This document shows, piece after piece, positions 1 to 37,856 of a stretch of DNA of 37,856 nt. Within the stretch, counting starts at the first letter, position 1; the number at the start of each line of letters is the position of its first letter. Location: NCBI GenBank assembly GCA_030038175.1, contig JASHPN010000103.1, positions 1 to 37,856 of the forward strand. The letters run 5' to 3'. The notes beneath the pieces were generated by a model. That model was given only the letters and a program-made list of their open reading frames with translations. It did not search any database and was not told the origin of the DNA. A program made the translations under genes and the position numbers. The DNA is from Verrucomicrobiia bacterium. Lineage in GTDB: Bacteria > Verrucomicrobiota > Verrucomicrobiia > Limisphaerales > UBA11358.

Positions 1-25
1 GGTTCTTCGCTGTTTTCGGTGGAAT
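1..25 (+). repeat. Left terminal inverted repeat of the ISL3 element
   Basis: The 25 bases are the exact reverse complement of 1306-1330. The left end coincides with the first base of the window. Confidence 0.95.
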
Positions 26-44
26 GAGTGTGTAGGCTTTGGGC

Positions 45-1301
45 ATGACGCCTGAAAAATTATTTCACGAACTGTTGGGACTGGGACTGAATTGGGAAGT
101 AGTCGAGAGCCGTTTTGAAGCGGCCAGCGGGACTGTATTTTTGGAGATACGGGAGACGAGCCGGCTGATGGAACAGGTCCGGTGCCCCAAATGTACGTGC
201 CAGGCAGGCTGTCACGACCACACCGAGAAGCTAACGTGGCGACATTTGAATATTTTCCAGCACCGCTGTGAAATAACCTGTCGTTTGCCCCGGGGCGAAT
301 GTCGGAAATGCGGTCATCTGTTCCGGGTGCGTCCGCCGTGGGAAGGATTGAGTAAGCACTTTACCAAGGAGTTTGAAGCCTTTGCTTTGTTATTGATGAG
401 GGAAATGCCCATGAGCAAGGTGGCCCAAACGGTTGGAGAAACCGATACACGGCTTTGGCGGATGCTTTTTCGGCAGGTTGATGCAGCGTATGCGGAAAAT
501 GATTTTAGTCAGGTATGGTGCGTTGGGGTGGACGAAATGAGTGTGCGCAAAGGTCATGAATATATCAGCGTCTTTGCCGATTTGATCAAGAAACGGGTAC
601 TCTTTGGCACCGAAGGCAAGGACCATGAGACTTGGGGGCGATTCGTTGAAACATTAGAAAAGCACAATGGGCATCGGCATGCGATCACGCAGGTGAGTAT
701 CGACATGAGTGCGGCCTATAAAAAAGGTGTGCGTGAAAACTGCCGTAACGCCCAAGTGGTCTTCGACAAATTTCATGTGATCCAAGACGTTAATCAGGCG
801 GTGGACCAAGTGCGCATGCGGGAAGTGAGGGCTGGCGGCAAAGGGGTCTGGGAAGCGCTGAAGCGGAGCCGATGGTTGTGGCGCAAGAACCCGGAGAATC
901 TGACCGCCCCACAACAGGAGCGATTGGCAGAAATCCAGAATAAAAACCTGATCACGGCCAAGGCCTATCAGATGCGATTGGTATTCCAGGATATTTACCG
1001 AAGCCCCGACGCGGCCAGCGCCAGCAAACGTTTTAAGGTGTGGTGCCGTTGGGTCTCTTGGGCGGCCCGCTTTTGTAAGTTCAATCTGCTGGCACCGATG
1101 GTGAAAGTGGCGCTAACGGTCAAGGAACATCTCAAGGGCATTTTAGCCCATTGGAAGTGGGGATTGACCAATGCGTTCATGGAAGGACTTAGCAGCGTTT
1201 TCAGTGCAACCAAGCGCAAAGCCCGCGGCTATCGCTCTACCACCCACTTCATCACGATGCTTTACTTCATCGCCGGTAAACTCCGCCTTCCACAGTGCTG
1301 A
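45..1301 (+). CDS. ISL3-family transposase
   Basis: DDE transposase that would cut and join the ends of the surrounding element. The N-terminal third has a zinc-ribbon-like Cys/His cluster (RCPKCTCQAGCHDH near residues 46-59, CRKCG near 86-90) followed by a helical DNA-binding region. The catalytic core shows the expected acidic residues: Asp163 in VGVDEMS, Asp220 in SIDMSAAY and Glu380 in AFMEGLSS. The strongly conserved VVFDKFHV block is present near 238-245. At 418 residues it has normal family length with no frameshift. I chose ATG at 45; an in-frame TTG at 39 would add two residues, and neither has a convincing ribosome-binding site. The gene is unrelated to the sugar-degradation genes and is an insertion. 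Confidence 0.93.
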   Translation: MTPEKLFHELLGLGLNWEVVESRFEAASGTVFLEIRETSRLMEQVRCPKCTCQAGCHDHTEKLTWRHLNIFQHRCEITCRLPRGECRKCGHLFRVRPPWEGLSKHFTKEFEAFALLLMREMPMSKVAQTVGETDTRLWRMLFRQVDAAYAENDFSQVWCVGVDEMSVRKGHEYISVFADLIKKRVLFGTEGKDHETWGRFVETLEKHNGHRHAITQVSIDMSAAYKKGVRENCRNAQVVFDKFHVIQDVNQAVDQVRMREVRAGGKGVWEALKRSRWLWRKNPENLTAPQQERLAEIQNKNLITAKAYQMRLVFQDIYRSPDAASASKRFKVWCRWVSWAARFCKFNLLAPMVKVALTVKEHLKGILAHWKWGLTNAFMEGLSSVFSATKRKARGYRSTTHFITMLYFIAGKLRLPQC

Positions 1302-1305
1302 CCCT

Positions 1306-1330
1306 ATTCCACCGAAAACAGCGAAGAACC
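1306..1330 (-). repeat. Right terminal inverted repeat of the ISL3 element
   Basis: Exact reverse complement of 1-25. It begins 4 bases after the transposase stop codon. Confidence 0.95.
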
Positions 1331-1761
1331 GTTTTTAAGTGCGTAAGTATTTAATATTAAGCAATTTGTGAAAATTCATGAGGTGTGAACGAAATATGAA
1401 CTTGCGAGCCAACCATAGTACGCGTGGTGCCAATTAGAATTAACGCTGAAACAGCTTCTCGCCTACGAACCCTTCACTCGGAAGGAAAGCTCGGTTACGT
1501 CAAACTGAACATCCCGACAGCCTGCCCGCCACTTACTGGTTTCCCGGTCAACACAAGAAAAGGTTTCGGGAAATTTTTTCATTCCAACCTTTTCAGTTTG
1601 CTTTCGGTAAGGAATGCGACTGTTCCAACTATGCGGGTTCATGATTGGGCACATGTGTGTTTTTGGCAAGAAATCTCGAGCGATACGGAGGGTTTCTGTC
1701 GGGCGCGTGTCAAAAAATGAGAAAAGGAGTCGCGGAAGAATTGGGGCGATTCACAACCTTT
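1331..1761. other. Gene-free stretch beside the insertion sequence
   Basis: No convincing gene is visible. Short open frames on both strands (for example 1424-1720 plus and 1463-1669 minus) lack recognisable domains or start signals. The stretch may be the remains of whatever the insertion sequence disrupted, but nothing shows this directly. Confidence 0.5.
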
Positions 1762-1882
1762 AGAGCCGCGTGCGAGTAAGAGGACGCAACCGGCGTTGGG
1801 CGAGGTGAGGTAATGGTCGCTCCCTCACCAGCCGTCGTCCGGCTCGGAGCGGGACTGTGGCCCGGCAGGCGGTCGCGGCTCT
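1762..1882. repeat. Structured 121-bp element with 9-bp inverted ends; possible operon terminator
   Basis: AGAGCCGCG at 1762-1770 is repeated in inverted orientation as CGCGGCTCT at 1874-1882. The interior is GC-rich with further short complementary segments. It lies 2 bases beyond the stop codon of the last gene of the minus-strand glycosidase operon, so its transcript could fold and end transcription. Defined inverted ends also fit a small dispersed repeat. No second copy is visible in this window. Confidence 0.45.
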
Positions 1883-1884
1883 GA

Positions 1885-3726
1885 TCATTTCTTAAATGTT
1901 TTCAAAGCCGCCTCGCGGTCTTTTACGGCGAGCAGGGCATAATAATTGTCGGTCAGCAGGCCTTCATAGCCTTCGCAGGTTCCGTCCCACTTTTTCCAAT
2001 CCTTGCTTTTCCCATTGCTGCCGCGGCCTTGAAAACCGCCGTTCTCAAAGGAATCCAGCATTGGAAATAAAATCCGGTCGCCATCGTTGATTCTTCCCAA
2101 ATCATAAAGCGCGGCCAGGGTGAAATAGGCGAAGCAGGCCGTCGCGCCGCCGTTCTCGTAGTATTGAAAACCGTCAGAACCATCGGCCCGTTTGCCGCCG
2201 CCGAAACGCACCTCGTGGTGCACGTAGTCTTTTCTGGCCACGGGAATAAGATTGCCGGGAAGCCCTAAGGCGAAGTTGGTGTAACCGACGTCGTTCATCT
2301 TGGCCAGCAGGCGGTCCATGATGTCATTGGCTTTGTCCGTTGGGACCAGGCCGTAGTGAATGGCAATGCCGTTGACCCAAAGAAAATAATAATCGTGAAG
2401 CTGGCCATCGGCGCTGCGCCAGCCGGCCAGAACGCCGGTTTGCGGGTCGTAAAACGTATCGAAATAGACCGCTTTTATTTTGTCCGCGGCCGCCTGGTAG
2501 CGCGCCTGATCGTCACTCTGGCCGTCTTGTTTCGCCAATTCCGCCATGCCCAGCAAGGCGCGATAGGCCAAGGCATTGGCGTAAGCGTCTTCGTAACCGA
2601 AGCCAATCGTGTCCCACCAATTCGCGGGCCGCCGTTTGGGGAAGCCGTTCGGCCAAATCCCGGAATTTCCGCTGATACTGTATTCCGTAAGGCCGTCGCC
2701 GCTATGATCGGTGGCCAGCATATAATCAGCCCAGGATTTGAGGTGGCTATAGTTTGCCGCGAGCCAGGCATTATCATGGCTGCCCTGGACATAATCTTCG
2801 GCGGCAATTAAAAGCGACGGCCAGGTATCGGCGGCGCCGCCAGGATGGTCTTCATGGCCGGGGGTATAGCTCGGCATTCCATAGGCCAATGTACCGCCGA
2901 TGATTCCATCGAGGGTTTGCCGGATCATGTCCAAAGCGGTTACGTCATCCGCCAGCGATGGCGTGTCCATGGCCATGTCGGCATATTCATAATAGCAAAA
3001 GGCGCAGGTATCGCTGCCGGCGTTGTTCGAGAGGACGCGCCGTTGCGGATTGATTTGGAAAATGTTCAGCCAATTGCGGCGGAAACCGTCAAAGCGCGCG
3101 TCTTTGGCAACTCCCGGGATTTTCGGAAAAATGTCCACGACGTCGAGGCGATACGCCCGTTTGGGATTTTCGGAGCTGGCGGCGGGAAAGGTAATTCGGA
3201 CGTCTTTCCGCGTTGCCGCATAACCCAACGAAAGGTCGCGGCCGCGCCTGGCGGAAATCTGAAACGTGCCCTGGCCCGGAAAATGCAGGAGCGCGGGGAA
3301 CTGAATCGAGCCGTTCGTTTCCACCAGGCCGAGCAACGTGGGATAGGTGACTCCCGTGTCCAGGTCCATGACCAACGGTTCCGGCGGATCGTCCGTTGAC
3401 CAATGCGATTCCAACCAAATTTCCTTCGATTTAATTCTGATGGTCCAGCAGGGCGAGGCCGATGCCGGCGCATCCTGGCGAAAATATTCCACGCCCGACC
3501 CGTGACGCAGAGCGCGCCAGGGCCCGCTGTTGGCGGAAGCAGGGGACAGGGGAACCAACGAAAAATGGCCCGCGCCCAAACTATCCACGGACAAACCCGT
3601 AAAGCCGGGATAATCCGCGGAAATGTCCGCGCTGATAAAATGAGTCGTGATGCGAGCGGCGTCGCCGAAAGCCGTTGCTGCCATCAAGACAACGGCCAGA
3701 CCGATCAGTGGCTTTTTAAATGTCAT
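1885..3726 (-). CDS. Secreted six-hairpin (alpha/alpha)6 glycosidase, family uncertain
   Basis: Predicted exported glycoside hydrolase of 613 residues. Residues 1-23 form a Sec signal peptide. Residues about 25-200 look like a beta-sandwich of the kind that precedes (alpha/alpha)6 barrels in debranching-enzyme and rhamnosidase relatives. From about 215 the protein is helical with aromatic and acidic motifs typical of six-hairpin glycosidases (FCYYEYAD near 243-250, ANWWDTIGFGYEDAYANALAY near 368-388, YYENGGATACF further on). It is the last gene of a four-gene minus-strand run, 48 bp after a larger protein with the same fold. I cannot name a substrate: amylo-alpha-1,6-glucosidase-like, rhamnosidase-like and glucuronidase-like relatives all share this architecture. 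The fold is a confident call, the specificity is not. Confidence 0.7.
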   Translation of the reverse strand: MTFKKPLIGLAVVLMAATAFGDAARITTHFISADISADYPGFTGLSVDSLGAGHFSLVPLSPASANSGPWRALRHGSGVEYFRQDAPASASPCWTIRIKSKEIWLESHWSTDDPPEPLVMDLDTGVTYPTLLGLVETNGSIQFPALLHFPGQGTFQISARRGRDLSLGYAATRKDVRITFPAASSENPKRAYRLDVVDIFPKIPGVAKDARFDGFRRNWLNIFQINPQRRVLSNNAGSDTCAFCYYEYADMAMDTPSLADDVTALDMIRQTLDGIIGGTLAYGMPSYTPGHEDHPGGAADTWPSLLIAAEDYVQGSHDNAWLAANYSHLKSWADYMLATDHSGDGLTEYSISGNSGIWPNGFPKRRPANWWDTIGFGYEDAYANALAYRALLGMAELAKQDGQSDDQARYQAAADKIKAVYFDTFYDPQTGVLAGWRSADGQLHDYYFLWVNGIAIHYGLVPTDKANDIMDRLLAKMNDVGYTNFALGLPGNLIPVARKDYVHHEVRFGGGKRADGSDGFQYYENGGATACFAYFTLAALYDLGRINDGDRILFPMLDSFENGGFQGRGSNGKSKDWKKWDGTCEGYEGLLTDNYYALLAVKDREAALKTFKK

Positions 3727-3774
3727 TTGGTGATTTTAATTAAACGATGGGAGATGAGCCAGAACGCAAATAAA

Positions 3775-6700
3775 TTATTGTGCGGCGGATTCATAGCTGA
3801 ATTCTTCGACATGGTTTCGGCTTTTCCAAATCATTTTGTTTCCGTCGGGCAGGCGCACCGTTAATTTTGGAATGGAACCACCCTTGGTGACCCGGAGGTC
3901 GAAATGGATCGAACCGCCGGCCCTTTCGAAAGAAATATCGGTCCGGACCATGCCGCGGCTCGTCCGGATAGGCCAATTCTCGGCGTGGTAACCTCCCCAG
4001 AAAGGCGGCACACGCGGAATAATGCGAACATGATCCAGTGAAGTATCATCCACGCCCAGGATGAGACGCGCCACCTTCAACGGTTCGGAAACGTTGACGA
4101 GATTCAAAGGGCCGCAGCCGGCTGTGAGTTCCATCCTGCCCGCCGCATCCGGGGAATACATTCGTTCATAGAAATAGTAGGGCGAAAGCCGGGTATAATG
4201 CCAGTTGCCCAGACTCCAAATGATTCCGGGTGATTTGTAAGTCTCCTGAGCCAAAAAATCGAGACCGTGCCCGGCCATAGCCAGTCGGTCAAACAACAAC
4301 ATGTCCTGCAGAGCGTAGCCCTGTCCATAGGACGGACTGGCCAGCAAGCCGTCATGGAGGTAATTCATCTGGGGCCAAATCCCGTATTTTTCAAACTGTT
4401 CTTTCCGCAAGGGAAAACGATAGAGCGCATCAAACGTTTTTTCACCGTCCACTAAAGCCGGCTGCCACGGCCAATCCGCGGGGTTGAATCCAAGGACGTC
4501 CGCGGACATGGAGGTCACGCCGTTCAAACTGCCGGAACCTGCGTTGCCAACACTATTGATGACCGCCGGGTCCGGCTTCAGCGTTTGCGGATCAATGCAC
4601 CAAATCCAGGAACCATCCCGGTTGATAAGATATTTTTCGATGTTGCGGAACAGAATTTTTGCGTCCTTGCGCCAAAGCCCGGCGGCAGCGTGGTCGCCGG
4701 CCTCCTCTTCCATGTTGGCGGCGCTTAAAAACGCCAGGGCGCACATATTGTTTTGCACCACATTATCATACGGCTTGTTGCCGCTGCCTCCGCCGAATTC
4801 GCCGGATCCCGGAATCAGCGGCTGGCGCTTCAGGAGATAATCAATACCGCGGACCGGGGAAGATTTCTGGTGAAGAAATTCGTAGAGCCGGTTGCGGAAC
4901 GGGTCGTCCGGAGGCAACCGTTGCCACAAGGCAACCATGCCGATAATCGTCGCAGCCTGGCCATCCATTTCAGAACCGCTTTGGCCAGGGCCATTGGTCG
5001 GGTCGAAATATCTGGGGAAAGCGACAAAACCGTCGCGGTTGGCGCCGACAAGATCCAGGTTGCATTGGGCAACCTGGCAAGCGTGTTCGTAATAACCCCA
5101 GAAGACCAATTCACGCATGAACGTGCCGGCGTCGCGGGTCCACATGGTTCCATACCAGGGCTGCGAGACCGGCGAGGCATTGAGAAAACCCAAAGGGAAC
5201 TTGCCGTTTGGATCGGAAACGAAATCGCGTTCGAGCGCCCCATCAAAGGAAGCATTTATTTCTTTGGAAAACAAATCGGCGTCCGGCGAACCGAAGAAGG
5301 TCAAGGCGCCGGGTTGATCGGCCCGGAGGTTGAAAGCGACGGCTGGTTCCGGCGCAGGCGACGGGGTTGCGGGGCGTTCGGAGGCCGAAGCGCCGGCGCG
5401 GCGCGGCTGCGGTTTTTCCGATGGACCGATCGGCATGGTAAAGCTGACCCACGAGGAATCCCCGCTGTGTTCAATCGAAGCGCCCGTCGGGCTTTGCCCG
5501 TTGACGCGGACTCTCGAGAGTTCAGGTTGGTTCTCAAATGGCCCCAGCCTCATCGCAACCGGCCCAAGTTCCTTGTCGGCGCCAATCTCCAATTTCATCC
5601 CGTTGCCGGAGCGTTCAAGTTTGTAGTGAAGGAGGGCCGTCTCCATTTTTCCCGCATCCTCGAACAACACCGGATATTTCTCCACGGCGATTTCGTCCCA
5701 ATCATACGGCAGCCGCGGATAAAACTGCAGACGGTCAGGATGAGTATCGTCCACTCCAATGACCAGACGCAACGTTTTGACAATTTCCGCTTCCTGCACT
5801 CCGTTTCCCAAATCGCCGAACCGATACCAAAATCGTCCGGTGGGATCCATTTGCACGCCTTCGGATACGATGAAGCATCCGAACCGCGGATCATAGATTT
5901 CTTTGGCCGCCCAATTCAACATTTCGGTCGCGTCGCGCATTCGATCCAGGAGCAGCGCCGATTCTGTGACAAATCCCTGTCCGTAACCCATCGTCAGGCC
6001 ATAAAATCCAAAAGGCCGCCAGGTATCAATCAGTCGTTGATAGGCCGCCTCATTGACGGTACGCCAATGGTCATCTTCATCCTGCGGCGCGAACCCGTCA
6101 TCATCCGCGGAAAAAACCAGTGGTCCCAGGACCGTGGTCTGGTAAGGCCAGCCCGCGTGTTCCAGCGTCCAGACGCGGCCATATTTCGGGTCGTTGATGA
6201 TGTATTGCCTGCCAATCGCCGCCTGCATTTCATCGGCGCGCGCATCCCATTGCGCGGCGGAGTTTGTTTCTCCAATGGAATCGGCCATTTGCGCCAGCGC
6301 CCGGAGCGCATCCATGCAAATGCAATCGGGATAGACGGAAAAACCGCGTCCACCGGAGCTTTCACCAGTATCACGAAGCACGCCATTGGCGGCCCCGGAA
6401 ATTTTCGGATGTTCGAACTGCCACAGAATCCAATCACCGGCCGCCTTGACGTCCGGCCAATGAGAGCGAAGCCATTCATCGCGATTTGGCAGCCGCTGCC
6501 AAAGTTTAAAGAGAAACATGGCGATCAGGCTATGGCCGTCATTTTCATAGGCGATCCGTTTGTCCGGCATGTTGATAACGCGGCCCCAGTGGGGCGGAAG
6601 AAATTCACCCCGGACTTTGAGAGACGGTCTTTCTTCCCAAAGGCGCGCCATTCGCAGGCAATAATCGGCGCAGCGGAGAGCGTCGTTGGTGTAACCGAGT

Positions 6701-7761
6701 TCGGCCAGTTCCTGAAGGCTGCGTCCCAGGTCGCGCGACCAGGATTGGCCATAATACTTTCCGGTGTTTGTGCTTCCGAGGCCGCCGTCGTTCCACCAAA
6801 CCGCGCCTTTTGTGGAGGTATGATACATTCCATCCTCGTCAATCTTGTCCAAAATGTCCTCCACGTTGTAATAAAAGGCGTTGGCTAAGATCTCAGCCGT
6901 GAGATTTCCTTTGAATGAAACCTCGGGACCGGAATATCCCTGCGGCATCTTTAGCGAGACTTGCCCTTTGAAACTTCCATCGCTGCTGTAAAAGGCGAGT
7001 TCGAGATTTTTTAATTCCTGCCGGGTTTGTTTTTCGTTCTTCCCAACAGGGCGCAAGGGTTTTTCTTCCACAAATTTAGCAAACGCCGGCGAAAAGGCGC
7101 CGGGCGCCAGGGCGGTGGTTCCTGCAATCCTGTTTGTTCCCGCCGGTTCAAACGTGATGCCGGCGATGATCGGCCTTCCCCTTTTGGCTGAAGAACTTTC
7201 AATTGTGATGCATCGAAGTGAAACAGGCTTGGGCGAAATCACGGCGATATAACCACCGTCCTCGACCGGCGCCGGGGGGTAGAGGCGCATCGCCGCCGCA
7301 AACGCTTTGCACAATCGCGCGTCAGAAGGAAGCTGTTCCGGAAAACGATTAAAAGGCGCAGCCCACCAAATACTTTGGCCCAAAACCAATGGAAAAACCT
7401 GTTTTGTCCCGTCCATATAAACCAATTGGATTTGCCCCAGTTCATCACCAACAAAATATCTCACGGAATAATCCCGCGGGTCGGCCCAGCCGGCGATTTT
7501 GGCTGATTCCGTCATTCCCAAAAGGAAGATCCGTTTTACCCGCCCTCCGACAAGCACCCGGGCGGAACCGTTCGCATCAAGAGGGAGTGTTCCTTCGATA
7601 AAAGGAACACCGTTGCGATTAAGAATGTTCGGCGTTGGCCCGCCGGTCTTTCCCAATGGCAAGGCCAGATATTTTTCATCGGTGGCAAGTTCACTTGTGC
7701 CGGTTGCAAACAGTGTTGTCGTAAAAGATACAACGGCCAATAGCATCAGTAACGATTTCAT
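3775..7761 (-). CDS. Secreted protein with two tandem six-hairpin glycosidase modules
   Basis: A 1328-residue exported protein (signal peptide about 1-19). A beta-rich N-terminal domain (about 25-225) precedes two copies of an (alpha/alpha)6 module, each followed by a beta-sandwich. The copies can be paired by eye: WSRDLGRSLQELAELGY (341-357) with WTRDAGTFMRELVFWGY (874-890); YGQGFVTESALLLDRM (593-608) with YGQGYALQDMLLFDRL (1145-1160); and IGVDDTHPDRLQFYPRLP with LGVDDTSLDHVRIIPRVP after each barrel. A Pro/Ala/Ser-rich linker (about 777-806) separates the halves. The W-[ST]-R-D motif and later acidic residues are retained in both, so neither copy is obviously dead. It sits between the GH3 gene (79 bp) and another six-hairpin gene (48 bp), probably one operon. 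Substrate unknown; a debranching or rhamnosidase-like activity is a guess from fold. Confidence 0.75.
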   Translation of the reverse strand: MKSLLMLLAVVSFTTTLFATGTSELATDEKYLALPLGKTGGPTPNILNRNGVPFIEGTLPLDANGSARVLVGGRVKRIFLLGMTESAKIAGWADPRDYSVRYFVGDELGQIQLVYMDGTKQVFPLVLGQSIWWAAPFNRFPEQLPSDARLCKAFAAAMRLYPPAPVEDGGYIAVISPKPVSLRCITIESSSAKRGRPIIAGITFEPAGTNRIAGTTALAPGAFSPAFAKFVEEKPLRPVGKNEKQTRQELKNLELAFYSSDGSFKGQVSLKMPQGYSGPEVSFKGNLTAEILANAFYYNVEDILDKIDEDGMYHTSTKGAVWWNDGGLGSTNTGKYYGQSWSRDLGRSLQELAELGYTNDALRCADYCLRMARLWEERPSLKVRGEFLPPHWGRVINMPDKRIAYENDGHSLIAMFLFKLWQRLPNRDEWLRSHWPDVKAAGDWILWQFEHPKISGAANGVLRDTGESSGGRGFSVYPDCICMDALRALAQMADSIGETNSAAQWDARADEMQAAIGRQYIINDPKYGRVWTLEHAGWPYQTTVLGPLVFSADDDGFAPQDEDDHWRTVNEAAYQRLIDTWRPFGFYGLTMGYGQGFVTESALLLDRMRDATEMLNWAAKEIYDPRFGCFIVSEGVQMDPTGRFWYRFGDLGNGVQEAEIVKTLRLVIGVDDTHPDRLQFYPRLPYDWDEIAVEKYPVLFEDAGKMETALLHYKLERSGNGMKLEIGADKELGPVAMRLGPFENQPELSRVRVNGQSPTGASIEHSGDSSWVSFTMPIGPSEKPQPRRAGASASERPATPSPAPEPAVAFNLRADQPGALTFFGSPDADLFSKEINASFDGALERDFVSDPNGKFPLGFLNASPVSQPWYGTMWTRDAGTFMRELVFWGYYEHACQVAQCNLDLVGANRDGFVAFPRYFDPTNGPGQSGSEMDGQAATIIGMVALWQRLPPDDPFRNRLYEFLHQKSSPVRGIDYLLKRQPLIPGSGEFGGGSGNKPYDNVVQNNMCALAFLSAANMEEEAGDHAAAGLWRKDAKILFRNIEKYLINRDGSWIWCIDPQTLKPDPAVINSVGNAGSGSLNGVTSMSADVLGFNPADWPWQPALVDGEKTFDALYRFPLRKEQFEKYGIWPQMNYLHDGLLASPSYGQGYALQDMLLFDRLAMAGHGLDFLAQETYKSPGIIWSLGNWHYTRLSPYYFYERMYSPDAAGRMELTAGCGPLNLVNVSEPLKVARLILGVDDTSLDHVRIIPRVPPFWGGYHAENWPIRTSRGMVRTDISFERAGGSIHFDLRVTKGGSIPKLTVRLPDGNKMIWKSRNHVEEFSYESAAQ

Positions 7762-7840
7762 TAATTTAACAGTCTAAGAATATTCCGGCAATGAACTCTG
7801 CGCCCGCGGTTTGCGGTCGAGCCGTCAGGCGCCCACATGA

Positions 7841-10021
7841 CTACAAAATTCGGGCCTGCAACGTTTGGGTAATTTCCGCGCTGGACCGGCCAATCATGAT
7901 GTCCAACGTCCCGGGTTCCACGGTGCGTTTCATCTGAAGATTCCAGACGCAGAGTTCCGCGGGCCCCAGCGCGAAGCTGAGGGTCCGTTTTTCGCCCGGA
8001 TCAAGGCGCACCCTTTTGAAAGCGCGCAATTCCTTTGCCGGGGTGGACATAAATGCGAGGGATTGGCGGGTATAAAGTTGCACCACTTCGTCCCCGGCGC
8101 GGGAACCGGTATTTTCCACGTCCACGGAAACGGTCAACGTCTCTCCCGGTTGAATCGCGGATGCGGATAATTTGGCGTTGGAGTATTTGAAGGTGGTGTA
8201 GCTCAACCCGAACCCGAACGGGAACCGCGGCTTTTCCATATTATCCCCATAGCGTCCACTGGGCCGAGTCGAATAGTAAATGGGAACCTGCCCGACCTCT
8301 TTTGGAAAGGTAATCGGCAGCCGGCCGGCGGGGTTATAGTCTCCGAACAAAACCTCCGCAACGGCCTGTCCGCCTTCCTGTCCCGGGTACCAGGCCTGCA
8401 CGACGGCCGGCACTTTTTCCAGCCATGATTCCATCGTGACCGGAGCGCCCGTACATAACACAACGACCACCGGCAGATGGCGCGCCGCCAAATCGAGAAT
8501 GAGTTGTTCCTGCACCTGGGGCAAGGTTAGTTGGGTCCGGTCCATGCCTTCACCTTCTTTGATGGTTGCCACGACGATTACGGCGCTCGCGTCGGCGGGC
8601 ACTTCTTTAGAATCGTCGTATCTTTCCAAGTGGATTACCTGGCATTCGGGCGCCACTTTGGCCAATCCATCCGATAATGAAATGGAGTGTCCTTCCCATT
8701 GGCCCCGGTATGTGCCGGTGTAGTCGCCCAACGGCAGGTTCGTCGGCCCAATCACGACTAATTTCCTGGCCGTCCCTTTATCCAACGGCAGGAAACCATT
8801 CCGGTTTTTCAGAAGAACGATCGCTTCCCGCGCCGCCTGGAGGGCCAATTCCCGGTGCTCGGGCGTCTGTACCAGATGGTCCGCGGCCGACTCATCCGCG
8901 TAGGGTTTTTCAAATAATCCCAGGTCAAACTTAAGCTTCAGCAAGCGGGCCACGCTCCGGTCCAGCAGCGCCGGTGAAACTTCTCCCTGCCCGACGGCCG
9001 CCACGACATTGGTGCTGCTCGGCAAATCCACATCCAGGCCGGCTTTCAAGTAATCGGAAACCACTTCGTCCGCTGGTATCTGCAATTTGTGCCGTGCTTC
9101 GATTCCCGCCACCGCTCCGTAATCACCGCAAACGATTCCGTCGAATCCCCAATCTCCCCGAAGCACATCGTTGAGCAGCCATGAGTTCATGGCGCAGGGC
9201 ACGCCGTCAATGGAGCTGTAGGCCGCCATGACGCTGCGGGCCTTTCCGTCGCGCACAGCCACTTCAAACGGATAAAGATCCACCGCTCGCAAATACCGCT
9301 CGGAATAATAGACGGGGCCCGAATCACGGCCTCCCTCGCCATAATCCGCCACAAAATGTTTTAACATGCAGGCCACGCCATTGGATTCGATGGCCTTGAC
9401 ATAGGCCAATCCCATCTGCGCGGTCAGCCACGGGTCTTCGCCGTACGTTTCTTCCGTGCGGCCCCAGCGCGGATCGCGGGTGATATTGAGCACCGGCGCC
9501 AGGGTTAGCCGCACGCCGACGGCCCGCAATTCCTGGCCAATCGCTCCCGCGGCCCGGCCCGCCAGGTCGGGGTCCCAGGTGGCGGCCATGGCGATGGACT
9601 GCGGAAAGACCGTCGCGTCTCCCCAACAGGCGCCATGCAATGATTCTTCATTCATCAGGATTGGGATCCCCAGACGTGTCCGTTCCACCGCACGACGCTG
9701 GTCTTCGTTAATCAAATGGGCAACCTCTGACGGCGTCAACCGTTTGGTTTTCTGCGCAAAATGTCCAACTTCGCGCATGAGTCCAATTCCGGGATGCGCC
9801 TCTCCGGTTTTTCCGCCCAGGGGAAAACCATCCACGAGTTGCCAGGCTTTCTCTTCCGGGGTCATGCGAGAGAGGAGGTCATTCACGCGCTGATCGGCGG
9901 GCAATTGCGGATTGAGATAAGCCGGAACGCCGTTTGTTCCGTGCCCTGACTGGCCGGTTTCCGTCGCGAGAGCGGCGGCAATAAAAAACAAACCGACCGA
10001 CACTTTGAATAACGATTTCAT
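7841..10021 (-). CDS. GH3 beta-glucosidase-type glycoside hydrolase
   Basis: Exported GH3 enzyme of 726 residues that should release terminal beta-linked sugars from oligosaccharides. A signal peptide (about 1-20) precedes the N-terminal TIM-barrel domain, with the hallmark RWGRTEETYGEDP (185-197), KHF (221-223) and the nucleophile Asp300 in GIVCGDYGAV. The alpha/beta sandwich domain begins near residue 385 (AREAIVLLKN) and carries the EGEGMDR loop expected to supply the acid/base. A C-terminal fibronectin-III-like domain starts near the SYTTFKYS segment. All parts of the common BglX-like layout are present and no key residue is missing. The gene is 69 bp from the Tat-rhamnosidase upstream and 79 bp from the tandem glycosidase downstream, so co-transcription is likely. 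GH3 also includes xylosidases, so the exact sugar is uncertain. Confidence 0.9.
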   Translation of the reverse strand: MKSLFKVSVGLFFIAAALATETGQSGHGTNGVPAYLNPQLPADQRVNDLLSRMTPEEKAWQLVDGFPLGGKTGEAHPGIGLMREVGHFAQKTKRLTPSEVAHLINEDQRRAVERTRLGIPILMNEESLHGACWGDATVFPQSIAMAATWDPDLAGRAAGAIGQELRAVGVRLTLAPVLNITRDPRWGRTEETYGEDPWLTAQMGLAYVKAIESNGVACMLKHFVADYGEGGRDSGPVYYSERYLRAVDLYPFEVAVRDGKARSVMAAYSSIDGVPCAMNSWLLNDVLRGDWGFDGIVCGDYGAVAGIEARHKLQIPADEVVSDYLKAGLDVDLPSSTNVVAAVGQGEVSPALLDRSVARLLKLKFDLGLFEKPYADESAADHLVQTPEHRELALQAAREAIVLLKNRNGFLPLDKGTARKLVVIGPTNLPLGDYTGTYRGQWEGHSISLSDGLAKVAPECQVIHLERYDDSKEVPADASAVIVVATIKEGEGMDRTQLTLPQVQEQLILDLAARHLPVVVVLCTGAPVTMESWLEKVPAVVQAWYPGQEGGQAVAEVLFGDYNPAGRLPITFPKEVGQVPIYYSTRPSGRYGDNMEKPRFPFGFGLSYTTFKYSNAKLSASAIQPGETLTVSVDVENTGSRAGDEVVQLYTRQSLAFMSTPAKELRAFKRVRLDPGEKRTLSFALGPAELCVWNLQMKRTVEPGTLDIMIGRSSAEITQTLQARIL

Positions 10022-10090
10022 CTTATTTCTTTATCGCAGGTTGAAAATCCAACGGCAAAAGCATTTGAAACTCTCAATAATTCATTTTTG

Positions 10091-12721
10091 CTATATGAGC
10101 TTTAGGCGCAAATTGAGCGAACCGCCGGACGGCAGCCTGAAGCGGCGACAGCCCGCCGGCGCGGGTCCGGCGGCATTCGGCAGTTCGATGGCCTCGTCCT
10201 GTGGCACAATCAATTCACCCTGTCCGCCGGGCGGCCATTGCAAGTCCACCTCGCGTTCGCCCGACTTGCCGCGTGAGCGCAGACTTATCGGACCGCGCAC
10301 GGTAAATGCCGTTGCCTCAAATTCCTCCAAATCGCCGAATTGCGGGCGAAGTTCGAAGCGCTTGAACCCGGGTTCCAATGGTTTGAGTCCCATCAATCCC
10401 TGGTAGGCAATATAGAGCGGCACCACCCCGCAATGGCTCCATTGGTCGGGAGAATCAGGCCGGGCCTGCCAGTTCTCCTGCAAAGTGTTGTTTTCCTTGA
10501 CGGAGCGCAAGGTGGCCCAACGCCGCCGAAGGTCCGTTACAATGGCATCTCCGCGTCCGCCTTTGGCCAATGCCCACATGCGCCAGCATTGATTGGCCGG
10601 ATAGGAAAAACCCATCTCGGGAGGACACTTCACCAGAGAATCCAGCGCGGCGGCCGTGTGGTTGCCTGGACACTGGTCAAAGAGAATGGACGTTGCCAGG
10701 GAACGGTCGCATGTGCGCGGCGTTTTGTCCTGGTCGAGCCACGGCAGGTTATTGATAAAAAGCCCTTGTTCCACGCTCCAAAACCGGCGGACAGTCGCCC
10801 GGGTAAGCTCCTTGCCAAATCGTTCAACGGCTTTTGCCTGCCGGTCATCTCCAAAAGAGCGGCAAATGGGCGCCAGCGCCTGTTCCATTGCCGCGGCCAC
10901 ATACAGGTTAAACGCGCATTGCTTGTGTCGCTGTTGTTGATAGGCGTTATGATCCATCCAGACACAGGGAATGCCGAGATTTTCAACCGGCAACAGGCCG
11001 TCAGGGCCCTGCAAGCCCTGGAGATATTGGGCAAAGCGCAACAGGCGCGGATAGGGTTCCTTCAACGCTCCCAAATCGCCGGTATAAAAATAATGATGCC
11101 GGCAATCGAGCATAAATCCCACGCCATGATCCAGAATCGAGCCCCATTGGGAAAGATCAAGCTGCCGTTCCATGAGCCGGGCCAGACGGTCATAGGCGGG
11201 CCAGCAGTCCAAAAAATAACCCTCTTTGGTCATGCCCTGGCTCCAGGTCGTCAGGTAACGGCGGACCAGGCGCGGTTCGCCGACTGCCAGATGCACCGCG
11301 TGCATTTGGTGGCCGCCATCGCCGCTGTATTGCTGGCGCTCGCGCGCCATGCCGTCCACGAGCGTTTCCTGGGCGCAATTATTGAGAGTGTTCATTGACG
11401 CATCGAACAGACGTTGGAGCAGGGGATCGCTCGTGCGCAGGACGGGTGTATTGGGCCATGGAAAAACGCGCCGCCGCACTCGAATATTGGAGATATTGAC
11501 CGGTCCTTTGGCGTTATAGATATGGAGCTGGACCCAGCGCAAGCTTTCGAAATCGAAGGTCTCGAAGTCGTTTTTGCCCTCGCGGCAAATGAACCGGGTC
11601 CAGGAGTCAAAATGGGTGTTTAAAAGCGGCGGGCCGCCCGTGGCATGGGCTTCATGAACCAGGAGTTCGATGGTTGTGCCTGCAGGCGCTTCAATCGCAA
11701 AGCCGGGCCAGCCCACCACTTGTTCGGCAAGTTCAAATGTCAGCGCGGCAGACTGGCCGCCATCCAGTTCCACCCGCCATTGGCCGGGAGCATTTTCGAT
11801 GGCCAAATCCGCGCGTCGCGCATGAAAGGCGTTCGGGATACGATAATCGAAGTAGTCCCGTGGCGGGACGCGCCAATCCAGCCAATAGGCTTCAGCCAGT
11901 TTGGTGACGGGCACAAACGATTCCCGCATGGCGGGAATGCTGCGGGGCCGCAGTTCGGCATCGGAAGGCCCCCGGTCTAACTCGAGCATGTATTCGGGAT
12001 AACTGGTTGAAAGCGCGGGCTGGTTCGGAGAACCCGTCAACGGCATCGCGCCAACCCAATGGGAATCCATTTGAAAATCCGGGCTGGACCAATTTTGCGG
12101 ATAAAGCCGGGCGTCAAACTCCTCTTGTAACGCCCGCAAGTACCAGCGCTTGGGGTGCCCCAAACTCCATGCCCGGCAAAGCAGGGTCTGCCATGATTCG
12201 TCTGAGACGAGCCGCTCAACTGTCCCGTCCGCGTGCTCGATTTCCAGCCAGAAAAGGAAGCCCGGTTTGCCGAGGGGCCACGTGCCATCGCCACTGCCGT
12301 AAAACAACACGGTGGCGCCCAGCACATTTTCTCCCGGTTGCAGATCATCCGTCAGGTCCACCGGATCCGCCTCGGTCCAGCGAGGATCGCACGGCGCCGG
12401 TCCCCATTGCACGCGTCTGCCGTTGACTTCAAGCCGATAACGGCTGTCAGCGCAAATCCAGCCGGTGGCGCGACGAGGCCTGGCGTGTAAGGCCAATGAT
12501 TGACGAAATAGAACAAACGTGTTTGGCAGCGTGCGCCCCGAGGGATACCAAACCCAGCGGGCCGGGGAGAGGTCCGGGAGCGTGGCCCTGGAATTATCGG
12601 GCGAAGAAGCCGGCTGGATAAGCCTGGCGGACGAATTTGCCGGATCGGCAGAAGCGGCCTGTGCCAACAGGAGGGAACCGCCGGCCGCCGCGGATGTTTT
12701 AATAAATTCGCGCCGGTTCAC
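10091..12721 (-). CDS. Tat-exported GH78 alpha-L-rhamnosidase
   Basis: Predicted alpha-L-rhamnosidase of 876 residues, removing terminal L-rhamnose from glycans. It starts with GTG and a twin-arginine signal (NRREFIK, then a small-residue hydrophobic stretch to about 25), so it should be exported folded. Residues about 54-185 form the beta-sandwich N-terminal domain of bacterial rhamnosidases, with WVW, a DSRYRLEVNGRRV strand and a DLQPGENVL turn. The catalytic (alpha/alpha)6 barrel (about 425-780) carries the family signature around DGMARERQQYSGD (456-468), and a C-terminal beta domain follows. It heads a four-gene minus-strand operon (rhamnosidase, GH3 and two six-hairpin proteins). A promoter with a palindromic operator lies 58-110 bp upstream. 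The same N-terminal domain type recurs in the histidine kinase at 26737-28233. Confidence 0.87.
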   Translation of the reverse strand: MNRREFIKTSAAAGGSLLLAQAASADPANSSARLIQPASSPDNSRATLPDLSPARWVWYPSGRTLPNTFVLFRQSLALHARPRRATGWICADSRYRLEVNGRRVQWGPAPCDPRWTEADPVDLTDDLQPGENVLGATVLFYGSGDGTWPLGKPGFLFWLEIEHADGTVERLVSDESWQTLLCRAWSLGHPKRWYLRALQEEFDARLYPQNWSSPDFQMDSHWVGAMPLTGSPNQPALSTSYPEYMLELDRGPSDAELRPRSIPAMRESFVPVTKLAEAYWLDWRVPPRDYFDYRIPNAFHARRADLAIENAPGQWRVELDGGQSAALTFELAEQVVGWPGFAIEAPAGTTIELLVHEAHATGGPPLLNTHFDSWTRFICREGKNDFETFDFESLRWVQLHIYNAKGPVNISNIRVRRRVFPWPNTPVLRTSDPLLQRLFDASMNTLNNCAQETLVDGMARERQQYSGDGGHQMHAVHLAVGEPRLVRRYLTTWSQGMTKEGYFLDCWPAYDRLARLMERQLDLSQWGSILDHGVGFMLDCRHHYFYTGDLGALKEPYPRLLRFAQYLQGLQGPDGLLPVENLGIPCVWMDHNAYQQQRHKQCAFNLYVAAAMEQALAPICRSFGDDRQAKAVERFGKELTRATVRRFWSVEQGLFINNLPWLDQDKTPRTCDRSLATSILFDQCPGNHTAAALDSLVKCPPEMGFSYPANQCWRMWALAKGGRGDAIVTDLRRRWATLRSVKENNTLQENWQARPDSPDQWSHCGVVPLYIAYQGLMGLKPLEPGFKRFELRPQFGDLEEFEATAFTVRGPISLRSRGKSGEREVDLQWPPGGQGELIVPQDEAIELPNAAGPAPAGCRRFRLPSGGSLNLRLKLI

Positions 12722-12785
12722 AGTGAACGAAGCTTTTTTTGTCGTGAATCGCCATTTTCATTTTGTCTGTATGATTTGTCAGGCA

Positions 12786-12830
12786 TTTTGACTATCTATT
12801 TGCCCTCGTGCCAATACCCTCAAATGGGTC
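12786..12830 (-). promoter_or_regulatory. Promoter and NarL-like operator of the rhamnosidase/GH3 operon (site A)
   Basis: On the minus strand a palindromic 7-2-7 element (TACCCTC-AA-ATGGGTC read on the plus strand, 12815-12830) abuts a -35-like TTGGCA (12809-12814). Exactly 17 bp further is a -10-like TCAAAA (12786-12791). The predicted start of transcription is near 12779, about 58 nt before the GTG start codon. The dyad centre falls near -44, where a class II activator would bind. The whole arrangement is repeated with identical spacing at 24081-24125. Confidence 0.62.
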
Positions 12831-12872
12831 ATTGGGAACGCAAGCGGAAACGGGGATTATGGATTGAAATCT

Positions 12873-15230
12873 TCAATTTTCCCTGATTCGGTAGAACTGC
12901 TGGGTATTGGTTGCATTAATTGTCAGCGGCGAGACGGCTCCCGTGACGTCAGTATAAGGGCCGGTCACATTGGTGGCCGTTTGCAGCGTTCCATAATCCC
13001 AATTCAATTGAATCCCGCCGCCGAGGCCGTTCGAGACCACGAGCGACTCCGCCGGCGAAACCGCGATCACGGATAAAATTCCGTTCGTCAGATTATTTGT
13101 GTTCCACTCCAGACCGGAGTTTAAGGGCGGAAGCGTCAGGGTCGAAAAACTTCCGGACGAACTGCCGACGTTGAAGAGCGTGAAACTCTGTCCGGCCGAT
13201 AACGTGCCGCCGAGGTTTTCCACGTAGAGCGTGCCGCCGCAATTCAAAGTGCCGGCGACGTTAACCTGGTCATTCGTTAGCGGCGGTCCCGGATTGATCT
13301 CCAGGTAAGTGGTGCTGCCCGGTGACAGGGTCAGGTTGCCGCCAAAGGAAAGGGTTCCAATGGCGTTGGCAATGGCGGCGCCGGGCGTGAGCTCGCAGCC
13401 CGATTCGAGCACGGTATTTCCCGCGATCGTGCCGGTGCCGGATAGGGCGCCGCCATTGACCGCCAGCGGCCCGGCCAGCGAGCCATTAACAAACAATGTT
13501 CCGCGCGAGTTAGTCGTGCTGCCGGTGAACGTATTTATTCCGGAAAGGGTGAGTGAACCGGCGTTGGTCTTGACGAGGCTGAGCGGCGAGGCGCTGCCGT
13601 TTTGGATCGAACCAGGGATGGCAAAACTTGCGTTGCCTTGCACCGTGAGCGTTCGCGCTCCGGTCGCGCCGGCGCCCGCGGAAACAGTTCCCCCAATCGT
13701 GAGGGTCCCGGAGTCGGCCTGGAGCAAATAATTTGACCCGCCGCCCATCAAGGTCAATCCTCCGGCCAGTGAACTGTTGCCCCTGAGACTTTCGATCGAG
13801 ACCGCGCTCGAATTGCGTCCCGCCAGGCTGATGTTGCAGGGAATGACGATGTTATTGGATAAATCAAGCGCGGACACGCCCATCCCGGTGTTGCGAATGC
13901 CGATCGAAGAAACATTGGTCACGGCGGCCGCGCTGGCGATCAACACAACGCCGTCATTGTTCGAGCTGCTGCCGCTATCCACGTCGAGCGTGCCGGAAAA
14001 ACTGTTCGTGCCGTTCAAAACCAGTATGCCCCAGGAACTCTTCGCCAGTGTCGCTGACCCCGAAAGGCCGCCCGTATCCGTCAAAATATTGCCCGGATTG
14101 TTGATGCCCACGGTCCAGGTCTGGTTCGCGGCAACGTTTATCGGCACGGCCAGCGTCACGTTATGGTTCGCCTCCGACGCGTCAATGCCGCCCGCGCCCA
14201 GGGTCAAGGTGTTGGTATCGGTGATGGAAAAAGTCCCGGTGGAAGGAAGAAAAATAAGCCCGTCCGCCGTGATGTTTTGCCCCAGGGCCATGCTATAATT
14301 GGCCGCGCATTGATAGGTAAACATCAAATCGCTGTTGGCCGCGGGCGCCTGGTTCGATACCCAATTGGCCGCATTGGTCCAGTACGCGGAAGTGGCGCCG
14401 GTCCATAAACTGGCGGTGGCGGATGCCGGCGCGTAATAGCGCACATAATCCACGAGCATTTGGATCTGGCTGTTGGCCTGGCTCGGATACCCGCCCGCCG
14501 GGATCGTGCCGGCGTAACTGCCGGATTCCACTTCCGAGGTCAGGCGAATGAACTGGAGCGCCGATGAGACCAGGTACTGTGACGTCGTCCAGGTAATGTT
14601 GCCGTCCAGGTAAAAGGTGTAACTGTTGGATGTCCACAAAAGGCCGTAGGTGTGGAAGCCGCTGGCAACGCCAAGATCTCCCGAACTATAAACGGCGCTT
14701 TGCTCCGAGTTGCCGTAGCCATCCCAATGCAATGCATTGTCGCCTCCATTATTGTAGGTTTCGTTGTTATCTCCCGTCACATCCACATGCTCGAAAATAT
14801 CTATTTCCACGCCGTTGGTGGGATCGGTATTGGTGTTGCCCAGCGTGCCGTCGGGTTGGACGTTCATCATCCACGGTGTTTGCAACCAAAAGGCTGACCA
14901 CTGGCCGGGTGCGTTGGAAAACTCGATGCTCGCTTCGTAATAACCGTACCCGGCTGACATCAGGTTTTGGGTGTCAATGAAGCCGGTAAAATTGGTGCCG
15001 CCGCTGGTGTAGGTGGTGATGACCAGGTTGCCATTCGCCACGCTCACGGCCGCGGAGGTGTCGTAGGCGGAATTGCGCGGGCCGTTGCGGGCATATTCCC
15101 AGTTCGCGGTGTTCAGGCTATTGCCGTTGAATTCATCCGACCAGACCAGCGCATAGCCCGGAGGAGGGCTGGCGCTGCTGCGATGGACGGCGCCAAAGCC
15201 AATCAACGCCAGGATTGAAATCTTCCACAT
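12873..15230 (-). CDS. GH16 beta-glucanase fused to autotransporter-like beta-strand repeats
   Basis: Secreted GH16 enzyme of 785 residues, probably cutting beta-1,3 or mixed beta-glucans such as laminarin. After a signal peptide (about 1-20) the catalytic jelly roll spans about 25-275 with WSDEFNG near the start and the E-I-D-I-F-E catalytic motif at 142-147 (nucleophile Glu142, acid/base Glu147). Residues about 300-715 are Gly/Asn/Thr-rich repeats of the autotransporter-associated beta-strand type (GSLTLSGINTFTGSTTNSRG, GTGTIAGNTVLESG). A tail of about 60 residues ending QQFYRIREN resembles the end of the LamG protein at 20198-23992. No beta-barrel translocator follows, so this is not a classical autotransporter. 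I chose ATG at 15230 because it puts the signal peptide at the N-terminus; ATGs at 15260 and 15296 are possible and would abut or overlap the GH92 gene upstream, with which it is probably co-transcribed. Confidence 0.85.
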   Translation of the reverse strand: MWKISILALIGFGAVHRSSASPPPGYALVWSDEFNGNSLNTANWEYARNGPRNSAYDTSAAVSVANGNLVITTYTSGGTNFTGFIDTQNLMSAGYGYYEASIEFSNAPGQWSAFWLQTPWMMNVQPDGTLGNTNTDPTNGVEIDIFEHVDVTGDNNETYNNGGDNALHWDGYGNSEQSAVYSSGDLGVASGFHTYGLLWTSNSYTFYLDGNITWTTSQYLVSSALQFIRLTSEVESGSYAGTIPAGGYPSQANSQIQMLVDYVRYYAPASATASLWTGATSAYWTNAANWVSNQAPAANSDLMFTYQCAANYSMALGQNITADGLIFLPSTGTFSITDTNTLTLGAGGIDASEANHNVTLAVPINVAANQTWTVGINNPGNILTDTGGLSGSATLAKSSWGILVLNGTNSFSGTLDVDSGSSSNNDGVVLIASAAAVTNVSSIGIRNTGMGVSALDLSNNIVIPCNISLAGRNSSAVSIESLRGNSSLAGGLTLMGGGSNYLLQADSGTLTIGGTVSAGAGATGARTLTVQGNASFAIPGSIQNGSASPLSLVKTNAGSLTLSGINTFTGSTTNSRGTLFVNGSLAGPLAVNGGALSGTGTIAGNTVLESGCELTPGAAIANAIGTLSFGGNLTLSPGSTTYLEINPGPPLTNDQVNVAGTLNCGGTLYVENLGGTLSAGQSFTLFNVGSSSGSFSTLTLPPLNSGLEWNTNNLTNGILSVIAVSPAESLVVSNGLGGGIQLNWDYGTLQTATNVTGPYTDVTGAVSPLTINATNTQQFYRIREN

Positions 15231-15261
15231 CGCTTTCACATTTGCATGAATACCGGCCATA

Positions 15262-17658
15262 TCAGTTGCTCGACGCCGATGGCGGCGGGCTTTCAATTCC
15301 CCAGGACGTGTTGGGTTGATTTGTGAGCGTCAATTCCAGGCGCCCGCCGTGAATAATATCCGCCCAGTTGATCCAACAGCGGGTAAGGCCTTTGCCGTTC
15401 AAGGCTGCCGAATCAATGTACGTGTTTTTTGCCGGATCGCCATTAACGTCTATTTCGAATGTGTCCCCCGGATAATATTTGCGGTCGAGATGGATTTGCA
15501 CTTTGCTGAACAAGGGGGCGCCCAACTGCATTGTGGGATGAATGGCCGTTCCGCCCTGGACATCGAACAGCCCGATTCCCGCGAGCACGAGCCAGCCCCC
15601 CATTTGGCCCTGGTCTTCATCCTGCCCGTAGCCGTAGCCGTGAAACGCCTCGGTTCCGTAAAAGACATCGCAAACGCGGCGAACCCAATACTGGGTCAGC
15701 CACGGTCTGCCGCTGTAATTGAACAACCAGGGCATCTCCAGGCAAGGTTCGTTTCCCTGATTGTACGTGCTTTCCAGGCCCGAAAAGGCGTCCGCGGTCA
15801 CCCCGCCATCAAACATTTCCTTTTCCGATTGCTTGAAGGCAAAATCCAGCCGTTGGTTGAATTTGTCCGCGCCGATCCTGCGAATCAGTCCAGCCGGGTC
15901 GTGCGGAACGTAATATAAATATTGATATGCGTTGCCCTCCTGAAATCCTTTCCAGGGCCGTTTCGGATCAAAATCGGCAATGAATTTCCCATCAGCGCCC
16001 CTGGGCCGGATAAAACCGGTCTGCGGATCAAACAAACGTTCCCAACCCCGGGAAAGGTTCATCAGGCGCTGATATTCCGGGGTCTTGCCCAGCGCCTTTG
16101 CGAATTGCGCGGCCGCATAGGCTGAAAAACTGTATTCCAGGGTATGCGATGCCGAATAGGGAGAACCTTCCGACGCGCCGGCATACAATTCTCCCTGAGC
16201 GGCGATTTGCGGCACGTAGCCGTGGTCCAGAAATGCTTTGGTGTCCGGCTTGCCGACGCCCAGAGGACGATTTTGCCATCCTGTCTCATTTTTCAAGACG
16301 GCGTTCCATGCTTCCTGAATGTTATAATCGCGAATCCCGTATTCGTACGCGGTGCTGATGATTAATCCCATGAAATCGGTCCCGACGCCCGAAACAAATT
16401 TGCCCGTGGCGATCCCGTCCGGCAGCCAGCCGCAATCATGATACATTTGCAACTGGCATTGCACGAATTGGCTGTAGCAGTCAGGGTAGGCGAGGCCCCA
16501 CACCTGGGCCAGGTCCCAAAATGCGCCCCACATGGCGTCCGTATTGAAAAAATCGAATTTTGGAGTGCCATCCGCATTGAGTGGAATTTGGCCGACGCCG
16601 CCATCGTTTTTCGGATAGGCGCCATTGACGTCGCTCGCCAATCCCCGGCCCAGGAGCGCATGATAAAGACCGGTATAGAATTTGATTCGATTTGTTTCGG
16701 TTCCTCCTTCAACCTCGATTCGTCCGAGCATTTTTCGCCAACTGTTTTGATTGGCCTGCCGGGCCTCATCAAATGAAAGGCCGGACGCCTCGCGTTCCAG
16801 ATTGAGGCGCGCATTCGCAATGCTCGTATAAGATTGCCCCAACTTGACCACGATGCTTGTGCCGTTCGCGGCGGTGAAGTTCAAATACATTCCAGCGCCG
16901 GGTCCCTGGATAGCGTCTTCTCCCGGATGAAGCTCCTGCCCGCGGTACGTTCCGTAGCTGTCCGGCGCCTTGTCCAATTGCGCCACAAAATACATTTTCA
17001 CATACGCCCCTGGCTGATAAATCCGCGCGTACACAGGATGAGTGATCACAAATCCTTCGATTTCCCGCTGTCCGTTCCATTTGACATACGCATCGCTCAC
17101 CGGTCCGCTTTCTCCCTGCTGGTTGCCAATATCAAACAGCAGATGCGCATTTCCGGCATGTGGATACGTAAAACGAAAAAACGAAACTCGTGGAGTGGCC
17201 GTCAATTCGGCGCGAAGGTGGTATTTTTTTAAGATGACTGAATAATATCCGGGTTGGGCGACTTCATCTTTCTTGTCAAACGGCGAGCGGTAACCACCGG
17301 CGGAATTATCCGGCGGTCCCGGTTCGGTCACGAGTTTTCCCGCCGTCGGCATCAGCACGACGCCTCCCACTTGAAATTCATGGAAGCAGGCGAACCCCTC
17401 AATCGAAGTCTGAAGCCCATCGTAACCCACCGCCTCCCAGCCGGATTTGGTTCCCAGGTGCGCATCCGTGCAAGGGCCCGGCTTGGCCATCCCAAACGGA
17501 GCGGCCCCGGGCGTGAAGAAAAACCACCGCGATGCGGCCGATCCAATCCTCGGGTCCACCGATTGCAATGGTTCAGCCGCCGGCAGGGCAATCGTCACGA
17601 ACCAGAAACCGATCAAAAATAAACTTCTCAACAAAACGTTCTTTATGGGTGGCAGCAT
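15262..17658 (-). CDS. GH92 calcium-dependent alpha-mannosidase
   Basis: Exported exo-alpha-mannosidase of the GH92 family (798 residues), expected to remove alpha-mannose from glycans or mannoproteins. A signal peptide occupies about 1-28. The N-terminal beta-sandwich begins with VDPRIG and PGAAPFGMAKPGP. The catalytic domain has the EGNAYQY motif (574-580), containing the expected acid Glu, and the GQDEDQGQMGGW motif (678-689), a version of the family's GNxDxGQMS acidic loop. GNEP near 635 is also typical. The start at 17658 is preferred over an upstream ATG at 17721: it gives a clean signal peptide, AAGAGA lies just upstream, and the extra codons would be encoded by the inverted-repeat element at 17679-17837. 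The GH16 gene follows immediately. The first Asp of the usual acidic pair is replaced by Glu, a variation I believe occurs in the family. Confidence 0.88.
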   Translation of the reverse strand: MLPPIKNVLLRSLFLIGFWFVTIALPAAEPLQSVDPRIGSAASRWFFFTPGAAPFGMAKPGPCTDAHLGTKSGWEAVGYDGLQTSIEGFACFHEFQVGGVVLMPTAGKLVTEPGPPDNSAGGYRSPFDKKDEVAQPGYYSVILKKYHLRAELTATPRVSFFRFTYPHAGNAHLLFDIGNQQGESGPVSDAYVKWNGQREIEGFVITHPVYARIYQPGAYVKMYFVAQLDKAPDSYGTYRGQELHPGEDAIQGPGAGMYLNFTAANGTSIVVKLGQSYTSIANARLNLEREASGLSFDEARQANQNSWRKMLGRIEVEGGTETNRIKFYTGLYHALLGRGLASDVNGAYPKNDGGVGQIPLNADGTPKFDFFNTDAMWGAFWDLAQVWGLAYPDCYSQFVQCQLQMYHDCGWLPDGIATGKFVSGVGTDFMGLIISTAYEYGIRDYNIQEAWNAVLKNETGWQNRPLGVGKPDTKAFLDHGYVPQIAAQGELYAGASEGSPYSASHTLEYSFSAYAAAQFAKALGKTPEYQRLMNLSRGWERLFDPQTGFIRPRGADGKFIADFDPKRPWKGFQEGNAYQYLYYVPHDPAGLIRRIGADKFNQRLDFAFKQSEKEMFDGGVTADAFSGLESTYNQGNEPCLEMPWLFNYSGRPWLTQYWVRRVCDVFYGTEAFHGYGYGQDEDQGQMGGWLVLAGIGLFDVQGGTAIHPTMQLGAPLFSKVQIHLDRKYYPGDTFEIDVNGDPAKNTYIDSAALNGKGLTRCWINWADIIHGGRLELTLTNQPNTSWGIESPPPSASSN

Positions 17659-17678
17659 GGTTCTCTTAAACGCGTTTC

Positions 17679-17837
17679 CGGAGCGCGGCTGTGTCCCGCA
17701 TGGCGGGATCAGCCGCAGCATGTCCGCAACGGATCGAGTCGTACCTGTAGGCAGGTCTTCCGGCTGCCAGGATTGCGGCTGGTGCTATCGCACACCGACC
17801 TTCGCCGAAGCTACGGCGGGCAGGCAGCCGCGCTCCG
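17679..17837. repeat. MITE-like 159-bp element with perfect 13-bp inverted ends
   Basis: CGGAGCGCGGCTG at 17679-17691 is matched exactly in inverted orientation by CAGCCGCGCTCCG at 17825-17837. Inside are small hairpins (ACCTG-TAGG-CAGGT at 17743-17756; CGCCG-AAGCTA-CGGCG at 17803-17818). The segment around 17799-17827, read on the plus strand, would encode TFAEATAGRQ, a peptide I recognise as a recurrent translation of dispersed intergenic repeats. No coding potential and no clear target duplication are seen. It lies in the leader between the pseudopilin stop and the GH92 start. Confidence 0.75.
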
Positions 17838-17891
17838 AATTTTGAAGAATTTTGTCTCACACCCGAACAGAATCTATAGCCTGATAATGGG

Positions 17892-18851
17892 TTAAAATGG
17901 CCAGGCATAGCCCTGGGCGGGCGCTGTGACATGCGGGGCCAGCCAGCCGCAATCTTCCTTGGCTCCATCCCTCTGCGTTTCCGGAACAGTGCTGCCGGTA
18001 AAATCTGGTATCAGTCCCGGCTGCTGCCAGCGATGGATTTCACAATGGCCGTCGGCAAACCCAAAACTCTGGCCGTTGTCGTGCCATTTGGTCGGCACAT
18101 CCACCCATAAATAGGATCCTGGACTGGGATTGGCCGGCATCTCAAAGGCAAAATCAGGATTGTTCTTGCTGTCGGGATCCTCTTCGGTAAATACAAACAG
18201 GTCAGAGGGTCCCGGATCAATGACGTCTCCGTCTTTATCATAGCTGCGATAAATCGGCCTGCTATTTCCCAAAGGCGTACCGCATCCCACAATAACGGCC
18301 CACTGGCCCTGCGGGCTTGAGGGCCCGGGACCATTCCGGCTCCAGTCTGACCCGGGGCCAACGGTCTGGCTCATGTCATACGTCAATACGCGCGGCGCGC
18401 CCGTCAAACCAAATTGTTTGCTGATGTCCGCGGGACACCTGTACACCCTCGGATCCGTGACATACAGGGCCAACAGGCTGTACTGGGAGTCCACCAGCCT
18501 GACCCAATTCGTGTCATCCACATAGCCGCTGTAATCCTCCTCACAGGAGACCCAATCCAGTTTGTCAATAATGGTCGTGCTCGTGGTCGTGGGATTCATC
18601 GGGAAATTGCCGCTGTTGTCGCTCGTATATTCTTTCCAGCCGATCAAAATCTGGCGCAAATTGGCCATGCACTGGACCCCTTGCGCCTTTTTCTGGGCTG
18701 CGGCAAGCACCGGCATGAGGATGGCCGCCAAAATCGCGATGATGGCAATGACCACGAGCAATTCGATGAGCGTAAAGGCGCGTCCGGGCGGCTTCTGGCT
18801 CGCCGCCGATGCGCTGCCGGTCAGGCTTGTCGTCTCTGACGAATCACCCAT
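17892..18851 (-). CDS. H-X9-DG type pseudopilin (prepilin-like secreted protein)
   Basis: A 319-residue protein with a 25-residue basic/polar leader followed by the prepilin-peptidase site and hydrophobic helix (A|FTLIELLVVIAIIAIL, Glu at +5). It should be processed and assembled or anchored like a type II secretion pseudopilin. The soluble part contains repeated Trp/Asp-rich loops and ends with H-DNGQSFGFA-DG, the H-X9-DG signature of the large Verrucomicrobia/Planctomycetes pseudopilin group. The chosen ATG (18851) is preceded by GAAAGG with 4-base spacing and gives a leader of the same length as the neighbouring paralogue; an ATG at 18908 would add 19 residues. Its role is unknown. The position inside a glycan-degradation cluster suggests surface display or substrate capture. 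Confidence 0.87.
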   Translation of the reverse strand: MGDSSETTSLTGSASAASQKPPGRAFTLIELLVVIAIIAILAAILMPVLAAAQKKAQGVQCMANLRQILIGWKEYTSDNSGNFPMNPTTTSTTIIDKLDWVSCEEDYSGYVDDTNWVRLVDSQYSLLALYVTDPRVYRCPADISKQFGLTGAPRVLTYDMSQTVGPGSDWSRNGPGPSSPQGQWAVIVGCGTPLGNSRPIYRSYDKDGDVIDPGPSDLFVFTEEDPDSKNNPDFAFEMPANPSPGSYLWVDVPTKWHDNGQSFGFADGHCEIHRWQQPGLIPDFTGSTVPETQRDGAKEDCGWLAPHVTAPAQGYAWPF

Positions 18852-18981
18852 AGCGCCTTTCGCTCTATGGGAGGAAGTCGAGCAATCTTTTGGTTTCCTG
18901 TTCTTCATAACTTTACGGACTGGAGATCGTCTGTTTCTAATATTTAAATGTTCATGCAAATGTCGCAATGTCAATAGCATT

Positions 18982-19048
18982 TTTAAAAAATCGCACATTT
19001 GTCCTGCCAACGGATGTCAAGTGACGGTCATGGCGTGCCTCCAATACC
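18982..19048 (-). promoter_or_regulatory. Possible promoter of the first pseudopilin gene
   Basis: TTGGCA (19005-19010, minus strand) and TTTAAA (18982-18987) are 17 bp apart, the same -35 word and spacing as at sites A and B. About 31 bp further upstream GGTATTGG (19041-19048) repeats one half of the site A/B operator and the bases next to it, but without a convincing second half. Transcription would start near 18975, leaving a leader of about 120 nt. Confidence 0.35.
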
Positions 19049-19133
19049 TGGGGGGTTCGTGCGAACTTCACAATATCAGGGGCGGAAGCCGTCACTTTTT
19101 GAATTCGCTGGCGCGGGTCGGCCTCGTGTGTTG

Positions 19134-20132
19134 TCAGGGCTGATAAGTGGAACTGGGCGCGCCCACCGCCAGGCAGGTCGTGCGATGGGCGACCCAAAGG
19201 ATGTCCGCGTCCTTGGGTGCGGAAGTGGCTGTGCCTCCAATTTCAGCCGATTCATCGGCCGCCCAAAACATTTGGGGAATCGAGCCGGAATCCAACCATT
19301 CATGCACTTCCGCATGGCAGTCCGCAAAGGCAAATTCACAGGCATTTTCGTGCGCTTTGGTCGGCACATCAACCCAATAGGTCGCCAAAGGGGACGTCGG
19401 CATTTCAACGGCGAATGCGGCGTCATTGATGCTGTTGGGATGCTCCTCCAGCAACACCCACAAATCCGACGGCGATATGCCCTGGATCGAACCATCCCTG
19501 ATAAAAACTTTCCAGGGAAAGCCTCCCGGAGCGGCCTGATTTCCAGTCGAAAGCCAGTGACCCAGAACGTGGCTGCCGCTGACCGTCAGCCCATTCTCGA
19601 GCGGCCCCACTGCCTGGCTCATCGAATACGAGCGAACCCGCGGTTGCTCGTTCGCTCCCGTGCCTGCGGTCCCCCAGGTGCTCAGGTCCGCGGGGCATTT
19701 GTAGATCGCGGGGTTATTGACGTAAGGTCCCAGCACTGAATAATGCAGTTCCACCAAAAGCTGTTCGTTGGTCGCGTCTATGCCGGCATAAGTGGGCCAA
19801 CCGGGTCCGCCCGGCGTCACGGTCCCGCCCCGCATGTCCCCCGCGACCCAGCGGGGATAGGAGTTGTAATCCGGGCTGGGAGGAAAGCTGCCCGCATTGT
19901 CATCCGCATACATCCTCCAGGCAATCATCAACTGCCGCAGATTATTCATGCAATGAACCTGCCGCGCCCGGATCTCGGCTTTATTAAGCACCGGCATTAA
20001 CGCAGCCGCTAAAATGGCGATAATGGCTATGACCACCAGCAATTCAATGAGCGTGAACGCGCGCTCGTGCGCCTTCCCGCTCACACGCGATCCGCTCAAG
20101 GCCAAACGTGGATTGCCTGTTGGATCGTCCAT
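19134..20132 (-). CDS. H-X9-DG family pseudopilin, paralogue with a Gly-to-Cys change in the motif
   Basis: A 332-residue paralogue of the downstream pseudopilin. It has a 25-residue leader, the same processing site and helix (A|FTLIELLVVIAIIAIL), a conserved CMNNLRQLMIAWRMYADDN segment, and a C-terminal H-ENACEFAFA-DC, where the family's DG is DC (codon TGC, one base from GGC). Start ATG at 20132 was chosen because it gives a leader of identical length to that of the paralogue; an ATG at 20159 is possible. The gene lies 65 bp (38 bp from the longer start) downstream of the LamG protein, so the two are probably co-transcribed from site B. Function unknown beyond the pilin-like assembly class. 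Confidence 0.86.
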   Translation of the reverse strand: MDDPTGNPRLALSGSRVSGKAHERAFTLIELLVVIAIIAILAAALMPVLNKAEIRARQVHCMNNLRQLMIAWRMYADDNAGSFPPSPDYNSYPRWVAGDMRGGTVTPGGPGWPTYAGIDATNEQLLVELHYSVLGPYVNNPAIYKCPADLSTWGTAGTGANEQPRVRSYSMSQAVGPLENGLTVSGSHVLGHWLSTGNQAAPGGFPWKVFIRDGSIQGISPSDLWVLLEEHPNSINDAAFAVEMPTSPLATYWVDVPTKAHENACEFAFADCHAEVHEWLDSGSIPQMFWAADESAEIGGTATSAPKDADILWVAHRTTCLAVGAPSSTYQP

Positions 20133-20197
20133 GAGTCCGTCTCTGGTATTGGGCAACATGTTCCAGCAATCGTTCGCCGGACCTTTTTTTATCGTCC

Positions 20198-23100
20198 CTA
20201 CGGATAGATCAAGCGGTAGAACACGCTGCCATTGGTCAGATTGATGGGAACAGTAATCTCATTGGTATTTTGAGAATTAGGCACATTCACCCAGTTGGTG
20301 CCAAGGCCCACCGACAACTTGTTGGTCTGCGCCTGCAACTGCCATCCAATATGGTCGCTGGGCCAGCTCAAAGAGAGTTGCTTGTTCGTGACCTCAAACA
20401 CGATGTTGGTTGGGCCGGAGTTGAAGATGGAGACCGTCAATGAAGCGTTGGTGCTTCCCCAGGCATTGCTCACAGTCAATTGCAACTGGTCGCCATTCCA
20501 GCTTAAGGGAACATTGGGGTAGCTCAACGATACGTTGCCGCTGGCGTTGTTGGCCGTGCCCGCCGCGATGCCGGCGCCGGTAGTCATGTTTGTCCACCAA
20601 TAATTCATCGGGGGCGATCCCAGGGCCGTCACCGGGACGGTGAGAGTATAATTGGCGGCGCCGTTGCCGGTGGCAGGCGGAGTCGGGGCAAAATACGGCG
20701 AATTGGTGCCGCCGCCGGCGATATATTCGTTCTCCACCTCGAGCGGGCTTAACGCATAATTGAAGACGGCCACGTCGTTCATATAGCCTTCGAACTGATT
20801 TTCCAGGCTGGTGCCGACCGTTGCGGATCTTGCCCCGATGCTCATCTGATAGGTGGACGCCAGTATGCCGTCGCCTGAAGGCAGAGACGCCGTGCCCACC
20901 GGTTGGCCGTTAATGTAAAACACCACGTCTTGATTGGAAATTTCATCCACCACGCCTACCAAATGATACCACGTGCCGAGCAATGGGGACACGGCGCTGC
21001 TGACACCGTGCGTGATGCCCGAGGCGTCGCGGATGAAAAAGCGGAAACCGTGAGTGGTGAGCGTGTCTGAACCGCAATCCAAATTAAATTGCTCCCCGCC
21101 GCCGCCCCAACCCAGCGTCACCATGCCGGCATCGTAAGTCTGCACATAGCCATTCACCCAGGCTTCCACCGTAAAGGCCCTGCTCGAGCCGTAGGGCGTG
21201 CTAAAATTAATGCCCGCAATCGAGTTGGCGTCCTCATTGCCATAGTCGGTGTTATTGCCGTCAGGATCGTCGCCAAAATCGGCGGAAGTGTCCGAGGGAT
21301 CGGTGGTTGGATTGTAGCCCTGCTGGCCAAGCAATACGTTTGTATAGATGCCGTTGTTGCCACCGACATAATCTTCGCAAACGTATCCATTATCTCCGCC
21401 CCCATTGTCCGCTCCATCCAGATTGACGTCGTTCAACCGCCAGTAGCCGATCGGATTCAATGCCAGGACATTTGTTGGATAAGGAGCTGGTGGATCGGCA
21501 ATGACCTGCGCCGTCCAGACCATGCTGGTGATTGGAAGGGCATAGAGGTTCGTGACCACGCAATAATTGGTGAAGAAACCGATTTGAACATTGTTCATCA
21601 CCAAATTGCTGGCGGTCACTGCGGTGTCCCACACACCGTTGGTGTACCAGTGATAGGCAAAGGGTGGCGGCGCGCCGCCGACTTGCACCGAGAAACTGGG
21701 ACTGGCCCCCTCATACAAGGTGAAGAGGTTTGTGTAGGTGGCCGGAAGCTGGCCGATCAGTGTTGGCAGGATGTTGATGGTCAATTCCGCCACCGCGCTC
21801 GTGACGACGCCTTCGCTGTTGGTTACGACGACATAGTAGTTATTCGTGTAAACCCCATTGTGGACGCTGGCCGCTATGACATTCGTGGCCACAAAGGTCA
21901 AAACTCGATTGGTTGGGCCGAACGCAGTGACGTTCTTGCCACCGAAATTTGCCGGCTGACCATTAGTGACCCACTCATAATTCAGGGCTGGTGCTCCAAT
22001 GGCCACAAGGTCGAAGGTCGCGGTTTGGCCATAATTCACGGTGACATTCCCCGGCTGGTTGGTGATGTAGGGCGCATTGGTCAGCGCCGTGCTGGTGCCG
22101 GTCAAACCGTACACATCAATGCCATTCTGGGCCAGATTCTCCGGGTTAGTGTTGGTCACTATTAAGGTGAGCGTGTTGGAACCCAACTGGAACCCGCAAT
22201 TTGTGCCCGTGAACGAGAAAGGATCCGTTTCGACCCCGCCGGCATACACACCGTTTAAGATGATGTTGGTCACGCCATTGATGATGCACTGAATTTGAGA
22301 GCCGAGTTCCCCTCCGGCTGTTTGCAGGATCCCCGACAGCGTGGCGTTGGTTGGGGTTCCCTGGTCAATGACAAAGCTCGTGGTATAATCATAGACTCCG
22401 GTTTCAGTGCCGCTTCCGTCTTCCGGCCCGATCCACCCCGTCGGCGGCGGGGCCGGATTAAAGCCACTGCCGCTGGGAATGATGGTCCAGACCATCGCGT
22501 CGGGAATGATGCCATTCGGGTCCGGATCCACTGGCAGCGCCCAGTGCGGGTCAGCGCCGCCCACGTTCGTCAGCGAAGTGCCATTGTTCGCCTCGCCGGT
22601 CATGTAAAGACCATCAAAGCTTTGCAGGCCGACGGTCACCTGGACGACGGCGCTATTGGTGCCGCCATAGGCATTCGTCGCCGCCAGAAAATAACCGCCG
22701 GTGTTGAGCGCGGTGACGTTGGTGATGATCAAACTCGAATTGGTTTGGCCCGCCAGCAAATTCGTGACGCCGTTGGCGATTTGATACCACTGCTCCGTCG
22801 CGACCGGCAAGGAACCAAACACCACCGGGATCAACTGCAGGTTCACAGAATTGGCCACGGTCTCGCTGGTTGGAAGCCCGGCTACAGTGGGCGGCTCTGG
22901 AATATTGGTGTAATTGAAAACCATTTGGTCCGGATGCAGGCATACCTCGCAGATACGAACCTCGTCAATGTTGCCATCAAATCCCGCCCAGGAGAGATTT
23001 TCAGTGCTTACATTCTCGCGAGCGCTGCAGCCAATGTCGAGGACCGGGGTTTCGCCGGTCAAAATGCCGACGGTCGAAGTATATTTAGTGTTGTTCAAGG

Positions 23101-23992
23101 AGACGTTGGTCTGCCACAAAACATCGCAATTAGTCCGGGCCGGATCCATCAAAGTCCAATAGGTCGTCAATATGTTGGGCGTATCGCCATTGGTCGGGGC
23201 GTTTCCCGTATAGGTGACTGCCACATGATACCACTGTCCCTGAATGGCGGCGTCAGGGCCGTTGGTGGGAATAGGCGTGAGAGTACTGCCATACTGAACG
23301 TTGCCGATTGTGGAGCCGATGGCGAAAAAATCCAAATCCGCCCCCCCGCCGGTGATCGGATAGACGCCAAAGATAAATCCGCGAGTTCCGGCGGCACTGT
23401 CGGCGCACAGAATATCCTGCTGGCCATTTGGCAGATTTTGCGGGTTTTCGTCCAGATTAATCAGCGCCTCCATCGTGAACGCGCCGCTAACCGGGTTGCA
23501 GTAATTGGCGAGGTTTTCATAAACTGCGGTGGTCGCTGTTGGAACGGGATCAGACGCACCCGCTGGAGTGCCATAGTTAAGACCCTGTTGCATATAGGAG
23601 GATTCATTCGTCGTGAGTATGCAATAATTATAGCTCACATAGGGGACTCCATTCGTATAGGCTACGTAGGCCGGCTGTGCGTTGGACGCAAACTCAGTGG
23701 CGAGTGCGCCCCCATTGGCCACCGTGGGGAACGCGGGATTTCCCGGGACGTTGGTCATGGTAAAGCTGCCGACCCATCCGGTAAGGGAGGCCTGTTGGTT
23801 GCTCAACGCGTCATAGGCCAATGTGCCGCTGGTTTCGTCAAAGTGCCAAAGGTGCAGGGTGTTGCCGTCCACCGGATAGGGACCGGTCAAACCCGCGCGG
23901 CTGGTCCAGGCGCCCGCCATGGCCATGACGGCAAGCACGGTGCACAGACTGATACGGCCGCGGAATGGGGTCATCATCTCTCGAGTCTTCAT
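20198..23992 (-). CDS. Large secreted LamG/Ig-domain protein
   Basis: A 1264-residue exported protein, probably sugar-binding or surface-attached and not catalytic. After a signal peptide (about 1-33) there is a concanavalin-like LamG jelly roll (about 40-360; start LHLWHFDETSG, end DEVRICEVCLHPDQM), then an Ig-like domain (about 365-455). A middle section of Ig-like and other beta domains rich in Asn, Thr and Val follows. A second LamG domain lies at about 845-1090 (IGYWRLND to VAVFNYALSP). The C-terminal 60 residues (LSLSWPSDHIGWQLQAQTN to VFYRLIYP) resemble the tail of the GH16 enzyme in this window. No hydrolase motif was found. It is the first gene of a unit with the second pseudopilin, and its promoter carries operator site B. 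A role in holding glycans at the surface is inference. Confidence 0.8.
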   Translation of the reverse strand: MKTREMMTPFRGRISLCTVLAVMAMAGAWTSRAGLTGPYPVDGNTLHLWHFDETSGTLAYDALSNQQASLTGWVGSFTMTNVPGNPAFPTVANGGALATEFASNAQPAYVAYTNGVPYVSYNYCILTTNESSYMQQGLNYGTPAGASDPVPTATTAVYENLANYCNPVSGAFTMEALINLDENPQNLPNGQQDILCADSAAGTRGFIFGVYPITGGGADLDFFAIGSTIGNVQYGSTLTPIPTNGPDAAIQGQWYHVAVTYTGNAPTNGDTPNILTTYWTLMDPARTNCDVLWQTNVSLNNTKYTSTVGILTGETPVLDIGCSARENVSTENLSWAGFDGNIDEVRICEVCLHPDQMVFNYTNIPEPPTVAGLPTSETVANSVNLQLIPVVFGSLPVATEQWYQIANGVTNLLAGQTNSSLIITNVTALNTGGYFLAATNAYGGTNSAVVQVTVGLQSFDGLYMTGEANNGTSLTNVGGADPHWALPVDPDPNGIIPDAMVWTIIPSGSGFNPAPPPTGWIGPEDGSGTETGVYDYTTSFVIDQGTPTNATLSGILQTAGGELGSQIQCIINGVTNIILNGVYAGGVETDPFSFTGTNCGFQLGSNTLTLIVTNTNPENLAQNGIDVYGLTGTSTALTNAPYITNQPGNVTVNYGQTATFDLVAIGAPALNYEWVTNGQPANFGGKNVTAFGPTNRVLTFVATNVIAASVHNGVYTNNYYVVVTNSEGVVTSAVAELTINILPTLIGQLPATYTNLFTLYEGASPSFSVQVGGAPPPFAYHWYTNGVWDTAVTASNLVMNNVQIGFFTNYCVVTNLYALPITSMVWTAQVIADPPAPYPTNVLALNPIGYWRLNDVNLDGADNGGGDNGYVCEDYVGGNNGIYTNVLLGQQGYNPTTDPSDTSADFGDDPDGNNTDYGNEDANSIAGINFSTPYGSSRAFTVEAWVNGYVQTYDAGMVTLGWGGGGEQFNLDCGSDTLTTHGFRFFIRDASGITHGVSSAVSPLLGTWYHLVGVVDEISNQDVVFYINGQPVGTASLPSGDGILASTYQMSIGARSATVGTSLENQFEGYMNDVAVFNYALSPLEVENEYIAGGGTNSPYFAPTPPATGNGAANYTLTVPVTALGSPPMNYWWTNMTTGAGIAAGTANNASGNVSLSYPNVPLSWNGDQLQLTVSNAWGSTNASLTVSIFNSGPTNIVFEVTNKQLSLSWPSDHIGWQLQAQTNKLSVGLGTNWVNVPNSQNTNEITVPINLTNGSVFYRLIYP

Positions 23993-24080
23993 GGGATTTG
24001 GTCTTTTGGGTTAATCTCAAAGGCGCAAAGCATTTTGGCTTGGCTTTTTCATTTTGTTTGTGTGAGGATTTGTTTAGACA

Positions 24081-24125
24081 TTTTTACCGGCAAGATGGCT
24101 TTTTGCCAATACCCTCAATCGGGTG
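24081..24125 (-). promoter_or_regulatory. Promoter and NarL-like operator of the LamG/pseudopilin unit (site B)
   Basis: Operator TACCCTC-AA-TCGGGTG (24110-24125, plus-strand reading) abuts the -35-like TTGGCA (24104-24109, minus strand), with the -10-like TAAAAA (24081-24086) exactly 17 bp away. After the -10 both sites continue with TG(T/C)CT, ACAAATC and then CAAAATGAAAA. Transcription would start near 24074, about 81 nt before the start codon. Matching operator, -35 word and spacing at sites A and B argue against chance. Confidence 0.62.
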
Positions 24126-24191
24126 AGTCCGCACCCCAAAACAGGTGAAGCGACAGCGGAAAGAAGTTGGGTTATCGGATTGATGGCGTGG

Positions 24192-24244
24192 TGGATTCCC
24201 TGGATTGATTTATCCATTAATCCAGCAATCCAATAATCCAATCC
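24192..24244. repeat. Short TGGATT-type repeat array, possible terminator
   Basis: The minus strand reads as irregular repeats of (A)TTGGATT with variants. CTGGATT (24200-24206) and AATCCAG (24219-24225) can pair as a 7-bp stem with a 12-base loop. It begins 1 base beyond the stop codon of the rhamnosidase at 24246-26540, so it could end that transcript before the site B promoter. Confidence 0.4.
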
Positions 24245-24245
24245 G

Positions 24246-26540
24246 TCAAGACGGCCGGCTGCTTGCGCCAATTTGAATCGTGTGGCGACCCGAGCCAATG
24301 TTCTCAATTTTCAGCAGCCCATCGTAAGCAGTCTCGGAAATGGTCTTCCCGTCCACATCCACGGCCGCATTGGCCTGCCCCGGGGCAGGCAGGAGAACCG
24401 TCGCCGTGACATTGCCGGGAATATTGACCAAAAGCCGGAACGATTCTGGCCCCCTCGTTGCCTGAACGGAAACCGGACCTCGAATCGTCGGAACCGTGCC
24501 CTCTGCCCAGGACAAAACAGTTCCCAGTTGAGGCTGGATCATAATCCGCCCGCCACCCGGCGTTAACGGGCGAACACCCAGCACAAACCGCGAGATTAAA
24601 TTGGCCGGGGCCGCGCCCCACGCATGGTTCCAGTCTGTGTTCTTTTTATCCGCAAAACTCCAGGCCTCGGTCGTGAGCGTGGAGCCCATGCGAATCATGT
24701 TCAGCCAACTGCGCGGACCATTGGTCGTCATCAAATCAATCGCCGTATCCGCGTCGCCGGATTGAAACAGCCCTTCCAGGAAATATTGCGCTCCATAAAC
24801 GCTTGGGGGCATTCCGTCGTCCGCCGCAATCCGCGAGTGCAGCCAGGCGATGACCGCGGCTTGCCGATCGGCCGGCACCAGGCCCAGGGCCAGCGGAAAA
24901 AAATTGGAGTGAGCCGACGCATGCGTCGTTCCTACGCCGTCCACGTAGCATTCCGAATTGCTGTCCCAGAACGTCGCGTTGTAGGTCTTATAAACCTGCG
25001 CGGCCATCGTATCGTAGTCTGCCGCATCATTGGTTTGGCCGACGACTGTCGCGATCTTTGCCATGATTCCTAAGCAACGATAGTAAAATGCGTTGTTTAC
25101 GGAATTGGTCCAATTCAGATAATCGCCCTCTCGAATGACAAAACCGTCCCGGTCGTCGGGCGGCCAATCCACCACGTCGGAGTTGGTGCGCAGCGGAAAG
25201 TCCGGAAATCCTTTAATCAGGCCGTCGCCCGCGGCCGCCCAGCTTAAAAGGTCCGGCTTGAGGGCGTCGTAATACCGGTACAGCAAATCGGCGTTGCCGG
25301 TGTGCAAATAATCCGCCCATGCCATCAGGATCATGTGAAACTTCCATTCCGTCGGCCAGGTGGGATGTTGCAGCAGGTACTCGAACGTGGCGCGCGGCAT
25401 GGTGAATTCACGGTCCACCGCATAGGCGCTCAATTGGTGTATATAGGCGTCAGCTTCGTACGGCCGCCGTTCACGGTCGCCGTCCACGTAAATGCCGTCA
25501 AAGGTCAGCATCTCCATCGAGTTCCGGCACAGGGTCCAAACCTGGTTCAACGCGGGGCTGGAACATTTGAAATTCGCCGCGTTCGTGTTGAATTCATCCA
25601 ACAGCCGCTGTTGCGTCACATCTCCGGCCGTTAGCGTTCCCGGAAAATGAAGCAGTTCAAAATAGCGAAACGGCATGACCACTCCATAACTCGGCGGCGG
25701 ATCAATGGTCGTCCGCGTGTTGTACGGAGGATACGCGGGAGGATGAATCGGGCAAATCGCATCGCCTCCGGGCAGCGTGAGCTCAAGGTTCGTGTAACGC
25801 ACCAGGCTTTGGTCCGGCGGACATGTATCCACGGCAAAGCCGCTGGCCATCTCTCCAAACCGCGCCTCGACCGCGGTTCCGCCGGGCGCGCCGTGCAAAT
25901 GAACCGTGACGTAACCGAAAGCGTCCTGGCCAAAATCAACAAACCAGCGCCCGGGAGCCGTATTGGTCACGAGCACGGGCGGCGCCGCGACAAAACGCAG
26001 CGGATAGCGATTGGCCCAGATATTTGAGGAGGCGTCGTAGTACAACCCCGCGGATGGCAAACCGTCCGGATCATCCCCGGGCGAATCAGCCGGCTCGTAC
26101 AATGCCGTGTCCGTGCGGAATTGCTGGATGGCGGACATGGGACTCATCCGGCCCGCGGTATCCTCGGTTTGTACGCGCCAATAATAATCAGTGTCGCCCC
26201 GCAACTTCCGGCCGCCATACGGCACATTGATTGAATCCGAACTCTTGACCAGGCCCGAATCCCACAGATCGCCCGTTCGCTGTTCCGCTAAAACCGCGCT
26301 GGATGCCACGATAATCCGATAGCCGGTTTGCGCGTCGTTCCGTTTCGCCGGGTTATAGATCCATCCAAAGTCCGGCACGGCAGTGTTAATGACGGTCTGC
26401 TCAGGGTGCGCCAGTAAATCACAGAGCAGGCCGGTGGGCGCCCGGGGTGATGCGGCACTGGCCAAAGGTGAGAAGAATCCCACAATACAAACGGCAGCCG
26501 TGCCGGCTATCGCCTGAAGATTTAAAGAAATGTCAGCCAT
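24246..26540 (-). CDS. Secreted GH78-like alpha-L-rhamnosidase
   Basis: Predicted exported alpha-L-rhamnosidase-type enzyme of 764 residues. A Sec signal peptide (about 1-30) is followed by a fibronectin-III-like domain (about 34-142; PDFGWIYNP, YYWRVQTEDTAG) typical of the start of bacterial rhamnosidases. Next come beta domains (about 175-310) and the (alpha/alpha)6 barrel, whose signature DGDRERRPYEAD lies at 353-364, followed by W-P-T-E-W-K-F-H. A C-terminal beta-sandwich closes the protein. It is more distant from classical GH78 than the Tat-exported enzyme at 10091-12721 and lacks that enzyme's N-terminal beta-sandwich. It is divergent from the sensor kinase gene, and both promoters flank the same palindrome (26624-26640). 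Rhamnosidase activity is the best guess; another L-sugar is possible. Confidence 0.8.
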   Translation of the reverse strand: MADISLNLQAIAGTAAVCIVGFFSPLASAASPRAPTGLLCDLLAHPEQTVINTAVPDFGWIYNPAKRNDAQTGYRIIVASSAVLAEQRTGDLWDSGLVKSSDSINVPYGGRKLRGDTDYYWRVQTEDTAGRMSPMSAIQQFRTDTALYEPADSPGDDPDGLPSAGLYYDASSNIWANRYPLRFVAAPPVLVTNTAPGRWFVDFGQDAFGYVTVHLHGAPGGTAVEARFGEMASGFAVDTCPPDQSLVRYTNLELTLPGGDAICPIHPPAYPPYNTRTTIDPPPSYGVVMPFRYFELLHFPGTLTAGDVTQQRLLDEFNTNAANFKCSSPALNQVWTLCRNSMEMLTFDGIYVDGDRERRPYEADAYIHQLSAYAVDREFTMPRATFEYLLQHPTWPTEWKFHMILMAWADYLHTGNADLLYRYYDALKPDLLSWAAAGDGLIKGFPDFPLRTNSDVVDWPPDDRDGFVIREGDYLNWTNSVNNAFYYRCLGIMAKIATVVGQTNDAADYDTMAAQVYKTYNATFWDSNSECYVDGVGTTHASAHSNFFPLALGLVPADRQAAVIAWLHSRIAADDGMPPSVYGAQYFLEGLFQSGDADTAIDLMTTNGPRSWLNMIRMGSTLTTEAWSFADKKNTDWNHAWGAAPANLISRFVLGVRPLTPGGGRIMIQPQLGTVLSWAEGTVPTIRGPVSVQATRGPESFRLLVNIPGNVTATVLLPAPGQANAAVDVDGKTISETAYDGLLKIENIGSGRHTIQIGASSRPS

Positions 26541-26595
26541 TGTTCCTGCAAGTTCTCAATGTTTACTCGCTCCGGGCAAGTCCAATATTTGCGGC

Positions 26596-26640
26596 ATCAT
26601 ACATTATGGAGTGCTTGCCGTCATACCACCCAAATGGGTG
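26596..26640 (-). promoter_or_regulatory. Promoter of the divergent rhamnosidase with shared operator (site C)
   Basis: On the minus strand ATGACG (26619-26624) and TATGAT (26596-26601) are 17 bp apart and make the best -10 of the three sites. The operator TACCACC-CAA-ATGGGTG (26624-26640, plus reading) touches the -35, as at sites A and B. Its core CACCCA-AA-TGGGTG (26627-26640) is a perfect palindrome. Transcription would start near 26589, about 49 nt before the ATG. Confidence 0.6.
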
Positions 26641-26675
26641 AGTGGATTGACGCGCCGCGAATCATCCTTTATTTT
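26624..26675 (+). promoter_or_regulatory. Operator and promoter of the sensor kinase gene
   Basis: On the plus strand TTGACG (26647-26652) and TATTTT (26670-26675) are 17 bp apart and give a predicted start near 26682. The palindrome used by the divergent rhamnosidase ends 6 bp before this -35. One operator could therefore serve both directions and give autoregulation. Confidence 0.55.
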
Positions 26676-26736
26676 AGCTGTCACTGTGACTCCGAATCTC
26701 GCACGGCCGGACGAAAACGTTTCGCTGCTGTCTCGT

Positions 26737-28233
26737 TTGAAGCATGGAGTTACCGTGTGCGTCCTTTGTATCCTGTCCGCTGCCGGCTTGACCGCCCGTG
26801 CCGAAACCAATGCGGCTGCCTCCCTTTCCAATGCTCCCAACATTTATGTGGACTATGGGCAAACCCCGCCTTCTTACAATGCTGTAAAAAGGGCGACCAA
26901 TGGCCTCGGCTGCTGGATTTGGGCACAGCAAGTTCTGGATAAACAGACCATTTATCTCTGGAGAGCATTCCAGGTCCCTCAATCAGACCCTGTCGTTCAT
27001 GCCCAACTGAGTATCTCAGCGGACAATGCCTTCACGGTTTGGCTGGACGGCCAGGAAATTGGCGCCGGCAGCGATTGGCGGACCTTGAGCAGTTACGAGC
27101 TAAGCGGGAAATTGGCCCCGGGAACCCACGTCCTGGCGGTGGAGGGATTTAACGATTGTGATAAAGCAGGTGTGATCGTTGGTTTGCGCCTCAAATTGGC
27201 GGATGGGCGGATTTTGAATATTCCTTCAGATACAACCTGGCGCGTTGTCCCGCGTCCGGTATCGGGTTGGCAGACGGCCGCCAAACCACAGGAGGGTTGG
27301 CTCCCGGCAAGGTTTATTGCGAGGCTCGGCCAGGGTCCCTGGTGGGCCATTCCAACCACGGTGGCGCATATTCAGGGCTCGCTTCCGGAACCCGTGCCAT
27401 TCTGGCGAACTTCCCGCTTTCAATTCATTCTGTTTACCGGTTGCGCCGTTTTTGTCCTCGCGGGCCTTTACCTGCTGATTCAATTGGCGATCCAATCCAA
27501 AACCCACAAATTTCTTCAAATCGAACGCGACCGCATCGCGCGCGATATTCATGATGATCTTGGGTCAAAGATCACCCAGCTCCTGTTGACGGGCGAAGCT
27601 TCCCAAATCAGGCGCCATTCGCCTGTGCCCGACAGCGCTTCCGCCGACCCGGTGCTTCAAATGTGCAGCGGGGCGCGCGATATTTTGGCTACGATTGACG
27701 AGATCATCTGGATCGTCAACTCACAACACGACACGCTCAATGATTTCGCGATCCACGCCTGCAAATACACGGAACGGTTCCTGGAATCCTCGCTGATCCG
27801 CTTTCGCTTTGACGTGGATGAGTTGCCGGGCAAAAAACTGACGCAGCTTGCGCGGCGCAATCTCTTTCTTGCTGTCAAAGAAGCCCTGAATAACTCCGTC
27901 AAACATTCTCACGCCACCGAACTGACTGTGCGCATCAGATTGGAGGGTTCGGCATTCAAGGTGATTGTGGAGGATAACGGCATTGGCTTTGATGGCCGGC
28001 AGGTAAATCCCGAGCGCAACGGATTAAATAACGTGATGTTGCGGATGCACGAAATCGGCGGCAGTTCCGAAATCATCAGCCGCCCGGGCGAGGGGTGTAG
28101 AATTTGTCTTTCCTGTCCCCTGATAAAGCCGCGGTTCCATCATTTTCTTTCTAAGCCGGCGCATCCCGAGGGCGCCGCCGGGCTGCCCGCGGATCGCGAG
28201 ACGGGGCTGCCGGCAAAACCAATGCGAACGTGA
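26737..28233 (+). CDS. Sensor histidine kinase with a rhamnosidase-like periplasmic domain
   Basis: Membrane kinase of the HisKA_3/NarX type, 498 residues from a TTG start. It has a signal peptide (about 1-22), a periplasmic beta-sandwich (about 50-175), one membrane helix (about 229-252), the phosphoacceptor His272 in RIARDIHDDLG and an HATPase domain (N-box EALNNSVKHSHA, G-box DNGIGFD). A tail of about 35 residues follows. The periplasmic domain can be aligned by eye with the N-terminal domain of the Tat-rhamnosidase: WIW with WVW, SADNAFTVWLDGQEI with ADSRYRLEVNGRRV, LAPGTHVLAVEGF with LQPGENVLGATVLF, and PSDTTW with VSDESW. An in-frame ATG at 26530 would place the promoter inside the gene and bury the signal peptide, so I prefer TTG at 26737, although no Shine-Dalgarno site is visible. 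The response regulator follows with a 4-base overlap. The sensed ligand is presumably a rhamnose-containing glycan (inference). Confidence 0.83.
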   Translation: MKHGVTVCVLCILSAAGLTARAETNAAASLSNAPNIYVDYGQTPPSYNAVKRATNGLGCWIWAQQVLDKQTIYLWRAFQVPQSDPVVHAQLSISADNAFTVWLDGQEIGAGSDWRTLSSYELSGKLAPGTHVLAVEGFNDCDKAGVIVGLRLKLADGRILNIPSDTTWRVVPRPVSGWQTAAKPQEGWLPARFIARLGQGPWWAIPTTVAHIQGSLPEPVPFWRTSRFQFILFTGCAVFVLAGLYLLIQLAIQSKTHKFLQIERDRIARDIHDDLGSKITQLLLTGEASQIRRHSPVPDSASADPVLQMCSGARDILATIDEIIWIVNSQHDTLNDFAIHACKYTERFLESSLIRFRFDVDELPGKKLTQLARRNLFLAVKEALNNSVKHSHATELTVRIRLEGSAFKVIVEDNGIGFDGRQVNPERNGLNNVMLRMHEIGGSSEIISRPGEGCRICLSCPLIKPRFHHFLSKPAHPEGAAGLPADRETGLPAKPMRT

Positions 28234-28910
28234 AGACCACCCTCCTTGGAACGGAACCGCCGGTCAAATCTGTGACCCGGGTTGCTTTGGTCGAAGACCA
28301 AAAGGAATTGTGCCGGCAGTGGGCCGGGATCATTGATACCTTCACGGACATTGAGTGCGTTGGGACCTGCGCTTCGGGCGAAGAAGCGGCCGAGCGGATT
28401 CCCCAATGGGCGCCGGACGTCATCCTCATGGACATTCGTTTGCCCGGAATGTCCGGAATCGAATGCACTTCCCGGCTTAAGGAACTGTTGCCGGCGACGC
28501 CCATCGTCATCCTCACGGTATTGGACGACGACGAATTGATTTTTCGGGCCCTTGAAGCCGGAGCGGATGGTTATCTCCTCAAGCGCTCCAAACCCGTTGA
28601 CCTGCGCGCCGCGCTGCTCGACGTGCTCAATGGCGGCGCCCCCATGAGCAGCGCGATTGCCCGCCGCGTGGTTTGCTCGTTCAAAAAAACATCTCCCAGG
28701 CTGGCGCACGTGCAATTGTCCGCGCGCGAGGCGGAAGTCTTGAAATTCCTGTCGCGCGGTTTCTCCAACAAAGAGATTGCCAGCCAAATCGAACTGAGCG
28801 TTGAAACCGTGCGCACCTATCTCAAAAGCATTTACAAAAAGCTGCATGTCCGTTCCCGCACCGAAGCGGTGCTTCATTACGGCTCCAGCCGGCCAGGAAG
28901 CCCCCCATGA
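28230..28910 (+). CDS. NarL/FixJ-type response regulator, partner of the rhamnosidase-domain kinase
   Basis: Cytoplasmic response regulator of 226 residues. The receiver domain has the acidic pocket Glu22-Asp23, phosphoacceptor Asp68 in ILMDIRLPG, the Thr of VILTVLDDD and Lys in YLLKRS. The C-terminal LuxR-type helix-turn-helix is complete (LSAREAEVLKFLSRGFSNKE, then IASQIELSVETVRTYLKSIY). The GTG start overlaps the kinase stop (GTGA), indicating translational coupling and a cognate pair. Regulators of this class bind heptamer pairs such as NarL's TACYYMT in 7-2-7 arrangement. The palindromes at 12815, 24110 and 26624 have this kind of geometry and are plausible targets (inference). Confidence 0.92.
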   Translation: MKTTLLGTEPPVKSVTRVALVEDQKELCRQWAGIIDTFTDIECVGTCASGEEAAERIPQWAPDVILMDIRLPGMSGIECTSRLKELLPATPIVILTVLDDDELIFRALEAGADGYLLKRSKPVDLRAALLDVLNGGAPMSSAIARRVVCSFKKTSPRLAHVQLSAREAEVLKFLSRGFSNKEIASQIELSVETVRTYLKSIYKKLHVRSRTEAVLHYGSSRPGSPP

Positions 28911-28981
28911 AGCCGGGAAATCACAACGCCTTGTTTGTTTGTTTCTTTGTTGTTAAATAAATCCATGCCCGTTTGCCGGAT

Positions 28982-30034
28982 ATGAGCGCATGGACGGAAC
29001 AATTCGAAAAACGGCCGAGGATTTTTTCCGCCTCGGTCAGTGTGGCGCTGGTCGCCCTGATTGGGTTGATTGACTATCTCGCCGGGTACGACATTTATTT
29101 TTCCGCGTTTTATTTGCTTCCCGTCGCCATCGCCGCCTGGTTTGTTTCCGGGACGTTTGGGGTCATCATTTCCCTGTCGAGTGTGATTGTCTCCGTGGCC
29201 GGCGATTATGCCGCCGGGGCGCGTGGCGTCTTCGTTCCGGTTTGGAACGGAGCCATCGCCCTGACGGTTTATTTTGTGGTGGTCAAAGCCATCACCTCAT
29301 TGCGGCGGCTGCACAATGAGCTGGAAGAACGGGTGCGCCAGCGGACCATCGCCTTGAGCAACGAAATGCAGGAACGTGAGCGTCTGGAAAAGGAAATCCT
29401 CGCCATCAGCGAACGGGAACAGCTTCGCATTGGGCATGATTTGCACGACACCCTTTGCCAGCATTTGACGGCCACCGCGATGGCCGGGCAGGTGCTTGGG
29501 CAAAAGCTCGCGGCCAAATCCGCCCCGGAAACGGCAGATGCCAGGGAAATTGTAAAGCTCGTTGAGGAAAGCATCACCTTGACTCGAAATCTGGCGCATG
29601 GAATTGCTCCGGTGGAGATGGAAAACGAAGGCCTGATTACCGCACTGCAGGAATTTGCCGCGAACATCTCGCAACTCTTCAAAGTTAATTGCCGGTTCGA
29701 TGCCGATTCTCCCCCCATGGTTCACGACTCCGATGCGGCGACGCATTTGTACCGCATCGCCCAGGAAGCTGTGAATAACGCCATCCGTCACGGCAAGCCG
29801 CACCAAATTGTGATGAGCCTTTCGGCCCAAAGAGGGCGGCTGGAGCTGACCGTCGAGGACGACGGAACCGGCCTGCCGGAAGATTGGCAGAAAAACCGCG
29901 GCCTGGGCACCCGCATCATGGCGCATCGCGCGGCGATGATCGGCGGGACCTTTTCCATCGAACCCAATCCGACCGGCGGCACGTTTGTGAAATGTTCATT
30001 CCCGCTTGCCACCATTGCCATGGACCCCCTATGA
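28982..30034 (+). CDS. Membrane-embedded HisKA_3 sensor histidine kinase
   Basis: Kinase of 350 residues with an N-terminal membrane domain of about four helices (residues about 15-105) and almost no periplasmic part. It therefore probably senses something in or at the membrane. A coiled-coil linker (about 107-145) leads to the phosphoacceptor His155 in GHDLHDTLCQHL and an HATPase domain (N-box EAVNNAIRHG, G-box DDGTGLP, then RGLGTRIMAHRAAMIGG). I chose ATG at 28982; an in-frame TTG at 28973 would add three residues. It follows the first regulator by 71 bp and overlaps the next gene by ATGA. It differs completely from the first kinase in its sensory part, so it serves another signal, possibly envelope stress linked to the efflux operon downstream. 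Confidence 0.9.
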   Translation: MSAWTEQFEKRPRIFSASVSVALVALIGLIDYLAGYDIYFSAFYLLPVAIAAWFVSGTFGVIISLSSVIVSVAGDYAAGARGVFVPVWNGAIALTVYFVVVKAITSLRRLHNELEERVRQRTIALSNEMQERERLEKEILAISEREQLRIGHDLHDTLCQHLTATAMAGQVLGQKLAAKSAPETADAREIVKLVEESITLTRNLAHGIAPVEMENEGLITALQEFAANISQLFKVNCRFDADSPPMVHDSDAATHLYRIAQEAVNNAIRHGKPHQIVMSLSAQRGRLELTVEDDGTGLPEDWQKNRGLGTRIMAHRAAMIGGTFSIEPNPTGGTFVKCSFPLATIAMDPL

Positions 30035-30684
30035 GCCAGAAGAAAATTTTTGTTGTGGACGACCATCCGCTGGTGCGCGAATGGCTGGCAAACCTGATCC
30101 ACCAGCAGCCCGATTTGTTGGTTTGCCGCGAGGCGGAAACCGCGGCGTCCGCGCTGTCGGGCATTGATTCAACCAAACCTGACCTGGTGATTGCCGACAT
30201 CAATTTAACGAACTCCTCGGGCATTGAATTGCTCAAAGATCTGCGGCAACTGCATCCGGAGATTCCGGTGCTCGTCCTTTCGATGCATGACGAGTCGCTG
30301 TACGCGGAACGCGTCTTCCGCGCGGGCGCGCGCGGCTACGTGAATAAACGTGAAACGGCGCAAAAAGTGGTCGAAGCCATCCGGCGTGTGCTGGAAGGAA
30401 AACTTTATGTGAGCGGAAAGGCCGCGGAAATTCTCGCCGGCAAATCAGTTCGCGGAGAGCCTTTGAACCGGCCGGCGGTGGAGTTGTTGAGCGACCGGGA
30501 ATTGGAAGTTTTTAACAAGCTGGGCCAGGGAATTGGAACCAGGCAAATCGCGGCGGATTTTCACGTGAGCGTCAAAACCGTCCAGGAATATTGCGCGCGC
30601 ATCAAGGAAAAGCTCAAGCTGGCCAGCGCCACGGAATTGCTGCGCGAAGCCGTCCGCTGGTACGATTCCGATAAAGCCGGGTGA
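30031..30684 (+). CDS. NarL/FixJ-type response regulator, second pair
   Basis: Response regulator of 217 residues with Asp10-Asp11, phosphoacceptor Asp56 in IADINLT, Ser of LVLSMHDES and Lys in YVNKRE. The C-terminal LuxR-type helix-turn-helix is LSDRELEVFNKLGQGIG followed by TRQIAADFHVSVKTVQEY. The ATG lies in the ATGA overlap with the kinase stop, so the two are translationally coupled. The frame stays open upstream of this ATG, but those codons lie within the kinase gene and encode no domain. The RND efflux operon starts 86 bp downstream, making it a candidate target. Confidence 0.92.
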   Translation: MSQKKIFVVDDHPLVREWLANLIHQQPDLLVCREAETAASALSGIDSTKPDLVIADINLTNSSGIELLKDLRQLHPEIPVLVLSMHDESLYAERVFRAGARGYVNKRETAQKVVEAIRRVLEGKLYVSGKAAEILAGKSVRGEPLNRPAVELLSDRELEVFNKLGQGIGTRQIAADFHVSVKTVQEYCARIKEKLKLASATELLREAVRWYDSDKAG

Positions 30685-30707
30685 GGTCGGGTTCATGTCG
30701 GACTTTA

Positions 30708-30736
30708 CCTGACAAAAAATTAGACCTCGCCTGACA
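30708..30736 (+). repeat. Direct repeat CCTGACA, 22 bp apart, before the efflux operon
   Basis: CCTGACA occurs at 30708-30714 and again at 30730-30736, a 22-bp period, close to two helical turns. Tandem half-sites on one face of the helix are common for regulators. The pair lies between the second response regulator and the adaptor gene, 35 bp before its ATG. Two copies of a 7-mer could be chance. Confidence 0.35.
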
Positions 30737-30770
30737 GACGGGGAGGCACAGTTCCTGCATCCTCCGGGGA

Positions 30771-31763
30771 ATGAAAGTTTCGGTTTATCTCGGGACTCGA
30801 TTCGCCGCGGCGATGCTGGCAGCGACGGCTCTTTTGCAGACCGGTTGCGAGCGCGCCGATGATGGCGATCCGCCGCCTGACGCCAATGCCGTTTCAAACG
30901 CGCCTCCGGTAACCTCCGTCGAACTGACCGGCGATCAATTAAATTCCGTAAAAATTGCGCCAGTCGGCACATATCGGTTTCCCGTCGAACGTGAGGCGGT
31001 GGGAACGGTTTACTTCGACGAAGAGCCGGGCACTGTCCAGGCCGAATCCACGCTCCTTGGCGCGGCGGCAGCCGAGGAAGTAGCGAGCAACGTGCTGGCG
31101 CGCGCCCGGAAGCTGGTTGGCCCCAACGGAGTTTCAAAAGCCGAGTTGGAACAGGACATTTCGACTGAGGAAACCGACGCCGCCGCGCTCAAGGCCGCGC
31201 GCGACGCCGTCCGCGCTCTTGGCGAAGCGGACGACGATATTGATCAAATGATTGCCGCCGGCAGGATTGAGGCGGAGCAGGGCGGGCAGGGCCGGCCCAA
31301 ATGGGTGCTGGCCAGCGTCGCCGAAAGCGACAGTCCCCTCCTTCAGCCCGGCCAGCCGGTTCAAGTCAAGGTGACGGCCTTTCCCGGCCGGATATTTAAG
31401 GGAACGGTCTCGAAAATTTACGCGACCATTGACCCGAACACACATCGCCTGTCGGTCCGTTGTCAGGTGGGCGATCCCGGGGACAAATTGCGCGTGGGAA
31501 TGCTGGCCACGGTGGTGGTTCAAGTTTCAAAACCGGTGGACGCGATCGCCATTCCGGTCAACGGAATTGTTCGGGAAGGCGACGGCGCCATGACGGCCTG
31601 GGTGACCGCCGATCGCCGGCATTTCACGCAAAGGATTGTCAAAACCGGATTGCGGGAAGACGGGGAGGTCGAGGTCCTGGCCGGACTGAAGAAGGGAGAA
31701 TTGGCGGTCACCGATGGCGCCATCTTCCTCGACAATATGTTACAGGCGCCGGTAGATGACTAA
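30771..31763 (+). CDS. RND efflux periplasmic adaptor (CzcB/CusB-like) lacking the lipoyl domain
   Basis: Membrane fusion protein of 330 residues that should link the RND pump to the outer-membrane channel. The N-terminus is a signal peptide with a lipobox-like but imperfect QTG-Cys26. Retained parts are the N-terminal strand GTVYFDEE (78-85), the helical hairpin (about 91-165; NVLARARKLVGPNGVSKAEL, ALKAARDAVRALGEAD), the beta-barrel from WVLASVAESDSPLL (178-191) through FPGRIFKGTVSKI and DPNTHRLSVRC, and the membrane-proximal domain (AIPVNGIVREGDGAMTAWV). The segments that normally sit between FDEE and AESTLL, and between the hairpin and WVLASV, are missing. They would form the two halves of the lipoyl (barrel-sandwich) domain. 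The frame is intact. The pump gene follows after 35 bp. Confidence 0.85.
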   Translation: MKVSVYLGTRFAAAMLAATALLQTGCERADDGDPPPDANAVSNAPPVTSVELTGDQLNSVKIAPVGTYRFPVEREAVGTVYFDEEPGTVQAESTLLGAAAAEEVASNVLARARKLVGPNGVSKAELEQDISTEETDAAALKAARDAVRALGEADDDIDQMIAAGRIEAEQGGQGRPKWVLASVAESDSPLLQPGQPVQVKVTAFPGRIFKGTVSKIYATIDPNTHRLSVRCQVGDPGDKLRVGMLATVVVQVSKPVDAIAIPVNGIVREGDGAMTAWVTADRRHFTQRIVKTGLREDGEVEVLAGLKKGELAVTDGAIFLDNMLQAPVDD

Positions 31764-31798
31764 CGGCGGAAACCTCCAATAACCCATTCATCGTTGCG

Positions 31799-34700
31799 AT
31801 GCTGAACGCCATCCTGTCATTTTGTCTGAGCCGTCGCGCCATTGTGGTGTTCGGCCTGCTGTTGTTTGCGGGCGCGGGTTATGTGGCCTTTCAAAAGCTG
31901 GACATCGAGGCCTATCCGAATCCCTCGCCGGTCGTGCTGGAAATCACGGCCCAGGCGGCGGGATTGTCCGCGGGCGAAATGGAACGTTACTACACGATCC
32001 CGATCGAGAATGGACTTTACACCGTGCCTGGCATTCAGGTCATCCGCTCCACTTCGTTTTACGGCCTGTCCTTCGTTCGCGTGGTCTTCAACTATGGCGT
32101 GGATTACGATTTTGCGTACAGCCAGACGGCCATCGCTCTCCAGCAAAACGTCAGCCTGCCGGGCGGTGTGGTTCCGAACGTCCAACAGAACAGCGGAACC
32201 GGGGAGATTCTTCGTTACCAGGTGGTCGGCCCAAAACATTTCGGGCTGACCAATCTTCGGACAGTTCAGGATTGGATTGTGCAGCGCCGCCTCCTGCAGG
32301 TCCATGGCGTCGTGCAGGTCAACAGTTGGGGCGGCCCCACCAAGGAATTTGACGTGGAAGTGGACCCCCGCAAATTGGAATATTATAACGTCACGGTTCC
32401 ACAAATTTTGACCGCCCTGGGCAATGCGAACATCAACGTGGGCGGGCGCGAAATCACCCTTGGCCAGCAATCCATCAACATTCGCGGCGTCGGCCTGATT
32501 GACGACGGCGGTAACGACGACCTGACGCAAGGTTACAAAGTGGGCGACATTGAAAACGTGGTTCTGAGCCAGAATAACGGCGTTCCCGTGCTGGTCAAAG
32601 ACGTCGCGAAGGTCAGCGTGGGGTATCGGCCCCGGCTTGGCATTGCGGGCCGGGATCGGGAGGATGACATCGTATTTGGGATCGTCGTGATGGGCCGAAC
32701 TTATCAGACCGACAAGGTCCTGCCGGAAATCAAAGCTGAAATTGAAAGAATGAATCACGACGGCAGTTTGCCCGCGGGTGTCCGGGTGGTTCCGTTTTAT
32801 GATCGAGCTTCGCTGATCAGTGTCACCACCCACACGGTCCTACATAATCTGATTTTCGGATGCCTGTTGATTTTCCTCATCCAATGGATTTTCCTCGGCG
32901 ATTTGCGCAGCGCCATTATCGTCGGCCTGAACATTCCGTTTGCGCTGCTCTTTGCCATCATTCTGCTGGTGATCCGCGGTGAAAGCGCGAATCTACTCTC
33001 CCTCGGCGCGGTGGATTTTGGAATCATCGTGGATTCGGCGGTGATCCTCGTTGAAAATATATTTCGAAATTTTCAAAAGCCCCTTGAAGAGCGAAACAGC
33101 CTGCTTCAACGCCTGACCGACGGTTTTTGGGGCGCGGATCCGACCAAGCGTCCCGATCATGCCACGCCGGTTCATGGCTGGACGGACCGCTTGCGGCTGA
33201 TTTTGGTCAGCGCCATGCAAATCAATAAGGCCGTGTTTTTCTCAATCCTCATTATCGTGGCCGCCTTCGTGCCGCTGTTTACCATGCAGGGAGTCGAGGG
33301 GGCCATCTTCGGGCCGATGGCGCGGACATATGCTTACGCGCTGGCCGGCGCGCTCATTGCCACCTTTACCATTACGCCGGTGCTCGCGTCGTTCCTGATG
33401 CCGGCGGATTTGAAGGAATCGGAGACATTCATCGTTCGAGGATTGCATCGTCTTTACAATCCGGCGTTGCGCTTTGCCCTGGCTCACCGGTTTTTTGTCG
33501 CAGCCGTTGGAATTGTATTTCTCGGCGTCGCGGCGTTTTTCGGGTCGCGCCTGGGCAGCGAATTTCTTCCCGCCCTGGATGAGGGAAACCTGTGGATTCG
33601 CGCAGAACTGCCGATGACCACGTCACTGCAAGACGGGGAAGCGGCAACGCGAAAAATGCGATTGATCCTTCTGAAATATCCGGAGGTGATCACCGTCATT
33701 TCGCAGCATGGCCGCCCTGACGACGGAAGCGACGCCTCGCCATTTTCCAATGTCGAACTGTTCGTGCCGTTGAAAACCTATGACCAATGGCCCAAAGGAA
33801 TGGACAAGGACAAATTGATCAATGACCTCCAGGCGGATTTCCAAAATGCATTGCCCGGCGTCAATTTCAATTTCTCCCAGTATATTCAGGACAACGTCGA
33901 AGAGGCGATCTCCGGCGTGAAAGGCGCCAATTCGGTTAAAATCATGGGACCGAACCTCGATACGCTCACGCGGCTGGCCGATGAGGTCCGCGACCAGATG
34001 AGCCAGGTGCGCGGAATCACCGATCTTGGAATCTTTCCGGTGATCGGCCAGCCCAACCTGAACATCACCGTGAACCGTGAAAGCGCCGCGCGTTACGGCT
34101 TGAACACCGGCGACATCTGCTCGGTCATTCAGTCGGCGCTCGGCGGAGCGGTCGCGACCTCGGTCCTGGAAGGAGACCGGCAGTTTGACCTGGTCGTCCG
34201 CTATCCCTCGGAATTTCGCGATAGCATCGAAAAAATCCGGAACATCAAAGTGGCCTATCCGACGAGCAGCGGCGCAAACGCATATATTCCGTTGAGCGAC
34301 CTGGCGGACATCACGCTGGATACCGGGGCCTCCTGGATCTACCACGAAAGCGGGGAACGGTTTATTCCGGTGAAATTCAGCGTGCGCGGGCGCGACCTGG
34401 GCGGCACCGTGGGGGAAGCGCAGGCGCGCATTGCGCGGAACGTCAAACTGCCGCCGGGCTATCACCTCGTTTGGTCCGGCGAATTCGGGGAGCTTCAGGC
34501 GGCCAAGAAGCGCCTCGCAATCATTGTGCCGGTGAGCCTGGTTCTGATTTTGGGATTGCTTTACAGCCTGTTTAACTCGATCCGCGAATGCCTGCTCTCG
34601 CTGGCCGGTATCCCATTCACTGCGGCCGGCGGCGTCCTGGCGCTATACCTTACCGGGACCAACTTCAGCATTTCGGCGGCGATTGGTTTCATCTCCCTCT

Positions 34701-35026
34701 TCGGCGTATCCGTGATGATCGGCATTCTGCTGATCACCCATTACAACCACGCGCGGCTTCGGCTCGCTCCGAATGACGCGATGTTTTCGGCCGCCTCAAC
34801 GTTGATGCGTCCGTTGCTGATGATGAGTCTTTCCGCCGGCATCGGACTTTTTCCGGCCGCGATTTCAAGGGGCATCGGCAGCGAAGTCCAGCGTCCGCTC
34901 GCCACCGTGGTCGTGGGCGGCATGTTGTTCGGTTCCATCATGCTGCTTCTGGTCGTGCCGGTCTTGAAAATGATTTTCCTGGGCCACAACAATAAACCGG
35001 ACGATACGCTCGATGATCCAATATGA
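31799..35026 (+). CDS. RND efflux pump of the heavy-metal (CzcA/CusA-like) class
   Basis: Inner-membrane proton-driven pump of 1075 residues. The first helix (about 13-31) is followed by a large periplasmic loop, then a membrane block starting near 345, a second periplasmic loop (about 555-885) and a final membrane block. The fourth helix carries AVDFGIIVDSAVILVEN with Asp406, Asp412 and Glu419, the pattern of CzcA-type heavy-metal pumps and distinct from drug pumps of the AcrB type. Length is normal for the family. It is co-transcribed with the adaptor upstream (35-bp gap), and its stop overlaps the small secreted protein downstream (ATGA). The metal cannot be read from sequence; relatives with this signature also include pumps of unknown substrate. 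Confidence 0.9.
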   Translation: MLNAILSFCLSRRAIVVFGLLLFAGAGYVAFQKLDIEAYPNPSPVVLEITAQAAGLSAGEMERYYTIPIENGLYTVPGIQVIRSTSFYGLSFVRVVFNYGVDYDFAYSQTAIALQQNVSLPGGVVPNVQQNSGTGEILRYQVVGPKHFGLTNLRTVQDWIVQRRLLQVHGVVQVNSWGGPTKEFDVEVDPRKLEYYNVTVPQILTALGNANINVGGREITLGQQSINIRGVGLIDDGGNDDLTQGYKVGDIENVVLSQNNGVPVLVKDVAKVSVGYRPRLGIAGRDREDDIVFGIVVMGRTYQTDKVLPEIKAEIERMNHDGSLPAGVRVVPFYDRASLISVTTHTVLHNLIFGCLLIFLIQWIFLGDLRSAIIVGLNIPFALLFAIILLVIRGESANLLSLGAVDFGIIVDSAVILVENIFRNFQKPLEERNSLLQRLTDGFWGADPTKRPDHATPVHGWTDRLRLILVSAMQINKAVFFSILIIVAAFVPLFTMQGVEGAIFGPMARTYAYALAGALIATFTITPVLASFLMPADLKESETFIVRGLHRLYNPALRFALAHRFFVAAVGIVFLGVAAFFGSRLGSEFLPALDEGNLWIRAELPMTTSLQDGEAATRKMRLILLKYPEVITVISQHGRPDDGSDASPFSNVELFVPLKTYDQWPKGMDKDKLINDLQADFQNALPGVNFNFSQYIQDNVEEAISGVKGANSVKIMGPNLDTLTRLADEVRDQMSQVRGITDLGIFPVIGQPNLNITVNRESAARYGLNTGDICSVIQSALGGAVATSVLEGDRQFDLVVRYPSEFRDSIEKIRNIKVAYPTSSGANAYIPLSDLADITLDTGASWIYHESGERFIPVKFSVRGRDLGGTVGEAQARIARNVKLPPGYHLVWSGEFGELQAAKKRLAIIVPVSLVLILGLLYSLFNSIRECLLSLAGIPFTAAGGVLALYLTGTNFSISAAIGFISLFGVSVMIGILLITHYNHARLRLAPNDAMFSAASTLMRPLLMMSLSAGIGLFPAAISRGIGSEVQRPLATVVVGGMLFGSIMLLLVVPVLKMIFLGHNNKPDDTLDDPI

Positions 35027-35502
35027 AGACGGTTTCTTTCATTACGGTTTTCTTCGCCGCCTTCCTGTGCGGGGCATGTTACGCTGACCCGCCCGCTTCG
35101 GCCGGCGACGCCCGAAATGCGACGGATTCGTTGGCGGCAAGGCAGAACGAACGTCCAGCGAAAAACGGGTTCGCCGGCGAGGCAAACTCGAAACCGGTTT
35201 CCCCGGCGGCCGAATCTCCAAACAAAGCGTCTGTCGTTCATAACGCCTCCGGGCAGATACTTCCAGGCGGGATGAATTTTTATCAGCCGGCCAGGCTCGG
35301 CCAGGTTCCAGGCCAGGGACCTGCCAAAATTGGCTCCCATCCGGTTTTGCCCGCGAAGTTGGGGGGCTGCGTTCCACTTGGCGGGACAACCTTGACCGGC
35401 GCGCGCAAGCCTGCTTCAGGCACTGTCATTGTTGGCGGAACGGCAAATCCAGTCAAAAGTGCCGCGGCGATCAATGGAACCGGCATGAACCGCAAGCATT
35501 GA
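35023..35502 (+). CDS. Small secreted protein of unknown function inside the efflux operon
   Basis: I do not recognise this 159-residue protein. An N-terminal signal peptide (about 1-21) contains two Cys near its end (LCGACYADP) that do not make a standard lipobox. The mature part is rich in Ala, Gly, Pro, Asn and Ser, with few aromatic residues, and looks largely disordered. From about 78 there is a Gly/Pro-rich stretch (QILPGGMNFYQPARLGQVPG, LGGCVPLGGTTLTG). It lacks the Met/His/Trp pattern of CusF-type metal chaperones. Its ATG overlaps the pump stop, and its stop overlaps a possible TTG start of the channel gene, so it is translationally coupled on at least one side. It is probably a real periplasmic component of the efflux system. 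Confidence 0.65.
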   Translation: MKTVSFITVFFAAFLCGACYADPPASAGDARNATDSLAARQNERPAKNGFAGEANSKPVSPAAESPNKASVVHNASGQILPGGMNFYQPARLGQVPGQGPAKIGSHPVLPAKLGGCVPLGGTTLTGARKPASGTVIVGGTANPVKSAAAINGTGMNRKH

Positions 35503-35507
35503 ATCGC

Positions 35508-37007
35508 ATGACCCGCCACCGCACATCATTCAATCCCTTTTTGACGGCCTTCCTCACGGCGTTGCTGCTCGTGGCCGGTTGCGCCGTGGGGCCGAATTTC
35601 AAAAAGCCCGCCGCCCCGGACGTCAGCGGCTATACCGCCGCGCCGCTGGCCGCGGTCATCGGCACCACAAATATTGCCGGGGGACGCGAGCAACATTTCG
35701 TGCAAGGAATGGACATTCCCGGCGAGTGGTGGACCTTGTTCCATTCCGGACCGCTCAACGATTTAATTGCCCGCGCGCTGACCAATAATCCGAATATCAG
35801 GGCGGCTCAGGCGGCGTTGACCGTTGCCCGGGAAAATGTTTTGGCGCAAAGAGGCGTCTATTTTCCGAACCTGTCGGCTGGTTTTTCGGCCAGCCGGCAG
35901 GGACAATCGGACGTGATCGCTCCGGTGCCCAACTATCCAACCACAACCGCGGAATTTACCTATGACCTCTTTACCCCGCAGGTCAGCGTATCCTATGTGC
36001 CGGACGTGTTCGGCCTGAACCGGCGAACGATGGAATCCCTGCAAGCGCAGGAACAGCAGCAGCGGTTCGCGCTCGCGGCCACTTATATCACGCTGAGCGC
36101 CAATGTCGTTGCCGCCGCCATTCAGGAAGCGTCCTTGCAGGCGCAAATCGAGGCTGCGCGGCGGATCATCGTCATCAATACGGACGTGCTCGGAATCCTG
36201 CGCCGGCAGTACGCGCAGGGCTATATCGGGCGGCTTGCCGTGGCCGCCCAGGAAACACAGCTTGCGCAAGCGCAGGCCGCCCTGCCGCCGTTGCTCGCGC
36301 AGTTGGATCAACAGCGCGACTTGCTGGCCGCCCTGGCCGGCGAATTTCCCAACCACGATTCGTCGGCAAAATTCCGGCTGTCGGATTTGCAGCTGCCGCA
36401 AGAATTGCCGGTAAGTCTTCCCTCTCAATTGGTCGAGCAACGGCCGGATGTCCGCCAGGCGGAAGAGAACCTGCATTCCGCCAGCGCGCAAATTGGAATC
36501 GCCATCGCCAACCGGCTGCCCAATATTACGCTGACGGCAAATGCCGGCAGCACCGCCTTGGCCATAGATCAGGTGTTCAGTTCGGGCACGGGCTTTTGGG
36601 GAGTCGGCGCAGCCGCCATGCAACCGCTGTTTGAGGGCGGCGCCTTGCTGCACAAAGAACGGGCCGCCAAAGCCGCTTATGTCCAGGCCGCGGAACAATA
36701 TCGCGGCGCCGTATTGACAGCGTTTCAGAACGTGGCCGACACCTTGAATGCGCTTGAACACGACGGGAATGCTGTCAAAACGGCGGCGGCGGCGGTCAAC
36801 GCCGCCAAAGTCAGTCTCGATTTGACCCGGCGGCAGTGGCAAGCCGGCTACACAAATTACCTGGCCATGCTCAGCGCCGAGCAGGCGTATCAACAGGCAT
36901 CCGTCACCCTCGTTCAGGCCCAGGCCGGCCGTTATTCCGATACCGCGGCGCTGTTTCTGGCCCTGGGCGGCGGCTGGTGGCATCGCGCCGATCTGCCGCA
37001 GAATTAG
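35508..37007 (+). CDS. Outer-membrane efflux lipoprotein (TolC/NodT-type)
   Basis: Outer-membrane channel of the tripartite pump, 499 residues. It has a lipoprotein signal peptide with lipobox VAGC followed by AVGPNFKKP, the usual mature start of NodT-type channels. Two repeated outer-membrane-efflux domains follow: the first around 60-270 (WWTLF, NPNIRAAQAALTVARENV) and the second from about 290 (LVEQRPDVRQAEENLHSASAQ to GYTNYLAMLSAEQAYQQA). ATG at 35508 was chosen; TTG at 35499 overlaps the stop of the preceding gene and would add three residues. It is the last gene of the efflux operon. Length and motifs are normal for the family. Confidence 0.92.
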   Translation: MTRHRTSFNPFLTAFLTALLLVAGCAVGPNFKKPAAPDVSGYTAAPLAAVIGTTNIAGGREQHFVQGMDIPGEWWTLFHSGPLNDLIARALTNNPNIRAAQAALTVARENVLAQRGVYFPNLSAGFSASRQGQSDVIAPVPNYPTTTAEFTYDLFTPQVSVSYVPDVFGLNRRTMESLQAQEQQQRFALAATYITLSANVVAAAIQEASLQAQIEAARRIIVINTDVLGILRRQYAQGYIGRLAVAAQETQLAQAQAALPPLLAQLDQQRDLLAALAGEFPNHDSSAKFRLSDLQLPQELPVSLPSQLVEQRPDVRQAEENLHSASAQIGIAIANRLPNITLTANAGSTALAIDQVFSSGTGFWGVGAAAMQPLFEGGALLHKERAAKAAYVQAAEQYRGAVLTAFQNVADTLNALEHDGNAVKTAAAAVNAAKVSLDLTRRQWQAGYTNYLAMLSAEQAYQQASVTLVQAQAGRYSDTAALFLALGGGWWHRADLPQN

Positions 37008-37018
37008 AAACCGTTCTG

Positions 37019-37031
37019 GTCGCGGAGCGAC
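37019..37031 (+). terminator. Possible weak hairpin after the efflux operon
   Basis: GTCGC-GGA-GCGAC forms a 5-bp stem 11 bases after the channel stop codon. No run of T follows, so a role as intrinsic terminator is doubtful. Confidence 0.25.
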
Positions 37032-37119
37032 TATGGAGAGTAAGCCAGTAGCCAGTACCACAGTCCGGTAGAACCGCCCTCCAAACGTCCGGCAATTCAG
37101 ACGATCTGCGAAAGATTCT

Positions 37120-37140
37120 CCCTCTCCCAACGGGAGAGGG
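37120..37140. repeat. Palindromic repeat unit (CCCTCTCCC-AAC-GGGAGAGGG)
   Basis: A perfect 9-bp stem with a 3-base loop, followed by GCAGGGGTGGGAGAG. Read on the minus strand it encodes PLPSPVGRG, which I recognise as the translation of a dispersed intergenic repeat found in many bacteria. It could also act as a transcript-end hairpin. Confidence 0.6.
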
Positions 37141-37389
37141 CAGGGGTGGGAGAGTCGTCCGAGCGAAAGACCCTGTCAGGTTCGTGGGGCGGGAGAATCG
37201 TTCGAGCGGAATTCCTTGCCCGATGATGTGGGGCTCCCCGGCAACATTTTGCGGGAGTGTGGATTTCAAAAATTCGTCTAATAAACTGCCCATTGGCGTG
37301 TCATTACTTGTGAACACGACGTTTTGAGCAGTTGGTTACATGTCTTGACGCAAAGATGATTCAAGCTCGAAAATGAAAACCAGGTCAGA

Positions 37390-37856
37390 ATGGCCTTAAT
37401 GCGACCAGACGAAGGCAACACTGAAGCGCCCGGCCCAGAGACGATCGAAGAGCTGTTCGCGGCTCTGGAATCGCCGCTCTTGAGCTACGCCCTGCGTTTC
37501 ACCGGCGAGGTGGGCCTGGCGGAAGACGTCGTCCAGGAAGCGTTCATGAAATTGCATGTCGAATTTGACCAGGTGCAGGCGCCGCGACGGTGGCTCTATC
37601 GCACCGTCCGCAATCTGGCGCTGAACCGGCGCCGGCACGAGTGCCGGACCGTTTCCCTCAGTGCGCCGGGGGACGGGCAGGACTCCCTCGCGGACACCGC
37701 CGACCCCTCGTCCTTCCCGGATGAACAAATTATTCGCCTTGAAGGCATCGGCCTGGTGCGCCTGGGGCTCGAGACGCTGGATGAACGGAGCCGCGAACTG
37801 GTCAAACTCAAATTCAATGATGAACTGTCCTACAAGGAAATTGCCGCGCGCACCGG
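37390..37856 (+). CDS. ECF RNA polymerase sigma factor, 3' end beyond the window
   Basis: The first 155 residues of an extracytoplasmic-function sigma factor; the frame is still open at the last base. Region 2 is clear (LLSYALRFTGEVGLAEDVVQ, then AFMKLHVEF and RRWLYRTVRNLALNRRR, residues about 32-82). After a linker, region 4 begins (LGLETLDERSRELVKLKFND, then ELSYKEIAARTG), cut within its helix-turn-helix. ATG at 37390 was taken as start; ATG at 37399 would drop three residues. It is 382 bp downstream of the efflux operon and probably a separate unit. An anti-sigma or FecR-like gene often follows such genes but lies outside the window. Confidence 0.9.
   Translation, partial: MALMRPDEGNTEAPGPETIEELFAALESPLLSYALRFTGEVGLAEDVVQEAFMKLHVEFDQVQAPRRWLYRTVRNLALNRRRHECRTVSLSAPGDGQDSLADTADPSSFPDEQIIRLEGIGLVRLGLETLDERSRELVKLKFNDELSYKEIAART

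Follow-up and report, generated by a model that had tools for sequence, protein, structure and literature searches.

The window (the whole stretch of DNA analysed, 37,856 nt) carries a gene cluster in which GH3, GH92, GH16 and further GH78-type genes, as well as a LamG/Ig exoprotein gene, are found around a sensor histidine kinase gene. The open reading frame carrying the kinase is located at 26530-28233 (+) and encodes 567 aa; the TTG at 26737 fits as the start, because it yields a convincing signal sequence and agrees with the alignment to a paralogue. The genes and features of the locus are:

12185 to 12532, minus strand: N-terminal domain of the GH78 rhamnosidase encoded at 10091-12721, a distant homologue of the kinase sensor, carrying D,S and Y at the positions of D,N and N in the latter
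17892 to 20159, minus strand: two prepilin-like (N_methyl) genes, of a family recurrent in related loci (domain match, neighbour clustering)
20198 to 23992, minus strand: large secreted LamG/Ig protein (Laminin_G_3, 1.2e-25), relatives of which are often found after the regulator gene elsewhere
24246 to 26540, minus strand: GH78 rhamnosidase, divergent neighbour of the kinase (Bac_rhamnosid6H, 2.8e-50; Ig_Rha78A_N, 1.7e-23)
26541 to 26736, no strand: intergenic region between the divergent GH78 and kinase genes, a candidate target of the regulator by its position only
26737 to 28233, plus strand: sensor histidine kinase, very probably CBM67-type, TTG start (ATG at 26530 possible), from Pfam and the family alignment
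26746 to 26802, plus strand: N-terminal hydrophobic segment, signal peptide or first transmembrane segment (hydropathy peak at residue 4)
26908 to 27351, plus strand: predicted jelly-roll sensor, very probably CBM67-type, residues about 58-205 (AF2, VIA, NCBIfam model)
27022 to 27027, plus strand: Asp96-Asn97, predicted Ca2+/sugar ligands (conserved in 33/34 and 34/34)
27076 to 27081, plus strand: Trp114-Arg115, adjoining the predicted site (W/Y in 33/34, R in 26/34)
27151 to 27153, plus strand: Asn139, predicted third Ca2+ ligand (conserved in 33/34)
27424 to 27480, plus strand: transmembrane helix with a conserved FWQ.GWFQ in front (hydropathy 2.53; alignment)
27529 to 27726, plus strand: HisKA_3 dimerisation domain with phospho-acceptor His272 at 27550-27552 (RIARDIHDDLG motif)
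27856 to 28122, plus strand: HATPase_c with N, G1 and G2 motifs (Pfam; invariant N385, N386, D413 and G415)
28230 to 28910, plus strand: NarL-type response regulator, overlapping the kinase stop (Response_reg, 9.6e-25; GerE, 1.8e-18; NarL model, 4.3e-38)

The window kinase has the H-box, the N and G boxes and the HATPase_c domain of a HisKA_3-type kinase, and the kinase motifs are conserved across its relatives in the family alignment. In Pfam searches, HATPase_c scored over the cut-off (38.7 bits, E 1.5e-9) and HisKA_3 slightly under the cut-off of 24 (22.7 bits, E 1.5e-4), which is exceeded by relatives. A NarL-type regulator gene was found directly downstream of the kinase gene in all 35 loci with a contig long enough. 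An earlier sequence-only reading of this locus had proposed a NarX/NarL-type system, which is borne out by HATPase_c and the weak HisKA_3 match in the kinase together with the adjacent regulator. In one member that is otherwise intact (L063), the phospho-acceptor His is replaced by Gln (RIARDIQDDLG). A second pair of a HisKA_3 kinase and a NarL-type regulator directly follows the first in the window (28973-30684), with HlyD/efflux-type genes from 30771.

The periplasmic domain of the kinase can be assigned to the CBM67 type with high confidence. CBM67 is a Ca2+-dependent module that has been seen with rhamnose bound (PMC4690510), and the Pleurotus ostreatus lectin (POL) has two Ca2+-dependent sites of the CBM67 kind (PMC10876731), which are built on an Asp-Asp pair (PMC11512411). 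A profile of 34 sensors compared with PDB sequences matched POL (E 1.3e-27) as well as residues 138-297 of Streptomyces avermitilis Rha78A (SaRha78A, 3w5m; whole-chain E 6.2e-21), with 54 bits for this CBM67 region vs. only 21 bits for the next domain of the chain. The window sequence alone matched an NCBIfam Streptomyces alpha-L-rhamnosidase model (E 9e-16) at model residues 153-296, which represent the CBM67 segment. Moreover, the AlphaFold (AF2) model of the sensor was all beta (pLDDT 89.8), with 3w5n as its best Foldseek match (8e-12). VIA Z values were 20.3 for POL and 19.4-19.5 for SaRha78A with rhamnose over chain residues 132-299 (rmsd 2.3 over 153 residues at Z 19.4 for the superposition on the CBM67 of 3w5n), supporting the jelly-roll fold expected from the earlier reading; other folds gave 16.9 (BsRhaB D1), 16.5 (two other GH78s), 10.2 (3cih) and about 7 (GH2).

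The sequence-only reading had compared the sensor with the N-terminal domain of the GH78 rhamnosidase encoded at 10091-12721, and the similarity of the two does exceed chance (BLASTP E 8e-5, 24% over 92 aa); a sensor-family profile run on the whole genome also found this N-domain (E 9.5e-5), as the weakest of seven own-genome matches. That the sensor is a GH78 N-terminal (Bac_rhamnosid_N) domain recruited from such a rhamnosidase would furthermore agree with the weak Bac_rhamnosid_N matches in 24 of the 34 sensors at E up to 1 (best 8e-7; Glyco_hydro_2_N matched 33/34) and with BsRhaB D1 as the next best fold. However, CBM67 and POL are far better matches by sequence and also better, to a lesser degree, by fold, the metal/sugar site residues differ, and a midpoint-rooted tree built from 66 domains, some of them on long branches, resolved the 36 kinase sensors as a single clade (100/98) apart from a group (98/92) that holds the GH78 N-domains, including that of the window, making this origin highly improbable. 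In the window sensor alone, neither Glyco_hydro_2_N nor Bac_rhamnosid_N was above the Pfam cut-off, the latter (PF08531) reaching E 0.13 and 12.5 bits vs. a gathering score of 25, and Bac_rhamnosid_N was rejected as the sensor identity on this result and on its position apart in the tree. Given the tree separation and the differing site residues, the fold and the general idea of the earlier reading stand, while its assignment to the Bac_rhamnosid_N/BsRhaB-D1 family falls. Similarly, an accessory-type glycosidase domain is indeed present on the kinase, but derivation from a GH78 enzyme in particular does not follow, since numerous PVC exoproteins of unrelated kinds, among them cytochromes c and GH106, contain the same module. 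Recent shuffling of the CBM67 of a neighbouring GH78 into the kinase was rejected because the kinase sensors form one clade. A chance or low-complexity resemblance with no carbohydrate-binding fold, which would fit the lack of any Pfam match over cut-off in the sensor of the single window sequence, is refuted by the profile, structure and NCBIfam results and has next to no probability.

The residues Asp179, Asn180 and Asn228 of SaRha78A, which we take to be its Ca2+/rhamnose ligands, align to Asp96, Asn97 and Asn139 of the kinase in the HMMER alignment. In addition to these Asp-Asn and Asn positions and to the fold, the SaRha78A CBM67 shares 29-30% identity and a Trp-Arg motif with the sensor; it differs in being attached to an enzyme rather than forming the periplasmic input domain of a histidine kinase, and the loop near its Pro233 is one residue shorter in the kinase. 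POL (6t1d, 6kc2), the best match by both sequence profile and fold, is a fungal lectin that has Asp-Asp instead of Asp-Asn and no signalling domain. At the site, where the window GH78 N-domain has D,S and Y, three other GH78s of the same genome show H,N/D and W or H, while the site pattern is largely retained in CBM67-type modules on other proteins. As the same residues are found in CBM67-type modules of many PVC exoproteins, their conservation is no proof of sugar signalling. Modules with largely intact site residues were also seen on PVC cytochrome c/DUF7133 exoproteins (L043, L044, L050, L051 and L052). His occupies two of the site positions in one kinase sensor (L082; AHN, AFHD), which may reflect an altered ligand or metal.

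A search of genome contigs with peptide patterns derived from the window kinase alone gave no matches. One paralogue is present in the same genome (sensor identity 69%), and an alignment of four kinases led to 32 more full-length relatives from verrucomicrobial subdivision 3, related MAGs and two Planctomycetes. In total, at least 51 CBM67-type sensor kinases were identified, mainly in one verrucomicrobial order and in Planctomycetes. Such kinases were present in 3 of 388 genomes spread over the phylum and in 33 of 293 genomes of the order to which the window belongs (16 of 118 genera), with up to five copies per genome. A related CBM67-type module was found in 117 of the 388 genomes, and in the cases examined its carriers were mostly large exoproteins (cytochrome c/DUF7133, GH106, GH78 and HZS-alpha-like). 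The use of the module on kinases is one branch of a general PVC module of the sugar-binding type.

A link to rhamnosidase genes, also claimed from the sequence alone, was found to be real, yet it is concentrated in one subclade. Among loci with enough flank, a rhamnosidase gene, either GH78 or the unrelated GH106, was nearby in 13 of 45 kinase loci vs. 1 of 48 control kinase loci (p 0.0003 in a Fisher test, which ignores relatedness); the GH106 cases include L071 (5e-180) and L187. On the kinase tree, the rhamnosidase label required five changes compared to a shuffled mean of 11. A single 16-member subclade holds 11 of the 13 positive loci, 11 of its 13 scoreable members being positive, and five of the GH78s that adjoin its kinases carry a CBM67 of their own. 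The window kinase lies outside this subclade, in a genome of 5.39 Mb that encodes about 14 GH78 catalytic domains scoring above the cut-off. Neighbours of other kinases differ; the paralogue is found with an arabinose/fucose-isomerase-like gene, a GH43-CBM6 gene and a sugar transporter gene, and the copy in genome G308 is near an alpha-galactosidase gene. The regulator gene is followed by a large gene (650+ aa), in most cases of the exoprotein type, at 19 of 26 loci vs. 9 of 33 controls (p 0.0006), and an exoprotein cluster is nearby in 27 of 35 loci vs. 9 of 48 controls. The prepilin-like neighbours were rejected as a specific partner, as the same family was found in 7 of the 48 control loci. 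The exoproteins of many loci share a C-terminal end like LSWPADHLGWRLQAQTN..GLGTNWV...VFYRMIYP (window 20201-20400, minus strand; L078:8382-8591), possibly a sorting signal of the order.

Taken together, we favour, with some reservation, a function of the kinase as the sensor of a CBM-based, glycan-responsive two-component system, in which CBM67 would hold Ca2+ and a sugar and drive the NarL-type regulator. In the proposed mechanism, Ca2+ would be held via Asp96, Asn97 and Asn139 and would itself contact the hydroxyl groups of a sugar within a plant-type glycan; the best candidate for this sugar is a terminal alpha-L-rhamnosyl residue, followed by a galactose- or arabinose-like one. Sugar binding may then alter how the domain packs against the single transmembrane helix and the short juxtamembrane linker, which is rich in Trp (FWQ.GWFQ), and this change could switch autophosphorylation of His272, from which the phosphate would pass to the regulator encoded directly downstream. 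The regulator would turn on the divergent GH78 rhamnosidase gene and probably the LamG/Ig exoprotein genes as well. That the signal for the window kinase is a glycan appears likely, and the kinase probably reports the presence of plant-type glycans.

The identity of the sugar can be suggested only tentatively; for the window copy, a ligand containing rhamnose has a little under an even chance. It is quite possible, if somewhat doubtful, that the kinase is a glycan sensor with a ligand other than rhamnose, specificity being clade-dependent (arabinose, galactose, fucose). POL has been solved with rhamnose, melibiose and GalNAc, and the neighbouring genes of the family vary in type (arabinose/fucose-isomerase-like and GH43, alpha-galactosidase, GH2 beta-galactosidase), both of which are consistent with such a change of ligand; however, the window kinase is divergently arranged with a GH78 gene in a cluster that contains more GH78-type genes. 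Less probable, and in our view unlikely, is that the CBM67 fold and metal site have been kept while a protein or envelope partner, such as the LamG/Ig exoprotein or a cell-surface polysaccharide, is sensed, so that the genes under control would be those for surface proteins and prepilin-like proteins and not those for breaking down glycans. The enrichment of large genes after the regulator and of exoprotein clusters, and the absence of rhamnosidase genes from most loci outside the one subclade, point in this direction; against it stand the conserved sugar-site residues, the glycosidase domains fused in cis to some family members and the rhamnosidase linkage in the 16-member subclade. Glycan and exoprotein outputs are not mutually exclusive, since the exoproteins carry lectin-like LamG domains.

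Like NarX/NarL and UhpB/UhpA, the proposed glycan-responsive system combines HisKA_3 and HATPase_c with a separate NarL-family regulator; its sensor domain is presumably unrelated to those of NarX and UhpB. Two-component glycan sensing is known in Bacteroides and clostridia, and the Bacteroides hybrid systems likewise sense glycans across the membrane beside glycosidase genes (PMC10766802). In those hybrids, a single polypeptide with periplasmic propellers contains the kinase, the receiver and an AraC domain, whereas the window kinase is not a hybrid, has neither an AraC domain nor a beta-propeller, and is paired with a separate regulator. In Clostridium thermocellum, the biomass-sensing RsgI anti-sigma factors are membrane signalling proteins with an outer CBM or GH10 (PMC4711584). 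This Gram-positive system differs in its anti-sigma output and in its CBM3, PA14, CBM42 or GH10 rather than CBM67 modules, and the window kinase has kinase domains instead of an RsgI N-domain and a SigI partner. No description of CBM67 on kinases was found in the literature searched, the coverage of which was incomplete; two papers that mention both CBM67 and histidine kinases are genome descriptions, judging by their titles. A lectin-type CBM on a classical kinase would be a further design beside the Bacteroides hybrids and the clostridial RsgI proteins. Verrucomicrobiota are important degraders of plant and algal glycans whose substrate recognition is poorly known; a lectin input with a known binding mode makes the ligand, the metal dependence and the target genes directly testable, and the kinase family offers annotators a way to predict the glycan served by a cluster.

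Several natural variants carry additional modules outside the membrane. In five genomes, kinases of 931-940 aa (L180, L181, L182, L183 and L184) combine a CBM32-like (F5/8-type) domain, a GH43-like domain, CBM67, a transmembrane segment and the kinase, with Ala at the position of Trp114. The GH43-like domain was found by Pfam in all five members (best 4.4e-10) and by an NCBIfam arabinofuranosidase model (2e-21), and the GH43-type motifs RDP, DAT and EGP are invariant, so that activity appears possible from the sequence. Assignment by structure was abandoned, as the AlphaFold model of this part (pLDDT 40) was unusable, and the GH43-like identity is based on Pfam, NCBIfam and the motifs. These GH43-fused forms would be enzyme-linked glycan receptors. 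It is conceivable, though we consider it rather uncertain, that single or tandem CBM67 lectin modules and competent-looking glycosidase domains wired to NarX-type kinases represent a class of glycan receptors not described so far from Verrucomicrobiota and Planctomycetota, in which a single protein could both cleave a polymer and detect what is released. A further kinase of 1062 aa has a WbsX domain, presumably GH99-like, in front of CBM67 (5.9e-49; L187:3871-7056, minus strand) and is encoded near a GH106 gene. Two kinases have tandem CBM67 sensors in a POL-like arrangement (L185:3980-6208, minus strand, and L186:8192-10348, plus strand).
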